A DNA stretch of 64,000 nt from Arthrobacter sp. B3I9 (GTDB taxonomy: Bacteria; Actinomycetota; Actinomycetes; Actinomycetales; Micrococcaceae), in the NCBI RefSeq assembly GCF_030816935.1, contig NZ_JAUSYO010000001.1, positions 806,001-870,000 of the forward strand, read 5' to 3'. The notes below the pieces were generated by a model. That model did no database searches. It saw nothing but the letters and a program-made list of their open reading frames with translations, and was not told the DNA's origin. The position numbers and the translations under genes were made by a program. Shown here one piece after another: positions 1-64,000 of this stretch; the first letter of the stretch is position 1, and the number at the start of each line of letters is the position of its first letter.

Positions 1-2
1 CC

Positions 3-1328
3 GCGCTCCGGACAGCCGGCGAAGCATCCCGGGGCATCGGCGACATCGGCACCACCACCTACCGGGCGCCGTTCACGCCCGTGGCCTTCGCGGCCCTCGC
101 CGGCCGCCAGCGCGGCGAGCTGTTCGACCCCGCCCGCAAGACGTCCGTCCACCCGTGGCACGTCGCCAGGGGCGCCCTGTTCGAGGACGTGGGCCAGTGG
201 AAGCGGCCCTGGTACTACCCGCAGGCCGGGGAGGACATGGACACGGCCGTGCTGCGCGAGTGCGCCGCCGTGCGCGAGTCCGTGGGCTTCATGGATGCCA
301 CCACGCTGGGCAAGATCGAAATCCGGGGCAAGGATGCCGGTGAGTTCCTGAACCGGATCTACACCAACGCCTTCAAGAAGCTTGCCCCCGGATCCGCCCG
401 CTACGGCGTCATGTGCATGGCCGACGGCATGATTTTCGACGACGGCGTGACCCTCCGCCTCGACGAGGACACCTACTTCATGACCACCACGACCGGCGGC
501 GCCGCCAAGGTCCTGGACTGGCTCGAGGAATGGCTCCAGACCGAATGGCCGGACCTGGACGTGCACTGCACCTCGGTGACCGAACAGTGGACCACCATCG
601 CCGTCGTCGGGCCCAAATCCCGCGAGGTCATCGCCAAGGTGGCGCCGGACCTGGCCGCCAACGGCGGGCTGGAAGCCGAAGCCTTTCCGTTCATGACCTT
701 CCGCGAAACCACCCTCGCCTCCGGCGTCCAGGCCCGGATCTGCCGGATCTCCTTCTCGGGTGAACTGGCCTACGAAATCAACGTCCCGGCCTGGTACGGA
801 CTGAACACGTGGGAGGCCGTGGCAGCAGCCGGTGCCGAGTTCGACATCACCCCGTACGGCACCGAGACCATGCACGTGCTCCGCGCCGAGAAGGGCTACC
901 CGATCGTCGGGCAGGACACGGACGGCACCGTCACCCCGCAGGATGCGGGCATGGAGTGGGTCGTCTCCAAGGCCAAGGAATTCATTGGCAAGCGCTCCTA
1001 CTCACGGGCGGACGCCCAGCGCGAGGACCGCAAGCACCTGGTCAGTGTGCTGCCGGTGGACGGGACGCTGCGCCTGCCGGAGGGCACCCAGCTCGTGGAA
1101 AAGGGCCGCTCCACCAACCCGGCCTACGGACCGGTGCCAATGGAAGGCTTCGTCACCTCCAGCTACCACAGCGCAGCCCTGGGCAGGTCGTTCGGCCTCG
1201 CTTTGATCAAGAACGGCCGCAATCGCATCGGCGAAACCCTGGTGGCCGCCGCCGGCGACCAGCTGGTGGACGTCGTCGTCGCAGAAACCGTACTCTTTGA
1301 CCCCGAAGGAACCCGCAAAGATGGCTGA
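3..1328 (+). CDS. soxA: Sarcosine oxidase alpha subunit, C-terminal part (cut by window start)
   Basis: The frame is already open at the left edge, so only about 441 C-terminal residues are visible of a protein usually near 950-1000. Heterotetrameric sarcosine oxidase is a cytoplasmic flavoenzyme that demethylates sarcosine to glycine and passes the methyl carbon to tetrahydrofolate. The visible part is the GcvT-like folate-binding domain: it opens with [15 protein letters not shown], and shows [12 protein letters not shown] and [15 protein letters not shown], which are typical of that domain in SoxA. An internal GTG at 81 is not the real start, because homologous sequence continues upstream of it. 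Its stop lies inside the start region of soxG (8-nt overlap), showing translational coupling. The beta and delta subunits would lie upstream, outside the window. Confidence 0.93.
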
Positions 1329-1959
1329 AACAGCAGCACCCGCAACCACCCGCCAGAAGGACCTCGCCGTGCGTGTCAGCCCCGCTGCCCAGCTGCGGGC
1401 AGCCTTTGAAACCGGCTCCGTGAAGGGCGTGGTGGAAATCAATGAAGTACCCTTCCTGACCATGGTGGGCCTCCGGGCCAACCGGGACAGCGACGCAGGA
1501 CAGCGCGTCGCCTCCGTCACTGGCGGCCTGCCCGCAGCGTGCGGCGGCGTCAGCGGTTCCGGGGACACCTCCGTGCTGTGGCTCGGACCCCAAGAGTTCC
1601 TGGTGGTGGCACCGACTGAAGCCCACGAGTCCCTGGGCGGCGGCCTGATCCGGGCCCTCCGTGAAGCGTTGGCTGATGGTGAAGGCCAGGTGGTGGACCT
1701 TTCCGCCAACCGCACCACGTTCGAGCTCACCGGCCCGCGGGCACGTGCCGTCCTGGAAAAGGGCTGCTCGCTGGACCTGCACCCCCGCGTGCTCAAGGCC
1801 GGCACGGCACTGTCCACGGAGATCGGAAACATCCCCGTGGTCCTGTGGAAGACCGGCGAGGAGACCTTCCGGATTTTCCCCCGCGCCTCCTTCGCTGATT
1901 TCCTGGGCCGCTGGCTCCTCGACGCCATGCGGGAGTTCGCCTCTCCCGAGGTCCCCTAA
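1321..1959 (+). CDS. soxG: Sarcosine oxidase gamma subunit
   Basis: A 212-residue SoxG-family protein, the small subunit that completes the heterotetrameric sarcosine oxidase. Family features seen are [12 protein letters not shown] in the middle and [19 protein letters not shown], followed by a C-terminal [17 protein letters not shown] segment; overall it is GcvT-like and of normal length. I chose the ATG at 1321, which overlaps the soxA stop by 8 nt and has GAAGGA upstream at about 1305; a TTG eight codons earlier is possible but less likely. The stop codon is directly followed by the ATG of the serine dehydratase gene, so sarcosine, glycine and serine breakdown appear to be co-transcribed. 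Confidence 0.93.
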
Positions 1960-3333
1960 ATGGCCCTCAGCGTCCTGGACCTGTTTTCCGTTGGCATCGG
2001 GCCGTCGTCGTCGCACACGGTCGGCCCGATGCGGGCAGCAAAGCTGTTCGCCGATGGACTCAAGGGCGACGGACACTTGAGTTCCACCAGGCGGGTGCAG
2101 GCCGAACTGTTCGGCTCCCTCGGTGCCACCGGGCGGGGCCACGGCTCGGACAAGGCCGTGGTCCTGGGCTTCAAGGGGCTGGACCCCGAAACCGTGGACA
2201 CATTCACGGCCGATGACCAGGTGGCCGCCGCAGCCCTCGACGCCGAACTGTGGGTCGGCGGCAGCCACCGGGTGGACTTCAACTGGGACGAGGACGTGGT
2301 CCTCCACCGGCGCAAGGCATTGCCGGCCCACCCCAACGGCATGACGTTCCGCGCCCTGGACCACACCGGGGCGGTACTCAGCGAGCGGAGCTTCTATTCG
2401 ATCGGCGGCGGTTTCGTGGTGGACGGGGACGCCGACGCCGGTGACCGCGTGGTTGCCGACGCCACCGTCCTTCCCTACCCCTTCAACACCGCCGACCAAC
2501 TCCTCGAGATCTGCAAGCGCGAAGGCATGTCCATCTCCGACGTGATGCTCGCCAACGAGCTCGTATGGCGGTCCGAAGCGGAGCTGAGGGAAAAGCTGCT
2601 GGGGCTGTGGACCGTGATGCGCGAATGCGTGGACAACGGCTGCGCCGCGGAAGGGATCCTTCCCGGCGGCCTCAACGTTCCGCGGCGGGCTCCGTCCCTA
2701 TTCCAGACCCTGACCGCGGACACCGGGGTGACCGATCCGCTGCGGGCGATGGAGTGGGTGAACCTGTTTGCCCTGGCCGTCAACGAGGAGAATGCCGCCG
2801 GAGGACGCATCGTCACGGCGCCCACCAACGGCGCGGCAGGCATCGTCCCGGCCGTGCTGCACTATTACATGAAGTTCGTCCCCGGGGCGAACGACGACGG
2901 CGTGGTCCGCTTCCTGCTGGCCGCGGCCGCCGTCGGAATCCTGTTCAAGATCAACGCCTCCATCTCAGGTGCCGAAGTAGGCTGCCAGGGTGAGGTCGGC
3001 TCTGCCTGCTCCATGGCCGCTGCCGGGCTCTGCGAAGTGCTGGGCGGCATGCCTGCCCAGGTGGAAAACGCCGCCGAGGTGGGCATCGAACACAACCTGG
3101 GCCTGACCTGCGACCCGGTGGGCGGACTGGTGCAGATCCCCTGCATCGAGCGCAACGCCATCGCCAGCGTCAAGGCCATCAACGCCGCCCGCCTTGCCCT
3201 GCACGGCGACGGCAGCCACAAGGTATCCCTCGACAAGGCCATCAAAACGATGCGCGAAACGGGAGCGGACATGAAAACCAAGTACAAGGAAACCTCCCGC
3301 GGAGGCCTTGCCGTCAACGTCATCGAGTGCTGA
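1960..3333 (+). CDS. sdaA: L-serine ammonia-lyase (single chain, iron-sulfur), copy 1
   Basis: A 457-residue L-serine dehydratase that deaminates L-serine to pyruvate and ammonia with a [4Fe-4S] cluster. The N-terminal beta domain starts with [18 protein letters not shown]; the alpha domain carries [30 protein letters not shown] and [18 protein letters not shown]. Cys342, Cys384 and Cys395 have the spacing of the three cluster ligands known for this family. The ATG follows the soxG stop with no gap, so it is the last enzyme of a sarcosine-to-pyruvate route. A second full-length paralogue lies at 18405-19817; cluster cysteine spacing (42 and 11 residues) is identical in the two. Confidence 0.95.
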
Positions 3334-3563
3334 GCCCTAAAGCACCGGTAGCCCCGGCCCCACGTGTGAACAAACGCGGGCCGCGTAGCGACTGGGCCCG
3401 GCTCACGGGTCACACGGTGGAGGTGTGGCTCCTGGGGGAGCACATCATGACCGGCGTCGTGGAACAAGCCGCTGATGACGGCTCCGTCCTTTGGATTGCG
3501 GCCGCCGGAGCCAACACCCGAAGGCTCTTCGACAAGCCGACGGGGTACCGGATTCTGGCCTAG
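3327..3563 (+). CDS. Small conserved-looking protein of unknown function (78 aa), paralogue of 24117-24353
   Basis: I do not recognise a named family. The GTG start at 3327 overlaps the end of sdaA; an alternative GTG at 3366 would give 65 residues. The interesting part is the C-terminal 55 residues, [20 protein letters not shown] then [19 protein letters not shown], which line up with the 78-residue protein at 24117-24353 (shared pattern W-x-x-L, TG, V, GVV, DGS, W, RR-x-F). The alternation of hydrophobic and polar residues suggests a small beta barrel. It has no membrane segment or signal peptide. Its position at the 3' end of the sox-sda run suggests co-expression with sarcosine/serine catabolism; function is unknown. 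Confidence 0.6.
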
Positions 3564-3938
3564 CCGCTCAGGGAAGGTCGCTTCCGCCCCGTCATCGGGA
3601 TGCACCATCAATGCCGGGCTGCCCACCGCGATCGGGGCGATCATGCCCGCGCCGTGGCAGCGCATCGTACCCACTACGCGGCGAACCTGATGTCGCGCCG
3701 GACCCCGCCGTCGTCCCTCCCTCGAGCCCGCGATCCTCCGGCATGTGCCGCCGCCGCATGTGCATGCGGAAAACGAGGGTCCTAGGTTCCACCGTCCTTT
3801 TCCCAAAATCTTTGTTGCGGGCAGATACCCCATCGGTGCACCCGCCGGCTTCCGTTGACTCATATAGTGAGTTCATGTTCATATTGTAGGAGTGTGACGC
3901 GGCTTACTGACCAGCATGGATCCAACGGAGGATTACTC
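3564..3938. other. Intergenic stretch upstream of the GntP permease
   Basis: About 375 bases without a convincing gene. The left two thirds show nothing I can interpret. The right end has AT-rich promoter-like sequence (TTGACT at 3855, TATAGT at 3863-3868, TATTGT at 3882) and the inverted repeat annotated separately; the ribosome binding site GGAGGA of the permease is at 3927-3932. Confidence 0.5.
3858..3872. promoter_or_regulatory. Candidate operator ACTCA-N5-TGAGT upstream of the GntP permease
   Basis: A perfect 5-bp inverted repeat, ACTCATATAGTGAGT, overlaps promoter-like hexamers (TTGACT beginning at 3855 and a central TATAGT) about 70 bp before the permease start. A dyad on top of a promoter is what a repressor site looks like. 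The IclR-type regulator encoded at 8718-9500 is the nearest candidate, but this motif does not match the dyad near its own promoter, so the link is inference only. Confidence 0.3.
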
Positions 3939-5435
3939 ATGGAAGATTGGCAAATACTTGGCATCACGGGGGCGGTGATCATCGGCATCGTCGTCATGAT
4001 CCTGCGGCTTCGGATCAATCCGGCGTTGTCGCTCGTGATCGGAGCAATGGTCCTCGGCCTCCTCACCGGCCTGGGAACGGCAGAGACGACGAAGACAGCG
4101 ATGACCGGCTTCGGCGACATCATGACCAAGGTGGGTCTGCTGATCGCCTGGGGTGTGCTGATGGGAGCCATCCTGAACGAGATGGGAGCCATTGCGAAAC
4201 TGGTGGACAAGCTGCTGCACGTCTTCGGACCCAAAGGCGTGCCGTACGCGCTGGGCCTGACCATCGGCACGCTGCTGCAGTCCATATTCCTCGACGTGCT
4301 TTTGGTGATGAGCGCTCCGCTGGCCCGAAGGATCGCCCCGAAGCTGGGCAAGTTCGGCACCGCGAAAATGGCAACGGCCATGGCGGTCAGCCTGGAATGC
4401 GGGATAGTCCTGATGGTCCCCGGCGTGGCGGCAGTTGCCCTTGCCGGTCTTCTCCAGGTCCCGTTGGGCGAAATGCTCGTCTTCGGCCTTCTGGTCATCA
4501 TTCCCACGATCCTCGTATCGATTTTCCTGATGAGCTTCTTCATCGAGCGCGGACTGTGGAAGACGGAAACGGACGAGGAACAGGCCATAGCGGAATCGCC
4601 CGAACTGGAGGACGTCGACGGGATGCTTGTCCACGCCGTCGCGCACGGACAGGAGCATGGCGGGTCCTCCGACGAGATGGGGTCCGAGCACGCGGTTGTT
4701 CACGGCGGCGGGGCCGAACGCACGGCGACGTCGAGCCGCGTGGGTCTGCTGCCCCATGACGTGCGCGGGCCCGAGGCCGGAACCTCCCGGGAGCCGGGGC
4801 TCCTGCTCATGTTCGCGCCCATGCTTGTGTCCCTGGTGCTGATCGCTTCCGGAGCGTTCATGAAAATGGCGGGTTACAGCCCGGACGCGGCGGTCTTCCT
4901 TTCAACTCCGGTGGTTGCCCTGTTGATCGGGCTGCTGGGAACCAGCGTCGTTGCCCGGATGACGATCGGCACCAAGCGTGTCGAGGCCGCGGTGGTGAAC
5001 GGTTTCAAGGAATCCGGGCAGATCCTGATCCTGACCGGCGCAGGAGGCTCGCTCGCAGCGATGGTGGCGACCAGCGGGATGGGCGAAATCCTCGGAAAGT
5101 ACTTCTCGGCGTCGACAGTTGCCCCGCTGCTTGTGGTCTGGGGCATCGCGGCCGTCCTGCACATCGCCGTGGGCTCCGTTTCCATTTCGGCCATCACCGC
5201 CGCCGGGTTGCTCGCCCCGATCGCGCCTGCGCTGGGAATCAACCCCGTACTGCTGGCCCTGGCGGCCGGGGCGGGATCGCTGTTCGTCGTCCACGTCACG
5301 TCGAACACCTTCTGGCTGCTGCAGTCCATGCTCGGCCAGACCACCCGAGGGACCCTGAAAAGCTGCACGCTGGGGGTTTCCCTTGCGTCGGTCGTGGCTC
5401 TGGGCTTCACCCTCGTCCTGAGCATCTTCATCTAA
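3939..5435 (+). CDS. GntP-family permease (gluconate/hydroxyacid type)
   Basis: A 498-residue integral membrane protein with roughly 12 hydrophobic segments, of the GntP family of proton-coupled importers for gluconate and related hydroxyacids. Family features include LRLRINPALSLVIGA near the N-terminus, GFGDIMTKVGLLIAWGVLMG and the C-terminal VTSNTFWLL. The ATG at 3939 is chosen because GGAGGA lies 6 nt upstream; the frame stays open further upstream without homology. A hydrophilic loop around residues 225-280 is unusually long and rich in histidine (HAVAHGQEHGG, EHAVVHGGG). It starts a run with a CoA-transferase, a CoA-lyase and a 2-hydroxyacid dehydrogenase, so the substrate is probably a hydroxy-carboxylic acid that is activated to a CoA ester. 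Confidence 0.88.
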   Translation: MEDWQILGITGAVIIGIVVMILRLRINPALSLVIGAMVLGLLTGLGTAETTKTAMTGFGDIMTKVGLLIAWGVLMGAILNEMGAIAKLVDKLLHVFGPKGVPYALGLTIGTLLQSIFLDVLLVMSAPLARRIAPKLGKFGTAKMATAMAVSLECGIVLMVPGVAAVALAGLLQVPLGEMLVFGLLVIIPTILVSIFLMSFFIERGLWKTETDEEQAIAESPELEDVDGMLVHAVAHGQEHGGSSDEMGSEHAVVHGGGAERTATSSRVGLLPHDVRGPEAGTSREPGLLLMFAPMLVSLVLIASGAFMKMAGYSPDAAVFLSTPVVALLIGLLGTSVVARMTIGTKRVEAAVVNGFKESGQILILTGAGGSLAAMVATSGMGEILGKYFSASTVAPLLVVWGIAAVLHIAVGSVSISAITAAGLLAPIAPALGINPVLLALAAGAGSLFVVHVTSNTFWLLQSMLGQTTRGTLKSCTLGVSLASVVALGFTLVLSIFI

Positions 5436-5452
5436 GAAAGAACCGAAGCCAA

Positions 5453-6697
5453 ATGACGATTGACAACACGGCCGCGCCGCTTCATGGCGTCCGCGTCCTG
5501 GAACTGGGCAACTACATCGCCGCCCCCACCGCCGGCCGGCTGCTTGCCGACTTCGGCGCGGAGGTCATCAAGGTGGAACGGCCCCGCACCGGCGACGAGC
5601 TCAGAAACTGGAGACTGTACGCGGGGGACACCTCGATGCTCTACAGAACTATCAACCGGAACAAGAAATCTGTCGTTCTGGACCTGCGGACCGAGGAGGG
5701 CCGCCAGCTTGTCCTGGAGCTGGCCGCGGCGTCGGACATCGTGCTGGAGAACTTCCGGCCCGGCACACTCGAAAAATGGGGTTTGGGCCCCGAGGCGCTG
5801 AACGAGGCCAACCCCGAGCTGATCCTGACCAGGATTTCCGCCTTCGGCCAGACCGGACCGATGGCGTCCCGGCCCGGCTTCGCCGCCGTCGCCGAGGCCT
5901 TCGGAGGCTTCCGGGACCTGGTGGGGGATCCTGACCGTCCCCCGGTCCGGGTGGGCGTTTCCATCGGTGACACCATCGCCGGCCTGTATGCGGCCTTTGG
6001 TTCCGTCATGTCGCTCTTTGAGAGAGAAATCAGGCGCGGCAAAACCCCGGTGCCCCTCCAGCAAAGGATGATCGACGTAGCTCTCAATGAAGCGATGCTG
6101 TCGGTAACCGAATCCCTGATCCCCGACCACACCGCCTTCGGCATCAACCGGCAACGGACCGGCGGGCGCATGGAAGGCATAGCCCCCTCCAACGCCTACC
6201 TGTGCATCGACGGAAGCATCGTGGTCGCGGGCAACGGCGACGCCATCTTCAAGCGCTACATGGAGGTCATCCGGCGCCCGGACCTCGCCGACGACCCGGG
6301 GCTGCAGTCCAATGCGGCCCGGTGGGAACGGCGGGATGAACTCGACCAGGCGATCGGCGACTGGGCCAAACACCTCACCACCTCGCAGGCACTCGCCATC
6401 CTGGACGCGGCAGGGGTGCCCGCCGGGCCGATCTACACGGCAGCGGACATCGTTTCAGACACCCAATACGCTGCCCGGAACATGATCCAACGCTTCGATG
6501 TGTCCACCGGCGAGGAAACCCTGACCAACGTGGCGTTTCCCGGGATCATCCCCGTCATCGGGGGGAAGTCACTGCCGATCAGGAATCTCGGCCCGGATCT
6601 CGGCGCCGACACCAAGGACGTTTTCGAACGTGTGCTCGGCAAGACGGCCGTTGAGGCCGATTCGATCATTGCAAAGATGGAGATGGAAACAGTATGA
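5453..6697 (+). CDS. CaiB/BaiF-type (family III) CoA-transferase
   Basis: A 414-residue family III CoA-transferase, which moves CoA between carboxylic acids. N-terminal signatures are VRVLELGNYIAAPTAGRLLA, followed by DFGAEVIKVERP and KKSVVLDLRTEEGR, and DIVLENFRPGTLEKWGLG; the catalytic aspartate of the family is expected around residue 170 in VGVSIGDTIAGLYA. The gene begins 17 nt after the permease stop with a purine-rich ribosome binding site (AAGAAAG), and its stop overlaps the start of the lyase gene by 4 nt (ATGA). It most likely activates the acid imported by the GntP permease for cleavage by the next enzyme. The exact acid cannot be read from the sequence. Confidence 0.9.
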   Translation: MTIDNTAAPLHGVRVLELGNYIAAPTAGRLLADFGAEVIKVERPRTGDELRNWRLYAGDTSMLYRTINRNKKSVVLDLRTEEGRQLVLELAAASDIVLENFRPGTLEKWGLGPEALNEANPELILTRISAFGQTGPMASRPGFAAVAEAFGGFRDLVGDPDRPPVRVGVSIGDTIAGLYAAFGSVMSLFEREIRRGKTPVPLQQRMIDVALNEAMLSVTESLIPDHTAFGINRQRTGGRMEGIAPSNAYLCIDGSIVVAGNGDAIFKRYMEVIRRPDLADDPGLQSNAARWERRDELDQAIGDWAKHLTTSQALAILDAAGVPAGPIYTAADIVSDTQYAARNMIQRFDVSTGEETLTNVAFPGIIPVIGGKSLPIRNLGPDLGADTKDVFERVLGKTAVEADSIIAKMEMETV

Positions 6698-7683
6698 ACA
6701 CCGCCGGACCTGATTTTCAGTTGCGGGACGTGACCCTCCGGGACGGGCTGCAGCTCACCGGGGGGATGCTCTCCACGGACCGGAAAGCCTCCATTGTGCG
6801 CTCCCTTCTGGAGGCCGGGGTGCCGGCCATCGAGATCGGCTCCATGGCTCGTGCGGACCTGGTGCCGTCGATGGCCAACACCGTTGAACTTATCGGCGCC
6901 CTGACCCCGGATGAACTGGAGAAATGCTGGGTATGGGTGGCGACACCCGGGCATGTGGCCAGAGCTGCGGCCGCCGGTGCGCGGAACTTCCAGTACTGCC
7001 TCTCGGCCTCCGACTCGCACAACAAGGCGAACATCGGCCGCACCACCGATGAAAGCCTTGCCGCGCTGCCCCAGGCGGTGGCCAACGCAACCGCCGTGGA
7101 CGGCCGGATCCAGCTCTGCATCGCCACCTCGTTCACCTGCCCCTTCGAAGGAACGGTGCCGGAGGAGCGGGTCCTGGCCATCGCCAACGACCCGCGCGCG
7201 GCGGGAACGACGGACATCGTCCTCTGCGACACCCTCGGCCAGGCCATCCCGGCACAGGTCTCCGGGCTGGTCCGGCGCGTCCGCGAAGAGTCCCCGGCCC
7301 GCCGGATCGTCTACCACGGCCACGACACCTGGGGACTCGGCGTCGCAAACACCCTTGCCGCCATTGAGGCGGGGGCCACCATGGTCGACGGCGCGCTGGG
7401 CGGCCTCGGCGGCTGCCCCTTCGCCCCCGGCGCCAGCGGCAACACCTCCACCGAAGACATCCTGTTCGCCACCCGTCCCGACTGGCTGACAACCGGCAGG
7501 TTCGCCGGGCTCGTCGGGATGTCCGAGAAACTCCTTGCAGAACTTGGTGAGCCTAACCGGTCAAAATCAGCCCAGGGTGCGCGCTCGAAGGCAGCGGCCT
7601 TCGAGTGGGTCATCCCGTCCGACAGCCCGGGTTCCGCCAGCATGGATTCAGCCAGCGTGCCCTGCGGTGCGGGAGGCAATTGA
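6694..7683 (+). CDS. Hydroxymethylglutaryl-CoA lyase family protein
   Basis: A 329-residue TIM-barrel lyase of the HMG-CoA lyase family, which splits 3-hydroxyacyl-CoA esters (HMG-CoA to acetoacetate and acetyl-CoA; relatives cut citramalyl-CoA and similar compounds). RDVTLRDGLQL holds the metal-binding aspartate, YHGHDTWGLGVANTLAA the two metal-binding histidines, and LGGLGGCPFAPGASGN the signature with the active-site loop cysteine. The last 35-40 residues after LGEPNRSK are an extra Ser/Ala-rich tail not typical of the family. It overlaps the CoA-transferase by 4 nt and the dehydrogenase by 1 nt, so it is the middle of a tight operon. Use in leucine degradation is possible but no other leucine genes are here. 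Confidence 0.88.
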   Translation: MNTAGPDFQLRDVTLRDGLQLTGGMLSTDRKASIVRSLLEAGVPAIEIGSMARADLVPSMANTVELIGALTPDELEKCWVWVATPGHVARAAAAGARNFQYCLSASDSHNKANIGRTTDESLAALPQAVANATAVDGRIQLCIATSFTCPFEGTVPEERVLAIANDPRAAGTTDIVLCDTLGQAIPAQVSGLVRRVREESPARRIVYHGHDTWGLGVANTLAAIEAGATMVDGALGGLGGCPFAPGASGNTSTEDILFATRPDWLTTGRFAGLVGMSEKLLAELGEPNRSKSAQGARSKAAAFEWVIPSDSPGSASMDSASVPCGAGGN

Positions 7684-8672
7684 TGGCCATCCACTTTCTG
7701 GTGACCACCGCCATACCGGAACCGGGCCTCCAACTGCTTCGCGACGCCGGCCAGGTAACCGTCCTGGCCGAACCTCCCGACTACGGGACGCTGGCGGCGC
7801 TGTGCGCCTCGGGTGATTTCGACGTCGTCCTCACCCAACTGCGCGACCGGATGGACGCGCCCCTTCTGGCAGCCGCCCGCGTGCGGGGCGTGTCCAACTT
7901 CGCCGTCGGGTACAACAACATCGACGTCGATGCGGCCACCCGCCACGGCATCCTGGTGGGCAACACTCCCGGCGTGTTGACGGACGCGACCGCCGACATC
8001 GCCATGCTGCTGATTCTTGGAACCGCCCGCCGGGTGGTGGAAGCGGACCGGCTGGTCCGCGACGGCCGGTTCTCCGGGTGGGAGCCGGAACTCCTGCTGG
8101 GTCGAGACGTCTCCGGTGCGGTGCTTGGCCTCGCCGGATTCGGCAGGATAGCCCGGGCCACCGCCCGGCGGGCCCTCGGCTTCGGCATGGACGTGCTCTT
8201 TGCCCCGCGGCCGCCGGGGGACCGCCACGTCAGCGACGACGAACTCGGCGAGTTCGCGGGCAAGGTGCGGCAGGTTACGTGGAACGAGCTCGTCCAGCGC
8301 AGCGACTTCCTCTCCCTGCACGTGCCGCTGACCGACCAGACGCGGCACCTCGTGGACGACGATGTGCTGCAGCGCATGAAACCCGAAGCCATTCTGATCA
8401 ACACAGCCCGCGGGCCGGTGGTGCACGAAGCCGCCCTCGTCGAGGCGCTCCACTCCGGAACCATCGCCGGTGCCGGCCTGGACGTCTTTGAGGACGAGCC
8501 GCAGCTGACGCCCGGGCTGGCGGCGTTGCCCAACACTGTCCTCCTGCCTCACATCGGCAGCGCGACGGTGCCGGTCCGTAACGAGATGGCCCGGTTGAGC
8601 GCCCTGAACGCGGTGGCCATCGCCGAGGGCCGCGTGCTGCCGCACGCCGTGAACCCGCTGCTGGGTGCCTGA
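7683..8672 (+). CDS. D-isomer-specific 2-hydroxyacid dehydrogenase (glyoxylate/hydroxypyruvate reductase type)
   Basis: A 329-residue NAD(P)-dependent dehydrogenase that interconverts 2-oxoacids and D-2-hydroxyacids. The Rossmann fold is marked by LGLAGFGRIARATARRALG near residue 150, the family signature by INTARGPVVHEAALVEAL, and the catalytic histidine by LPHIGSATVPVRNEMA. The ATG at 7683 shares one base with the previous stop (TGATG), which fixes the start; a longer frame upstream only runs through the lyase gene. In this operon it could reduce the oxoacid released by the lyase, or oxidise a hydroxyacid before CoA activation. It faces the convergent IclR regulator gene 45 bp downstream. 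Confidence 0.9.
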   Translation: MAIHFLVTTAIPEPGLQLLRDAGQVTVLAEPPDYGTLAALCASGDFDVVLTQLRDRMDAPLLAAARVRGVSNFAVGYNNIDVDAATRHGILVGNTPGVLTDATADIAMLLILGTARRVVEADRLVRDGRFSGWEPELLLGRDVSGAVLGLAGFGRIARATARRALGFGMDVLFAPRPPGDRHVSDDELGEFAGKVRQVTWNELVQRSDFLSLHVPLTDQTRHLVDDDVLQRMKPEAILINTARGPVVHEAALVEALHSGTIAGAGLDVFEDEPQLTPGLAALPNTVLLPHIGSATVPVRNEMARLSALNAVAIAEGRVLPHAVNPLLGA

Positions 8673-8717
8673 CGTCCTGAAGCTCCGGACAGCGTCAAGG
8701 CGGTGCTGCGCCTGGTG

Positions 8718-9500
8718 TCAGGCTTCTCCGGGGAACCGTCCCCCGATCAGGCGCGTCATGTTCTCGGCTGTGGCAAGAAGGGGTTCCACCCACGCCTCGC
8801 ACGTCTCGCGCGGCATCCGCAGAGTCGGACCGCTGATGGTCACCGCGCCCACCAGGGCGGCCGCAGAGTCGAAAACCGGGGCCGACAGGCCGGAAGCGCC
8901 GTCTTCACGTTCACCGACCGTGATGGCGAATCCGTCGGTCCGGGTCTTCTTCACCGCCATTTCCAGGTCCTCGGAGCTGGTGATCGTGGAATCGGTGATC
9001 GGTTCCAAGGGATCCCGCATGACGGCATCCATGAGTTCGGTATCCCAGGCCAGCAGGACGCGCCCGGCGGATCCGGCATGAAGAGGGAGGATTTTGCCGA
9101 GATGCATCTCGCGGCGGAGCGCGTGGCGGGTTTCGGCCATGGCGACGCACACACGGTAATGCTGTTCGGCCTTGAAGAAGCAGGCGGTTTCGCCCGTGCT
9201 GTCCCGCAGCGTCTTCAGTAGCGGGCCGATGATGTCCAGGACTTCCATTCCGCGGGTGGCTGGGGCAGCCCAGTACGCCATCCGAACGCCGATCCGGAAC
9301 CGGTCGTCCACCCGGTCGATGAATCCATGCCCCACCAGGTTGCCCACCAGGCGTTGCACAGTGGAGGTCGGAAGGCCGGTCGAGTCGCGGATTTCGGCCA
9401 GCGTCAGCTCGGGCCGGGCGAGCGAGAAGGAATCCAGGATGTCACTGATCTTGGCCAGTACAAGCAGAGGGGCGGGCCCTTGGTTCGTGGGAGTAACCAT
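8718..9500 (-). CDS. IclR-family transcriptional regulator
   Basis: A 260-residue regulator with an N-terminal winged helix-turn-helix (residues about 10-70, with LTLAEIRDSTGLPTSTVQRL) and a C-terminal IclR effector-binding domain (LLKTLRDSTGETACFFKAE, LPLHAGSAGRVLLAWD). Members usually control nearby catabolic operons in response to a small organic acid. It lies convergent to the permease/CoA-transferase/lyase operon and is the likely controller of it. An inverted repeat just upstream of its start (9521-9536) may be its own operator. Confidence 0.92.
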   Translation of the reverse strand: MVTPTNQGPAPLLVLAKISDILDSFSLARPELTLAEIRDSTGLPTSTVQRLVGNLVGHGFIDRVDDRFRIGVRMAYWAAPATRGMEVLDIIGPLLKTLRDSTGETACFFKAEQHYRVCVAMAETRHALRREMHLGKILPLHAGSAGRVLLAWDTELMDAVMRDPLEPITDSTITSSEDLEMAVKKTRTDGFAITVGEREDGASGLSAPVFDSAAALVGAVTISGPTLRMPRETCEAWVEPLLATAENMTRLIGGRFPGEA

Positions 9501-9520
9501 GGGCCAATTCTATGGTCGGC

Positions 9521-9536
9521 CCGCATCGCTTTGCGG
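9521..9536. promoter_or_regulatory. Candidate IclR operator CCGCA-N6-TGCGG
   Basis: A perfect 5-bp inverted repeat with a 6-bp spacer sits 20 bp upstream of the IclR-family start codon, in the 54-bp gap before the LysR gene. IclR-family sites often have such half-site spacing. I did not find a second copy before the permease operon, so autoregulation is the safer reading. Confidence 0.35.
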
Positions 9537-9554
9537 ACAGCGAAGGCACTCAGG

Positions 9555-10457
9555 CTAGGCCAGGCGTTCCGCCAGTCCTTTCCTGAGGTATTCGATGGCT
9601 TCACTGACCCGGCGGGGCGTGTGCACCGCGGCGGGATACACCGCATGGATGTCCGCTGCGGGCGTCGGCACATCCGCCAGGACCTGCTGCAGCTGCCCCT
9701 GCCGCAGCAGCGGGTTCACGTGCCAGCTGGAGCGCATGATGAGTCCAAGGCCCTGAAGGCACCATCCGGTGACGACCTCTCCGTCGTCGCTGACCATATT
9801 GCCGTTCACCCGCACGTTTTGTTCCCGGCCCTCGGATCCGAACCGCCAGACCGCGTAGTCGCTGCTGTCCTGCCGGAGGACGATGCAGTTGTGCTGTTCA
9901 AGATCGGCCACTGCGGTGGGCCGGCCCACGGTGTCCAGGTACTGCGGGGCCGCGCACACCACCCTGCGGCTCTCCGCGAGGCGTTTGGACTTCAGCCGCG
10001 AGTCTTCGAGGCTGCCCACCCGGATGCCGATGTCGAAGCTTGTCCCTGCGATGTTCAGCGGAAGCGCGGACAGCTCAAGGTCAACCGAGACCCGGGGGTG
10101 CTCCCGCACGAACTCGCCGAGCAGCGGGGCGATGTGGATGCGGCCGAGGCCGATGGTGGAGTGCACGGCGATCCGTCCCTGCAGTTCGCCGTACTTCCGG
10201 GAAACCCCCTCCTCGAGGTCCGTTTTCTGTTGGAGGATTGACAGGGCCCCGGCGGCGTACTGCTCCCCTTCGGGCGTGAGCGTCAGTTTGCGGGTACTCC
10301 GCCGGACCAGCAGCACGCCGAGCCGGGACTCCAGCTGGGTCAGTCTTTTGCTGACGGCGGGGAGTGACTTTCCCCAGCTTCTGGCGGCATCCGTCAGGCT
10401 GCGCGAGCGGGAGATCTGCTCAAAGAACTCCAGGTCATCCACGCTGCCCAAATCCAC
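9555..10457 (-). CDS. LysR-family transcriptional regulator
   Basis: A LysR-type regulator, about 300 residues from the GTG at 10457. The helix-turn-helix is in the first 60 residues (DLEFFEQISRSRSLTDAARS, then PAVSKRLTQLESRLGVLLVRR), followed by the periplasmic-binding-like effector domain (RIAVHSTIGLGRIHIAPLL, RVVCAAPQYLDTVG). The frame stays open up to 10586, adding 43 residues without family similarity and overlapping the divergent promoter region, so I prefer the shorter form. An ATG at 10526 is another option. It is divergent from the tartrate/malate-type dehydrogenase gene, the classic arrangement of a LysR activator and its target. Confidence 0.88.
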   Translation of the reverse strand: MDLGSVDDLEFFEQISRSRSLTDAARSWGKSLPAVSKRLTQLESRLGVLLVRRSTRKLTLTPEGEQYAAGALSILQQKTDLEEGVSRKYGELQGRIAVHSTIGLGRIHIAPLLGEFVREHPRVSVDLELSALPLNIAGTSFDIGIRVGSLEDSRLKSKRLAESRRVVCAAPQYLDTVGRPTAVADLEQHNCIVLRQDSSDYAVWRFGSEGREQNVRVNGNMVSDDGEVVTGWCLQGLGLIMRSSWHVNPLLRQGQLQQVLADVPTPAADIHAVYPAAVHTPRRVSEAIEYLRKGLAERLA

Positions 10458-10547
10458 TGCTGCTACTTCTTTCCCTGGGAGAAACAATGCCTTGCCGGAA
10501 AACCCCTGAATCCTGCCCTTCTTCATCCATACACTGGTGGAACAGAA

Positions 10548-10573
10548 GGTGCAACGCACTCCTCGGGTGCAAC
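10548..10573. promoter_or_regulatory. Direct repeat GGTGCAAC x2 in the LysR/dehydrogenase intergenic region
   Basis: The octamer GGTGCAAC occurs at 10548-10555 and again at 10566-10573, 18 bp apart, between the divergent LysR gene and the dehydrogenase gene. Repeats so close to a divergent LysR gene may be part of its binding region. There is no experimental or family-specific support. Confidence 0.25.
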
Positions 10574-10608
10574 AGGCCGGCATCATTGCCCGACAAGAAA
10601 GTCTTCCG

Positions 10609-11700
10609 ATGACACAGACTCATAAGATTGCCGTAATTGCCGGAGATGGAATCGGCCAGGAAGTGGTCCCGCAGGGGATGCGGGCACTGGAAGCCGCAGC
10701 GGAGGCCTTCGGATTCAGGCTCCAGACCACAGACTTCGACTTTGCCAACGGCGACTACTACCTCAAGCACGGAAAGATGCTGCCCGACAACTGGTTCGAC
10801 CAGCTCAGCGGCTTCGACGCCATCTTCTTCGGCGCTGTGGGCTCCCCGGACACCGTCCCGGACCACATCTCGCTGTGGGGGAGCCTCCTGCAGTTCCGGC
10901 GCCACTTCGACCAATACGTCAACCTGCGGCCCGTGAAGCTGCTGGCCGGCGTGAAGAGCCCGCTGGCGGACCGGGTTCCCGGGGATATCGACTTCTACGT
11001 CGTCCGGGAAAACACCGAAGGTGAATACTCCAGCGTCGGCGGCCGGATGTTTGAAGGGACCGACCGGGAAACGGTCATCCAGGAAACGGTCATGACCAGG
11101 ACCGGCGTCGACCGCATCCTGAAGTACGCCTTCAACCTTGCCGACAGCCGCCCCAAGAAGCACCTGACGTCAGCCACCAAGAGCAACGGCATCGCCATCA
11201 CCATGCCGTACTGGGACGAGCGGGTCGAGGCCATGGCGCAGAACTTCAGTGATGTCAGGACCGACAGCTACCACATCGACATCCTCACGGCGAACTTCGT
11301 GCTGCACCCGGAGAGGTTTGACGTCGTCGTGGCCAGCAACCTCTTCGGAGACATCCTGTCCGATCTGGGACCTGCGTGCACGGGAACCATCGGCATCGCG
11401 CCCAGCGGCAACATCAACCCCGAGCGTCGTTTCCCGAGCCTCTTCGAACCGGTCCACGGCTCAGCGCCGGATATCGCCGGAAAGGGCATCGCCAACCCCG
11501 TCGGCCAGATCTGGAGCGCAGCGATGATGCTGCAGCACCTTGGCGAAGATGCCGCGGCTGCCGCCGTTGTGCAGGCCTTCGAGAACGTCCTGGCAAGGGG
11601 AGGCGAAGCCCTCACCCCTGACCTGGGCGGCAACGGCAGCACCGAACTGCTGGGAAAGACCATCGCGGACGAGATCCGCACTGTAGCCGCGAACGGCTGA
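10609..11700 (+). CDS. Tartrate/D-malate dehydrogenase family protein (isocitrate/isopropylmalate dehydrogenase fold)
   Basis: A 363-residue beta-decarboxylating dehydrogenase. It starts with KIAVIAGDGIGQEVVPQGM, and carries ENTEGEYSSVGGRMFEG, TSATKSNGIAITMPYWDERV (catalytic Tyr/Lys region), VVASNLFGDILSDLGP (metal-binding aspartates) and LFEPVHGSAPDIAGKGIANP. The ENTEGEYSSVGG form with DYYLKHGKMLPD upstream is typical of tartrate dehydrogenase/decarboxylase and D-malate dehydrogenase rather than LeuB. The ATG at 10609 follows an AAGAAAG ribosome binding site. It lies divergent to a LysR gene. Products would be pyruvate or oxaloglycolate-type acids, so it fits the hydroxyacid theme of the flanking operon. 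Leucine biosynthesis (LeuB) is less likely. Confidence 0.85.
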   Translation: MTQTHKIAVIAGDGIGQEVVPQGMRALEAAAEAFGFRLQTTDFDFANGDYYLKHGKMLPDNWFDQLSGFDAIFFGAVGSPDTVPDHISLWGSLLQFRRHFDQYVNLRPVKLLAGVKSPLADRVPGDIDFYVVRENTEGEYSSVGGRMFEGTDRETVIQETVMTRTGVDRILKYAFNLADSRPKKHLTSATKSNGIAITMPYWDERVEAMAQNFSDVRTDSYHIDILTANFVLHPERFDVVVASNLFGDILSDLGPACTGTIGIAPSGNINPERRFPSLFEPVHGSAPDIAGKGIANPVGQIWSAAMMLQHLGEDAAAAAVVQAFENVLARGGEALTPDLGGNGSTELLGKTIADEIRTVAANG

Positions 11701-11780
11701 CATCCGCGCCTGTGAGGTACCGGGGCGGTCTTGGTGGACCGCCGCGGCCGGGCCGCCGCGGTCTGCCAGACCTCTTCACC

Positions 11781-11817
11781 GGCGCCTTCGGGAGGCGCCA
11801 CGTGCGGGCCCGTTTTT
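11781..11817 (+). terminator. Candidate terminator after the dehydrogenase gene
   Basis: GGCGCCT-TCGGG-AGGCGCC (11781-11799) forms a 7-bp stem, followed by a short GC stretch and TTTTT at 11813-11817. A second hairpin with a 7-bp stem (GGCGGTC/GACCGCC) lies just before at 11724-11743. Together they probably end transcription ahead of the glycine riboswitch. Confidence 0.45.
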
Positions 11818-11886
11818 GCATCCGGCCCGTCCAGCAGGTAGAGTGTGAGCCGTGTCACCCACCAGTGGCACGGCTTATGATCTGCG

Positions 11887-12082
11887 GCGGGAGAGTCTTG
11901 CCGGTACGTTCAGCAGGCGCCGTAGGAGCAAATCCTCCCCAGGAATCTCTCAGGCCCACGTACCGCCGCGGCAAGGCAACTCTGGAAAGCAGTCCGGGAA
12001 ACCGGGCTCACCGACGGTGCAAGCGGCGCGCTGCTGACAGCAGGCAAAGCAAAACTCTCAGGTCCAATACAGAGCGGGGAGG
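11887..12082 (+). ncRNA. Tandem glycine riboswitch upstream of gcvP
   Basis: Two consecutive glycine aptamers can be read from their conserved segments. The first has GGGAGAG at its 5' side, GCCGTAGGAGCAAAT at about 11920 and AATCTCTCAGGC at 11943-11954. The linker/second P1 begins with GCAACTCTGGAAAGC near 11976. The second aptamer has CACCGACGGTGCAAGC near 12009 and AAAACTCTCAGGTCC at about 12052, closing with CAGAGCGGGGAGG near 12070-12082. The arrangement matches the well-known tandem riboswitch of Bacillus gcvT leaders. It should switch on gcvP and the genes behind it when glycine is abundant. The expression platform is probably the hairpin at 12096-12112. Confidence 0.92.
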
Positions 12083-12095
12083 AACCCGAATCAAC

Positions 12096-12112
12096 GTGGC
12101 GCACTGCGCCAC
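12096..12112 (+). promoter_or_regulatory. Hairpin between riboswitch and gcvP start (possible expression platform)
   Basis: GTGGCGC-ACT-GCGCCAC is a perfect 7-bp stem with a 3-nt loop, located between the second aptamer and the gcvP ribosome binding site (GGAG at about 12122). There is no U-run behind it, so control of translation initiation or Rho access is more likely than intrinsic termination. Confidence 0.4.
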
Positions 12113-12133
12113 CTGAATTATGGAGTTCCTCAT

Positions 12134-15001
<2,868 letters not shown>

Positions 15002-15010
15002 GGATTCCTG

Positions 15011-16144
15011 ATGACTGAGAACTACACCGCCCTCTACGAGCAGCACAAAATCGCAGGCGCCTCCTTCACGGACTTCGGCGGCTGGCAGATGCCCCTGAAG
15101 TACAGCTCCGAGCTGGCCGAGCACCACGCCGTCCGCAATGCCGCCGGTCTCTTCGACCTCTCGCACATGGGCGAAGTCTGGGTCACCGGCCCGGACGCCG
15201 CGGCCTTCCTGGACTACGCCCTGGCCGGAAAGCTGTCCGCGGTGGCGGTGGGCAAGGCCAAGTACTCGCTGATCTGCCAGGAAGACGGCGGCATCATCGA
15301 TGACCTGATCACGTACCGCCCTGGTGAGGAGAAGTTCCTGGTGGTCCCCAACGCCGGCAACGCCGTGGTGGTCGCGGCGGCACTGGCCCAGCGGGCAGAA
15401 GGTTTCGACGTCGAGGTGCAGGACGTTTCCGCGGATACCTCCCTGATCGCCGTCCAGGGGCCGAAGGCCGAGGAGATCCTCCTGGCGCTGGTCCCGGCCG
15501 AGCAGCATTCGCTGGTGACCGAGCTGAAGTACTACGCCGCCGTGGAGGTGGGCATCACCGTCAACGGCACCGCCCAGGACCTGCTCGTGGCCCGCACCGG
15601 GTACACCGGCGAGGACGGTTTCGAGATCTATGTCCCCAACGAAGGCGCCGCCGGCCTGTGGGAGGCGCTGCTCGAAGCAGGCGCCGGCCACGGCCTCGTC
15701 CCCGCCGGGCTGGCCTGCCGCGACTCGCTCCGCCTGGAAGCCGGCATGCCCCTCTACGGCAACGAGCTTTCCCGCAACGGCAACCCATACGCCGCGGGCT
15801 TGGGCCCGGTCGTCTCGCTCGCCAAGGAGTCGGACTTCATCGGCAAGGCCATGCTGGCCGAGCTCAAGGCCCTGGGCGCCGGGTCCACTTCAGGCCGCAA
15901 GCTCGTGGGGCTCAAAGGCCTGGGCCGCCGGGCAGGGCGCAGCCACTACCCGGTCCTCAAGGACGGCAACGTCGTCGGCGAAGTAACCTCGGGCCAGCCC
16001 AGCCCCACGCTGGGGTACCCGATCGCCATGGCCTATGTCGACGTCGAATTCACCGAACCCGGCACGGCCCTGGACATCGATCTGCGCGGCAAACCAGAGC
16101 CCTTCGAAGTCGTCGCACTGCCGTTCTACAAGCGCTCGAAGTAA
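15011..16144 (+). CDS. gcvT: Aminomethyltransferase, T-protein of the glycine cleavage system
   Basis: A 377-residue T-protein that releases ammonia from the aminomethyl-lipoyl GcvH and transfers the carbon to tetrahydrofolate. Motifs are ASFTDFGGWQMPLKYSSELA and VRNAAGLFDLSHMGEVWV at the N-terminus, ARTGYTGEDGFEIYVP with the folate-binding region, and ACRDSLRLEAGMPLYGNEL. The gene follows gcvP by 9 nt with AAGGA just before the ATG. Behind it, 274 bases of repeats separate it from gcvH, which is unusual, since gcv genes are commonly packed tightly. Confidence 0.96.
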   Translation: MTENYTALYEQHKIAGASFTDFGGWQMPLKYSSELAEHHAVRNAAGLFDLSHMGEVWVTGPDAAAFLDYALAGKLSAVAVGKAKYSLICQEDGGIIDDLITYRPGEEKFLVVPNAGNAVVVAAALAQRAEGFDVEVQDVSADTSLIAVQGPKAEEILLALVPAEQHSLVTELKYYAAVEVGITVNGTAQDLLVARTGYTGEDGFEIYVPNEGAAGLWEALLEAGAGHGLVPAGLACRDSLRLEAGMPLYGNELSRNGNPYAAGLGPVVSLAKESDFIGKAMLAELKALGAGSTSGRKLVGLKGLGRRAGRSHYPVLKDGNVVGEVTSGQPSPTLGYPIAMAYVDVEFTEPGTALDIDLRGKPEPFEVVALPFYKRSK

Positions 16145-16162
16145 GTTTCTCCGGTCGGGTTC

Positions 16163-16245
16163 GGACCGGCAGACCGGACTTTTCACGCGTGCTGCTCCTT
16201 CGTCGCTTTGACGCACGCTTTCGAAAAGCCCGGCTCTGCCGGCCC
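16163..16245. repeat. Long imperfect palindromic element, copy 1
   Basis: The ends pair over about 19 bases: CCGGCAGACCGGACTTTTC on the left with GAAAAGCCCGGCTCTGCCGG on the right, with one bulge and one mismatch. A second internal pairing is GCGTGC with GCACGC. A closely related copy is at 18147-18230. The outer stem differs between copies on both arms in a compensating way (CGGCAGA/TCTGCCG here, TTGGCGGA/TCCGCCAA there), so the fold rather than the sequence is preserved. It resembles REP/MITE-type intergenic elements or a processing hairpin in the gcvT-gcvH spacer. Confidence 0.75.
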
Positions 16246-16251
16246 TCCGAT

Positions 16252-16393
16252 GCTCTCTCACCTTTCGCGGCGCTTGAGCCGACGCTCTCTCACCTTTCGC
16301 GCGTTCTGGGCGAACGCTCTCTCACCTTTCGCGGCGCTTGAGCCGACGCTCTCTCACCTTTCGCGCGTTCTGGGCGAACGCTCTCTCACTTTT
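16252..16393. repeat. Tandem array of a 32-bp unit, about 4.5 copies, upstream of gcvH
   Basis: Two alternating 32-bp variants run head to tail with no spacers: A at 16252-16283 and 16316-16347 (GCTCTCTCACCTTTCGCGGC, then GCTTGAGCCGAC), B at 16284-16315 and 16348-16379 (same first 18 bases, then CGTTCTGGGCGAAC), and a partial unit GCTCTCTCACTTTT from 16380. The A-B pairs are exact 64-bp duplicates. The array ends about 25 bp before the gcvH start codon, so it is probably transcribed in the gcvH leader. Confidence 0.9.
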
Positions 16394-16418
16394 CACACAC
16401 CAGATTAAGGAAATGCAC

Positions 16419-16802
16419 ATGGCAAAAGTTATTGCTGAACTGAAGTACTCCGCTGAACATGAGTGGGTTGCTGTTGATGGGTCCGGGCCGGTGGGGATTG
16501 GGATCTCTGCTGTTGCTGCCGATGCCCTCGGTGACATTGTGTACGTGGACCTGCCCGAGGTCGGCTCGGCTGTGACGGCGGGGGAGACTTGTGGGGAGGT
16601 GGAGTCCACCAAGTCTGTCTCGGACCTGTACGCCCCGGTCACCGGCGAGGTTGTGGAGATCAACGATGACGTTGTCTCTGATCCTGCGCTGATCAACAGC
16701 GACCCCTATGGTGCCGGCTGGCTTTTCAAGGTCGCCGTGACCGAAGAGGGCCCGCTGATGTCCGGTGAAGAATACGCAGCAGCCAACGGCGGCGAGCTGT
16801 GA
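16419..16802 (+). CDS. gcvH: Glycine cleavage system H protein (lipoyl carrier)
   Basis: A 127-residue H-protein that carries the aminomethyl group between P-, T- and L-proteins on a lipoyl lysine. [20 protein letters not shown] is the lipoylation site, with Lys65 modified; the C-terminal [10 protein letters not shown] is also typical. I chose the ATG at 16419, with AGGAA about 7 nt upstream; an ATG two codons earlier (16413) is also possible. The first two thirds use more T- and G-ending codons than gcvP, gcvT and glyA, while the last third looks like the neighbours. The stop overlaps the GTG start of glyA by 4 nt. lipA at 19831 would supply the lipoyl group. Confidence 0.95.
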
Positions 16803-18124
16803 GCGCCGCAACGACGGGTACCGTCGCGTTCGAGCAGGTTGTTTCCCCGTCGCTGGACGCGGACCTTGCCGCGCTGGATCCCAAGATCGCTGGAAAGATC
16901 GACGACGAGCTGACCCGCCAGCGTGACGGGCTGGAGATGATCGCCTCGGAGAACCACACGGCCAGGGCGGTGATGCAGGCGCAGGGCTCGGTGCTGACCA
17001 ACAAGTACGCCGAAGGTTATCCCGGCAAGCGCTACTACGGCGGCTGCGAGCACGTGGATGTGGTCGAGCAGCTGGCGATCGACAGGGTCAAGGCACTCTT
17101 CGGGGCCGAATACGCGAACGTCCAGCCGCACTCCGGTGCGCAGGCCAACGCCTCGGTGATGCACGCGCTGATCAAGCCCGGGGACACCATCATGGGCCTG
17201 AACCTGGCCCACGGCGGGCACCTGACCCACGGGATGAAGATCAACTTCTCCGGCAAGCTGTACAACGTGGTGCCGTACGGCGTCCGCGAGGACACCCATG
17301 CCGTGGACATGGCCGAGGTGGAGCGGCTGGCACAGGAGCACAAGCCCGCGCTGATCGTGGCCGGCTGGTCGGCGTACGCCCGCCAGCTCGATTTCGCCGC
17401 TTTCCGCCGGATCGCGGACTCGGTGGGCGCCTACCTGATGGTGGACATGGCCCACTTCGCCGGCCTCGTGGCCGCCGGGCTGCACCCCAGCCCGGTGCCG
17501 CACGCCCACGTCACCACCTCCACGACGCACAAGACTCTCGCCGGTCCGCGCGGCGGGATTATCCTGACCAACGACGCCGACATCGCCAAGAAGATCAACT
17601 CGGCAGTGTTCCCCGGCCAGCAAGGCGGCCCGCTGGAGCATGTCATCGCCGGGAAGGCAGTGGCATTCAAGATCGCCGCGTCGCCGGAGTTCAAGGAGCG
17701 CCAGGAACGTGTCCTGGCCGGCGCCCGGATCCTGGCCGAACGCCTGGTCCAGCCCGACGTCACGGCCAAGGGCATCTCCGTGGTCTCCGGCGGCACCGAC
17801 GTGCACCTGGTCCTCGTTGACCTGCGCAGCTGCCAGCTCAACGGCCAGGAAGCCGAGGACCGCCTCGCGGAAATCGACATCACCGTCAACCGCAACGCCG
17901 TGCCCTTCGATCCGCGCCCGCCCATGGTCACTTCGGGCCTGCGGATCGGCACCCCGGCGCTGGCCACCCGCGGGTTCGGCGAAGCCGCCTTTGCCGAGGT
18001 GGCGGACATCATCGCCGAGGCCCTGATCGCCGACGCCGGCGCTGACCTGTCCGGTCTGCGGTCACGAGTAGAGGCACTCGCCGCCGCCCACCCGCTCTAT
18101 CCTTCCGTCACGAACCTCGCCTGA
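16799..18124 (+). CDS. glyA: Serine hydroxymethyltransferase
   Basis: A 441-residue PLP enzyme that interconverts glycine plus methylene-THF and serine. Motifs: [19 protein letters not shown] at the N-terminus, [47 protein letters not shown] and [15 protein letters not shown], where Lys245 binds PLP. The start GTG at 16799 overlaps gcvH by 4 nt (GTGA). Next to gcvPTH and a serine dehydratase it would condense the C1 unit from one glycine with a second glycine to form serine, which is then deaminated to pyruvate. It is probably a catabolic paralogue; a housekeeping glyA may exist elsewhere. Confidence 0.96.
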
Positions 18125-18146
18125 GTGCGTTATTGCGGCTGGGTCC

Positions 18147-18230
18147 GCGTTGGCGGACCGGACTTTTCACGCGTGCTGGCTCGTTCCTCGCCTTGACGCA
18201 CGCTTTCGAAAAGCCCGGCTCCGCCAACGC
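18147..18230. repeat. Long imperfect palindromic element, copy 2
   Basis: Left arm GCGTTGGCGGACCGGACTTTT pairs with right arm AAAAGCCCGGCTCCGCCAACGC with one bulge and one mismatch; the inner GCGTGC/GCACGC pairing is also kept. The core (CGGACTTTTCACGCGTGCTG and TTGACGCACGCTTTCGAAAA) is almost identical to copy 1 at 16163-16245, about 1.9 kb away. The outer stem has changed on both arms compared with copy 1. The remaining bases to 18404 hold nothing else that I recognise. Confidence 0.75.
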
Positions 18231-18404
18231 TCGCGCTTCCGTGACCTTTGGCGAGGGGAACCTCGGAGGGGGTGGGGCATCCGGCAGCATGCGTCTAAGG
18301 GAGCGTCACGTCCGCGCAGCGGGCGTCTTCGCGACCGAGCATGCAGAGGATGTCCCGCCACCTCCCCTCCCAACCCGACCACACTTCTAGTTAGGAACCC
18401 GGCT

Positions 18405-19817
18405 ATGGCTGTTGGCGTCTTTGATCTTTTTTCTATCGGCATAGGTCCGTCCAGTTCGCATACTGTGGGGCCGATGCGGGCTGCCGCTGTGTTTGCTGAG
18501 GAACTTAAATCCCTGGGCAAGCTTGCGGAAGTGGCGTCGTTGCGGGTGGACCTTTATGGGTCGCTGGCCGCGACGGGGCATGGGCATGGGACGATGACCG
18601 CGATCCTGCTGGGGTTGGAGGGGTTTCATCCGGAGCTGATCCTGCCGGAGGAGGTGGAGGACCGGCTGGCGGCGATCGCGGAGAGCGGGTTGCTGCAGCT
18701 GGCCGGTGCTGTTCCTTTGCCGTATGGGGTGAAGGACATGGTGCTGCGTCCGTTGACGGTTTTGCCGCGGCATACCAACGGCATGACGTTCGCGGTGTCC
18801 GACGCCGGGGGCGGTGTGCTGCACAGCGCGACGTTTTTCTCGGTGGGTGGCGGGTTCATCATCCGTGAGGGTGAGGAGGACGCGGCGCAGCAGGAGCTTG
18901 AGGAGTCCAAGAAGGAATTGCCGCTGCCGTTCCGGACGGCTGCGGAGTTGCTGGAGCACTGCCGGGAAACGGGGCTGGGCATCAGCGACGTGATGCGGGT
19001 CAACGAGGAAGACAGCCGTACCCCGGAGGAGATCCGGGAGGGCCTGCTGCATATCTACTCCGTGATGGAGGGCTGCGTGGCGGCCAGCTTGAAGCGTGAG
19101 GGTTTGCTGCCCGGGGGGTTGAAGGTCCGCCGCCGCGCCCCGGACTGGCATGAGCGGCTGTTGAAGGAAAGCGCCGGGCAGGACCCGGAGTACCGGGATC
19201 CGAAGTACTGGCAGGAGTGGGTGAACCTGGTTGCCCTGGCGGTGAACGAGGAGAACGCCTCGGGCGGCCGGGTGGTCACCGCTCCGACGAACGGCGCGGC
19301 CGGGATCATTCCGGCGGTGCTGTATTACGCGCTGCATTTCGCGCCGGGGATGGACAAGGCCACGCAGGGTGACCGCGATGACGTCGTGGTGAGGTTCCTG
19401 CTGGCCGCCGGCGCGGTCGGGGTGCTCTACAAGGAGCAGGCGTCGATTTCGGGTGCGGAGGTCGGTTGCCAGGGTGAGGTGGGGTCGGCGTCGTCGATGG
19501 CTGCTGCCGGGCTGGCCGAGGTGATGGGCGGTACTCCGGCGCAGGTGGAGAACGCGGCGGAGATCGCGATGGAACACAACCTGGGCCTGACGTGTGACCC
19601 GATCGGCGGGCTGGTCCAGGTCCCGTGCATCGAGCGGAACGCGATCGCTGCGGCGAAGGCGATCAACGCCGCGAAGATGGCCCTCTGGGGTGACGGCACG
19701 CACCGGGTGTCCCTGGACGAGGTGATCATCACCATGCGTGAGACCGGCAAGGACATGAGCTCCAAATACAAGGAAACGGCCATGGGCGGCCTCGCCGTCA
19801 ACGTCGTCGAATGCTGA
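18405..19817 (+). CDS. sdaA: L-serine ammonia-lyase (single chain, iron-sulfur), copy 2
   Basis: A 470-residue paralogue of the enzyme at 1960-3333, deaminating serine to pyruvate. It opens with [20 protein letters not shown]; the alpha domain has [31 protein letters not shown] and [18 protein letters not shown]. Cys355, Cys397 and Cys408 match the cluster ligands. Start ATG at 18405 is behind TTAGGAA; the frame is open further upstream through the palindromic element but without homology. The first two thirds use many TTG, GGG and T/G-ending codons, unlike the C-ending bias of its neighbours. It is followed by lipA after 13 nt. Confidence 0.95.
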
Positions 19818-19830
19818 AGGAAAGAGAACT

Positions 19831-20838
19831 ATGACACTGGCACCAGAAGGCCGGAAGATGCTGCGCATCGAGCAGCGGAACGCGGCCACACCGGTGGAAC
19901 GCAAGCCCGAATGGATCAAGGCCAAGGTCCAGATGGGCCCGGAGTTCGTGCAGCTCAAGAACCTGGTCAAGAAGGAAGGCCTGCACACCGTCTGTGAGGA
20001 GGCCGGCTGCCCCAACATCTTCGAATGCTGGGAAGACAAGGAAGCGACCTTCCTGATCGGCGGCTCCGAATGCACCCGCCGCTGCGACTTCTGCCAGATC
20101 GACACCGGCAAGCCCTCCCCGGTGGACATGTTCGAGCCGACCAAGGTGGCCCGCTCCGTGCAGTCCATGCAGCTGCGCTACGCCACCGTCACCGGCGTGG
20201 CCCGCGATGACCTCGCCGACGAGGGCGTCTGGCTGTACGCCGAAACGGTCCGCAAGATCCACGAACTGAACCCGGGCACCGGCGTCGAACTCCTCATTCC
20301 GGACTTCTCCGGGAAACCCGAACACATCGCGGCGATCTGCGACTCCAAGCCCGAGGTGTTCGCCCACAACGTCGAGACCGTGCCGCGGATCTTCAAGCGG
20401 ATCCGCCCGGCCTTCCGCTACGACCGGTCGCTGGATGTGATCACGCAGGGCCGGAAGCTCGGCATGGTGACCAAATCGAACCTGATCCTGGGCATGGGCG
20501 AGACCCGCGAGGAGATCTCCGAGGCCCTGCGGGACCTGCACGAGGCCGGCTGTGACCTGATCACCATCACCCAGTACCTGCGCCCGTCCGAGCGGCACCT
20601 GCCGGTGGACCGCTGGGTCAAGCCGCAGGAGTTCGTTGACCTGCAGCAGGAAGCGGACGAGATCGGCTTCCTCGGCGTCATGTCCGGGCCGCTGGTGCGT
20701 TCGTCCTACCGCGCCGGCCGGCTCTGGGCCACCGCGATGCGCAAGAAGGGCTGGGAAATCCCGGCCGAGCTCGCCCACATCGAAAGCTCCGGAAGCACCC
20801 GCCAGGAAGCCAGCTCACTGCTGGCCGCCACAGCCTGA
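19831..20838 (+). CDS. lipA: Lipoyl synthase
   Basis: A 335-residue radical-SAM enzyme that inserts two sulfurs into octanoyl groups on lipoyl-dependent proteins such as GcvH. The auxiliary cluster ligands are Cys55, Cys60 and Cys66 in [12 protein letters not shown]; the radical-SAM cluster ligands are Cys81, Cys85 and Cys88 in CTRRCDFC. The C-terminal SSYRAGRLW supplies the conserved serine ligand. It follows sdaA by 13 nt with AAAGAGAA upstream. Its place in a glycine cleavage block suggests a dedicated copy for GcvH; it is usually found with lipB elsewhere. Confidence 0.97.
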
Positions 20839-20868
20839 CCCACCAACCCGGATGTTCAGAGAGGACCA

Positions 20869-21705
20869 ATGATGTTCCCCGTCAGAATAGAAATCATCCC
20901 GTCCGCGGGAATCGTCGAGCGCGTCACGGACCTCGTGCCGTTGACCACCGCGCTCACCGTGACGTGCCTGCCGCACCACGGCATCGAGCGGACCATGCGC
21001 ACCGCCGTGCAGCTCAGTGTGCTGGGCTACACCGTCATCCCGCACCTGGCCGCGCGCAGCCTGCATGACCGCGCCGAGCTGACCGGCATCCTCCGCGACT
21101 GCGATGCTGCCGGCATCCACGAGGTGTTTGTCATCGGCGGGGACCGGAAGCAGCCGGCCGGGCCGTATGAGTCGGCCCTTCCTGTGCTGGAGGACATCGC
21201 GCAGTACTCCGGCGGGCTGATGCGGGCAGGCGTTGCGGGCTACCCGGAAGGCCACCCCTCCACCGGCCCGGTCGACATGCTGGACGCCCTGCTGGCCAAG
21301 CAGCATCTGGCCTCCCACGTGGTGACCCAAATGTGTTTCGCCCCCGAAAAAATCCTCGATTACGCGGCGCTCCTGCTCCGCGAGGGCGTTGAACTGCCCG
21401 TCTGGGCGGGGGTGGCGGGCGCCGTCCCACGGACCAAGCTCGTATCCTTGGCGACGCAGATCGGCGTCGGCAGTTCCCTCAAGTTCCTGAGCCGGAAGGG
21501 TCCGCTGCCCCGCAAGCTTTTGAGCGGCGACCACTACTCCCCCCAAACCCTCTTCGCCGGGCTGGAAAACCGCCCCGGCAACCTCGAGGGCATCCATCTC
21601 TACAGCTTCAACAGCCTTGATTCGGTTCCCGGTGGACCGGACCTGGCATCAACCTCCGCAGCACTCCAGCCAGCATTGATCCGAGGAGCAGCACGTGACT
21701 ACTAA
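20869..21705 (+). CDS. Methylenetetrahydrofolate reductase-like protein (MetF family)
   Basis: A 278-residue protein of the MetF/MTHFR fold, which reduces methylene-THF to methyl-THF using flavin. Family-like segments are VIPHLAARSLHDRAELTGIL and EVFVIGGDRKQPAGPYESAL, then GVAGYPEGHP and a later TQMCFAPEKILDYAALL. It is shorter and more divergent than standard MetF (about 290-300), so it may act on another folate substrate in sarcosine/glycine metabolism. Two ATGs lie at 20869 and 20872; GAGAGGA is better spaced for the second. Its end overlaps the permease start by 11 nt. Confidence 0.8.
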   Translation: MMFPVRIEIIPSAGIVERVTDLVPLTTALTVTCLPHHGIERTMRTAVQLSVLGYTVIPHLAARSLHDRAELTGILRDCDAAGIHEVFVIGGDRKQPAGPYESALPVLEDIAQYSGGLMRAGVAGYPEGHPSTGPVDMLDALLAKQHLASHVVTQMCFAPEKILDYAALLLREGVELPVWAGVAGAVPRTKLVSLATQIGVGSSLKFLSRKGPLPRKLLSGDHYSPQTLFAGLENRPGNLEGIHLYSFNSLDSVPGGPDLASTSAALQPALIRGAARDY

Positions 21706-23161
21706 ATCCCTAACTTCCCAGCAAGAGCCGCACCTTGAACGGCAGCTCAGCAACAGGCACATCCAGCTGATCGCCATTGGCGGCGCCATCGGCACCGGAC
21801 TCTTTATGGGCTCGGGCAAAACCATCTCCGCGGCCGGACCGTCCGTCATCTTCGTCTACATGATCATCGGCTTCATGCTGTTCTTCGTCATGCGGGCCAT
21901 GGGCGAGCTCCTGCTGAGCAACCTGAACTACAAATCCTTCAGCGACTTCGCCGCGGACCTCCTCGGCCCCTGGGCCGGCTTCTTCACCGGCTGGACCTAC
22001 TGGTTCTGCTGGGTCATCACGGGAATCGCCGACGTCATCGCCATCGCCGGCTACTCCAAGGAACTCTGGCCGGGACTGCCGCTGTGGATCCCGGGACTGG
22101 CCACCGTGGCCATTCTGCTGTTCCTGAACCTCGTGACCGTCAAGGCATTCGGCGAGACCGAGTTCTGGTTCGCGCTGATCAAGATCGTCGCCATCGCGGC
22201 GCTGATCATCGTGGGCATGTTCATGATCTTCACCGGGTTCCAGTCCGACGCCGGCCCCGCCACCTTCACGAACCTGTGGAGCCACGGCGGTTTCTTCCCG
22301 AACGAGTTCATGGGATTCGTGGCAGGCTTCCAGATCGCCGTGTTCGCCTTCGTGGGCATTGAACTGGTGGGCACCACGGCCGCAGAGGCCAAGGACCCCG
22401 AGAAGAACCTGCCCAAGGCCATCAACTCGATCCCCATCCGCGTGCTGCTCTTCTACGTGGGCGCCCTCATCATCCTGATGTCCGTCACCCCGTGGACCCA
22501 GTTCCAGGCCGGCCACAGTCCCTTCATTGCGATGTTCTCCCTGGCGGGCCTGGGCGCCGCAGCCACCGTGGTGAACCTGGTGGTGCTCAGCTCGGCCATG
22601 TCCTCGGCGAACTCCGGCATCTACTCCACATCCCGCATGGTGTACGGGCTGGCGCAGGAGGGCGACGCGCCGTCCGCCTTCGGCGCTTTGTCACGCCGCA
22701 AGGTCCCGCAGAACGCCCTGTTCCTGTCCTGCGTCCTCCTGCTCTCCGGCGTCGTGCTGATGTACGCGGGCCAGGACATCGGCAAGGCCTTCGACATGGT
22801 GACCACCGTGTCCGCCGTCTGCTTCGTGTTCGTCTGGTCCATCATCCTGGCCAGCTACCTGGCTTTCCGCGGGCGCAGGCCGCACCTGCACCAGGCATCG
22901 AAATACCGGATGCCCGGCGGCAAGCCCATGGTTTGGGTGGTCTTCGCGTTCTTCGCATTCGTTCTTTGGGCGCTGACCACCCAGCCGGACACCCTCCTGG
23001 CGCTCCTGGTCACGCCGGTCTGGTTCATCCTGCTGGGCGCTGCATGGCTCGTGCTGCGCCGACGCCCCGCGCACCTCGCCCGGTACGCGGCATTCCAGGC
23101 CGACCTTGCCCAGGAAGAGGAAGCGGCCAACGCCCGGGAATTCGAAGGTGTTCAGAAATGA
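21695..23161 (+). CDS. Amino-acid permease of the APC superfamily (CycA/AAT type)
   Basis: A 488-residue, 12-helix amino-acid/proton symporter. The N-terminus RQLSNRHIQLIAIGGAIGTG then LFMGSGKTISAAGPS is diagnostic of the AAT branch that includes CycA (D-serine, D-alanine, glycine) and related permeases; FVGIELVGTTAAEAKDPEKN is the second conserved motif. The GTG start at 21695 has GAGGAG upstream and overlaps the metF-like gene; its stop overlaps purU by 4 nt (ATGA). Given the neighbours, import of glycine or serine is the natural guess. Confidence 0.9.
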   Translation: MTTKSLTSQQEPHLERQLSNRHIQLIAIGGAIGTGLFMGSGKTISAAGPSVIFVYMIIGFMLFFVMRAMGELLLSNLNYKSFSDFAADLLGPWAGFFTGWTYWFCWVITGIADVIAIAGYSKELWPGLPLWIPGLATVAILLFLNLVTVKAFGETEFWFALIKIVAIAALIIVGMFMIFTGFQSDAGPATFTNLWSHGGFFPNEFMGFVAGFQIAVFAFVGIELVGTTAAEAKDPEKNLPKAINSIPIRVLLFYVGALIILMSVTPWTQFQAGHSPFIAMFSLAGLGAAATVVNLVVLSSAMSSANSGIYSTSRMVYGLAQEGDAPSAFGALSRRKVPQNALFLSCVLLLSGVVLMYAGQDIGKAFDMVTTVSAVCFVFVWSIILASYLAFRGRRPHLHQASKYRMPGGKPMVWVVFAFFAFVLWALTTQPDTLLALLVTPVWFILLGAAWLVLRRRPAHLARYAAFQADLAQEEEAANAREFEGVQK

Positions 23162-24111
23162 GCGCGGCGCAGGCTGTGAAAAGAACTGCCTCCAAGCCGG
23201 AGGACACTCGAACGGCGGTTGAGCATGTCCTTACGGTTGACTGCGCCGAAGCGCCGGGCATCGTCCACGCGATCGCGGGATTCCTGCTCGAGCACGGGTG
23301 CGACATTCTGGACATCAAGCAGTACGGGGACAAGGGGCAGGGGCACTTCTTCATGCGTGTCCACTTTTCCTCCGCCTCCTCCTCCGGCTCCCCGCAGGAG
23401 TCCTCAGCGCAGGACTCCTCAGCGCAGGAGGCCGGCACCGAGCTTCTGCGCCGGGAGTTCGCGCCGGTGGCCGAAAAGTGGAATATGAGCTGGCAGTTGG
23501 AGCCGCACGGCCGCAAGCGCCGTGTCCTGGTGATGGTCTCCAAGATGGGGCACTGCCTCAACGACCTGCTGTTCCGGGCACGTACCGGTGACCTTCCCGT
23601 GGAGATCGTCGCGGTGGTGTCGAACCACCGCGACCAGGAAGCTCTGGTGCAGTGGCACGGCATCCCGTTCTTCCACCTGCCGGTCACCAAGGACACCAAG
23701 CCCGAGGCCGAGGCCAAGCTCCTGGAACTCGTGGACGCACTGGACGTGGAACTCGTGGTCCTGGCCCGCTACATGCAGGTGCTCAGCGACGAACTGTCAG
23801 CCAGGCTTGCAGGGCGGACCATCAACATCCACCACTCGTTCCTGCCCAGCTTCAAGGGTGCGAAGCCCTACCACCAGGCCTACGACCGCGGCGTCAAAAC
23901 CGTGGGCGCCACGGCGCACTACGTCAACGCCGAGCTCGATGAGGGCCCGATCATCGCGCAGCAGGTCATCGAGGTGGACCACACGTACACCGCCGATGAC
24001 CTGGTGGCCGTGGGCCGGGACGCCGAATGCGCCGCCCTCCGCAACGCTGTGCGCTGGCATTGCGAAGGCAGGATCCTCCTGCTCGGCAACCGCACGGTCA
24101 TCCTGCGGTAG
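23158..24111 (+). CDS. purU: Formyltetrahydrofolate deformylase
   Basis: A 317-residue enzyme that hydrolyses 10-formyl-THF to formate and THF, keeping the folate pool balanced when glycine cleavage or sarcosine oxidation supplies excess C1 units. An N-terminal ACT domain (LTVDCAEAPGIVHAIAGFLL) is followed by the formyltransferase-like catalytic domain: VMVSKMGHCLNDLLFRAR, ARYMQVLS, INIHHSFLPSFKGAKPYHQA, GATAHYVNAELDEGPIIAQ. The ACT domain carries an unusual Ser-rich insert (about residues 69-92, containing SSAQDSSAQE) encoded by a 15-bp tandem duplication at 23398-23427. The ATG at 23158 overlaps the permease stop. Confidence 0.93.
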   Translation: MSAAQAVKRTASKPEDTRTAVEHVLTVDCAEAPGIVHAIAGFLLEHGCDILDIKQYGDKGQGHFFMRVHFSSASSSGSPQESSAQDSSAQEAGTELLRREFAPVAEKWNMSWQLEPHGRKRRVLVMVSKMGHCLNDLLFRARTGDLPVEIVAVVSNHRDQEALVQWHGIPFFHLPVTKDTKPEAEAKLLELVDALDVELVVLARYMQVLSDELSARLAGRTINIHHSFLPSFKGAKPYHQAYDRGVKTVGATAHYVNAELDEGPIIAQQVIEVDHTYTADDLVAVGRDAECAALRNAVRWHCEGRILLLGNRTVILR

Positions 24112-24116
24112 CGCTC

Positions 24117-24353
24117 GTGAAAGCGACAAGGTTTCTGGAACCGACAAATGAATCACGCTGGCGCCGGGTGTCATGGAACGCCTTGCCCACAGGGCAGCCG
24201 GTGCGGCTCTCCCGCGACGGGCGCTCTCTGGGCTCCGGCGTCGTGGACTGCAGTACCCCCGACGGTTCCATCATCTGGGTGGTCCTGGACGGCTGGCGGG
24301 AACGGCGGATGTTTCACAGGGAGGACTATGTGCAAGTGGAAATCAACGCGTAG
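24117..24353 (+). CDS. Small protein of unknown function (78 aa), paralogue of 3327-3563
   Basis: I do not recognise a named family. The GTG at 24117, 5 nt after purU, gives 78 residues, exactly the length of the similar protein at 3327-3563. The shared part is SWNALPTGQPVRLSRDGRSL, then GSGVVDCSTPDGSIIWVV and ERRMFHREDYVQVEI, which looks like a small beta barrel. No signal peptide or membrane helix. It closes the gcv/glyA/purU run in the same way that its paralogue closes the sox/sda run, suggesting a shared role linked to C1 metabolism. Confidence 0.6.
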   Translation: MKATRFLEPTNESRWRRVSWNALPTGQPVRLSRDGRSLGSGVVDCSTPDGSIIWVVLDGWRERRMFHREDYVQVEINA

Positions 24354-24378
24354 CGGGTCATGGCGCGCCCACGACGTG

Positions 24379-24489
24379 ATGCGGAAACAGGCCGGGCTCC
24401 GGTTGCGCCTGGAAACGTGGGCGGTCTCCGTCACGTTCCTGGTCCTGATAGCCATAACCGTTTCCCAGTCGTTGACCATGGGGCACTGA
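24379..24489 (+). CDS. Possible single-helix membrane micro-protein (36 aa)
   Basis: A short frame with a basic N-terminus (MRKQAGLRLRLETW) and one strongly hydrophobic segment (AVSVTFLVLIAITV) ends at 24489. An alternative ATG at 24328 with GGGAGGA just upstream would give 53 residues but overlaps the 78-residue gene. The topology is convincing as a positive-inside transmembrane peptide, but there is no family evidence and the start is unclear. Confidence 0.3.
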   Translation: MRKQAGLRLRLETWAVSVTFLVLIAITVSQSLTMGH

Positions 24490-24550
24490 CCGCATTGCGG
24501 AATTCGCCGCATGTGGTTGACCGCCCGGCGATGACCGGACACGATGAAGT

Positions 24551-24793
24551 ATGACCGACTCAGCTGACACCGCAGGGGCCCCTTTTGACGACGATGACGG
24601 CGTCGAGGAGGTGGACAGCGGAGAAACCACGGAGAGAATCGCGGAGGAAATCCGCGATGAGATCCGCCTGGGCCACGTCCAAGACGACGTAAGCCACGTG
24701 CTCGAGGAACGCTTCGAGGAGGCAGGCATCCACTTGCGTCCCGAAGCTGTCGACGACCTCGCGGAAGAGATCGAAAGGGACGCGTCGAGCTAA
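24551..24793 (+). CDS. Small acidic protein of unknown function (80 aa)
   Basis: An 80-residue, very acidic protein: an unstructured Asp/Glu-rich N-terminus (FDDDDGVEEVDSGE) is followed by a predicted helical part with RIAEEIRDEIRLGHVQDDVS and AVDDLAEEIERDASS. I cannot name a family. No signal peptide or membrane helix; all-soluble composition. Start ATG at 24551 has only a weak ribosome binding site (GATGAAGT). It stands alone between the C1 block and the convergent DUF3100 operon. Confidence 0.55.
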   Translation: MTDSADTAGAPFDDDDGVEEVDSGETTERIAEEIRDEIRLGHVQDDVSHVLEERFEEAGIHLRPEAVDDLAEEIERDASS

Positions 24794-24870
24794 CAGGACT
24801 GTGCGGGCCGGAAACGGCGGAGAACAACCTGGATTAGTGCGCTGGCCGTGTTGGGCGCATGGCTCCGAAA

Positions 24871-24900
24871 CAATACTGATCAATACGGAGCAATACCAAT
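24871..24900. repeat. Three tandem 10-bp repeats with core CAATAC
   Basis: CAATACTGAT, CAATACGGAG and CAATACCAAT follow each other exactly 10 bp apart, i.e. on one face of the helix, in the gap between the convergent genes ending at 24793 and 25009. No gene start lies close by on either strand, so the purpose is unclear; it could be an iterated protein-binding site or a chance AT-rich remnant. Confidence 0.6.
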
Positions 24901-24942
24901 GATCCAGGTGGCCCGCGCTAGGGACCGCAACTGGCACCAACG

Positions 24943-24982
24943 TGAGCGGACGACGGCGGGAGGTCCCGCCGTCGTCCGCTTA
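24943..24982. terminator. Strong palindrome between convergent genes, probable bidirectional terminator
   Basis: GCGGACGACGGCGGGA at 24946-24961 pairs perfectly with TCCCGCCGTCGTCCGC at 24964-24979, with two more flanking base pairs. It stands between the converging transcription units ending at 24793 (+) and 25009 (-). A clear U-run is missing on both sides. Confidence 0.55.
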
Positions 24983-25008
24983 CTTCTGCCGCCTAAGCAG
25001 CGCTTTGC

Positions 25009-26382
25009 TTAGTGCCAGAGCCCCAATGCGAACTCCGCGATCACGGTGGAGAGCAGGAAGGACGCGGTGACCGCGACCAGCCCCACGGGAATGATCTTCC
25101 AGCCGATGTTCTTCAGCAGCGGGATGTCCTTGCCCAAGGACAGGCCCGCAAGCGTCAGCATGACGGTGGCGATGGACAGGAAGTCGACGGTCTTGATGAC
25201 CGCCGTGAGCGCGTCGGCCGCGAAGAACCACGGGCTGGAGATGTACGCGCCGATGGTGGTGATGTAGACGATGGCCGAGATCTTCCTGGTGACTTTCGCC
25301 AGCGCGATGCTGACCAGGACCAGGGCGAGCATGACTGCGTAGCCGGCGACGATGGACAGGCTGAATCCCTTCGCCGCCACCGAGGCCGTGCCGATGCCCA
25401 GGACCGTGAGGACGGACAGGGACAGCCACAGCGGGAGCTTGATCACTGCCGAGGATTCGGCGACGCGTTCGCGGAAGCGGCGGTTCTCTTCGGCCTGGGC
25501 CTCGTCCCGCTCGATGTCGGCACGTCCGCGCTCCACGGTACCCGCAGCTGCGACAGCAACCGCCTCGCGGGTCTGGTTGCGGGTGAGGACCCGGTAGAAA
25601 CGGTCGGCCAGCGGCAGGGCGAGGTAGATGCCGACGTAGACGCCCAGGACGGTGGTGATCAGGTTGGAGACCGCCGCCATGCCGAGGACGGCGTCCTGGT
25701 CCCCGGGGTACGCCGCGACGATGCTGGCCGAGGACGCCGCCATCATGGACCCGGACCCCACGCCGGCGCCCATGGCCAGCGCCAGGGGATCGAAGATCTT
25801 CCAGTTGGCCACCAGCGAGGTGAGCAACGTGATGTACACGGCCCCGAAAAGGGTTCCGAACACGTACATGGCCAGCACGCCCCGGTACTGGTCCGAATCC
25901 GGACCGTACTTTTCGGAGACCATGGCGAAGGACGGCTCGCGGTCAAGGGAGAACGTGGCCCCCACCGTTGCCTTGCCCATCTTGAGCAGGACTGCCAGGG
26001 GGAGGGCAAGGGCGATGGTGCCCAGCAGGTGGCCCACCTCCTGCAGCAGCAGGGCGGGGCCGGCCTTGACCAGGCTGGGGAGGCTGGGGCCGATGTTGAA
26101 CGCCAGCCTGGCGACCAGGAGCAGCACGGCCACGCCCACCAGCGCGGCTGCGATCCGTTGCAGATCCAGGCCGAGGGGCTTGAACTTCTGGATGGAGACC
26201 AGGAGCCCGAGGATGAGTCCCCAGACCATGGGGAAGATGACGATTGCGCCGATTCCAAGGTCGATCTTGGCCTGGCCGATGAGCTGGACGGCGACGGCAA
26301 TGACAAAGGCCAGCGCTGCGACCGGAAGCGTCAGCCGGGCACCGGCTTTGTCGAGCCGAGCGGTTGTGGTGCTGGTACTCAT
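25009..26382 (-). CDS. DUF3100-family membrane protein
   Basis: A 457-residue protein with about 12 hydrophobic segments that I place in the DUF3100 family, which has no established function but looks like a transporter. Characteristic parts are DREPSFAMVSEKYGPDSDQY, AMGAGVGSGSMMAASSASIV and AVLGMAAVSNLITTVLGVY, giving two halves of membrane helices separated by a charged loop (ERGRADIERDEAQAEENRR). The frame is open upstream far into the amidohydrolase gene, but the ATG at 26382 overlaps that gene's stop by 4 nt and is the obvious start. Family members are often next to M20 amidohydrolases, as here, suggesting uptake of an N-acylated or amidated substrate. Confidence 0.85.
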   Translation of the reverse strand: MSTSTTTARLDKAGARLTLPVAALAFVIAVAVQLIGQAKIDLGIGAIVIFPMVWGLILGLLVSIQKFKPLGLDLQRIAAALVGVAVLLLVARLAFNIGPSLPSLVKAGPALLLQEVGHLLGTIALALPLAVLLKMGKATVGATFSLDREPSFAMVSEKYGPDSDQYRGVLAMYVFGTLFGAVYITLLTSLVANWKIFDPLALAMGAGVGSGSMMAASSASIVAAYPGDQDAVLGMAAVSNLITTVLGVYVGIYLALPLADRFYRVLTRNQTREAVAVAAAGTVERGRADIERDEAQAEENRRFRERVAESSAVIKLPLWLSLSVLTVLGIGTASVAAKGFSLSIVAGYAVMLALVLVSIALAKVTRKISAIVYITTIGAYISSPWFFAADALTAVIKTVDFLSIATVMLTLAGLSLGKDIPLLKNIGWKIIPVGLVAVTASFLLSTVIAEFALGLWH

Positions 26383-27605
26383 GAGGTGCCTTCCTGGGTG
26401 ACAGTACGACGGCGGTATGCCGCTTTGGTGAAGCGCGCCCGTTCGGCGGGGGTGGAGGCTGCGGCGGCAACGGTCCAGGCCAGCGCCGTGGCGGCCTCGA
26501 ACATCACGCCGTACGCCGCGGGGGAGTCCGCGAGGGCGGCGAACGCGTGCGAGTGGATAGGCACGTCGGCGCCGGGGATGCTCAGCCACGGATGCAGGGA
26601 CGGGATGACCTGGGAGATGTTGCCCATGTCGGTTGAGCCGCCGCTGAGGCCGTCGGCGGGCGAGGTGTCCTTGCCGAACGCCTCCATTGCCTCCGTCCAG
26701 TGCGCGGCCAGGGCGTTGTCCTGCAGCAGGGGTTCGTAGAGGGGCTCTGTCGCCTCGATGGCCAGCGTGGTTCCGGTGGCGAGGGCGGCTCCTTCGAAGC
26801 AGCGGCGGACGCGCTCGAGCAGAGCCTCGTATTCCGCCAGGGTGAAGGCCCGGCACTCAAACTGGACCACTGCCCGGTCCGGAATGATGTTGGTGACGTG
26901 GCCGGCTTCGGCGACGTAGAGGGCTATGCGGTGGTCGGCGGGGATCTGCTGGCGCAGCAGCCCGACGGCGACCTGGCTCAGCACCGCGGCGTCGGCCGCG
27001 TTCACGCCGTGATGCGGGGCTGCCGCCGCGTGGGCCGCCTTTCCGGTGAACGTGGCCTTGTAGCGGCCCACGGCCTGGGCGCTGGTGCCGGCCGGGTTGT
27101 AGGTCACGCCGTCCTGGACCGGATGGACCATCAGGGCAAGGCCCACGCCGTCGAACGCCCCCTGTTCCAGCAGCAGGGCCTTGCCGCCGCCGTGCTCCTC
27201 GGCCGGCGTTCCGATCGCCTTCAGCGTGATGCCGAGTTCGTCCACGTAGGGCCGCAGGGCAAGGGCGGCGGCCACGGAGGCGCCCGCGATCAGGTTGTGC
27301 CCGCACGCGTGTCCAATGTCGGGGAGCGCATCGTATTCCACGCACAGGGCCACGGTCAGGTCGCCGCTGCCGGCGCTCGCCGTGAAGGCGGTGGGAAGGC
27401 CGCCGGTGCCGCGTTCCACGTCGAAGCCGCCGTCAGCCAGGAGCGCCGCTGCCGCTTCGGCCGAGCGGACCTCCTCGAAGGAGACTTCCTTGGTGGCATG
27501 GATTTCCCGGGCGAGGGCCAGGACGCGCGGCTTCCATTCCTCGACGGCGTCGGCAAGGGCCCGGCGCAGTGTGGCCGTGACGGACGTTGCGTTTGTCAGT
27601 TCCAT
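26379..27605 (-). CDS. M20 family amidohydrolase (aminobenzoyl-glutamate hydrolase-like)
   Basis: A 408-residue metallopeptidase-fold hydrolase of the M20D/ACY1L2 group, which cleaves N-acyl or amide bonds of modified amino acids or peptides. ALCVEYDALPDIGHACGHN holds metal ligands (Asp, His and the HACGHN motif), GTPAEEHGGGK the catalytic Glu pair, and AAHAAAAPHHGVNAADA the dimerisation-domain histidine; IHSHAFAALA near the C-terminus has the last metal-binding His. No signal peptide, so it acts in the cytoplasm. It overlaps the DUF3100 gene by 4 nt and follows the aldehyde dehydrogenase gene by 15 nt. Confidence 0.9.
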   Translation of the reverse strand: MELTNATSVTATLRRALADAVEEWKPRVLALAREIHATKEVSFEEVRSAEAAAALLADGGFDVERGTGGLPTAFTASAGSGDLTVALCVEYDALPDIGHACGHNLIAGASVAAALALRPYVDELGITLKAIGTPAEEHGGGKALLLEQGAFDGVGLALMVHPVQDGVTYNPAGTSAQAVGRYKATFTGKAAHAAAAPHHGVNAADAAVLSQVAVGLLRQQIPADHRIALYVAEAGHVTNIIPDRAVVQFECRAFTLAEYEALLERVRRCFEGAALATGTTLAIEATEPLYEPLLQDNALAAHWTEAMEAFGKDTSPADGLSGGSTDMGNISQVIPSLHPWLSIPGADVPIHSHAFAALADSPAAYGVMFEAATALAWTVAAAASTPAERARFTKAAYRRRTVTQEGTS

Positions 27606-27620
27606 AAGTATCAGCCTGCT

Positions 27621-29168
27621 TCAGTAGGACAGAGACGGGAAGGGAGAACCTGCTGCGCGAGTGGGCACCCAGATGGCCTTCGTCTGGGTGTACTCGTCAA
27701 GGACGCCGGGACCGGACGAACGGCCGTGGCCGGAGTCGCCGAAGCCGCCGAACGGAACGGCCACGTGGATGGTCTTGTAGGAGTTGATCCAGAACGTGCC
27801 GGCCTTTACCTCACGGGCGATGTGGTGGGCGCGGGAAACATCGGAGGTCCACACCGCACCGGCCAGGCCGAAAGTGGTGTTGTTGGCCCGGGCGATGGCC
27901 TCGGCCTCGGTGTCGAAGGCGTCCGCCCCCACCACCGGACCGAAAACCTCCGTGGTTTCGAGCCGGTTCTGGGGCGTCACGCCGTCGAGCAGGGTGGGCA
28001 TGACCCAGTGCCCGCCGGCCAACGGGGACCCTGCGAGTGCCTCCGGGAGCGCCGCTCCGGTGACCCGGCGGCCGCCGTCGTCCAGCCCTGCCTCGATCAG
28101 CGACCTGACCGTGGCGAACTGCTGTGCCGTGATGATCGGGCCGACCTCGGTGTCCGCGCTCAGCGGGTCGCCGATCCGCAGCTGAGCGGCCCGGTCGGCC
28201 ACCAGTTCAACGAACTGTGCGTGCACGCTGCGCTCCACGAGGAGCCGTGATCCGGCGACGCAGGACTGGCCCGCTCCGGAGAAGATTGCCGAGATGGCGC
28301 CGTCGGCGGCCCGGTCCAGGTCGGCGTCGGCGAACACAATGTTCGCGCTCTTGCCGCCGAGTTCCAGAAGCGCGGGAATCCCGGCCTGCGCGGCTGCTAC
28401 TGCCACGCGGCGCCCGGTGGGGACGGAACCGATGAAGCTGATTTTGCCGACGCGCCGGTCGGTGGTGAGGGCAGCGCCCACGGTCTGGCCCAGTCCCGCG
28501 GCCACGTTGAACACGCCCGCGGGAAGACCCGCCTCGTGGGCCAGCTGGGCGAGGCGGACGGATGAGGCCGGCGTGAATTCGCTGGGCTTGATGATCACGG
28601 CATTGCCGGCGGCCAGCGGCGCCGCGGAGTTCCAGCCGGCGGTGAACAGCGGAGCGTTCCAGGGGGTGATGGCGACGACGACGCCCCACGGAACGCGTTC
28701 GGTGTAGGTGTGCCACGGCCCGGGAACGGGAATGGTCTGCCCCGTCAGCTTGTCCGCCCAGCCCGCGTAATAGCCGAACATTTCGGCCACCTTGGCAGCT
28801 TCGACACGGGCGTCGCGGATGGGCTTGCCCGTTGTGGCGGACTCGAGGATGGCCAGTTCCTCCGCGTGTTCTTCCACGACGCGGCTGACGTTGCGCAGGA
28901 TGGCGGCCCGTTCAAATCCGTTCATTTCGCCCCAGGCGGCTGCGCCGGCCGTGGAGCTTTCCAGGATGGCATTGGCGCCCTCGGCGCCCGGGTCAGCGTA
29001 GGAGGCAAACGCCTCGCCGGTGGCCGCGACGGTGAGCGTAATGCTCTCACCGCCGCCGGGAACGGTCCTGCCGTCAAGGAAGGCGCCGAGGCCGGCCGGA
29101 AAGGCTGCGTCCAGGACTGCCCGGGCGGTGGCCGCCGAGGATGAGGTCGGTGCTGTGGTGATGCTCAA
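27621..29168 (-). CDS. NAD(P)-dependent aldehyde dehydrogenase
   Basis: A 515-residue class-I-like aldehyde dehydrogenase oxidising an aldehyde to its acid. VVAITPWNAPLFTAGWNSAA and GNAVIIKPSEFTP mark the cofactor site, LELGGKSANIVFADADLDR contains the general-base Glu and SGAGQSCVAGSRLLVE the catalytic Cys. AGTFWINSYKTIHVAVPFGG near the end is also typical. The start is a TTG at 29168 with GAAGGA upstream. Second gene of the minus-strand operon controlled presumably by the RpiR regulator; with the 3-hydroxyisobutyrate-type dehydrogenase upstream it would turn a hydroxyacid or semialdehyde into an acid. Confidence 0.92.
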   Translation of the reverse strand: MSITTAPTSSSAATARAVLDAAFPAGLGAFLDGRTVPGGGESITLTVAATGEAFASYADPGAEGANAILESSTAGAAAWGEMNGFERAAILRNVSRVVEEHAEELAILESATTGKPIRDARVEAAKVAEMFGYYAGWADKLTGQTIPVPGPWHTYTERVPWGVVVAITPWNAPLFTAGWNSAAPLAAGNAVIIKPSEFTPASSVRLAQLAHEAGLPAGVFNVAAGLGQTVGAALTTDRRVGKISFIGSVPTGRRVAVAAAQAGIPALLELGGKSANIVFADADLDRAADGAISAIFSGAGQSCVAGSRLLVERSVHAQFVELVADRAAQLRIGDPLSADTEVGPIITAQQFATVRSLIEAGLDDGGRRVTGAALPEALAGSPLAGGHWVMPTLLDGVTPQNRLETTEVFGPVVGADAFDTEAEAIARANNTTFGLAGAVWTSDVSRAHHIAREVKAGTFWINSYKTIHVAVPFGGFGDSGHGRSSGPGVLDEYTQTKAIWVPTRAAGSPFPSLSY

Positions 29169-29204
29169 TGGGATAGGTTCCTTCGGGGCTCGTGGCGGGC
29201 TGGC

Positions 29205-30161
29205 TCAGGCGACGGCGGTGGTGCCGTTTGTGGTGACAGGGGCGGGAGGAGCGCCGGCAGGCGTGGTGCCGGGAGCGCCCGCAGGCGTGATGGCAGGGGC
29301 CACGGTCCGGGCGATCTCGGTGAAGTCCGCACGCGGTCCGAGGACGGCCAACGCCTCCTGCCACTGGCCCGCGACGGCGGCCAGCAAGGCCGGTGTTTCG
29401 CCGATTTGCGCGGCGACTTGCACGGCGAGGGCGGCGTCCCGGGCCATGAGGCCCAGCGAGAATCCCGAATCGTGGGTACCGGTGAGGACCCAGTTCGGGT
29501 ACATGTTCGCGGATACTTTGCTGCCGCCGGAGGCTTGGCTGATGCTGGCCGCCGCCGTGGCGGGATCGATGCCGTAGGCCTGGGCGACGCCCAGGGCTTC
29601 GCCGACGGAGACGAGGTTGGCTGCAGCCAGGACGTTGTTGAGGAGTTTGACGACGTTTCCGCTGCCGGGGCCCCCGATGTGGCTGTATTTGCCGCCGGTA
29701 AGCGCGAGCAGGACCGGCTCGGCGGCGGCAAGGGCGCCGCCGGTCGCCCCGACGAAGGCGCTGAGGGACCCCGACGCTGCCCCGTCGCGGCCACCGGAAA
29801 CCGGAGCATCCACGAAAGCGGCACCCTGTGCTTCCGCGAGGTCCGCCATCTGCCTGCTCGTGGCCGGCTCGGAGGTGGTGGTGTCAATGATCGCGATGGT
29901 TCCCGGTGCTGCCAGGAGTTGGGGGACTGTGGTTTGGACCATGCTGGCAGCCGGCAGCGAGAGGACCACGTACGGGGTTCCGGCGAGATCGGAAAGGGTG
30001 TCGGTGGCGCGAATCCCCGCGTCCGAGGCGGCAGACCTGGCGGCTTCGGAGGGGTCGAAGCCGGTGACTTCCCAGCCGGCGCGGTGGAGCGTGGCGGCCA
30101 TTGCTCCGCCCATGGCGCCGAGGCCTATGACGGCGATGCGGCGGTCGGTGCTGGTGTTCAT
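29205..30161 (-). CDS. NAD(P)-dependent oxidoreductase of the 3-hydroxyisobutyrate dehydrogenase family
   Basis: A 318-residue beta-hydroxyacid dehydrogenase. The Rossmann motif IAVIGLGAMGGAMAATL is at residues about 9-25, FVDAPVSGGRDGAASGSL is the substrate-binding signature and GGPGSGNVVKLLNNVLAA carries the catalytic lysine. The C-terminal 35 residues are an extra Pro/Ala/Thr-rich tail with the repeat TPAGAP, longer than the usual ~295-residue protein. The ATG at 30161 follows GGGAGCAG. Together with the aldehyde dehydrogenase it suggests a hydroxyacid to semialdehyde to acid route. Confidence 0.9.
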   Translation of the reverse strand: MNTSTDRRIAVIGLGAMGGAMAATLHRAGWEVTGFDPSEAARSAASDAGIRATDTLSDLAGTPYVVLSLPAASMVQTTVPQLLAAPGTIAIIDTTTSEPATSRQMADLAEAQGAAFVDAPVSGGRDGAASGSLSAFVGATGGALAAAEPVLLALTGGKYSHIGGPGSGNVVKLLNNVLAAANLVSVGEALGVAQAYGIDPATAAASISQASGGSKVSANMYPNWVLTGTHDSGFSLGLMARDAALAVQVAAQIGETPALLAAVAGQWQEALAVLGPRADFTEIARTVAPAITPAGAPGTTPAGAPPAPVTTNGTTAVA

Positions 30162-30230
30162 GAACTGCTCCCGGAAAAGGTAGGTATGGAATGGATGCGG
30201 TGGAAAGGGCGGGCAACTTCGCGCTGGCGG

Positions 30231-31130
30231 TCAGTCGAGGTAAATGTCCAGGTCCTTCCACAGTTGCTGGGTCCGGCGGATGGCGGCGCGGCTGCGTTCG
30301 GGCTGGGCGGCCTCCATACCCGCGAGCAGGCCGTAGATCAAGGAGTTCGCGGCGGTGACGGACTGGAAAAAGGAGATTCCTTCCGAAGCCACCACCAGGA
30401 GGTGGTCGGCCGCAGCCGCCAGGCGGCCGCGCCGCATGTCACTGATGGCGATCACCGTGGCGCCCGCCTGTTTGGCAGCCTCGGCGGCGACGATGATCTG
30501 CCGCACGGAACGCCACATGTTGATAACCACCAGAACGTCCCCCTTGCCGAGGGAGTTGGTGCTGGACGCCAGATGGACACCTCCGCGGTTCTCCAGAGTG
30601 ATGGGGTAGCCCATGGTGGAGCCAAGATGCGCCATGACGCTGGCGGGACCCGCGAAGGACCCCAGCCCGAGGACGGTGATGGACTTGGCGGCTGCCATCG
30701 CCGCGATGGCGGCTTCGGCGTCGTCGGCGGTATTGGAGTCCAGTGTCAGGCGCAGGTTCTCGATGTCGTGGTTGAGTGCGTCATGGAGCGGGCTGCGGTG
30801 TTCGCCGTGCTCGGTCAGGGTGTCCTCCGTGGAGATCATCACCAGATACCGGGAACGCAGCTCGCGCTGGAGATCCGGCCAGCCTCGGTAGCCCAGATGC
30901 TGAGCTGCGCGGACCACAGTGGAGTTGTTGACGTCGGCGCGCTGGGCGATCTCGGCGATGTCGGCGTAGGAGGACAGCTGCGGGTTACGGCCGATGACAT
31001 CAACTACCCGGCTCTGGGCTTTGGACAGTGGAACGTCCGGGAGGACGTCACCTAGCCAGGCGTGGGAGACGTTCGGGGCGCTGCTTCCGCCGCCCGCGCT
31101 GGCCCCTATGTCCGCCGCGCTGGTATTCAA
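30231..31130 (-). CDS. MurR/RpiR-family transcriptional regulator
   Basis: A 299-residue regulator with an N-terminal RpiR-type helix-turn-helix (about residues 35-110: SYADIAEIAQRADVNNSTVV, RAAQHLGYRGWPDLQ) and a C-terminal SIS sugar-isomerase-like domain (KSITVLGLGSFAGPASVMA, DVLVVINMWRSVRQIIVAAE, VIAISDMRRGRLA). I choose a TTG start at 31130 because GGAGG stands 7 nt before it; the frame could extend to 31178, into the operator region. It heads the minus-strand operon of HIBADH, aldehyde dehydrogenase, amidohydrolase and DUF3100, and probably controls it through the sites at 31162-31204. Confidence 0.9.
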   Translation of the reverse strand: MNTSAADIGASAGGGSSAPNVSHAWLGDVLPDVPLSKAQSRVVDVIGRNPQLSSYADIAEIAQRADVNNSTVVRAAQHLGYRGWPDLQRELRSRYLVMISTEDTLTEHGEHRSPLHDALNHDIENLRLTLDSNTADDAEAAIAAMAAAKSITVLGLGSFAGPASVMAHLGSTMGYPITLENRGGVHLASSTNSLGKGDVLVVINMWRSVRQIIVAAEAAKQAGATVIAISDMRRGRLAAAADHLLVVASEGISFFQSVTAANSLIYGLLAGMEAAQPERSRAAIRRTQQLWKDLDIYLD

Positions 31131-31161
31131 ATCCCAACCTCCGTTGTAACGTAGCGCACTC

Positions 31162-31204
31162 TGCAAGTGAAGTTGCATTCAATGTACTCTGCAACTGCAC
31201 TTGC
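31162..31204. promoter_or_regulatory. Two candidate RpiR operators (TGCAA-N6-TTGCA and GCAA-N6-TTGC)
   Basis: TGCAAGTGAAGTTGCA at 31162-31177 and GCAACTGCACTTGC at 31191-31204 are both perfect dyads with a 6-bp spacer, embedded in a wider direct repeat (17 of 21 bases identical, 28 bp apart). They lie just upstream of the RpiR-family start codon. Two aligned dyads in front of a regulator gene make a plausible autoregulatory operator pair. Confidence 0.55.
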
Positions 31205-31319
31205 GGCTAGGGGTTTGCGTTTCAGGCTTGTAAATCTTCTATAGCCCAGCAGGACCGAAGTCCGGCGCCGTTTTCCGGGCGCCGTTGTGATGGGGGCGTG
31301 GCTGCGCCACCATGATCGT

Positions 31320-31973
31320 ATGGATGCTGAAACGCCACGGGCCCAGGAGCTGAACCTTCCCCAGGCTTTGCTCCTTCTGGCAACGAATGACAAGGACGGC
31401 GAGCCGGTTGTGCCGCAGTCCGTGCTTAGGGCTGCTTTGGCCGGGGCAATACTGGCCGAACTGGACCTGATCGGTGCAATCGGGCTGCAGGGGAAGCATG
31501 TCCGGGCGACCGGCGCCGACCCGCAGTCGGACTTCCGTCACCAGTTGGAACTCATCCGGGACAAGCCACGGCCCCACACTCCCAAGCGGTGGGTCTCGAT
31601 GCTGGAGAGCCGCGCTGAACTGCACCGCGTCTACGAGGGGATGGCATCGCTCGGCATCGTGGACCATGTCGGCGAGAAGCACCTGGGCCTGTTCAGGACC
31701 ACGCGGTACCCGGAAAAGAATCACGCTCCGAAAGCTGCGCTCCTGCAAAAGATCGAAGCTGCACTTACCGCCGGGCCCCCGGACGCCGCGCCGCCCGATC
31801 CGAGGACTGCAGCCCTGATCGCGCTGCTTTCCGCAGCAGGGCTGCTCGAGAAGCTCTTCCCGGCAACAGATGAGGCCCGGGTGCGGGAACTGGCGCAGCA
31901 GCACTGGCCTTCCCGCGCCCTGGCGGACGAGCTCCGCATGATCAGGCTGGCGGAGGCTGAAGCCGCGACCTAG
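31320..31973 (+). CDS. GPP34/GOLPH3-like phosphoprotein family protein
   Basis: A 217-residue protein that I place in the GPP34 family (bacterial relatives of eukaryotic GOLPH3/Vps74). Typical are LNLPQALLLLATNDKDGEPV, LRAALAGAILAELDLIGAIG and the helical C-terminal half with RTAALIALLSAAGLLEKLFP. In actinobacteria such proteins are common but of unknown role; the eukaryotic members bind phosphoinositide and sort Golgi enzymes. The ATG at 31320 is chosen; ATG 31290 or GTG 31287 would add about 10 residues. No ribosome binding site is strong. It is divergent from the RpiR regulator and followed after 51 bp by a dehydrogenase gene. Confidence 0.75.
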   Translation: MDAETPRAQELNLPQALLLLATNDKDGEPVVPQSVLRAALAGAILAELDLIGAIGLQGKHVRATGADPQSDFRHQLELIRDKPRPHTPKRWVSMLESRAELHRVYEGMASLGIVDHVGEKHLGLFRTTRYPEKNHAPKAALLQKIEAALTAGPPDAAPPDPRTAALIALLSAAGLLEKLFPATDEARVRELAQQHWPSRALADELRMIRLAEAEAAT

Positions 31974-32024
31974 GTGCGCTGTAGTAGATTTTGGAGTTCG
32001 GCCGCATAATCGAGAGGTTCTCCG

Positions 32025-32966
32025 ATGCAAACAGTCCGCACCGTCAGCTTCCCCGACCGTCAGCTCCTCGCCGATCTCTCGCCCCTGCCCGAAGGGCTGA
32101 AGGGAGTGCTTTGGGATCTGAAGTCGGACCCCGAGGGCGGGACCGTCAGTGAGATCGACGGCGTCATCCTCCCCTACATCGGCGCCGCCGCCGTGCTGGG
32201 ATCCCTGGCGCGCATCGACGGCTTGAAGTTCGTGCAGGCGCAGTCGACCGGGTACGACGGGATCATCGAGGCAGCCGGACCGGACGCGGGCGTGGCCAAC
32301 GCCGCCGGCGTCCATGCCGCTGCCACCGCCGAGCTGGCCGTGGGGCTGATGCTGGCGAAGCTGCGCGGCATTGACCAGGCAGTCCGTGATCAGCAGCGCG
32401 GGCTCTGGCGGCCGGAGCGGCGGCAGTCCCTCGCTGACAGGCGGGTGCTGCTGGTGGGCGTCGGCGGGATCGGGCACGAGATCGCCCGCCGCCTGGAGCC
32501 GTTCGAAGTCACGCTCACCCGGGTGGGGAGTTCGGCGCGCACCGATGAACATGGCGACGTGCACGCGTCCGCGGAATTGCCCGCGCTCGCCGCTACACAC
32601 GACGTCCTCGTTTCGGTGCTGCCCCTGAATGAGCAGACCCACCAGCTGATCGGTGAAAGTGTCCTCGCCTCCCTGCCGGACGGCGCCCTGGTGGTGAATG
32701 TGGGCCGCGGCTCCGTGGTGGACACGGCGGCCCTGACCAAGGAGGTCCTTTCCGGGCGCCTGCACTGCGCCCTCGACGTCGTGGATCCCGAACCTCTGCC
32801 ACAAGACCACCCGCTGTGGTCCGCACCGAACGCACTGATCACGCCGCACGTGGGCGGCAACGCCTCGGCTTTCGAGCCGAGGATCCTGAAGCTCCTGCGG
32901 CGACAGCTCGAGGCGTTGGCGGCCGGAAGGGCTCCGGCCAACCTCGTGCAAAAGGGTCCGTTTTAG
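32025..32966 (+). CDS. D-isomer-specific 2-hydroxyacid dehydrogenase
   Basis: A 313-residue NAD-dependent dehydrogenase. LLVGVGGIGHEIARRLEPFE is the nucleotide-binding motif, VVNVGRGSVVDTAALTKEVL the family signature, and LITPHVGGNASAFEPR the catalytic histidine. The N-terminal domain lacks strong similarity to phosphoglycerate dehydrogenase, so SerA is unlikely. ATG at 32025 follows GAGAGG with suitable spacing. It is a different type from the enzyme at 7683-8672. No obvious partners; the neighbours do not show its substrate. Confidence 0.88.
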   Translation: MQTVRTVSFPDRQLLADLSPLPEGLKGVLWDLKSDPEGGTVSEIDGVILPYIGAAAVLGSLARIDGLKFVQAQSTGYDGIIEAAGPDAGVANAAGVHAAATAELAVGLMLAKLRGIDQAVRDQQRGLWRPERRQSLADRRVLLVGVGGIGHEIARRLEPFEVTLTRVGSSARTDEHGDVHASAELPALAATHDVLVSVLPLNEQTHQLIGESVLASLPDGALVVNVGRGSVVDTAALTKEVLSGRLHCALDVVDPEPLPQDHPLWSAPNALITPHVGGNASAFEPRILKLLRRQLEALAAGRAPANLVQKGPF

Positions 32967-33011
32967 GAAGCGGCCGTTTGCAAGGCCGCGAGCTGGGCCG
33001 GTGACCCCAGC

Positions 33012-33051
33012 AAAAAGGCGACGGCGGGAGATGGTTCCTCCCGCCGTCGCC
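33012..33051 (-). terminator. Intrinsic terminator for the minus-strand small gene
   Basis: A perfect 14-bp stem (GGCGACGGCGGGAG at 33017-33030, CTCCCGCCGTCGCC at 33038-33051, 7-nt loop) is followed on the minus strand by TTTTT (33016 down to 33012). It should end transcription of the gene at 33064-33267 and may also stop read-through from the dehydrogenase gene on the plus strand. Confidence 0.8.
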
Positions 33052-33063
33052 CGGTGGTGTTCG

Positions 33064-33267
33064 CTACAGGTTGACTGTTTCGAGGTTGCCCTCGCCGTGG
33101 TTCAGGCTGAGCGTGAAGGTGTTCGGCCCGCTGGCGTGGACCGCGATGTTGCTCTTCGGGGTGTTGTGGCTGACCGACAGGTCGTGGACCAGGGCATCCA
33201 GTTCGTTGTGCATGTTGGAACGGTCCCAGAGCTTGTGGGTCACAGAGGTGGCAGTTTCAAACGTCAT
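33064..33267 (-). CDS. Small protein of unknown function (67 aa)
   Basis: A 67-residue protein with no recognised family. It is soluble, contains three histidines in the middle (NMHNELDALVHDLSVSHN) and ends in a beta-like segment (NTFTLSLNHGEGNLETVNL). The ATG at 33267 has GGAAG upstream, and a strong intrinsic terminator directly follows the stop codon, so this is very probably a real monocistronic gene. Confidence 0.65.
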   Translation of the reverse strand: MTFETATSVTHKLWDRSNMHNELDALVHDLSVSHNTPKSNIAVHASGPNTFTLSLNHGEGNLETVNL

Positions 33268-33592
33268 TGTTCAGTGCTTCCATTCATATCCGGATGTCCG
33301 GCTGCCGCACCGATGCGGAGCCTGCGTGAGCCAACCAGGAACGCCTGAGACCTTTGGCAGCTCTGCGAGCTCACCGGTTTGGCCTCATTGCGTCCACCAG
33401 GATGGGTAAAGCTTCGCCGCTGACCACACCCGTGCGCTTACGCGTTCGAGTGGACGTCAGGGCTGCATCGGCCGTGCGGTTTCCCTCGCGACCGTGCCTT
33501 TCCATAGTGCACAGCGGGGTCCCCGGGGCTCAAGCCAGAGAGCGATTGTTGCTCGTGAGTCTCATCACAGGCCGGTGTGCCGGCCGTTTCAT
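33268..33592. other. Intergenic stretch between two minus-strand genes
   Basis: About 325 bases with no convincing gene on either strand. A hairpin GGCCGG-TGTG-CCGGCC at 33570-33585 just behind the SorC regulator stop may serve as its terminator, although no U-run follows. The promoter of the 67-residue gene must lie here, but I cannot pick out clear hexamers. Confidence 0.4.
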
Positions 33593-34582
33593 TTACAGTT
33601 GCGGCGGCTCCAGGAGTTGTCTCGCCACGTCAGCGTCCGTTATCAGGACATTGATCCATCCCCCCGCGACGGCACCGCGGATGGCAGCCAGTTTGCGCAT
33701 GCCGCCGGCGACGCCGATGCGGCGGGGTACACGCATCATGGCGTCGGCGTCAATGGAGATCATTCTTTCTTCAATGGCTGGCTTCATGGGCTGGCCCTTG
33801 ATGTCGAAGAATCGCAAACAGATCTCCCCGACTGCGCCGGCTTTGGACAGTTCCCGTTCTTCCGCTCTGCTCAAGGCATTCCCGCTGGCCTGCCACAAGG
33901 GAGACGCCGGAAACGCCCCGATCCCCACAAGCAGCGTGGTCAGGCGGTCCCAAGCGGCGATGGAGGACGCCACGTTGGGATCCCCGATGAACGCTTCACG
34001 AATCTGCTGGTTGGCTACGAGTCCCGGGCACCCCATGTAGTAGGGCTTGGCCGAGGTCAGTTCTGCCAGGTGGGAAACCAGGCGCGTAGCCTGAATCTGG
34101 GCCTGAGGGCTGCCCACGCCGCCGATTAGTTGGATAACCTCACTGGCGATTTTTCTCGGCCGTGACCGCATCGCTTCGACCGTGTGCAGGAGCGTCGTGC
34201 TCCACGAGGAGATTCCCACGTAATCGTCGGGGTCGATTGTCGTTTCGAGGTAAGTGGCCGCGGAGGAGCCCAGGCGCATTCCCAGCGAGGCGCCGTCCAT
34301 GACGTCCACGACCACAACCTCCCGGAGCCCGTACTTCTCTTCAAGCGCTTTCTCGAGACCGACATAGATTCCGGCCGGCTGAACTATCGACGTCCGTACG
34401 ATTCCCAGTTCTACGGCGTTCTTGAGGTAACGCGAAACCCTTGCCTGGGAGAGGTTCAGTCGCTGCGAGATGTCGCCTTGCGACAAGCCCTCCTCGTGAT
34501 ACAGCACAGCGATCTTGGTGAACAGCCGGAGCTGTTCGGTGCTGACCGACAGCAGGGAAGACGGCGGGGTGATCTGCGTCAT
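33593..34582 (-). CDS. SorC-family transcriptional regulator
   Basis: A 329-residue sugar-binding regulator of the SorC (DeoR-like) family. The helix-turn-helix is at residues about 20-60 (KIAVLYHEEGLSQGDISQRL, NLSQARVSRYLKNAVELGI), followed by the phosphosugar-binding SIS-like domain (GMRLGSSAATYLETTIDPDD; YYMGCPGLVANQQIREAF; VGIGAFPASPLW). Its effector is usually a phosphorylated sugar intermediate. It is divergent from the sugar isomerase/kinase/ABC operon beginning at 34898; two matching motifs lie in between. The start ATG at 34582 has only a weak ribosome binding site. Confidence 0.92.
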   Translation of the reverse strand: MTQITPPSSLLSVSTEQLRLFTKIAVLYHEEGLSQGDISQRLNLSQARVSRYLKNAVELGIVRTSIVQPAGIYVGLEKALEEKYGLREVVVVDVMDGASLGMRLGSSAATYLETTIDPDDYVGISSWSTTLLHTVEAMRSRPRKIASEVIQLIGGVGSPQAQIQATRLVSHLAELTSAKPYYMGCPGLVANQQIREAFIGDPNVASSIAAWDRLTTLLVGIGAFPASPLWQASGNALSRAEERELSKAGAVGEICLRFFDIKGQPMKPAIEERMISIDADAMMRVPRRIGVAGGMRKLAAIRGAVAGGWINVLITDADVARQLLEPPQL

Positions 34583-34606
34583 ATTTCGTCACTTTCAGTG
34601 CCAGTA

Positions 34607-34733
34607 TGAATATTTATGCAGGTGCGAATGGCGGCTCCTGCGGCTGCGGGGACCGCGCCTTGAAGGGCTGCCAGCGGCCGGGGGAGGCGGTGTTCCTGCT
34701 GCACCGGCGCGGACCCTTCTGAATCGATATTCA
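34607..34733. promoter_or_regulatory. Two candidate SorC-regulator sites (TGAAT-N4-AT[T/G]CA) in a divergent promoter region
   Basis: TGAATATTTATGCA at 34607-34620 and TGAATCGATATTCA at 34720-34733 share TGAAT-N4-AT-x-CA; the second is a perfect dyad. The first sits 25 bp before the SorC gene start, the second 165 bp before the isomerase gene. The whole gene-free stretch is 34583-34897, 315 bases, and nothing else in it is recognisable. Confidence 0.5.
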
Positions 34734-34897
34734 GCAATGAAAAATTCTAGCCCCTGATTGATTTTTTCCCGCCAGCCTCGGTCCTACGCCTCTTAGACTT
34801 CCAACACCAGCCCAACTTCAGAGCCGAAGTTCCGACAGGAATTTCGATCGCCGTCCACCTGGACCAAGTAGCGTTCACGATCGAAAGCGACACACAA

Positions 34898-35860
34898 ATG
34901 ACTGAAATCAAGTACTCCACCCGGCTGAATTCCTTTGGTCTGGGCAAGGGCAAGAAGTATCCCTCCGGTGAAGACTCCGTGCTTGACCTGATCGCAACCG
35001 CGGGAAGCGTGAAGGGGCTGACTACGCTCGAACTGAACTACCCGGAGCACTTTCTCAAGGACTCCGTGGAAGACATAAAGGCAGCCTTGGACAAAGCCGG
35101 CCTGGACGTTCGCGGCATCCAGCTTCGCTGGCCGGCGCCGCAGTTCGCCAACGGAGGGTTCACCAACCCAGACCCCGCGCTTCGGGAGGCGGCAGTCGGA
35201 ATGGTGAAGGAAGCCATCAGCCTGTGCCGGGAGTTCGGCGCCGACCACGTACTTCTCTGGCCGGCCCATGACGGGTATGAGTACCCTCTGCAAATGGACT
35301 ACATGAAGTCCTGGAACTGGATGGTCGAAAGCCTTCAGGCCGTCGCCGACGTGGACCAGGACATCCGCATCTCGATCGAATACAAGCCTGCCGAGCCCCG
35401 GGGACGCACCATCCTCAACACCACCGGCGCGGTCATGAACCTCATCAAAGATTGTGCCCGCCCCAACCTCGGGGTGACCTTGGATTTCGGACACCTGCTG
35501 ATGGCGCGGGAAAATCCGGCTCAGTCCGCCGCCATGTGCCTGCGGGACCAGAAACTTTTCGGGCTGCAGCTCAACGATTCACACGGCGTGGCCGACGACG
35601 GCCTCGTGGTCGGATCGATCCACCTCTCCGAGACACTGGAACTCGTGTACTACCTGCTCCGCGAGGGATACGACGGAACGTTCTATTTCGACACTGATCC
35701 GGTACGGGAGAACCCCGTCGCGGAATGCGAAATGAACATTGAGAGAATGGCGGCCATCATCGACATGGCCCGCGACCTGGTCCGCGACCATCCTGACTTG
35801 CCTCAGGGAGACGCACTGCAGGCATCGTCCGTCCTGTGGTCGAAAGTCGTGGGTGTCTAG
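34898..35860 (+). CDS. Sugar isomerase/epimerase-like TIM-barrel protein
   Basis: A 320-residue protein of the xylose-isomerase-like TIM-barrel superfamily (AP endonuclease 2 fold). Probable metal ligands are the Glu in RISIEYKPAEPRGR, the Asp/His in LGVTLDFGHLLMA and the Asp in GLQLNDSHG; SIHLSETLELVYYLLREGYD and YFDTDPVRENPVAECE complete the barrel. Close relatives isomerise deoxysugars or branched sugars, but I cannot fix the substrate. No signal peptide. It starts the operon and is directly followed, with no gap, by a sugar kinase gene, so its product is probably a ketose that is phosphorylated next. Confidence 0.85.
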   Translation: MTEIKYSTRLNSFGLGKGKKYPSGEDSVLDLIATAGSVKGLTTLELNYPEHFLKDSVEDIKAALDKAGLDVRGIQLRWPAPQFANGGFTNPDPALREAAVGMVKEAISLCREFGADHVLLWPAHDGYEYPLQMDYMKSWNWMVESLQAVADVDQDIRISIEYKPAEPRGRTILNTTGAVMNLIKDCARPNLGVTLDFGHLLMARENPAQSAAMCLRDQKLFGLQLNDSHGVADDGLVVGSIHLSETLELVYYLLREGYDGTFYFDTDPVRENPVAECEMNIERMAAIIDMARDLVRDHPDLPQGDALQASSVLWSKVVGV

Positions 35861-36829
35861 GTGCGTTCAACCGGTATCTGCGTCGTCGGATCGATCAATA
35901 CAGATCTCATTGCCTACGTAGGCGCGGATGCGACTGCCGCGAGCTACGCAGCCGGATCCAACTTCGAGATGGCCGCAGGCGGCAAGAGCCTCAATGCGGC
36001 AATGAGTATTGCATCGCTGGATCCGACGGTGACGCTCGTGGGACGAGTCGGAACGGATGATCTCGGCCATTTCATCGTCCGGGCCCTCCACGAACGGGGC
36101 ATTACCACCGAGGGCGTCATCCGGGATGAGCGGGCTCATACCGGTGTAGGGCACGTACGGGTCAACCCGGAGGGCGAGTACGACACCGTCGTTGTTCCGG
36201 GAGCCAACGGGAATTTCTCGGCGGCCGATGTCGACGCCTACCTCGAAGATCATGAAGCGCCGGCCTTTGTGGTTCTCAATCTGGAGGTCCCCCTTCCCGC
36301 CGTCCGGCGGGCAGCGGCGCGTTTCCGTGAACTCGGCTCGACCGTGGTGCTCAACCTCTCCCCGGTACATCCGGAGGCGAGGACGCTCCTCGGGCTGGCC
36401 GACGTCGTGGTCATGAATCGCAGCGAGGCCTGCCACGTCCTGGACGTTTCGCCGGACACCGACGCGCGGCTGTTGGTTACGGCTCTCCGTGAAGCCGGCG
36501 CCAAGACCCCGGTTCTGACACTCGGCGAGGGCGGGGTGGTCTCACTGAACGGGAACGACCTGCTGCACGAGAAAGTTGGGCCGGTCCGCGTGGTGAACTC
36601 AGTGGGGGCAGGCGACAGCTTCCTGGGAATGATGGTTTTGGCCATGGCCAGCGACCACCCGTTCTCCGTATGTCTCCGGGCAGCCAACGAGGCCGGCAGG
36701 CTCGTCTGCGGTCGCTCCGAATCGTTCCTCACCCCCGCGGACGTCCAGCACATCGAGAACGTCCTGGGAGTTTCTCTCGCCAAAACCTCCACCAGATCCC
36801 CGGAAGCACCCGAAAAAATCCACGGCTGA
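35861..36829 (+). CDS. PfkB-family carbohydrate kinase (ribokinase-like)
   Basis: A 322-residue sugar kinase. It begins with ICVVGSINTDLIAYVG, has GGKSLNAAMSIASLDPTVTL in the substrate site, and the PfkB signature region VVNSVGAGDSFLGMMVLAMA, in which Asp of GAGDS is the catalytic base. The GTG start is directly behind the stop of the isomerase gene. It probably phosphorylates the isomerised sugar. A ribokinase role is possible because the transporter is of the ribose type, but the isomerase next to it argues for another pentose, hexose or deoxysugar. Confidence 0.9.
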   Translation: MRSTGICVVGSINTDLIAYVGADATAASYAAGSNFEMAAGGKSLNAAMSIASLDPTVTLVGRVGTDDLGHFIVRALHERGITTEGVIRDERAHTGVGHVRVNPEGEYDTVVVPGANGNFSAADVDAYLEDHEAPAFVVLNLEVPLPAVRRAAARFRELGSTVVLNLSPVHPEARTLLGLADVVVMNRSEACHVLDVSPDTDARLLVTALREAGAKTPVLTLGEGGVVSLNGNDLLHEKVGPVRVVNSVGAGDSFLGMMVLAMASDHPFSVCLRAANEAGRLVCGRSESFLTPADVQHIENVLGVSLAKTSTRSPEAPEKIHG

Positions 36830-36925
36830 GACCCGGCGCCGGCCTTCTCCTAGTGGGGCGGTTGCCACCAATGAACATGAATTCCCGCTCCCGCGGGCCT
36901 TCCAAAGATGAAAGGAACACAGATC

Positions 36926-37993
36926 ATGAACAAACTTCCCAGGGCGGCTGCCCAAATCGCCGCCGCTACCGCAGCCGTCGCGCTGCTCGCGGCCTGCAGC
37001 GCCACTCCCGAGGGTCCCTCCGGACAGTCCGGCCAGTCCGGCCAGGCCGCGGGTCCGGTCAGCCTCGTTGACGCGCAAGCAAAGACACCCATCAAGGATC
37101 TCACCAGCAGCCTGGGGCCGCCGACCGGATCGGCGGATACCAAGCTCTGCTACATCACTCGAACCCTGTCCAATGAGTTCTGGGGATTCGAGCGGGATGG
37201 GTTTGAAGCCGAGGCCAAGAAGCTCGGCGTGAAGTACCAGACGTTTGATGTGACGGACGAGTCGTCCATCACCGAGCAGCTGGACAAGGCAAAGAGCGCC
37301 GCGAACCAGGGCTGCACCGCCTTGCTCGCATCGCCTATCTCGGCGACCGGCCTGGACACGGTCTTCACCGATGCCCTCGCTAAGGGCACGCCCGTCGTCA
37401 TCCTCAATGATGCCAAGGGCACGGTGCCGGGAAGCGTTTACGTCGGTCCCGATGCGCTGACGATCGGTGGGACTGCTGCTGATTACATTGCAACTAAGCT
37501 CCCCGACGGCGGCAAGGTGGCCATGATCGAGGGTGACCCGGGATCATCTAACGCGCTGAACCGCGGCGAGGGTTTCAAGACGGGCCTGGCCAAGCATTCG
37601 AACCTGCAGCTGGTCGCCTCCCAGACGGCCAAATGGGATCAAACCAAGGCGCAGGAGATTGCTTCGGCCATGCTCACGGCCAACCCCGACATTAAGGCGT
37701 TCTACTCCCAGAACGACGGGATGGCCCTGGGGGTCGCCGCCGCCATCGCGGCCAAGAACCTCACGGGCAAGGTCCTGCTGGTCGGCACCGATGGCATTCC
37801 TCAGGCCAAGAAAGAAATCCAGGCGGGCAATATGACTGCCACGGTGAGTGAGCAACCCGTCACCGAAGGCGCCAGCGGCGTGGACGCAGCGCTTTGGCTG
37901 CTGGCCGGCAAGAAGGTTCCCGGCTGGGTCGACGTTCCCGCCTTCATCGTCGATTCCGCCAATGTCGGGCAGTACCCGACCGGAATGCCGTAG
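36926..37993 (+). CDS. Sugar ABC transporter substrate-binding lipoprotein (RbsB-like)
   Basis: A 355-residue periplasmic-binding-type lipoprotein. The N-terminus has a signal peptide ending in a lipobox (VALLAACS), followed by a Ser/Gly/Gln-rich linker and the peripla_BP_4 fold (LCYITRTLSNEFWGFERDGF, SAANQGCTALLASPISATGL, IEGDPGSSNALNRGEGFKTG, GTDGIPQAKKEIQAGNMTAT). The ATG at 36926 has AAAGGA upstream; an ATG six codons earlier is less well placed. Exported and tethered outside the membrane, it should deliver a monosaccharide to the ATPase/permease encoded next. Confidence 0.92.
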   Translation: MNKLPRAAAQIAAATAAVALLAACSATPEGPSGQSGQSGQAAGPVSLVDAQAKTPIKDLTSSLGPPTGSADTKLCYITRTLSNEFWGFERDGFEAEAKKLGVKYQTFDVTDESSITEQLDKAKSAANQGCTALLASPISATGLDTVFTDALAKGTPVVILNDAKGTVPGSVYVGPDALTIGGTAADYIATKLPDGGKVAMIEGDPGSSNALNRGEGFKTGLAKHSNLQLVASQTAKWDQTKAQEIASAMLTANPDIKAFYSQNDGMALGVAAAIAAKNLTGKVLLVGTDGIPQAKKEIQAGNMTATVSEQPVTEGASGVDAALWLLAGKKVPGWVDVPAFIVDSANVGQYPTGMP

Positions 37994-38007
37994 GGACGGT
38001 AATCATC

Positions 38008-39513
38008 ATGGTTGCTCCGCTGCTTGAGTTGCAGAATATCGCGAAGTCATTCCCAGGTGTCCGGGCCCTGAACGACGTCAGCTTCACCCTGGAAAGGGGC
38101 GAAATCTGCACGTTGGCGGGGGAAAACGGTGCCGGCAAAAGCACCCTGCTCGCCATCCTCGGCGGTTCGCTCGTCCCTGACCACGGTTCCGTGATCATCG
38201 ACGGTACCCGCAGGGCACACTTCTCACCCCGCCAGGCACTGGCTGACGGGGTGAGGATTGCCCACCAGGAACCCGCCATTGTTCCGCAGCTGTCGGTGGA
38301 GCAGAACCTGGTGCTCGGGCGCACCGCACGTGAGCGCCGGGACGCCGGCACACACATCGACCAGGCGCTGGCCGATGTCGCCCAGATGGGGTTCCCCCTG
38401 AACGCCAAGTCCCCGGTGCGGGGGCTGAGCCCCGCCCAACGCCACGCCCTGACCATCGCCCGGGCCCTGGCCTTTGGCGCGAAAATCGTGGCCCTCGACG
38501 AACCCACAACCAGCATGCTGGAACACAACGTCGAAGGCGTCCTGAACCGTGTGCGGGAGATCGCCCACACCCGCGGGGTAGGCATCATCTATGTTTCACA
38601 CAAGATGCCCGAGGTTATGAGCGTCTCCGACAAGGTCGTGGTCCTACGGGACGGCACGGTCAACTACACCAAGCCGATTGTGGAGACATCGGAACAGGAC
38701 ATAGTACGGAACATGGTCGGCCGGGAACTCCTGTCGTTCAAACGGCAGCACCCTGTCAAGCATGACGCCCCGGTCCTGTTTTCCGCCTCGGAGGTCAGCC
38801 ACCCGAGCGGCGGCGGACCCCTCTCCCTGGACGTGCGGGCTGGCGAAGTGCTGGGAATCGCCGGCCTGGTCGGCTCGGGCCGTACTGAGTTCCTGCGTGC
38901 AATCATCCGGGCCGACAAAGGCAGCACCGGCACGATAAGCGTTGACGGGAAAAAACGCAGGATCCGCTCGCCAAGGGACAGCAGAAACGCCGGTATCGCG
39001 TTCATCCCCGAGGAACGCAAACACCAGGGTCTGGTCCTGCAGGTTCCTGCCTACTTCAACATCGCCCTCACCGCGGACAGGCAGTTCAACGGTTTTGGAC
39101 CGATCATTAGCCTTCGAAAACAAATCGCCGCCGCGGAAGAGGCTGCGGCGAGAATGTCACTGCGCCCCGCCAACGTCCGTCTCAACGCCCGCCAGTTCTC
39201 CGGCGGCAACCAGCAAAAACTCGTCATTGCCAAGTGGACCTGGCGCAACACCAAGGTCTTCCTCTTCGACGAACCCACCAAAGGCGTTGATGTCGGCGGC
39301 AAAGTCGAAATCTACGAACTCATCGACGCGCTGGCCAAAGCCGGCAGCGCCGTCATCGTAGTCTCCTCCGACCTTCCGGAAATCATCTCGCTCAGCGATC
39401 GGGTCAAAGTAATGCGGCAGGGACAGTTCGTCTCCGAACACACCGGTGACGACATCAACGAACACAGCCTCGTGGCCAATGCCATGGGCATCGCAGAAAG
39501 GACAACGACATGA
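38008..39513 (+). CDS. Sugar ABC transporter ATP-binding protein (RbsA-like, two nucleotide-binding domains)
   Basis: A 501-residue duplicated ABC ATPase. Domain 1 (residues 1-230) has Walker [12 protein letters not shown], signature-like VRGLSPAQRHALTIARALAF and Walker B IVALDEPTT. Domain 2 has the degenerate Walker A GLVGSGRTEFL typical of this family, signature SGGNQQKLVIAKW and VFLFDEPTKGVDVG. The ATG at 38008 begins at the first conserved residues (LLELQNIAKSFPGVRALNDV). It overlaps the permease gene by 4 nt and energises import of the sugar. Confidence 0.93.
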   Translation: MVAPLLELQNIAKSFPGVRALNDVSFTLERGEICTLAGENGAGKSTLLAILGGSLVPDHGSVIIDGTRRAHFSPRQALADGVRIAHQEPAIVPQLSVEQNLVLGRTARERRDAGTHIDQALADVAQMGFPLNAKSPVRGLSPAQRHALTIARALAFGAKIVALDEPTTSMLEHNVEGVLNRVREIAHTRGVGIIYVSHKMPEVMSVSDKVVVLRDGTVNYTKPIVETSEQDIVRNMVGRELLSFKRQHPVKHDAPVLFSASEVSHPSGGGPLSLDVRAGEVLGIAGLVGSGRTEFLRAIIRADKGSTGTISVDGKKRRIRSPRDSRNAGIAFIPEERKHQGLVLQVPAYFNIALTADRQFNGFGPIISLRKQIAAAEEAAARMSLRPANVRLNARQFSGGNQQKLVIAKWTWRNTKVFLFDEPTKGVDVGGKVEIYELIDALAKAGSAVIVVSSDLPEIISLSDRVKVMRQGQFVSEHTGDDINEHSLVANAMGIAERTTT

Positions 39514-40592
39514 GCCAGCCCACCCTGCCCAAACACGCGGGCGAACAGGACCAGAACACCGGCGTGAACCGGCTACAGGGGGCCACCGCCAAGGGGAGAC
39601 TTCGAACACGGCCGACCCTGAACCTCCAGGCCCTGGGGATTTACATCGCAGCTGTGGTCATCTTCCTGATTTTCGGACTGCTGAACCCGAACTTCCTCAC
39701 CTCCGGCAACCTCCGCGACATCGCCGTCTCAGCCAGCGTCAACGCTATCATCGGGCTCGGCATCACATTCGTCATTATCACCGGAGGCATCGATCTCTCT
39801 GTCGGCTCGATCGCGAGCTTCGTCGGGATTGCGACCGCCACCATCATGGTCAATTCCGGGACCTCGCCGTTCTTCGCTTTACTCGCTGGCATTGCCATCG
39901 GACTGGTCTGCGGCGCCATCAACGGCCTCCTGATCACCAAACTCAAGCTGCCCCCGTTCATCGCCACCCTCGGAACGATGAGCATTTACCAGGGCTTCGC
40001 ATACGTGGTCACCAACGGGAAGCCCGTCTACAACATCCCCAAGGACTTCGTGTTCATGCTTAACAGCTACGTCGGCGGAGTGCCGGTCGCGGTCATCCTC
40101 GTTGCGGTCCTCGCAGTGCTTTGCTGGCTGCTGTTGCGCCGCACCGTGTTCGGCCAGAATGTCATCGCCACCGGCGGCAGCGAAGAAACAGCATGGCTCT
40201 CCGGGGTCCGCGTAGACAGGGTGAAGATCGCCGTTTACGCCCTGTCCGGTGTGCTGGCCGGAATCGGCGGACTGGTCATCGTTGCCCGGATCAACGCGGC
40301 CCAAACCGACGCCGGCAGCCCCTACCTGCTGACGGCCATCGCTTCCGCCGTGATTGGCGGAGCGAACCTCATGGGCGGTGAGGGACGGATCGCCGGAACC
40401 CTGGTCGGAGCGCTGATCCTTGGCGCCCTGACCAACGGCCTCGTTCTGCTCAACGTCCCCAGCTTCTACGAACAGATTGTCACCGGGCTCGTCGTCGTGA
40501 TCGCCGTGGCCCTGGACCAGGGCAGCAAGGGCTGGCCGATGCGGAAGAAACGGTCAGCGGAGAAGTCCGAGAAGAAGGAGGCAACGGCCTGA
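39510..40592 (+). CDS. Sugar ABC transporter permease (RbsC-like)
   Basis: A 360-residue inner-membrane permease with about 8-10 helices. GITFVIITGGIDLSVGSIAS and the later GTLVGALILGALTNGLVLLN are the usual RbsC/BPD_transp_2 motifs; the first 40 residues are a hydrophilic extension and the C-terminus is basic and cytoplasmic. The start ATG overlaps the ATPase stop by 4 nt. It should form a dimer in the complex with the 501-residue ATPase. Confidence 0.92.
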   Translation: MSQPTLPKHAGEQDQNTGVNRLQGATAKGRLRTRPTLNLQALGIYIAAVVIFLIFGLLNPNFLTSGNLRDIAVSASVNAIIGLGITFVIITGGIDLSVGSIASFVGIATATIMVNSGTSPFFALLAGIAIGLVCGAINGLLITKLKLPPFIATLGTMSIYQGFAYVVTNGKPVYNIPKDFVFMLNSYVGGVPVAVILVAVLAVLCWLLLRRTVFGQNVIATGGSEETAWLSGVRVDRVKIAVYALSGVLAGIGGLVIVARINAAQTDAGSPYLLTAIASAVIGGANLMGGEGRIAGTLVGALILGALTNGLVLLNVPSFYEQIVTGLVVVIAVALDQGSKGWPMRKKRSAEKSEKKEATA

Positions 40593-40622
40593 TGGCGTCC
40601 GCCCTCTTGGGACGAGGGGGCG

Positions 40623-41570
40623 ATGATGCTCGATTTTGAAATAATTGATGCGCATCACCACCTTTGCGATTTCTCCCAGTCCTATCCATGGCTTGAAGGA
40701 CCCGTCGAACCCTTCCGGTACCACGGGGACGACCGGGCGCTCCGGAGGAGTTACCTTCTGAAGGACTACCTGGCCGACACGCAAGGGTTCAATCTGGTCG
40801 GCTGCGTCCACATCGAAAACGGCGCAGCCGACCCCCTTTGGGAAGCTGACTGGATACAGGGCTTGCATGACGGCAATGGCCTGCCTTCCGTTCAAGTAGC
40901 CAAGGTGTCCCTCACTGACCCGGCAGTGTTGCCCCTCCTGGAACAGGTGGCGGCCTTACCGACAGTGCGGGGGATACGGGACATCCTCAATTGGCATCCC
41001 GACCCGCGGTACACGCACACTGCCCGTCCGGACCTGCTCACCGACGCGGCATGGCTGAAGGGATTCTCGCACCTTGCATCCCTGGGCCTGTCCTTTGACC
41101 TGCAGGTCTTCCCCGCCCAGCTGGAGCAAGCCGCGCGGCTTGCCGCGGACCACCCGGAAACGCTGATCGTTCTGGACCATGCGGGGATGCCCATCGAACG
41201 GGACCCGGTATCCCTGCAGCGCTGGCGCAAAGGCATGCACCGAATGGCGGACCAGCCGAACGTGGTCGCCAAGATTTCGGCACTCGGAACGAACGATCAT
41301 TCCTGGACCACGGCTTCTATCCGACCGATTGTCTTGGAAACCATTGACGCCTTCGGGCCGGATCGGACCATGTTCGGAAGCAACTTCCCGGTCGACAGCC
41401 TCTACTCCAGCTTCACCGCCCTCTACACAGCCTTCGATGACATAACTGCCACCATGTCAGGGCACGAACGCCATCAGCTGTTCGCGGAAACGGCGCGGCG
41501 GACCTACAGGATTGGATCAGAGCCCACACGGAGCAAGCCAAGACAGCTTGGTGCCGTTGGGCCGGACTGA
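40623..41570 (+). CDS. Amidohydrolase family protein (TIM barrel, possible sugar lactonase)
   Basis: A 315-residue member of the amidohydrolase-2 family. The N-terminal IIDAHHHLCDFSQSYPWL has the metal-binding HxH motif, SFDLQVFPAQLEQAARLA, IVLDHAGMP carry later metal-site residues, and MFGSNFPVDSLYSSF the last. Related proteins hydrolyse sugar lactones such as fuconolactone, or dicarboxylactones. ATG 40623 or 40626 with GAGGGGG upstream. In a sugar operon with a kinase and isomerase it suggests that an aldonolactone route also exists for the substrate. Confidence 0.85.
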   Translation: MMLDFEIIDAHHHLCDFSQSYPWLEGPVEPFRYHGDDRALRRSYLLKDYLADTQGFNLVGCVHIENGAADPLWEADWIQGLHDGNGLPSVQVAKVSLTDPAVLPLLEQVAALPTVRGIRDILNWHPDPRYTHTARPDLLTDAAWLKGFSHLASLGLSFDLQVFPAQLEQAARLAADHPETLIVLDHAGMPIERDPVSLQRWRKGMHRMADQPNVVAKISALGTNDHSWTTASIRPIVLETIDAFGPDRTMFGSNFPVDSLYSSFTALYTAFDDITATMSGHERHQLFAETARRTYRIGSEPTRSKPRQLGAVGPD

Positions 41571-41654
41571 GAATTCTGGTCAAGGGCTGAGAGTGGCGGT
41601 CTAGGTTGTCGTCACACTCGCCATTCTGCCGGTGGATCGGGTCATGATTGACGG

Positions 41655-42335
41655 ATGGATACCCCCACGCCTGCCGCTCCACGCACCCTCGTCTGCCGCG
41701 CTGTCCTCTTCGATATGGACGGCACGCTGGTGGATTCCACACCCGTCGTGGAACAAATATGGAGCGAGTTCGCTCTCCGATACGGTCTGGACTACGCAGA
41801 GATCCTGCGCACGTCCCATGGCGTACAAGCCATTGACACTGTTCGACGGTTCGCCCCGGCGGGCTCCGACGTTTTAGCGCTTACTGCCGAGCTTGACGCC
41901 ATGGAACGTGTCCGGACCGAAGGGATTGTGCCGTTGCCCGGCGCCAGTGAACTGCTGCACATCCTTCCCGACGACGCGGTTGCCTTGGTGACATCAGCCG
42001 ACCGGATCCTGGCAGACCTCCGAATGGACGCGGCCGGGCTGACCATGCCCGCGGCCGCCGTCACCGCCGACGTGATCACCCGCGGCAAACCGCATCCGGA
42101 AGGGTACCTGCGGGCGGCCGAACTACTGGGTGTGCAGCCTGCGGACGCCCTCGTCTTCGAGGACGCTCCAGCGGGGATCGCCGCAGCCCTGGCTGCCGGC
42201 ATCCGCACGGTGGCAGTAGGCCCGCATACCGGCCAACTTCCCGACGGCGTATTGCACCTCAATGACTACAGTTCCGTCCGCGCCACGGTGGAAACGGACA
42301 TTGACGGCTCCCGGATTATTTCACTCCGGCTTTAG
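41655..42335 (+). CDS. HAD-superfamily phosphatase (sugar phosphatase-like)
   Basis: A 226-residue HAD-IA hydrolase. The DxD motif is in VLFDMDGTLVDSTP, motif II around ALVTSADR, motif III Lys in VITRGKPHPEGYLRAAELLG and motif IV in ALVFEDAPAGIAAALAAGI. The cap region (ILRTSHGVQAIDTVRRFA) is like glycerol-3-phosphate and 2-deoxysugar phosphatases. It lies 84 bp behind the amidohydrolase and is probably part of the same operon, where it could remove phosphate from a dead-end sugar phosphate. Confidence 0.88.
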   Translation: MDTPTPAAPRTLVCRAVLFDMDGTLVDSTPVVEQIWSEFALRYGLDYAEILRTSHGVQAIDTVRRFAPAGSDVLALTAELDAMERVRTEGIVPLPGASELLHILPDDAVALVTSADRILADLRMDAAGLTMPAAAVTADVITRGKPHPEGYLRAAELLGVQPADALVFEDAPAGIAAALAAGIRTVAVGPHTGQLPDGVLHLNDYSSVRATVETDIDGSRIISLRL

Positions 42336-42383
42336 CCTCGCCCGTGGCCGCACATAGTCGGACCGCGTCACCTTGGCGCTACG

Positions 42384-42893
42384 TCACTGTACGGCGGCCG
42401 TGGTCAAAAGTTGAGCGAGGATTTGGTCAACAATCGCCTCGATGCTGCTGTGCGTCGTCACGGCGAATCCCGCTTCGTCTGCTTGCAGGGGTTCCAGTGT
42501 TTCCAGTTGTGACTGCAGGAGGGAGTGAGGCATGAAGTGACCAGGGCGTTGGGCTACGCGGTCTTGAAGGACGGGCAGCTCTACGCTGAGTTGGATGAAC
42601 ACCGTTCCAGGTGCTATGGCTCTGATGGCGTCCCGGTAGGTCCGTTTCAGCGCCGAACAAGCGACGATGATCCCCTCCGGGTGGTTTGACGCCAACTCGG
42701 TGCCTACCAGGCTGAGCCAAGGCCAACGGTCCCGATCATTCAAGGGGTTGCCGGCAGCCATCTTCAGCACATTTGCCTGCGGGTGCAGGGAATCAGAATC
42801 GACGAAAGCGGCGCCTGTGCGGTGGGCCAGCGCTGCCCCAACGGTGGATTTGCCGGCGCCGGAGACTCCCATGACCACGATGGCGCGGCTCAC
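42384..42893 (-). CDS. gntK: Gluconokinase
   Basis: A 169-residue GntK-type kinase that phosphorylates gluconate to 6-phosphogluconate. IVVMGVSGAGKSTVGAALA is the P-loop and FVDSDSLHPQANVLKMAAG the gluconate-binding region; PLNDRDRWPWL and LKRTYRDAIRA follow as in the family. Length is typical. The GTG start shares one base with the preceding stop (TAGTG). It is the last gene of the lacI-abm-gntK operon, divergent from the TRAP/oxidoreductase operon, suggesting that an aldonic acid (gluconate or an analogue) is part of that route. Confidence 0.93.
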   Translation of the reverse strand: MSRAIVVMGVSGAGKSTVGAALAHRTGAAFVDSDSLHPQANVLKMAAGNPLNDRDRWPWLSLVGTELASNHPEGIIVACSALKRTYRDAIRAIAPGTVFIQLSVELPVLQDRVAQRPGHFMPHSLLQSQLETLEPLQADEAGFAVTTHSSIEAIVDQILAQLLTTAAVQ

Positions 42894-43204
42894 TAGAGGC
42901 TTCCCTGAAGCGCGTCCCCCGCCGGAATCGGCACGTGGCGCTGCACTTCAACCGGCTTCTCCAGGAGTCCGACAAGCGACTCATTGAGGCGTTTGACGGG
43001 CTCACCTTCGCCGTGGGCGTCCAGCAGTTCCGCGGTCTCCCACTTCTCAATCATGAGGACTTCGCCGGTGGGGGATTCATGGATGGCGTAGAGCAGGCAC
43101 CCCGGTTCCTGATGGACCTCGGCAATGGCGGGGGAGAGGGCGGCAACGACGGAATCGAAGGCGCCTTCCTTCGGCGTGAAAAGGGCGGTGACGATGACGG
43201 GCAT
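42893..43204 (-). CDS. ABM-domain protein (antibiotic biosynthesis monooxygenase/YgiN-like)
   Basis: A 103-residue dimeric ferredoxin-like protein of the ABM family. VIVTALFTPKEGAFDSVVAA and QEPGCLLYAIHESPTGEVLM with EKWETAELLDAH are typical. Despite the name, such proteins include quinol monooxygenases, rhamnose-mutarotase-like and heme-binding members. It sits between the LacI regulator and gluconokinase genes with AGGAA before the ATG, so it may be a sugar-acid accessory enzyme such as a mutarotase; that is inference. Confidence 0.82.
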   Translation of the reverse strand: MPVIVTALFTPKEGAFDSVVAALSPAIAEVHQEPGCLLYAIHESPTGEVLMIEKWETAELLDAHGEGEPVKRLNESLVGLLEKPVEVQRHVPIPAGDALQGSL

Positions 43205-43213
43205 GGGCTTTCC

Positions 43214-44248
43214 TTACTTGATAGGGGAGAGGACGTGAGGTGAGCAGCTGCTGCGCGGCACGAAGTCCGCGCTGACTTCGATCGTCCGCGGGGCGGACGG
43301 AAGCCGGCCCTGCATTCGACCGAGGACGAGTTCGAGGGAGTGCACGGCGAGCATGTCGATGGGCTGGCGGATCACGCTGAGCGGTGGGCTGGTCAGCTCT
43401 GTCCAGGGGTTGTCGTCAAAGACCACGACGGACAGGTCTTCAGGTATCCGCACCCCGATCTGGACGAGGCGCCGGACTGAGCTCTGCACTTGGGCCGTGT
43501 TTGCAACGATGAGCGCCGTCGGAGCGTCGCGCAGGCCCAGCAAGGACCCGACGGCATCCCCCCCGCCATCTCCGCGAAACGGCACATCCCGGATAAGCTG
43601 CGGATCGACGCTGGCTGAGAAGTTCTCGTGCGCCGTCCGGTAGCCCTGGATCCTTGAGCGCCCCGTTGACGTGGTGAGGGGACCGGAGATAAGGCCGATC
43701 CGCGTGTGGCCCAGCCCGAGGACATACTCCGTCGCGCGTCGGGCTGAATCGGTGTTTTCGATGCTGACGACGTCGACGTCGGCCAATTCCGCTATGGTGC
43801 GGTCAACAAAAACCACGTTTACCCCCAGGGCCTGGAGGCGTGCCCACTTGTCGACGTTGGCTCCGGTCGGCGTCGCGATAACTCCCCCGACAGAACGGTC
43901 CAGCAGTGTGTCCAGGGACTCGGCTTCGAGGTGCGGATCCTCCTGGGTGGTCATGACCACTACCTGCACGCCGTGGCTGCGGGCTTCCCACACGATGCGG
44001 TCGGCAAGCTGGGCGAAGAAGGGGTTGGCGAGGTCGGCGACCACCAGGCCGACGGTCAGGGCGTGCCCCACGCTCAACTCACGGGCCGCAGCCCGCGGAC
44101 GGTATCCGAGCTCACCGATGACCCGCAACACCAACTCGCGTTTGGCCGGGGCCACGGGGCCTGACTCGGGGTTAAGGACCCGGGATACCACGGAGACGGA
44201 AACGCCAGCCTCGGCAGCGACATCGCGAATAGTGGGTGCCTTTTTCAC
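43214..44248 (-). CDS. LacI-family transcriptional regulator
   Basis: A 344-residue regulator. The DNA-binding domain has TIRDVAAEAGVSVSVVSRVL with a hinge helix region (RPRAAARELSVG), followed by the periplasmic-binding-like sugar domain (VGLVVADLANPFFAQLADRI, RRATEYVLGLGHTRIGLISG, VVFDDNPWTELTSPPLSVIR). The GTG start at 44248 has GGAGGAGGAG upstream. It is divergent from the DRL/TRAP operon; the dyad at 44367-44382 is its likely operator. Confidence 0.94.
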   Translation of the reverse strand: MKKAPTIRDVAAEAGVSVSVVSRVLNPESGPVAPAKRELVLRVIGELGYRPRAAARELSVGHALTVGLVVADLANPFFAQLADRIVWEARSHGVQVVVMTTQEDPHLEAESLDTLLDRSVGGVIATPTGANVDKWARLQALGVNVVFVDRTIAELADVDVVSIENTDSARRATEYVLGLGHTRIGLISGPLTTSTGRSRIQGYRTAHENFSASVDPQLIRDVPFRGDGGGDAVGSLLGLRDAPTALIVANTAQVQSSVRRLVQIGVRIPEDLSVVVFDDNPWTELTSPPLSVIRQPIDMLAVHSLELVLGRMQGRLPSAPRTIEVSADFVPRSSCSPHVLSPIK

Positions 44249-44366
44249 TTCTCCTCCTCCTTGAGGTCCTGGTATAGGGCGCGGCAGGTGCCTGAAGGCC
44301 TGGCCGGCCAGTGCTCCTGGTTTCGTTCGTGACTGTTGACACAGCCTAACATCCGCTGGTACAAAA

Positions 44367-44382
44367 GTGGTACCGGTTCCAC
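44367..44382. promoter_or_regulatory. Candidate LacI-family operator GTGGTACCGGTTCCAC
   Basis: A 16-bp near-perfect dyad with central ACCGGT (only one mismatched pair), located between the lacI-type gene start (44248) and the oxidoreductase start (44472). Size, central CG and symmetry are those of LacI-family operators. It is well placed to block both divergent promoters. Confidence 0.6.
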
Positions 44383-44471
44383 TCCGGTCCTAAAACTCCA
44401 GTTTGCGACGAAGATGTTGCTCCACCTCCCGGTGGGCTCTCTCGACGCAAACGTCAAGTAGAGAGAACCCC

Positions 44472-45824
44472 ATGAACCTTCACAAGCTCCTCAGTGACCG
44501 CGAGCAGCAAGGCCGCCCCGTTCGAGTCGGGCTCATTGGAGCCGGCCGTTACGGAACCATGTATCTGGCGCAGGCCAACAACATCCCGGGCGTCCACGTG
44601 GTGGCAATCGCCGACATCAACGTCAAGCGCGCAGAAGGCGCATTCGAACTTGTTGGATGGCCCAAGAACCAGATTGCTCCGGATATCGCTACTGCCCTCA
44701 GGGACCGCTCGACGGCGATCGTGGCCAACGCGGACGAGCTCTTCGATGTCGACATCGACGTCATCGTTGAGGCAACGGGCAACCCGATCGTCGGTGTGAA
44801 GCACGCGCTGCGGGCGATCGAAACGAAGAAGCACATCATCATGGTCACCGTAGAAGCCGACGCCCTGGCAGGACCGGCCCTGGCCAAGCGCGCAGAAGTC
44901 GCTGGTGTTGTCTATTCCATGGCCTACGGCGACCAGCCGGCCCTCATCATGGAGCTCGTCGACTGGGCACGCACCAGCGGCTTCGACGTTGTCTGTGCCG
45001 GCAAGGGCGCGAAGTTCCTTGAGCACTACCACGAGATGAACCCGGACAACGTCTGGGAGAACTGGGAGTTTTCCAAGGAGCTCACCGATTCGGGCCAGCT
45101 GAACCCGAACATGCATACGTCTTTCCGCGATGGCACCAAGGCTGCCATTGAGATGGCCGCCGTTGCCAACAGCGCCGGGCTGGTACCTTCGGACACCGGG
45201 CTGACGTTCACGCCGGGGGATGTCGAGGAAATCGCAACAATCTGCCGCCCGGCCGACGTCGGGGGAGCTCTCGCCCACGAAGGCACCGTCGACGTCATGT
45301 CCAGCGTCAAGCGTGACGGCACCTGGATCCCCCACAACACGCAAGAAGGTGTCTTCGTCGTCGTGAAGGCCACGAACGCATACGTTTCCGGCTGCTTCAA
45401 CGAGTACCCTTGGCACCCGGACCCCACCGGGCAGTACGCCGCGTTGTACCGCCCGTACCACTACGTCGGCCTGGAACTCAACGTGTCCATCGCCAACGCC
45501 GCCCTCCGCGGCATCTCCACGGGTTCGCCGATCGGGTTCTTCGGCGACGTTGTCGCGACGGCGAAGAAGGACCTTAAAGCCGGGGAATTCCTCGACGGCG
45601 AGGGCGGGTACGCAGTCTGGGGCCAGCTGGTTTCGGCCAAGCACTCGGTCGCAACCGGCGCCCTCCCGGTTGCGCTGGCCCACCACGTGGAACTGCGCAA
45701 TGACATAGCCAAGGGCGCCATCGTCGGCTGGGACGACGTCGTTATGGACGACTCCCTGGCCCAGGCGCTGGAGGTTCGGCGGGAAACCGAAGCGCTCGTC
45801 GCGGAAACCGCAGTCAGCGCCTGA
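44472..45824 (+). CDS. DRL-type oxidoreductase (homoserine-dehydrogenase-like Rossmann domain with SAF-like C-terminus)
   Basis: A 450-residue NAD(P)-binding protein. MNLHKLLSDREQQGRPVRVG and LIGAGRYGTMYLAQANNIPG form the Rossmann fold; FDVDIDVIVEATGNPIVGVK and HIIMVTVEADALAGPALAKR follow as in homoserine-dehydrogenase-like DRL proteins; the C-terminal part with VVATAKKDLKAGEFLDGEGG resembles the SAF domain. Relatives are found beside sugar-acid transporters and are thought to isomerise or oxidise unusual sugar acids. The ATG at 44472 is the start of an operon with a TRAP transporter and a HIBADH-type reductase. Substrate unknown. Confidence 0.82.
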   Translation: MNLHKLLSDREQQGRPVRVGLIGAGRYGTMYLAQANNIPGVHVVAIADINVKRAEGAFELVGWPKNQIAPDIATALRDRSTAIVANADELFDVDIDVIVEATGNPIVGVKHALRAIETKKHIIMVTVEADALAGPALAKRAEVAGVVYSMAYGDQPALIMELVDWARTSGFDVVCAGKGAKFLEHYHEMNPDNVWENWEFSKELTDSGQLNPNMHTSFRDGTKAAIEMAAVANSAGLVPSDTGLTFTPGDVEEIATICRPADVGGALAHEGTVDVMSSVKRDGTWIPHNTQEGVFVVVKATNAYVSGCFNEYPWHPDPTGQYAALYRPYHYVGLELNVSIANAALRGISTGSPIGFFGDVVATAKKDLKAGEFLDGEGGYAVWGQLVSAKHSVATGALPVALAHHVELRNDIAKGAIVGWDDVVMDDSLAQALEVRRETEALVAETAVSA

Positions 45825-45918
45825 CCCCTCCTCGCACCAACCGGGCGCGGCCCTGGACCTCATGCAATGTCGTTCACGCCTCCGGAACCAGACTCCTTCC
45901 AATGAAGAAAGGCATCAC

Positions 45919-46950
45919 ATGACATCCAAGACCCGCGCCCTCACCGGAGTGCTGGCATGCACCCTTGCCGCCTCAGTCCTCGCCGGATGCGCCTCTGGTG
46001 CCCCCGGCGGGGCTGGAGCCCCGCCGGCCAAGATCCAGCTGTCCATTCCGGATCCCCTGACCTCCTCAGTCGGCGTCGCCGCCCAGCACTTCGCCGACCA
46101 GGTCAAAACGACATCCAACGGCTCCGTTACGGTCACGGTTGTTCCCAACGGAACAAGCTTCAGCGGAGACCAGAACGCAGCAGTCACCCGGCTGCAGGGA
46201 GGTTCCCTTGACGCCCTGATCCTATCCACGTCCGTGTACGCCGCCGTCGTGCCGGAAATGAACGCTATCAGCATCCCCTACATCTTCAAGGACACCACCG
46301 AGGAGGCGGCGTTCCTCAGCGGTGAGCCCGGCCAGACCCTGAAGAAGAAGCTGGAAGCGAAGGATACCGTTGCCCTCAGTTTCCTGACCAGGACCGGGCG
46401 TGAGATCACCAACTCTGTGCGCCCCATCGAGCAGCCCGCCGACCTCAAGGGCCTGAAGATCCGCGTTCCGGGCAATCCGCTGTGGACCGATTACTTCGGC
46501 AAGCTCGGCGCCAGCCCGACCACCATGGCCTTCTCCGAGGTCTTCACCGGCCTGCAGACCGGAACGATCAACGGTCAGGAGAACCCGATCGAGGTGCCCT
46601 GGACGAACAAGTTCTCCGAGGTCCAGAAGTACGTGTCGATGACCAACCACATCAACGACGCCTGGGTCCTGGCCCTGTCCTCGAAAAAGTGGGGGACCCT
46701 GTCCGATGCCCAGAAGAAGGCCCTCACGGACGCCTCGGCCGAAACTGCGACGTTCAAGACCGGGTACGACGCCGAGCAGTCCAAGAAACAGCTCGACGAG
46801 CTCGTCGCCAAGGGCATGAAAGCCAATGAGCTGAGCGCCGCCGGCCTGGAGGAATTCAAAGCGGTCTCCAAGAGCCTCTACCCGGAGTTCTCACAGCTGA
46901 TCGGCAAGGAATTCTTCGACCAGGCGATCTCCTTCGCCCCTACTAAGTAA
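45919..46950 (+). CDS. TRAP transporter substrate-binding protein (DctP family)
   Basis: A 343-residue exported binding protein for organic acids. Signal peptide ends in a lipobox (VLAGCAS). The DctP fold shows in RLQGGSLDALILSTSVYAAV, the conserved arginine region LKGLKIRVPGNPLWTDYFGK and FTGLQTGTINGQENPIEVPW with KYVSMTNHINDAWVL. The ATG at 45919 has AAGAAAGG upstream. It captures a carboxylate or sugar acid for the fused permease encoded next. Confidence 0.93.
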   Translation: MTSKTRALTGVLACTLAASVLAGCASGAPGGAGAPPAKIQLSIPDPLTSSVGVAAQHFADQVKTTSNGSVTVTVVPNGTSFSGDQNAAVTRLQGGSLDALILSTSVYAAVVPEMNAISIPYIFKDTTEEAAFLSGEPGQTLKKKLEAKDTVALSFLTRTGREITNSVRPIEQPADLKGLKIRVPGNPLWTDYFGKLGASPTTMAFSEVFTGLQTGTINGQENPIEVPWTNKFSEVQKYVSMTNHINDAWVLALSSKKWGTLSDAQKKALTDASAETATFKTGYDAEQSKKQLDELVAKGMKANELSAAGLEEFKAVSKSLYPEFSQLIGKEFFDQAISFAPTK

Positions 46951-47014
46951 TCCCGGCAGGCCCGGGGCGCCGGCGGCGCCCCGGGCCTGCCGCAAGGAAA
47001 CGTCCCCACTCTCA

Positions 47015-48955
47015 ATGTCGACAGTCTGGAAGCCCATGAAACACGTCACTACTCCCGAGGAACTCGAGGAGGTCCTCCCCTCGGACGCGGAAGAGATCCT
47101 GCATCACGGCCACATCCCCCCGCGTTGGAGCGGTGCCCTCTGGCTCGACAAGACTCTCGAAGGGGTTGTGGGTGCTGCCATCCTCGCCGAGCTTGTCGTG
47201 ATCCTGCTCAACATCCTGGTCAGGGTGGTCACCGGAGACTCAGTGCTCTGGACCCAGGAAGTTTCAGAAATCGCGCTGCTGACCATCGCCTTCATCGGCG
47301 GTGCCATTGCTTATCCCAAGGGTGCGCACATGTCCGTTCAGGCGCTCGTCATGCGGCTGCCGGCAACCTGGAAGCCTTATCTGGCGGCCCTCGTGGACTG
47401 CCTTGTCCTGGTCATGGGAGCCGGTGCCTTCGCCCTTTTCGTTCCCACCTTGGTCCAGCAGATCGAGGAAAAGACCCCTATCCTGCAGCTCCCCGTTTTC
47501 TGGGTGTCGCTGCCCTTCTCCATCGGCATGGTCCTCATCGCCTGGTTCGCCCTCCTGAAGCTGTGGCGCCAGGAGCGGCGCCCGGTCATTACGGCAGCGG
47601 GCATCACCGCAGTGTTGATTGTCCTCATCCTCGTGGTCCAGCCGCTTTTCTACTACGCCTCACCGAACGTCCTTCTCGCCGTCGTCCTTCTGCTGCTGTT
47701 CATGCTGCTGTTCCTGGGCTTGCCCATCGCCTTCGTTCTGGCGCTGGCCTCCGGAATCTACCTCTACTTGGGCGGCATCGCCGAAGTCAGCGCCATACCC
47801 ATCGGAATGGCATCGGGGGCAAAGGGTTTCGTCCTTCTGGCCATCCCGTTCTTCATTCTCGCCGGAACGGTCATGAACTCGGCCGGGCTGACGCTCCCGC
47901 TGGCCAAGCTGGTTGACGCGCTGATCGGGCACCTGCGTGGCGGCCTGCTCCAGGTGGTCGTCGTGACGATGTACATCTTCTCCGGCATCTCCGGCTCGAA
48001 AGTCGCGGATGTGGCGGCGGTGGGAACCACGATGCGCGGCATGCTCGAGGAGCGGAAGTACCCCCGCGGGGAAGTCGTGGCCGTCCTGTCGGCCTCGGCC
48101 ATCATGGGCGAAACCATTCCTCCGAGCATCGTGCTGCTCATCCTCGGGTCAATTACCACCATCTCCACCACTACCCTCTTCCTGGCGGGCTTCGTCCCCG
48201 CAGCCTTCCTCGCCTTGGTGGTCATGGCGCTCGTCTTCCTCCGCGCCCGGAAACAGGGCGGCATCGCCAGCCCGAAGGCCACCTGGCGGGCCCGGGGATC
48301 GGCAACGTTCTTCGCCATCCCCACCCTGCTGCTGCCCGTCGGCATGGTGGTCGGCATTCTGAGCGGCTTCGCGACCCCCACCGAAGTGTCCTCCGTGGCC
48401 GTCGCCTACGCCTTCGTCCTGGCCGCCGCGTACCGCCGTGGAAGCAAACGCCTGCTTGGGGACACGCTGCGGGAGACTACGACGACGGCGGGAATGGTGC
48501 TGTTCATCATCGCAGCAGCCTCCCCGCTCGCCCAGACCCTGGCCCTGGCCGGCGTCTCCCAGCAGATCCACGACCTGATGTCAGGGCTGGGCGACTCGCC
48601 GCTGCTGTTCATGCTCTTCACGGTGGTGCTGCTGATCATCATGGGACAGCTGCTCGAGGGCCTCCCGGCAGTGTTGATCTTCGCACCGCTGCTGCTTCCG
48701 ATCGCCGTCGACTTCGGCGTCAACCCGGTGCAGTACGCCATGGTCCTGATCATCTCCATGGGAATCGGGTCGTTCGCGCCCCCGGCCGGCGTCGGGTTCT
48801 ACGTGGCCTGCGCAACCGGTCACGAGACCGTGGAAAAGAGCCTCAAACACTTCTGGCCCTATCTCATTGCCGTGTTCCTTGGGCTGCTTGTCCTTGCAGC
48901 CGTGCCGTGGTTCAGCACCTTCCTGCCGGCCCTCGCCGGACTGATCCCCTTCTAG
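47015..48955 (+). CDS. TRAP transporter fused permease (DctQ-DctM)
   Basis: A 646-residue protein in which the small DctQ-like subunit (residues about 45-200, four helices, with TQEVSEIALLTIAFIGGAIA and YPKGAHMSVQALVMRLP) is joined to the large DctM-like subunit (about residue 210 onward; GLPIAFVLALASGIYLYLGG, GISGSKVADVAAVGTTMRGM, GMGIGSF-like ISMGIGSFAPPAGVG). It imports the acid bound by DctP using the sodium gradient. ATG 47015 has AAGGAAA upstream. The fusion explains why no separate dctQ gene is seen. Confidence 0.93.
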   Translation: MSTVWKPMKHVTTPEELEEVLPSDAEEILHHGHIPPRWSGALWLDKTLEGVVGAAILAELVVILLNILVRVVTGDSVLWTQEVSEIALLTIAFIGGAIAYPKGAHMSVQALVMRLPATWKPYLAALVDCLVLVMGAGAFALFVPTLVQQIEEKTPILQLPVFWVSLPFSIGMVLIAWFALLKLWRQERRPVITAAGITAVLIVLILVVQPLFYYASPNVLLAVVLLLLFMLLFLGLPIAFVLALASGIYLYLGGIAEVSAIPIGMASGAKGFVLLAIPFFILAGTVMNSAGLTLPLAKLVDALIGHLRGGLLQVVVVTMYIFSGISGSKVADVAAVGTTMRGMLEERKYPRGEVVAVLSASAIMGETIPPSIVLLILGSITTISTTTLFLAGFVPAAFLALVVMALVFLRARKQGGIASPKATWRARGSATFFAIPTLLLPVGMVVGILSGFATPTEVSSVAVAYAFVLAAAYRRGSKRLLGDTLRETTTTAGMVLFIIAAASPLAQTLALAGVSQQIHDLMSGLGDSPLLFMLFTVVLLIIMGQLLEGLPAVLIFAPLLLPIAVDFGVNPVQYAMVLIISMGIGSFAPPAGVGFYVACATGHETVEKSLKHFWPYLIAVFLGLLVLAAVPWFSTFLPALAGLIPF

Positions 48956-48966
48956 GCCATACGAAA

Positions 48967-49893
48967 ATGTCGATATCTGAGAATCAGACGCTGCCCGGCT
49001 TCGCTGGGTCCGTTGCCCTCCTGGGCACCGGACCCATGGGGGCCCCGATCGCCCGCAACATCCTTGCCGGCGGTGTTCCCCTCACCCTCTGGAACCGCAC
49101 GCCCGAAAAGGCGCACGCGGTCGGCGGTGGTACCGTCGCGGCTGCCCCGGCCGGTGCAGCAAGCGACGTGGTGCTGACGGTACTGCCCGACCTGCCCCAG
49201 GTGGCAGCCCTGCTTCCCGGCGAGAACGGCCTGCTGGCGGGATGGAAGAGCGCCGGGATAGACCATCCAATCCTCGTGATTCACGGGACCGTTTCTCCCG
49301 TGGCGGTCGCAGAGTTCGCCGAGGACTGCCGGCGCCGCTGGGGGCTGACGGTTCTGGACGCACCCCTCAGCGGCGGCACGATAGGCGCCGAGGAACGCCG
49401 GCTGAGCATCATGGTCGGCGGCCCTTCCAACGCTGTGGAACACGTCAGGCCGCTCTTCGAGCTGTACGGCTCGACAGTGGTGTGGTTCGGCGAGACCGGT
49501 GCGGGTTCGACTGTGAAGGCATGCAATCAGATCGTCGTCGCAGCCACAGTTACGGCCCTGGCCGAGGCGATGGCCCTGGCAAGCACCGCCGGACTCGACC
49601 TGGAGAAAGTGCAGTCCGTCCTTGCCGGTGGCCTGGCTAAATCGGAAGTCCTCACCCAGAAAGGGCGACGATGGATGGATCAGGACTTCGAGGGGGGCGG
49701 GTCCGCAAAAAATCAGCTCAAGGACCTCCGGTTCATCACCGACCTCGCCAGGCACACGGGACTGAAACTCCCCGTGGCCACCTGCCTGCAAAGCGCTTTT
49801 GAGGACATGATCGCAGCCGGTGACGGCGACCTGGACCACACCGGCATCTACCGCACCATCCTGGAGCAGAGCACCAAACCGGCGCCGCGGTAG
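48967..49893 (+). CDS. HIBADH-family NAD(P)-dependent reductase (tartronate-semialdehyde reductase-like)
   Basis: A 308-residue beta-hydroxyacid dehydrogenase. VALLGTGPMGAPIARNILAG is the Rossmann motif, VLDAPLSGGTIGAEERRLSI the substrate-binding signature and GAGSTVKACNQIVVAATVTA the catalytic lysine region. The ATG at 48967 follows the TRAP permease stop by 11 bp; the frame is open a little further upstream. It is closest in pattern to GarR/GlxR-like 2-hydroxy-3-oxopropionate reductases, consistent with sugar-acid breakdown. Confidence 0.88.
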   Translation: MSISENQTLPGFAGSVALLGTGPMGAPIARNILAGGVPLTLWNRTPEKAHAVGGGTVAAAPAGAASDVVLTVLPDLPQVAALLPGENGLLAGWKSAGIDHPILVIHGTVSPVAVAEFAEDCRRRWGLTVLDAPLSGGTIGAEERRLSIMVGGPSNAVEHVRPLFELYGSTVVWFGETGAGSTVKACNQIVVAATVTALAEAMALASTAGLDLEKVQSVLAGGLAKSEVLTQKGRRWMDQDFEGGGSAKNQLKDLRFITDLARHTGLKLPVATCLQSAFEDMIAAGDGDLDHTGIYRTILEQSTKPAPR

Positions 49894-49925
49894 AAACGCG
49901 GGGAAGGGTCATCCGACGCGGATGG

Positions 49926-49958
49926 CGCGGGGCACCGGCTCCTGGCCGTCGCCCCGCG
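49926..49958. terminator. Possible bidirectional terminator hairpin
   Basis: CGCGGGGC (49926-49933) pairs with GCCCCGCG (49951-49958), an 8-bp GC stem with an 18-nt loop between the convergent genes ending at 49893 and 49960. No U-run is visible, so this is weak. Confidence 0.35.
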
Positions 49959-49959
49959 G

Positions 49960-51480
49960 TCACGCAGTGGCCGGGATCCGGCCCAGGCGGTGGTACTTGT
50001 CGAGTCGGCGCGGGAGCAGGCCGCTGATGTCCGCCGAGGAGAGCTCGGCCAGCTCATATTCGATGGCCTGCGCCAGGCGCTGGCAGAACGCCCTGCCCTC
50101 GAGCGCGGCATCGGTGCGCTCGTCCACGATGTGTTCCACGAGTCCGTTTGCGTACAGGGACGCCACGTTGACGCCCTGGGCCTCGGACATGGCCGGGGCG
50201 AAATCCGGGCTCCGGTGCACGATGGCGCTGGCGCCCTCCGGCGGAAGTGGGGACAGCCACGCGTGCTGTGCGGCGATGGTGCGGTCCGCGGGCAAGAGGG
50301 CCAGGGCGCCGCCGCCGGCCCCCTGTCCGAGCAGCACCGACACTGTCGGCGTCTGCAGCCCGATCAGATCGTGCAGGGAGCGGGCGATCTCACCGGCCAG
50401 CCCGCCTTCCTCGGCCTCCTTGGACAGCGCGGCGCCGCCGGTATCGATGACCGTGAGCAGCGGCAGGACAAGTTCCTCGGCCAGCCGCATGCCCCGCCGC
50501 GCTTCGCGGAGCGACGCCGGTCCCATCGCGGTCTGCTGCGAGGGCCGGGGCCTGGTGTGGCCGATGACCACGCAGGACTTCTGGCCGAAGCGCGCCAACG
50601 CCAGCTGCAGTCCCGGGTCCTTTTCGCCCTGGCCGGTGCCGTTGAGCGGAAGCACGTCACGGGCGCCGGCAGCGAGCAGCTGCCGCAGGTCCGGCCGCCG
50701 CGGGTTCCGGGAGATCTCGATGGATTCCCAGGCGCCGGCGTCGGACGGTTTAACGGACAGGGTGCGCGGCGGGCTGACCCGCGGATTCGGGCCGGTGACC
50801 AGAATGCTGAGGGCGCGGTCGACGACGTCGGACAGCTGCCAGGGCGGGACGACGGCGTCAATGAGCCCCTTGTCGAAGAGATTCTCGGCGACCTGGACGC
50901 CTTCCGGGAACGGGGCGCCATGCAGCGCCTCGTAGACGCGTGGCCCGAGGAAGCCGAGCAGGGCACCTGGCTCGGCCACCGTGATGTGCCCGAGGGAACC
51001 CCAGGAGGCCATCACGCCGCCGGTGGTGGGGTGCCGAAGGTACACGAGGTACGGCAGCCCGGCCTGGCGGTGGGACCGGACGGCCGCGCTGATTTTCACC
51101 ATGGACAGGAAGGCGATGGTGCCCTCCTGCATGCGCGTGCCGCCGGAGGCGGGGCCGGCCAGGAGCGGCAGCCCTTCCCGGGTGGCCCGCTCGACGGCGC
51201 TGGTGATCCGTTCCGCTGCAGCGAGGCCGATGGAGCCGGCGAGAAAGCGGAATTCGCTGACAATGACGGCGACACGGCGGCCGCGGATGAGTCCTTCGCC
51301 GGTGAGGACGGATTCGTCGACGCCGGTCTTCTCGCGGGCGGCCGCAAGCTCCGAGCGGTACTCGGGGCCCGGATTGGGGTCCGTCACGGGAAGGTCCCAG
51401 CTCCGGTAGGAGCCGGGGTCCAGCGCGGCGGCAATGAGCTCCGCCGCATCCAGGTGCCGGACCCTCTGTTCTGCCGGCAC
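49960..51480 (-). CDS. Fused carboxyltransferase subunit (AccD-AccA-like)
   Basis: A 506-residue protein with two crotonase-fold carboxyltransferase halves. The N-terminal half is AccD-like (GRRVAVIVSEFRFLAGSIGL, GPASGGTRMQEGTIAFLSMV, SWGSLGHITVAEPGALLGFL), the C-terminal half AccA-like (VVIGHTRPRPSQQTAMGPAS, LLTVIDTGGAALSKEAEEGG, VSVLLGQGAGGGALALL). The zinc ribbon of bacterial AccD is absent (no cysteines before the first half). No biotin carboxylase or biotin carrier gene is nearby, so it either works with subunits encoded elsewhere or acts as a malonyl-CoA-type decarboxylase/carboxyltransferase. GTG start at 51480, 2 nt after the CoA-transferase stop, with AAGGGAA upstream. Confidence 0.85.
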   Translation of the reverse strand: MPAEQRVRHLDAAELIAAALDPGSYRSWDLPVTDPNPGPEYRSELAAAREKTGVDESVLTGEGLIRGRRVAVIVSEFRFLAGSIGLAAAERITSAVERATREGLPLLAGPASGGTRMQEGTIAFLSMVKISAAVRSHRQAGLPYLVYLRHPTTGGVMASWGSLGHITVAEPGALLGFLGPRVYEALHGAPFPEGVQVAENLFDKGLIDAVVPPWQLSDVVDRALSILVTGPNPRVSPPRTLSVKPSDAGAWESIEISRNPRRPDLRQLLAAGARDVLPLNGTGQGEKDPGLQLALARFGQKSCVVIGHTRPRPSQQTAMGPASLREARRGMRLAEELVLPLLTVIDTGGAALSKEAEEGGLAGEIARSLHDLIGLQTPTVSVLLGQGAGGGALALLPADRTIAAQHAWLSPLPPEGASAIVHRSPDFAPAMSEAQGVNVASLYANGLVEHIVDERTDAALEGRAFCQRLAQAIEYELAELSSADISGLLPRRLDKYHRLGRIPATA

Positions 51481-51482
51481 GG

Positions 51483-52712
51483 TCAGTTCCCTTCCCCGGC
51501 AGCGGCGGCATCGGCCGGAACAAGGCCGAGCCATTGCCTGATCTGTTCGCCGTTCTGGTCCAGCAGCGGCGGTGCCATGTGGGTCTTGAGTGTGGTTTCC
51601 GCGGTGTCCGCGGCGCTGAAGAAGCGCAACGGCGGTCCGGGCAGGGTGACGTTGCCGAGGATTTTGTGGTCGACGTCGATCATGAGGCCTTGCGAGTGGA
51701 CCTGTTCCCATTTGTAGACCTCGTCCAGGCTGCGGACCTTGCCTGCGGGGATTCCGGCCTGATTAAGCTTGGCGAGCAGGGGCTCGGCCTCGTAGTCGGC
51801 GAATACGCGTTCCACTTCTTCGACGACTTTTTCCCGGTTCCGGACGCGCTCCGCGTTGGAAGCAAATTCCGGGCGGTCCGCGTCAATGCCGAAGGCAGAA
51901 GCGAACGTATGCCAGAGCTTCTCGCTGCCCACACTGATCTGCACCCGACCCTGCCGGCAGTGGAACAGGCCGTAGGGCGCGATGGACGGGTGGTGGTTTC
52001 CCTGTGCCTGGGGCACCTCGCCGGCCACTGTGGCCCGCGTGCCTTGGAACGCGTGCACCCCGATTATTGCGGCCAACAGCGAGGTGCGCACGATCTGTCC
52101 CTGGCCGGTCCGTTCGCGTTGCAGCAGCGCCGCGAGCGTGCCGAACGCCCCGTACATCCCGGAGAGCAGGTCGGCGATGGGCACGCCCACTCGCTGCGGA
52201 TCGTCCGGCCCGGAACCGGTCAGGGACATCAGCCCCGCCTCACCCTGCAGGATCTGGTCGTATCCGCTCCGCCCGGACTCGGGCCCGTCGTGCCCGAGCC
52301 CGGTAATCGACAGGACCACCAGTGAGGGATTCAGGGCATGCATGTCCTCGGGTGAGAACCCCAGCCGGTCAAGGACGCCGGGGCGGAAGTTCTCGATGAC
52401 GACGTCGGCGCGCTCCAGCAGCTCGCGCAACACGGTGCGCCCGTCGTCGCTCTTCAGGTCCAGGGCGATGGACTCCTTGTTGCGGTTGCAGGACAGGAAG
52501 TATGTGGCCTGCGGATCGTCCTCGGGTCCAACGAACGGCGGCCCCCAGCCGCGGGTATCGTCGCCGGAGCCGGGGTTCTCCACCTTGATGACACGTGCGC
52601 CGAGGTCCGCCAGCATCATCCCGGCGTGCGGGCCGGCGAGGGCCCGGCTCAGATCGACCACGAGGTAGCCCACGAGCGGGCCTTCAGTATTGACAGTGGG
52701 TGCGGTGCTCAT
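51483..52712 (-). CDS. CaiB/BaiF-type (family III) CoA-transferase
   Basis: A 409-residue CoA-transferase. LVGYLVVDLSRALAGPHAGM then DLGARVIKVENPGSGDDTR, and NKESIALDLKSDDGRTVLRE and DVVIENFRPGVLDRLGFS are family signatures; the catalytic aspartate is expected in VGVPIADLLSGMYGAFG. AAGGAACACCCTT precedes the ATG. It lies between the MatC-type carrier and the fused carboxyltransferase, and is likely to activate the imported dicarboxylate as its CoA ester. Confidence 0.9.
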   Translation of the reverse strand: MSTAPTVNTEGPLVGYLVVDLSRALAGPHAGMMLADLGARVIKVENPGSGDDTRGWGPPFVGPEDDPQATYFLSCNRNKESIALDLKSDDGRTVLRELLERADVVIENFRPGVLDRLGFSPEDMHALNPSLVVLSITGLGHDGPESGRSGYDQILQGEAGLMSLTGSGPDDPQRVGVPIADLLSGMYGAFGTLAALLQRERTGQGQIVRTSLLAAIIGVHAFQGTRATVAGEVPQAQGNHHPSIAPYGLFHCRQGRVQISVGSEKLWHTFASAFGIDADRPEFASNAERVRNREKVVEEVERVFADYEAEPLLAKLNQAGIPAGKVRSLDEVYKWEQVHSQGLMIDVDHKILGNVTLPGPPLRFFSAADTAETTLKTHMAPPLLDQNGEQIRQWLGLVPADAAAAGEGN

Positions 52713-52763
52713 AAGGGTGTTCCTTCGTTGGTTCTGGGCTGCGGAGCGGGGTGGACGGGCGGA

Positions 52764-54164
52764 CTACATCCAGCCCGGGACAACCATGACCAGCCAGGCG
52801 ATAACGGGTCCGGCCACGACGACGAGGCCGCTGTAGGCGAGAATCTGCTTGTAGAACCTGTCCTTGTCCACGTCTTCAGGAGCGTTGGCGAGCACCAGGG
52901 CGCCGTTGGTGGAGAAGGGCGATACGTCGACGATCGTGGCGGAGACTGCCAGGGCGGCGATAACCCCGACGGCGCCGACCTCCCCGGAGGCCAGGAACGG
53001 CACGGCCAGCGGGATCAGGGCGGCGAGGATTGCCGTGGAGGACGCAAAGGCGGATACCACGGCGCCGATGTAGCAGATCAGCAGGGCGGCCAGAAGCGGC
53101 ATGCCCATGTGCGCCACGCCGTCGGACACGAACTTGATGGTGCCCGCTTCTTCGAGGACGCCCACGAAGGTGAGCATGCCGCAGATGAGCAGGACGGTGG
53201 ACCAGCTGATCTTGTTCACGGCGCCCTTCTGGGCCGCGGGGGACACCAGCGCCAGGATGATGGCGATGGTGATGGAGACAAAGCCGACATCCACTTTGAA
53301 GCCGAGGGAAATGACGGCGAGGGCGATCAGGCCCAGGATGGTGACCAGCTGCGGCACGGTGGCGCGGGCGCCGTTGGATGCGTCCGCGCCGGCGGAACCG
53401 GCTACAGCGGAACCCGAGGTCCCCTTGGCCGAGACGCCGGCGGGGGAGATGTCGGAACCCGAGCCCCGCAGGGTGGCGCCGGAGGTAGAGGCACGGGCGC
53501 CTACGCTGACGGCCATCCGGGTTTCCGCAGCCTGCTCCACCAGCCGGCCGGCCTTTGTGGAGCGGAACCGGTTGCCACCCAGGACGATGGACAACACCAC
53601 CGCAATGGCGAGGTTGAAGATGAAGCTTGCCAGGAAGATTGCGATAGGGCTGGCTTCCAGATCCGTTTTGGCGATGATGCCGTTGACCGTGACGCCGTAG
53701 ACGGCGATGGGGGAGAAGCCGCCGGCCTGCGCACCATGGATGACCATCATGCCCATCATGAGCGGGTTGATTTTGTGCTTGGCGGCGAAGCTCAGCGCGA
53801 TGGGGGCGATGATCGCGACGGCGGCCGGAGAGAGGGCGCCGACGGCGGTGATCACGGCGGTGATGGTGAACATGACCCACGGGATGAGGGCCACCTTGCT
53901 GCCCACCATCCGGACGGCGCCTCTGACCAGGAGGTCAATGGTGCCGTTGTTCTGTGCGATGGCGAACAGGTACGTGACCCCGACGATGGTCAGGAACAGG
54001 CCGCCGGGGAAGTTGGCGAGGATGTCGTTGGTGGACATCCCCAGTACGACTGAGCCCAGCAGGAATGCCCCTACGAAGGCCAGGGCGCCCATGTTGAGGG
54101 GCAACACCGTGGCCAGGAGGAACATCACCGCCAGGATGATGATGGACAGGACGGGAGCGGACAT
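52764..54164 (-). CDS. MatC-like dicarboxylate (malonate-type) carrier
   Basis: A 466-residue membrane protein with about 12 helices. The first half is typical of the MatC_N family (FLLGSVVLGMSTNDILANFP, GGLFLTIVGVTYLFAIAQNN, INPLMMGMMVIHGAQAGGFS), the C-terminal half resembles SLC13/ArsB-type permeases (SATIVDVSPFSTNGALVLAN). A low-complexity Ala/Gly/Ser loop (about residues 220-270) joins the halves. The ATG at 54164 has GGAGGAAC upstream. Import of malonate or a similar dicarboxylate fits with the CoA-transferase and carboxyltransferase behind it. Confidence 0.86.
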   Translation of the reverse strand: MSAPVLSIIILAVMFLLATVLPLNMGALAFVGAFLLGSVVLGMSTNDILANFPGGLFLTIVGVTYLFAIAQNNGTIDLLVRGAVRMVGSKVALIPWVMFTITAVITAVGALSPAAVAIIAPIALSFAAKHKINPLMMGMMVIHGAQAGGFSPIAVYGVTVNGIIAKTDLEASPIAIFLASFIFNLAIAVVLSIVLGGNRFRSTKAGRLVEQAAETRMAVSVGARASTSGATLRGSGSDISPAGVSAKGTSGSAVAGSAGADASNGARATVPQLVTILGLIALAVISLGFKVDVGFVSITIAIILALVSPAAQKGAVNKISWSTVLLICGMLTFVGVLEEAGTIKFVSDGVAHMGMPLLAALLICYIGAVVSAFASSTAILAALIPLAVPFLASGEVGAVGVIAALAVSATIVDVSPFSTNGALVLANAPEDVDKDRFYKQILAYSGLVVVAGPVIAWLVMVVPGWM

Positions 54165-54217
54165 CTTTGTTCCTCCGGATCAGAGTGCTGGTGTGAAGTG
54201 GCCCACTGGCCTAGCCT

Positions 54218-54230
54218 CCTAGACACTAGG
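54218..54230. promoter_or_regulatory. Candidate GntR operator CCTAG-ACA-CTAGG
   Basis: A perfect 5-bp inverted repeat with a 3-bp spacer, between the divergent MatC-type carrier gene and the GntR regulator gene, 60 bp before the regulator start. Short dyads of this kind are usual for FadR-type GntR proteins. Confidence 0.5.
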
Positions 54231-54290
54231 TCTCCATGTCAATAGTTCTCGGGTAGTCTTGGTGCCGACGGCCTTGCCGAAAGGAAGCGC

Positions 54291-54998
54291 ATGCCCAAGC
54301 GGTCAGCAACGCCCCAGATTTCCCGCGTTTCGCGGCCCCGGCTCTATGAACAGCTTGTCGAGCAGCTCATGGACTATATCGAGGCTGCCCAGCTGGGCCC
54401 TGGGGATACGTTGCCCGCCGAGCGTGAGCTTGCCGAGCGGCTTGGCGTATCGCGCGCCACCCTTGCCCAGGCCCTGGTGGCGCTGGAAGTCCTCGGCGTG
54501 ATCGATGTCCAGCACGGCACGGGCGCGGTGCTGGTGTACCGGCCGAACGTTCCTTCCGTAATCAAGGGCCTGCGCGAGCACCGCAGCAGGCTGCCGGAGA
54601 TCGTTGAGGCCCGGAGCACCCTCGAGGTAAAGCTTGCCGAGCTGGCCGCGGAGAGGCGCAGCGATGAGGACATGAAGGCCATCGACCACGCACTGGACGT
54701 GATGGCGGAAGAAGTCGCGTCCGGCGCCAAGGGCGCGCGGGGCGACGAGCTCTTCCACCAGGCCGTGACCGGAGCGGCGCACTCGGCAGTGCTCGCCCAG
54801 CTGATGACGTTCATTGCGGGCATGATCCTGGAGACGCGCCTCGAATCGCTGGGACAGCCCGGCCGGCCGGAGCAGTCGCTGGCATCGCACCGGAAAATCG
54901 CCGACGCAATCCGGGCGGGCGACTCCCGGGCAGCGGCGGCAGCGATGCTGGAGCACATCGACCTCGTTTCCGATGTGGCACTGCTGAAGAACGGCTGA
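54291..54998 (+). CDS. GntR-family transcriptional regulator (FadR subfamily)
   Basis: A 235-residue regulator with an N-terminal GntR winged helix (LGPGDTLPAERELAERLGVS, then RATLAQALVALEVLGVIDVQ) and an all-helical FCD effector-binding domain (RSRLPEIVEARSTLEVKLAE, ELFHQAVTGAAHSAVLAQLM, SHRKIADAIRAGDSRAAAAA). FCD members often bind metals and small carboxylates. GGAAG precedes the ATG. It is divergent from the dicarboxylate carrier/CoA-transferase/carboxyltransferase operon and probably represses it. modA begins 6 nt downstream, so molybdate transport genes could be partly co-transcribed with it. Confidence 0.93.
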   Translation: MPKRSATPQISRVSRPRLYEQLVEQLMDYIEAAQLGPGDTLPAERELAERLGVSRATLAQALVALEVLGVIDVQHGTGAVLVYRPNVPSVIKGLREHRSRLPEIVEARSTLEVKLAELAAERRSDEDMKAIDHALDVMAEEVASGAKGARGDELFHQAVTGAAHSAVLAQLMTFIAGMILETRLESLGQPGRPEQSLASHRKIADAIRAGDSRAAAAAMLEHIDLVSDVALLKNG

Positions 54999-55004
54999 AG
55001 GATC

Positions 55005-55823
55005 ATGGCCACCACCGTGACCAGACACATCACCGCGCTGGCTGCGGCCTGTGTCCTTGCCGCAGGTTCGTCCGGCTGCGCCGCGGGACCGGGCGCCACC
55101 GGGGCCGCCTCCACCGCCGGCGCGGGAGCCGGCGGGACCACCAGGCTTTCCGGAACGGTCACCGTCTTCGCCGCGGCCTCGCTTAAATCGACCTTCACAA
55201 ACCTGGCCCGCGACTTCGAAGCGAAGAACCCCGGCACCAAGGTCACGCTGAATTTCGCAGGCTCCTCGGACCTGGCCACCCAGATCACCCAGGGCGCCCC
55301 GGCTGATGTCTTCGCCGCCGCGGACGCCAGGAACATGGCCAAACTCACCGGCGAGGGACTGGTCGACGGCGCCCCGGCCACCTTCGCCACGAACGCTCTG
55401 GAGATAGCGGTGCCGCCGTCCAATCCGGCGTCCATCGGCTCGTTCGCCGACCTGGCCAAGCCAGGCGTGAAGCTGGTCATCTGCGCGCCCCAGGTTCCCT
55501 GCGGCGCCGCAACCGGCGCTGTGGAAAAAGCCACCGGCACCACCCTGGCCCCGGTCAGCGAGGAATCTTCCGTCACGGATGTCCTGGGCAAGGTCACCGC
55601 CGGTGAAGCCGACGCCGGACTTGTCTACGTCACGGACATCAAGGCCGCCGCCGGCACGGTCAAAGGCATTCCCTTCGCCGAGTCGGACGCGGTGGTGAAT
55701 ACGTACCCGATCGCCACCGTCGGCACGAGCAAGAACAAGGACCTGGCCCGCGCTTTCATCGCCACCGTCACCGGCAGCGAGGGCAAAAAGGTCCTCAGCG
55801 ACGCCGGATTCGGCACGCCTTAG
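55005..55823 (+). CDS. modA: Molybdate ABC transporter substrate-binding protein
   Basis: A 272-residue molybdate-binding lipoprotein. The signal peptide runs to a lipobox-like AGSSGCAAG; the mature part begins after an Ala/Gly/Thr-rich linker with [20 protein letters not shown], and has [34 protein letters not shown] and [17 protein letters not shown] as in ModA. It is exported, lipid-anchored and hands oxyanion to ModB. Start ATG 55005. Confidence 0.93.
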
Positions 55824-55824
55824 G

Positions 55825-56643
55825 ATGGACCGACGAAGCAACGGCTACACCGGCATCCCGCCGTGGATCTACGCCATCGCGGCGGCGGGAGCGGTGCTCA
55901 TCCTTCTGCCGCTGGTGGCCATGGCAGCCAAAGTAAGCTGGCCGCAGTTCATCCCGCTGATCACCTCCGAGTCTTCGCTGACCGCCCTCGGACTGAGCCT
56001 GCGCACATCCGCAGCCAGCACCGCCTTCTGCGTGGTCCTCGGCGTGCCCCTGGCCCTCGTACTTGCCCGAAGCCGGTTTCCCGGCCAGCGGCTTCTCCGC
56101 GCCCTCGTCCTGCTGCCCCTCGTCCTGCCTCCCGTGGTCGGAGGCATTGCCCTGCTCTACACCTTCGGACGCCAGGGGCTCCTGGGCAAAAGCCTCGAGC
56201 TGGCCGGAATCCAGATCGCCTTTTCCACCACGGCCGTGGTCCTTGCCCAGACATTCGTGGCCCTGCCGTTCCTGGTGGTCAGCCTGGAAGGCGCCCTTCG
56301 CACCGCCGGCAACAGATACGAGGCTGTTGCCGCAACACTGGGGGCCCGGCCCAGCACCGTCCTGCGCCGGGTGACTCTCCCGCTTGTCCTGCCCGGTTTG
56401 GCGTCCGGAGCCGTGTTGTCCTTCGCACGCAGCCTGGGTGAGTTCGGTGCCACCCTGACCTTCGCCGGCAGCCTGCAGGGCGTCACCCGTACCCTCCCGC
56501 TGGAGATTTACCTGCAGCGCGAAACCGACGCTGACGCCGCCGTCGCGCTTTCCCTCCTGCTTGTCGCCGTGGCGGTTGCCGTCGTCGGCCTCTCCTTCCG
56601 GCGCGCCGGCACCGCCGCAGCACCGGAGAGGATATCCCCGTGA
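55825..56643 (+). CDS. modB: Molybdate ABC transporter permease
   Basis: A 272-residue permease with about 6 helices; residues around [20 protein letters not shown] and [20 protein letters not shown] plus [20 protein letters not shown] (EAA-type loop contacting ModC) are typical. It starts one base after modA and its stop overlaps modC by 4 nt, so the three genes are translationally coupled. Confidence 0.94.
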
Positions 56644-57689
56644 CCTTCCAGCTGGACGCCGTGCTGGCCGCACGCGGCTTCGAGGTCTCACTCAGCCTGG
56701 GCCCGGCGGAGACCATCGCCATCCTCGGCCCGAACGGGGCCGGGAAATCAACACTGCTCTCGGTCATCTCCGGGCTGCTGCGTCCCGACTCGGGCAAGGC
56801 CATGCTCGGAGGCCGGGTCCTCTTCGACCTGGCGGCCGGCAGGCACCTCTGGAGCGCCCCGCACACCAGGGGCACGGCGCTCCTGGCGCAGGAGGCACTC
56901 CTCTTTCCGCACCTGAGTGCCCTGGACAACGTCGCGTTCGGACCCCGCAGCGCCGGTGCGTCGAGCACCGCGGCCCGGGCGACGGCCATGCGCTGGCTGA
57001 CGGAAGTCGACGCCGCCGACCTTGCCCCGCGGCGTCCCGCCCAGCTCTCCGGCGGGCAGGCCCAGCGGGTGGCCGTGGCCCGCGCCCTCGCCGCCGACCC
57101 GGATCTGCTGCTGCTCGACGAACCCATGGCCGCCCTCGACATCCACGCAGCCCCGTTGCTCCGGCGGCTCCTCAAACGCGTCCTGGCCGGCCGCAGGGCC
57201 ATCATCATCACCCACGACATCCTGGATGCCCTCATGCTGGCCGACAGGGTGATCGTCCTTGAGGAGGGCCGGATCAGCGAGTCGGGCCCCACCCGGGAAG
57301 TACTTGAAAAGCCACGCAGCAGGTTCGCCGCCGGCCTGGCCGGGCTGAACCTCGTGGCCGGCACCCTCGGCAGCGCGGGCATCACCACACCGCAGGGAAT
57401 GGTGGTCGCGGGCCACCACGACGGCAGCATCGAGCCCGGGCAGGACGGCGTAGCGGTCTTTCCGCCCTCGGCAGTATCCGTGTTTCTCAGCGAAGAGCAC
57501 GGCAGCCCGCGGAACTCGTTCCGGGTGACCCTTACAGACCTAGAGCCGCATGGCGACCAGATCCGTGTCCATGCCGGCGGCCTCTTCGCTGACATCACTC
57601 CGGCCGCGTCGGCCGACCTCGGCCTCGTGCCCGGAATGCCCGCCTACTTCGTGGTCAAGGCCGCCGCCGTCGCCATCCATCCGGCCTAG
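56640..57689 (+). CDS. modC: Molybdate ABC transporter ATP-binding protein
   Basis: A 349-residue ATPase. Walker A is [19 protein letters not shown], the signature [20 protein letters not shown] and Walker [24 protein letters not shown] follows. After residue ~240 there is a TOBE/Mop-like domain ([33 protein letters not shown]) that may sense molybdate. The GTG start overlaps modB by 4 nt. Molybdate is needed for the molybdopterin cofactor. Confidence 0.93.
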
Positions 57690-57694
57690 ACAGG

Positions 57695-60361
57695 TCAGGA
57701 GGCCGGCGTAGCGGGTGGATGCTCGATGGTGACGGTGCCGGCGTCGCCGTCGACGCGGATCTGCTGGCCGCTGGCAAGCCGCTGGGTGGCGACGCCGGTG
57801 CCAAGCACGGCCGGGATGCCGTACTCGCGGGCCACGATCGAGCTGTGGCTCAGCGGCCCGCCGACGTCGGTCACCACGGCGGAGGCCATGGCGAACAGTG
57901 ACGTCCACGCGGGAGTGGTGATGCGGGCTACCAGGACGTCCCCGGGCACCATCTGGTCGAAATCCTGGGGCCCGGCCAGGACGCGGGCGGGAGCAGTGAC
58001 CCGGCCCGAACTGGCGCCGGTGCCCTTGATGATGTCACCGGGCTGGCCCTGCGAGCGGGCGGGCATCCACTTCCCGAAGATGCGCTCCATCCACCGGCTT
58101 TCAGGCAGCAGCTGCGGGGCGGCAGCCTTGGCCTGCCCCCGCCACAGCATCTTGCGCTCCTCCACGGTGGCGGCGCGCACGGGGCGGTCCGCACCCGCGA
58201 TGGCCACGGCTGACGGAGCGCCCGGAGAGGCGAGGCCGAACTCGACGGCGCTCCGCAGCTCCTGGAAGCGCAGCCAGAACACGTCGGCGGGATCGGCGAG
58301 AACTCCCGAGCCAACCAGCCGGTGTCCGAGTTCGAGCAGCATCCGCCGCAGCAGCGGCCAGGCGAGTCCGACGTCGGCCAGCGCATCTTCGCGGATGGGC
58401 GCGGTGCTCTGCGCCCACCGGAGCAAACGGAGGAACGCGGCGCGGCGGCGCGGACCGAGCCGGGAAGTCATCTGAATGGTCAGGTCTTCCCGGCGTTCGG
58501 AGGAGAGCCGCTGCCGCTCGTGCGGGTCCGTGCCCTGCCCCCGCAAGTAGAACTTCACCGTCTCCAGCAGGGCGGACGGATCGTCGGCCGGCACTGGGAC
58601 GGCGAAATCGAGGTTGTAGACCGCGTGGCCGAAGAGGTCCAGATGCTCCTGGAAGGCGAAACGCCACTCCTGCCAAAGGACGGTGTCCACACCCGGGGGC
58701 GGGGAGCCGGTGCGCTGGCATTCGGTGAGCGCCGCCGTCGGCGTATTCAATAGCGCCGATGACAGGCCGGGATCGCTGCGGGCCCAGCCAGCCAGGTCAT
58801 AGAGCGACTTCTCGGCCCGGATGGGGGCGCTGTCGTAGCCGAGGAGGAACGTCTGCGCGGGGGGATCCCCGTCCCGCCGGACGAGCTTGTCGTAGAACGC
58901 CCGGAATGTGATTTCGCTGGTGGCCGCGAGCGGAATGATCGACTGCACGGCGGTGTAATACACGGTGCCGGCGTCCAGCAGCGCCTGGACTCCTTCCAGC
59001 AAGTCCTCACCGGGCAGCTCCGGGACGGGTTTCGCCTGCCAGTCCTTGATCACCCGTTCGTAGCGGGGGTGCGAATACTCGCGCCAGCCGGCCACTCCCA
59101 TGTTGGCCTTGCCGCGGGCCAGCGCCATCATGGCAGTCGGCGACTTGGCCATCATGCGCCACATTCCGGAGGTGCGGTAGTAGTAATAGGCGTAGCCGTT
59201 GACGGTGGGCAGTCCGACGTCGTCTTCGCGGATGATGTTCTTGCCGACGGCCTCGGCCATCAAGGCTCGCAGCGACCGGTTTACCGAGCCGTCGATCAGG
59301 TCGGCAAACAGCGGTGAGAGCGGGTCGGGCAGCTGTTCCACAATACTGGCCCGGAAGTAGAGCCCGTTCGGATAGGGCACGGGCCAGGTGTCCGGGGTGT
59401 CGGCCGCAGGTTCGGGAAGCGCCGTGATGGGCCGGGATTGCAGGATGAAGAACCGGCCAGCGTCCCGTGCCCATTCGATGTCCTGCGGAGCCCCGAAATG
59501 ATCAGCGATCCGCTTCCCGTAGCTGGCAAGCTCGGCGGCAGCCGGGTCATCCAGTACGGGCTGATGCCGCCGCGCCGGCGGCACCGGCTGCTCCCGGGTG
59601 CCGCGCTCCGCGTAGACCGTCATGACCTCCTTGTCCGCGGTCCGGCGCGACAGGACCCGGCCGGACGCCCCCTCGACGACGAGGTCATCCGTGCTCACGG
59701 TTCCGCCCACCACGGACTCGCCCAGGCCCCACGCCGCGCTGATCACGATCTGGTCCCGATGCCCGTTCGCCGGATTGGCAGTGAACATCACCCCGGCGGC
59801 CTCGGCCTGGACCATCCGCTGGATCACAACCGCGAGGCGCACGTCATCCGGGCCGATGCCTTCGCGAGCACGGTAGGCCATGGCACGGGCCGTCCACAGG
59901 GAAGCCCAGCAATCGGTCACGGCCGCGGCCAAAGCCTCCGTCCCGCGGACGTTCAGGTACGTTTCCTGTTGCCCGGCGAAGCTGGCCGAGGCGAGGTCCT
60001 CCGCGGTGGCGGACGAACGCACCGCCACCGCCGTGTCACCGCTGCCGAGCTGCCCGTAGGCGGCACCGAGTTCGGACGCAACCGCGGCCGGCATGATGCC
60101 CCCGGCGAACAAAGCGCGGATCCGCTCCGAGGCGTCGTCGTAGTCCTGGGGAGAGGCCTGGGCCGGGAGTGCCGCCAGTTCGCGGATGCCGGCCCCGAGG
60201 TGATTGGCGTCCACAAACTCCGCATAGGCTTCGGTGCCCAGTACAAAGCCCGGGGGAACGGGCAGCCCGGCCTGAACGACGCCGGCCAGGCCGACTGCCT
60301 TGCCCCCGGCGATGCCGACGTCGCCTGGCCCCACATCGGCCAAGGTGTAGATGTAGGTCAT
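57695..60361 (-). CDS. PEP-synthase/rifampicin-phosphotransferase-like dikinase
   Basis: An 888-residue protein with the architecture of PEP synthase/pyruvate phosphate dikinase. An N-terminal ATP-grasp domain (AGGKAVGLAGVVQAGLPVPP, AVRSSATAEDLASASFAGQQ, VVIQRMVQAEAAGVMFTANP), a central helical region (about 330-770) and a C-terminal swivelling phosphohistidine domain (VTDVGGPLSHSSIVAREYGI, His in LSH). It lacks the PEP-forming TIM barrel of PPDK, so it is closer to antibiotic phosphotransferases such as Rph or an uncharacterised paralogue than to real PEP synthase. ATG 60361 behind GGGACG. It is convergent with modC; regulation is not evident. Confidence 0.8.
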   Translation of the reverse strand: MTYIYTLADVGPGDVGIAGGKAVGLAGVVQAGLPVPPGFVLGTEAYAEFVDANHLGAGIRELAALPAQASPQDYDDASERIRALFAGGIMPAAVASELGAAYGQLGSGDTAVAVRSSATAEDLASASFAGQQETYLNVRGTEALAAAVTDCWASLWTARAMAYRAREGIGPDDVRLAVVIQRMVQAEAAGVMFTANPANGHRDQIVISAAWGLGESVVGGTVSTDDLVVEGASGRVLSRRTADKEVMTVYAERGTREQPVPPARRHQPVLDDPAAAELASYGKRIADHFGAPQDIEWARDAGRFFILQSRPITALPEPAADTPDTWPVPYPNGLYFRASIVEQLPDPLSPLFADLIDGSVNRSLRALMAEAVGKNIIREDDVGLPTVNGYAYYYYRTSGMWRMMAKSPTAMMALARGKANMGVAGWREYSHPRYERVIKDWQAKPVPELPGEDLLEGVQALLDAGTVYYTAVQSIIPLAATSEITFRAFYDKLVRRDGDPPAQTFLLGYDSAPIRAEKSLYDLAGWARSDPGLSSALLNTPTAALTECQRTGSPPPGVDTVLWQEWRFAFQEHLDLFGHAVYNLDFAVPVPADDPSALLETVKFYLRGQGTDPHERQRLSSERREDLTIQMTSRLGPRRRAAFLRLLRWAQSTAPIREDALADVGLAWPLLRRMLLELGHRLVGSGVLADPADVFWLRFQELRSAVEFGLASPGAPSAVAIAGADRPVRAATVEERKMLWRGQAKAAAPQLLPESRWMERIFGKWMPARSQGQPGDIIKGTGASSGRVTAPARVLAGPQDFDQMVPGDVLVARITTPAWTSLFAMASAVVTDVGGPLSHSSIVAREYGIPAVLGTGVATQRLASGQQIRVDGDAGTVTIEHPPATPAS

Positions 60362-60559
60362 GACCGTGCGTCCCTTCCCTCCGGAGCCTGGCCGCCTTTA
60401 TTGCCTCTGACTCGCAACATACTGGCACTGCTGCAGGCGGGAGGCCAGAGCTGTGCCGGCCGGATAGTTTGCGGCCGCGTCCCTGAAACGCCGTCACGGA
60501 TTAGGCGTCAGGAACACCAGGACGAGGGGCGCCGAGGTCGGCCGAACCCGCCAGGAACC

Positions 60560-61039
60560 TCAGGCGGTGTGGGCGTATCCTTCACGGATCCAGGTGAGCA
60601 GTTCGGCGTCGATCTCTGCGGGGTTCTTCAGGATCACTTCGTTGTGCCAACGGTTGGCCGACACACGCTCAGCGCGGTGAATCCGTGCCGATTCGAGTTC
60701 CCTGGTCAGAACAATGTTGATCAGGATCCCGCCACGGCGGGGATGGACACCGAGAAACGCTCGTCCGTGAGCAATGTGGAATGACGACGCGTTCTCCTGC
60801 AGCTCACACCCGTCCAGCTCAAATACCTTGTCCATAAGCGAGCTGTAAACGCGGGACGAAATTGGATCACTATCAATGCGTTCTCTTGCCGTGCGAGCCA
60901 TCCAGCCAGCATAAGGCAGAGCGATACAGCGCTCTTCCTCAGTCGAAAGGTATGTCCCTGAGTCTTGAAACGCTATGGATACCGTGACAGTCGCGCTTCG
61001 AGACCCTCTTCGGGTGGATGGCTGTCCAACATATGCCAT
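60560..61039 (-). CDS. Protein with a DUF5655-like C-terminal domain (159 aa)
   Basis: A 159-residue protein. The C-terminal 75 residues (FHIAHGRAFLGVHPRRGGIL, INIVLTRELESARIHRAERV, ANRWHNEVILKNPAEIDAEL) look like the DUF5655 domain, a family of unknown function with a small alpha/beta fold. The N-terminal 45 residues are less like coding sequence; an internal ATG at 60901 would give 113 residues. ATG 61039 has AGG close upstream. The whole segment 60.4-61.3 kb is less GC-biased in third positions than the rest. Confidence 0.6.
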   Translation of the reverse strand: MAYVGQPSTRRGSRSATVTVSIAFQDSGTYLSTEEERCIALPYAGWMARTARERIDSDPISSRVYSSLMDKVFELDGCELQENASSFHIAHGRAFLGVHPRRGGILINIVLTRELESARIHRAERVSANRWHNEVILKNPAEIDAELLTWIREGYAHTA

Positions 61040-61052
61040 TCACCTGAGAGCA

Positions 61053-61310
61053 CTAGAAAGATCTCCAAATCTGGCCTCTCGAGGGCGGCGAAAATAATCC
61101 GTCAATAAACACCGCCTGAGTCCTGGTAAGCCGTTCCTGGGCCTTTGATATAGGCACGGGCAGGGCCAGCGGGGCCCGGCCGGAAAGGCTTTCCAAAAGT
61201 GCGTGGAGGTGGGCTGGCAGATGCGGTGGGCTGGTGATCTTGGCTGTCCGTGCGAGGGCGGTGTAGGACCCAAAGACGTAGCGTTCCACGGTTTCGGGGT
61301 TAGTTGATGC
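61053..61310 (-). pseudogene. Remnant of an arsenate-reductase-type three-helix-bundle domain
   Basis: Directly behind the stop of the ArsO-like gene, in another frame, the minus strand reads NPETVERYVFGSYTALARTA, then KITSPPHLPAHLHALLES. The first 20 residues are strongly reminiscent of the N-terminal three-helix-bundle dimerisation domain of actinobacterial arsenate reductases (usual pattern ETVERYVFESYTALARTA). No start codon or preceding helix is present and nothing like the phosphatase core follows, so it seems to be a broken fragment rather than a gene. A frame extends to 61418 but only by overlapping ArsO. Low-to-moderate confidence. Confidence 0.45.
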
Positions 61311-62628
61311 CGGAGCGGCCGTGCGCCAGGCCTGTTGGGAAGCCGACCAGCACGGGTTCGGGGACGTCGCAGCTGGTGCCGGCGTCGGTGGAGCAGACGC
61401 CGGTTTCGGGGAGCTCAAGCTGCACGGTGTCCGCGGCTTCGCGGTCCCCGGCCAGGGCGGCGACGACGGAGCGGACCTGTTCGTAGCCGGTGGCCAGCAG
61501 GAACGTAGGTGCGCGGCCGTAGGATTTCATGCCCACGATGTAGAAGTCTTTGTCCGGGTGGGCCAGGAGCTGAGCACCGTGGGGCGGGACGGTGCCGCAG
61601 GAGTGGAACTCCGGATCGATCAGGGGGCCCAGTTCCATGGGTGCTTCGACGGCGGGGTCGAGGTTGAGCCGGAGTTCGCGCAGTATCTCCAGGTCCGGGC
61701 GGAAGCCGGTGCAGGGGACGATGACGTCAGCCTCGAGAGTCCGGCCGTCGACGGCTTTGACGCTCAGATGGGAGTCGAGGTTCTTGAGGGCGCTGATGCC
61801 GAAGCTGGTGTGCAGTTCGATTTTGCCTGCGTCGACCAGCCGCCTGACCCGGGAGCCGAGCTGGCCGCGCGCGGGGAGCCCGTCCGCGTCGCCGCCGCCG
61901 TAGACCTTCTCGGCAGACGGGCCACGGACCGCCCACAGGATCCGGGTGTTCGGCTCTTCCTTGGCGAGTTCGGCAAGGTTGATGAGGGTGCTGGCCGCTG
62001 AGTGGCCGGCGCCGACCACCAGGACGCGGCGACCGGCGAAGGTTGCCCGGTCGCGTCCGGTGACGTCCGGCAGCGGCGCGGAGATCCGGCCCGCTGCCGC
62101 GTCTTCCCCAAGCGCGGGCAGGCCGGAGGTGCCCAGCGGGTTGCGGTTGGACCAGGTGCCGGAGGCATCAATGACTGCGGCGACGATGTGGTCGCGGGTT
62201 TCACCGTCGGCGTGCTTGACCCTGACGGTGAAGGGTGCGGTGCCGCGGTCTTTGATGTGGGTTTTGTCCATGCCCTGACGGGTGACGGCCACGACGCGGG
62301 CTCCGGTCTGGAGTCGCTGTGCTATCTGCGGGAGCGAGGCCAGGGGCGCGAGGTAGTTATCAATCAGCTCCCCGCCGTACGGGAGTGCGGTGGGCCGGGG
62401 TGATTGCCAGCCGGTGGCTTCGAGGAGGCGGACGGCGGCGGCGTCAAGGTTGAAGCGCCAGGGTGAGAACAGCCGGATGTGACGCCACTGCTCGATGGCT
62501 GCTGCGGCCGCAGGGCCCGCTTCGAAGACCAGCGGTTCAAGTCCGCGTTCGAGCAGGTGGGCCGCGGCCGCCAGGCCCACGGGGCCGGCACCGATCACTG
62601 CAACAGGAAGGCTTTTCGCTGATTCCAT
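61300..62628 (-). CDS. FAD/NAD(P)-binding flavoprotein (ArsO-like)
   Basis: A 442-residue flavin-dependent oxidoreductase. LPVAVIGAGPVGLAAAAHLL is the FAD-binding motif, RRVLVVGAGHSAASTLINLA the NAD(P) site, and VIVPCTGFRPDLEILREL plus DFYIVGMKSYGRAPTFLLAT are usual for the ArsO group found in arsenic-resistance operons. Its exact reaction is unknown. The ATG at 62628 follows AGAAGAGG. It is the last intact gene of the arsC-trxB-peptide-ArsO run. A hairpin separates it from the cysteine-rich micro-ORF. Confidence 0.85.
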   Translation of the reverse strand: MESAKSLPVAVIGAGPVGLAAAAHLLERGLEPLVFEAGPAAAAAIEQWRHIRLFSPWRFNLDAAAVRLLEATGWQSPRPTALPYGGELIDNYLAPLASLPQIAQRLQTGARVVAVTRQGMDKTHIKDRGTAPFTVRVKHADGETRDHIVAAVIDASGTWSNRNPLGTSGLPALGEDAAAGRISAPLPDVTGRDRATFAGRRVLVVGAGHSAASTLINLAELAKEEPNTRILWAVRGPSAEKVYGGGDADGLPARGQLGSRVRRLVDAGKIELHTSFGISALKNLDSHLSVKAVDGRTLEADVIVPCTGFRPDLEILRELRLNLDPAVEAPMELGPLIDPEFHSCGTVPPHGAQLLAHPDKDFYIVGMKSYGRAPTFLLATGYEQVRSVVAALAGDREAADTVQLELPETGVCSTDAGTSCDVPEPVLVGFPTGLAHGRSGIN

Positions 62629-62665
62629 GCTGTCCTCTTCTCTCTCCAGGTTGTTAGTGAGTGGG

Positions 62666-62697
62666 CGCCTGCCGGTCCCCTTGGGGTCCGGCAGGCG
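62666..62697 (-). promoter_or_regulatory. Hairpin between the cysteine-rich micro-ORF and the ArsO-like gene
   Basis: CGCCTGCCGG-T-CCCC-TT-GGGG-T-CCGGCAGGCG makes a 10-bp stem, one mismatch and a further 4-bp stem with a 2-nt loop. There is no U-run behind it on the minus strand. It could protect the 3' end of the upstream mRNA, slow read-through into the ArsO-like gene, or attenuate it. Confidence 0.5.
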
Positions 62698-62704
62698 GCG
62701 GAGG

Positions 62705-62761
62705 CTAGCAGCAGTCCTCGTCGTCGCAGCAGTCGTTGTCGCCGCAGCATCCTGTCGTCAT
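62705..62761 (-). CDS. Cysteine-rich acidic micro-protein (18 aa) in the arsenic/thioredoxin cluster
   Basis: An 18-residue frame, MTTGCCGDNDCCDDEDCC, lies 26 nt behind trxB on the same strand. Its ATG is preceded by a near-perfect ribosome binding site (GGGAGGAGGTG with AGGAGG 8 nt away), stronger than those of its neighbours, which argues that it is translated. Six of 18 residues are cysteines, as three Cys-Cys pairs at 5-6, 11-12 and 17-18, exactly six residues apart; six more are Asp or Glu. Such vicinal thiols can bind As(III) or soft metals, and the flanking genes are arsC, trxB and an ArsO-like gene. I know of no family with this sequence; the function is inferred. A longer frame to 63169 just shadows trxB. 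Confidence 0.6.
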   Translation of the reverse strand: MTTGCCGDNDCCDDEDCC

Positions 62762-62787
62762 TGCGCTCACCTCCTCCCAAGCTCGGG

Positions 62788-63795
62788 TTATGCGTGCGTG
62801 GGTTCTTCCACCAAGGCGGTGGCGATGCTGTCCGCATCCTCTAACGCAGCCAGGTAGCGTTCGGCGTCCAGGGCCGCAGCGCAGCCGGTGCCGGCGGCGG
62901 TGATGGCCTGGCGGTAGCGGTGGTCCACGGCGTCGCCGCAGGCGAAGACGCCGGAGAGGTTGGTGACGGTGGTGGGTGAGTCCACCTTGATGTAGCCGTC
63001 CTCGTCCAGGTCCACCTGCCCGGTCAGCAGCTCGGTGCGCGGCACGTGGCCGATCGCCACGAAGATGCCGGTCGCGGCCTGGTGCCGGGTTTCCCCGGTG
63101 ACAGTGTCGGTCAGGGTGACGCCGGTGACCTTGCCGTCGCCGTGGATGGCGGTGACGGCGGAGTTCCACGCGAAGCTGATCTTGGGGTTGTCCTTGGCCC
63201 GCTGCGCCATGATGCGGGAGGCGCGCAGTTCGTCCTTGCGCACGACGACGGTGACGGTCTTTCCGAACCGGGTCAGGAAGGTGGCTTCCTCCATGGCGGA
63301 GTCACCGCCCCCGACGACGATGATGTCCTGCTCGCGGAAGAAGAACCCGTCGCAGGTGGCACACCAGGAGACGCCGTGGCCGGAAAACTTCTTCTCCTCC
63401 GGCAGGCCGAGTTCCTTGTAGGCGGAGCCGGTGGCAAGGATGACCGCCGGGGCCTGGTGGGTCTCGCCGCCGCCGGTAACGACCGTCTTCAGGTGGCCTT
63501 TCAGCTGGACTTCTGTGACGTCGTCGAACACGACCTTGGCGCCGAACTTCTCGGCCTGCTCCTGCAGCCCGTCCATCAGTTCCGGGCCCTGGACGCCACC
63601 GGGGAAGCCGGGAAAGTTCTCCACCTCGGTGGTGTTCATCAAGGCACCGCCTGCGGTGACGGAACCGGCCAGCACCAGCGGGGCGAGGCCTGCGCGGGCG
63701 GCGTAGATGGCGGCGGTGTAGCCGGCCGGGCCGGAGCCGATGATGATCAGCTGCTCGGTGGTGGCGGCCGCGGGGGTGGCGTTGTTGCTGCTCAC
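62788..63795 (-). CDS. trxB: Thioredoxin-disulfide reductase
   Basis: A 335-residue flavoenzyme that reduces thioredoxin with NADPH. FAD-binding [19 protein letters not shown] at residues 19-36, redox-active SWCATCDG with Cys145 and Cys148, NADP site [19 protein letters not shown] and the C-terminal [19 protein letters not shown]. Length is normal. It sits 28 bp behind arsC; thioredoxin-coupled arsenate reductases need this enzyme, so it is probably a dedicated copy. It might also keep the cysteine-rich peptide reduced. Confidence 0.95.
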
Positions 63796-63823
63796 GGGTG
63801 TCTCTCCTGATGTCCTGGGCTGG

Positions 63824-64000
63824 CTACTTGGCGGCGGGGATGAGGGAGTCGATCAGGCCCTCGATGCGGGTCTTGATCTCGTCGCGGATCGGGCGGACGG
63901 AGTCGACGCCCTTGCCGGCCGGGTCCTCCAGGACCCAGTCCTCGTAACGCTTGCCCGGGAAGTAGGGGCACTCGTCGCCGCAGCCCATGGTGATCACCAC
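63824..64000 (-). CDS. arsC: Arsenate reductase, low-molecular-weight phosphatase type, C-terminal part (cut by window end)
   Basis: The minus-strand frame from the right edge to the TAG at 63824-63826 reads [20 protein letters not shown], then [20 protein letters not shown] and [32 protein letters not shown] holds the C-terminal cysteine pair and [10 protein letters not shown] the conserved aspartate of the thioredoxin-coupled ArsC family, which reduces arsenate to arsenite. Only 58 residues are in the window. It is the most upstream visible gene of the cluster. Confidence 0.9.

Follow-up and report, generated by a model that had tools for sequence, protein, structure and literature searches.

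An overlooked micro-ORF in Arthrobacter arsenic-resistance operons encodes a cysteine-pair peptide, a candidate ligand for arsenite

In an arsenic-resistance (ars) cluster of Arthrobacter sp. B3I9, an 18-residue peptide with three vicinal cysteine pairs is encoded by a micro-ORF which, judged by its relatives in other genomes, is a genuine gene overlooked by annotation. The comparison of these relatives shows that the gene is conserved, that its coding content is constrained, that it sits in ars operons and that it is independent of the flavoprotein gene that often follows it; we infer its translation, the binding of As(III) or another soft metal, and a phenotype of the peptide. The explanation that we prefer, with slightly better than even confidence, is an independent ars accessory gene, whose free peptide would bind As(III) or another soft metal via its vicinal thiols. 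Its length, below what gene callers commonly admit, would explain why the micro-ORF has been overlooked, and no report was recognised as describing the peptide in the open literature, the scope of the search, with most subscription papers outside it.

The window, that is, the whole stretch of 64,000 nucleotides analysed, carries the micro-ORF on the minus strand at 62705..62761 (ATG at 62761-62759, TAG at 62707-62705), reading MTTGCCGDNDCCDDEDCC followed by the TAG stop, while the plus strand of the same interval translates as LAAVLVVAAVVVAAASCRH. A first-pass annotation of this DNA had described, without naming the strand, an ATG that follows trxB by 26 nt and has an excellent ribosome binding site, and cysteines at positions 5-6, 11-12 and 17-18. 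Both descriptions hold for the minus strand, where the ribosome binding site GGGAGGAGGTGAG lies at 62766..62778 and 26 nt separate the trxB stop from the ATG. Directly upstream, trxB (62788..63795, minus strand) encodes a thioredoxin-disulfide reductase (TIGR01292, 388.6 bits against a cut-off of 343.45), itself preceded by arsC (63824..64000, minus strand), an arsenate reductase with the low-molecular-weight phosphatase fold (Pfam LMWPc, 81.4 bits). This arsC extends beyond the end of the window and is complete in another stretch, L215:325-747; the NCBIfam arsenate reductase models match it below their cut-offs, and its plasmid relatives are annotated as ArsC. On the 3' side, a G+C-rich hairpin of 13 pairs with no T run occupies 62666..62697 (minus strand), the flavoprotein gene begins 76 nt after the micro-ORF, and micro-ORF and spacer fold together at -50.3 kcal/mol (z -3.0); a scan of this 3' hairpin for terminator-like sites gave none.

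The window has 263 ORFs of 12-30 codons that start with ATG. A Shine-Dalgarno (SD)-like site precedes 34 of them, and the micro-ORF alone combines such a site with at least six cysteines, the other short ORF with six cysteines (4756, plus strand) being without one. When a profile built from 21 members, among them the peptide of the window, was run on the 4.12 Mb source genome, the micro-ORF was its single match at E values up to 10 (E 5e-5). No family was matched in an NCBIfam search with a doubled copy of the 18-residue peptide.

All DNA collected yielded 74 distinct loci, the window's counted, with 66 distinct peptides, so that the frame is kept in related ars clusters, which was the check proposed at first pass. 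The peptides have 17-26 residues, besides one shortened copy of 12, and three CC pairs are present in 57 of the 66, with linkers mostly of 3-6 residues. In this set, pre-filtered for a final CC and at least two acidic residues, acidic residues make up 45% of the non-cysteine positions, hydrophobic ones 4% and basic ones 1.5%, compared to 5%, 46% and 17% in the short ATG ORFs of the window. The cysteine pairs and acidic linkers noticed in the single sequence are, as seen here, the conserved elements. Cysteine amounts to 32.5% of the residues after the first (57 distinct peptides from 63 loci), a figure of which only the margin is informative, as the ORF filter demanded at least 15% Cys and at least four Cys. 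The small size and high cysteine content (at least 15%) that mark the metallothionein class are both found in the peptide. In the set of 63, where the ending was not required, every peptide closes with Cys-Cys-stop, and each of the three stop codons occurs; exceptions outside this set are L331, ending in CS, and L292, where the frame is present and the stop is lost. The sequence GG(A/G)GGTGA-N5-ATG is present in at least 50 of the 63 relatives.

Regarding the coding content, 3 of the 246 cysteine codons compared between nearest neighbours had changed. The dN/dS-like ratio, taken as nonsynonymous to synonymous change against the neutral count, was 0.37 for 40 overlapping nearest pairs and 0.60 (p=0.057) for 18 disjoint pairs, which points to moderate purifying selection in what is a very short gene. 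Equal frequencies of both kinds of change had been named as a refutation; the direction came out in favour of selection, but on the disjoint pairs its strength is only moderate. In 400 random pairs, mean identity was 76% in the ORF versus 60% in the 3' spacer, and the ORF was the more similar part in 345. The ORF changes its length by whole codons, a regularity that is partly circular as the ORF filter imposes the frame, and the spacer lengths are spread evenly over the three classes modulo 3 (19, 23 and 21). Several loci document changes of the repeat: L213 has lost one CC unit by an apparent deletion between TGCTGC repeats and retains the CC-stop end, L327 has duplicated the CCGDSG unit, giving the peptide MTTGCCGDSGCCGDSGCCDDDQDCC with eight cysteines, and in L276 the ORF is deleted while its ribosome site persists. 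In L331, where the flavoprotein match is split over two frames, the peptide has drifted to MENRCCTGTGCCDDDPGCS.

The distribution was followed along the flavoprotein, the peptide profile and a nucleotide pattern. Just upstream of the flavoprotein's relatives, the micro-ORF was found in 24 of 29 (25 of 30 loci with the window's own), a biased sample consisting of the best flavoprotein matches; in the 24 it is always preceded by a G-rich SD-like site, and the peptides are, for example, MNTGCCGDSGCCDDDQDCC and MDTGCCTDNGCCEDESCTDQDCC. Among these first 30 flavoprotein loci it is missing in L006, L015, L016, L020 and L025. A pattern scan of the genome_contigs collection (84,980 species genomes), fixing only the ribosome binding site, the ATG and Gly-Cys-Cys, yielded 71 stretches, 37 of which continue as the micro-ORF peptide (in L138 the stretch ends after ten residues of it) and 34 as nothing similar. 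All of the 37 are named Arthrobacter, Pseudarthrobacter or Paenarthrobacter, and the other 34 belong to other taxa. Outside these three genera, two more genera of the family each contributed a single genome with a copy, intact in G340 (genus g7, by the profile search) and diverged in G420 (genus g24, located via the flavoprotein). In the loci of other families of the phylum (L050-L077), the micro-ORF was not found. Copies on plasmids are present within the ars clusters of five Arthrobacter and Paenarthrobacter records, one of them shortened; in these records, whose gene table is itself incomplete, the frame has no annotated feature, in agreement with the earlier suggestion that standard gene callers miss such frames.

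The profile searches were less sensitive. At the genus level, 52 of 198 genomes were matched and the source genome itself, without a candidate at the first-look stage, was missed, which makes absences based on the profile weak. At the family level (295 genomes), 18 matched at E up to 1, three of which were accepted (G000, G340 and G187), the remaining 15 being partial (E 0.08-0.93), and the search missed G133, G144 and G420 despite their true copies. At the order level (297 genomes), there was one weak match (E 0.047) inside a 334-residue open frame, and viral_contigs gave one match, judged as chance.

The placement in an ars operon, read from a single cluster at first pass, turned out to be general: 73 of the 74 loci have an ars-cluster gene no more than 2.5 kb away on the strand of the micro-ORF, and the 74th has no upstream DNA in its stretch. 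For 72 of the 74, the closest gene upstream is trxB or arsC; it is arsC in 26. With x for the micro-ORF, the layouts are arsC-x-flavoprotein, arsC-trxB-x-flavoprotein, arsR-aqp-arsC-x, ACR3-arsC-trxB-x and arsR-aqp-x-flavoprotein-arsC-trxB; the genes of L049 run arsR, MIP-type channel, micro-ORF, flavoprotein, arsC and trxB. The identity of the channel relies on a MIP match of 56 bits, below the cut-off, and on the annotation of plasmid relatives, and the channel gene of L216 was identified by its tblastn match to that of L325, while ACR3 of L327 scores 425 bits, above the cut-off. Upstream of arsC, past the window (L215), there are an ArsR/phosphatase fusion, an ArsN1-like GNAT and a protein weakly like DinB. 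The GNAT (L215:2817-3326) matches the arsinothricin resistance family A with 117 bits against a cut-off of 170, and its presence beside the cluster suggests exposure to organoarsenical antibiotics (for arsN1, see PMC6465285).

The flavoprotein is a FAD/NAD(P) oxidoreductase of 442 aa (61300..62628, minus strand), remotely ArsO-like and with cysteines in its C-terminal tail. The label ArsO-like given to it at first pass promises too much, as it scores 59.7 bits against the curated cut-off of 425 of NF040505, and by this model it is not ArsO. On a Streptomyces FR-008 plasmid, a gene annotated as ArsO family and a separate relative of the window flavoprotein (52% identical) are both present. The best solved relative of the window flavoprotein is a monooxygenase (E 2.7e-10, residues 7-222), and none is close. 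This gene is the commonest downstream neighbour of the micro-ORF, present in 68 of the 74 loci (65 before L003/L158, L121 and L125/L253 were added). Conversely, where a flavoprotein locus includes upstream sequence, the micro-ORF is present in 63 of 141 and absent, according to the filter, from 78 (L292 among them); these counts are not a frequency, as some loci were collected because they carry the pattern. On these loci, the micro-ORF is dispensable.

At six loci the micro-ORF is intact, and the 2.5 kb that follow it give no same-strand match to the flavoprotein. In L216 the order is arsR, MIP-type channel, arsC and micro-ORF, followed by an inverted repeat and a convergent ORF. L325 and L326 have arsR, MIP-type channel, arsC and micro-ORF, then short remnants read by eye as fragments of the flavoprotein or of a second arsC. 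L203 has trxB, the micro-ORF and a remnant read as arsC-like, the stretch of L149 does not include the upstream side, and L327 has ACR3, arsC, trxB and the micro-ORF, closed by a 20-pair terminator with a T run. No strong flavoprotein match is present genome-wide in G022 (L325), G152 (L326) and G153 (L327), the best E values being 1.3e-4 to 9.7e-4, while the list of genomes with a flavoprotein match does not contain G340 (L216). As L325, L326 and L203 bear what was read by eye as deletion scars of the flavoprotein region, persistence without the flavoprotein may be short-lived there and its loss recent. The first-pass annotation had also considered that the peptide hands arsenite over to the flavoprotein, which does not agree with intact copies without a flavoprotein behind them and with flavoproteins that often lack the peptide. 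A dedicated partnership was rejected because the micro-ORF and the flavoprotein each occur alone; as far as the loci go, the ars operon, and not the flavoprotein, is the constant company of the micro-ORF.

The same loci bear on a regulatory explanation, in which the micro-ORF would be a cysteine-responsive leader peptide, with ribosomes stalling at its Cys codons and thereby switching a hairpin or a Rho-dependent terminator before the flavoprotein gene; scarce charged Cys-tRNA or free cysteine, as arsenite titrates thiols, would be the trigger. We regard both this role and this trigger as unlikely, despite several features in accordance with it. The Cys-Cys-stop ending is invariant in the set of 63, and candidate cysteine leaders of actinobacteria have several Cys codons in a row close to the stop (PMC1262725). 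The spacers to the flavoprotein gene fold below -12 kcal/mol in 59 of 63 relatives (raw energies, without shuffled comparison), and in a Bacillus ars operon an internal hairpin lowers the transcription of the genes downstream of it (PMC4562236). On the other hand, the fold is weak in 4 of the 63 spacers and the hairpins belong to at least two unrelated sequence kinds, most relatives having either the window type or an unrelated one behind the micro-ORF. In addition, the flavoprotein is present in other loci and missing behind the six intact copies, one of which (L327) is closed by its own terminator and has even gained two cysteines; three separated CC pairs with acidic linkers are kept, which stalling would not need; and the micro-ORF takes an internal or final position in operons rather than the first. 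A classical attenuator is not favoured, given the spacer folds and the copies with nothing behind. Quite possibly, the hairpin restricts how much read-through reaches the flavoprotein gene, so that more peptide than flavoprotein would be made.

Since intact copies exist with nothing behind them, the peptide itself is argued to be the product that matters. In the preferred explanation, that of a thiol peptide for arsenite, the micro-ORF would be translated at a high rate together with arsC and trxB, and the thiols of the peptide would be held reduced by the thioredoxin or mycothiol systems. As(III) binds two or three thiolates, and the reduced thiols could bind the As(III) that ArsC produces from arsenate in the cytosol, so that a soluble acidic polythiol translated from ArsC's own mRNA would buffer or carry arsenite until it exits via ACR3 or the aquaglyceroporin-like (MIP-type) channel, in the manner of a phytochelatin encoded by a gene or of the vicinal cysteines in ArsD. 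A bolder form of this proposal, advanced tentatively and rather doubtful in our estimate, is that the peptide could be the smallest arsenic-resistance protein so far, a ribosomal phytochelatin-like peptide taking arsenite from ArsC to ACR3 or the aquaglyceroporin, with a capacity tuned by the gain and loss of CC-acid units.

The same thiol chemistry would serve a peptide of metallothionein type whose ligand is a different soft metal (Cd, Zn, Cu or Pb) and which happens to ride in ars operons, and about 5-6 kb upstream of arsC there are genes for a CDF-like exporter and a CmtR-like Cd/Pb regulator, neither of which reaches its curated cut-off. This is a little less likely than a leader peptide; against it, 73 of 74 copies are beside an ars-cluster gene, and no copy was met beside metal exporters alone in searches that started from the flavoprotein, from the profile and from one pattern. 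Less likely again is a dithiol redox shuttle, reduced by TrxB or mycoredoxin and giving electrons to ArsC or acting as co-substrate of arsenate reductase: trxB or arsC as the closest upstream gene would fit it, but copies without an adjoining trxB are common (those 26 loci with arsC closest) and the cysteines are paired, not in the CxxC arrangement of redoxins. Very improbable is a RiPP precursor that the flavoprotein modifies into a cysteine-derived chelator; a flavin enzyme is indeed the commonest downstream neighbour, but the peptides have no leader region within their few residues, and copies without the flavoprotein exist. The weakest explanation, chance or a non-coding repeat, deserves almost no credence: TGCTGC/GAC repeats are simple sequence prone to in-frame slippage, as in L213 and L327, but conservation, the ribosome site and the taxonomic split speak against it, and a chance origin is ruled out in this comparison because the micro-ORF is conserved in other genomes.

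Several known systems come close to the peptide. ArsD, whose vicinal cysteine pairs act as arsenite carriers, is a folded protein of more than 100 residues that serves ArsA. The peptide shares with it vicinal cysteine pairs in an ars operon, but the full ArsD domain is absent, 18 residues being too short for such a fold. In E. coli ArsD, the pairs are C-terminal (PMC4562236). By annotation only, no arsA is named in the five annotated plasmid clusters of Arthrobacter and Paenarthrobacter. Phytochelatins, (gamma-Glu-Cys)n-Gly, are short, alternate acid and cysteine and bind arsenite and Cd; like them, the peptide is short and made of acid and cysteine, but they are produced by an enzyme from glutathione and have single cysteines, whereas the peptide is gene-encoded and has paired ones. 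The bacterial metallothioneins MymT and SmtA are likewise small and very cysteine-rich, and the peptide is, like them, a presumed metal ligand; unlike it, they are longer (about 50 residues or more), have another cysteine spacing and form a folded cluster. Mycobacterial cysteine leader peptides were reportedly found to be leaderless by Canestrari et al. in 2020, in contrast to the micro-ORF with its strong ribosome site and three spaced CC pairs. The predicted actinobacterial cysteine leaders are, like the micro-ORF, short ORFs with Cys codons before the stop (PMC1262725), but they stand at the head of cysteine-metabolism operons, whereas the micro-ORF is internal or terminal in ars operons; cysteine-rich regulatory sORFs are also discussed for Mycobacterium (PMC9094748). 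Finally, tetracysteine tags resemble the peptide in their paired cysteines: CC-x-CC tags bind arsenic via neighbouring thiols, CCXXCC peptides holding biarsenicals with neighbouring cysteines on the arsenic atoms (PMC11561763). Such tags are designed and have two pairs with a two-residue linker, while the peptide usually has three pairs and mostly longer linkers.

If the peptide binds arsenite, it would be a new part of one of the best-studied metal-resistance systems, present in many sequenced genomes of the Arthrobacter type, and an 18-residue, probably unfolded peptide could be a selected product of a resistance operon. It would also be the natural counterpart of the engineered tetracysteine tags and a simple gene-encoded ligand with which arsenic could be sensed or removed. 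Natural variants for testing are available in the repeat gain of L327, the repeat loss of L213, the stop loss of L292 and the clean deletion of L276.

Further observations concern the surroundings of the micro-ORF. In relatives, the interval between trxB or arsC and the flavoprotein gene often contains a large palindromic element, CCCAACTAGGTAGC...GCTACCTAGTTGGG, whether or not the micro-ORF is present; it was seen in the spacers of L004, L008, L009, L010, L013, L015, L025 and others; its first arm is not present in the window at up to 2 mismatches. The C-terminal tail of the flavoprotein is variable, with recurring cysteines (LPETGVC...SC...CC) across families, and is reminiscent of the vicinal cysteines at the C-terminal end of mercuric reductase. 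A CC pair is found in this tail in most relatives and not in the window copy; tails without CC occur in 6 of 61 loci with the micro-ORF versus 1 of 68 without it (Fisher p=0.052), a comparison that leaves out loci without a complete tail and from which no claim is drawn. Behind the flavoprotein gene, a minus-strand ORF of 159 residues (60560-61039) has no NCBIfam match. In L215, soft-metal motifs resembling the peptide occur as protein tails: the CDF-like exporter (L215:5439-6290) has CC, DDCC and CCDDC in an acidic context in its tail, and the CmtR-like regulator beside it ends in CCAPDGTCFA.
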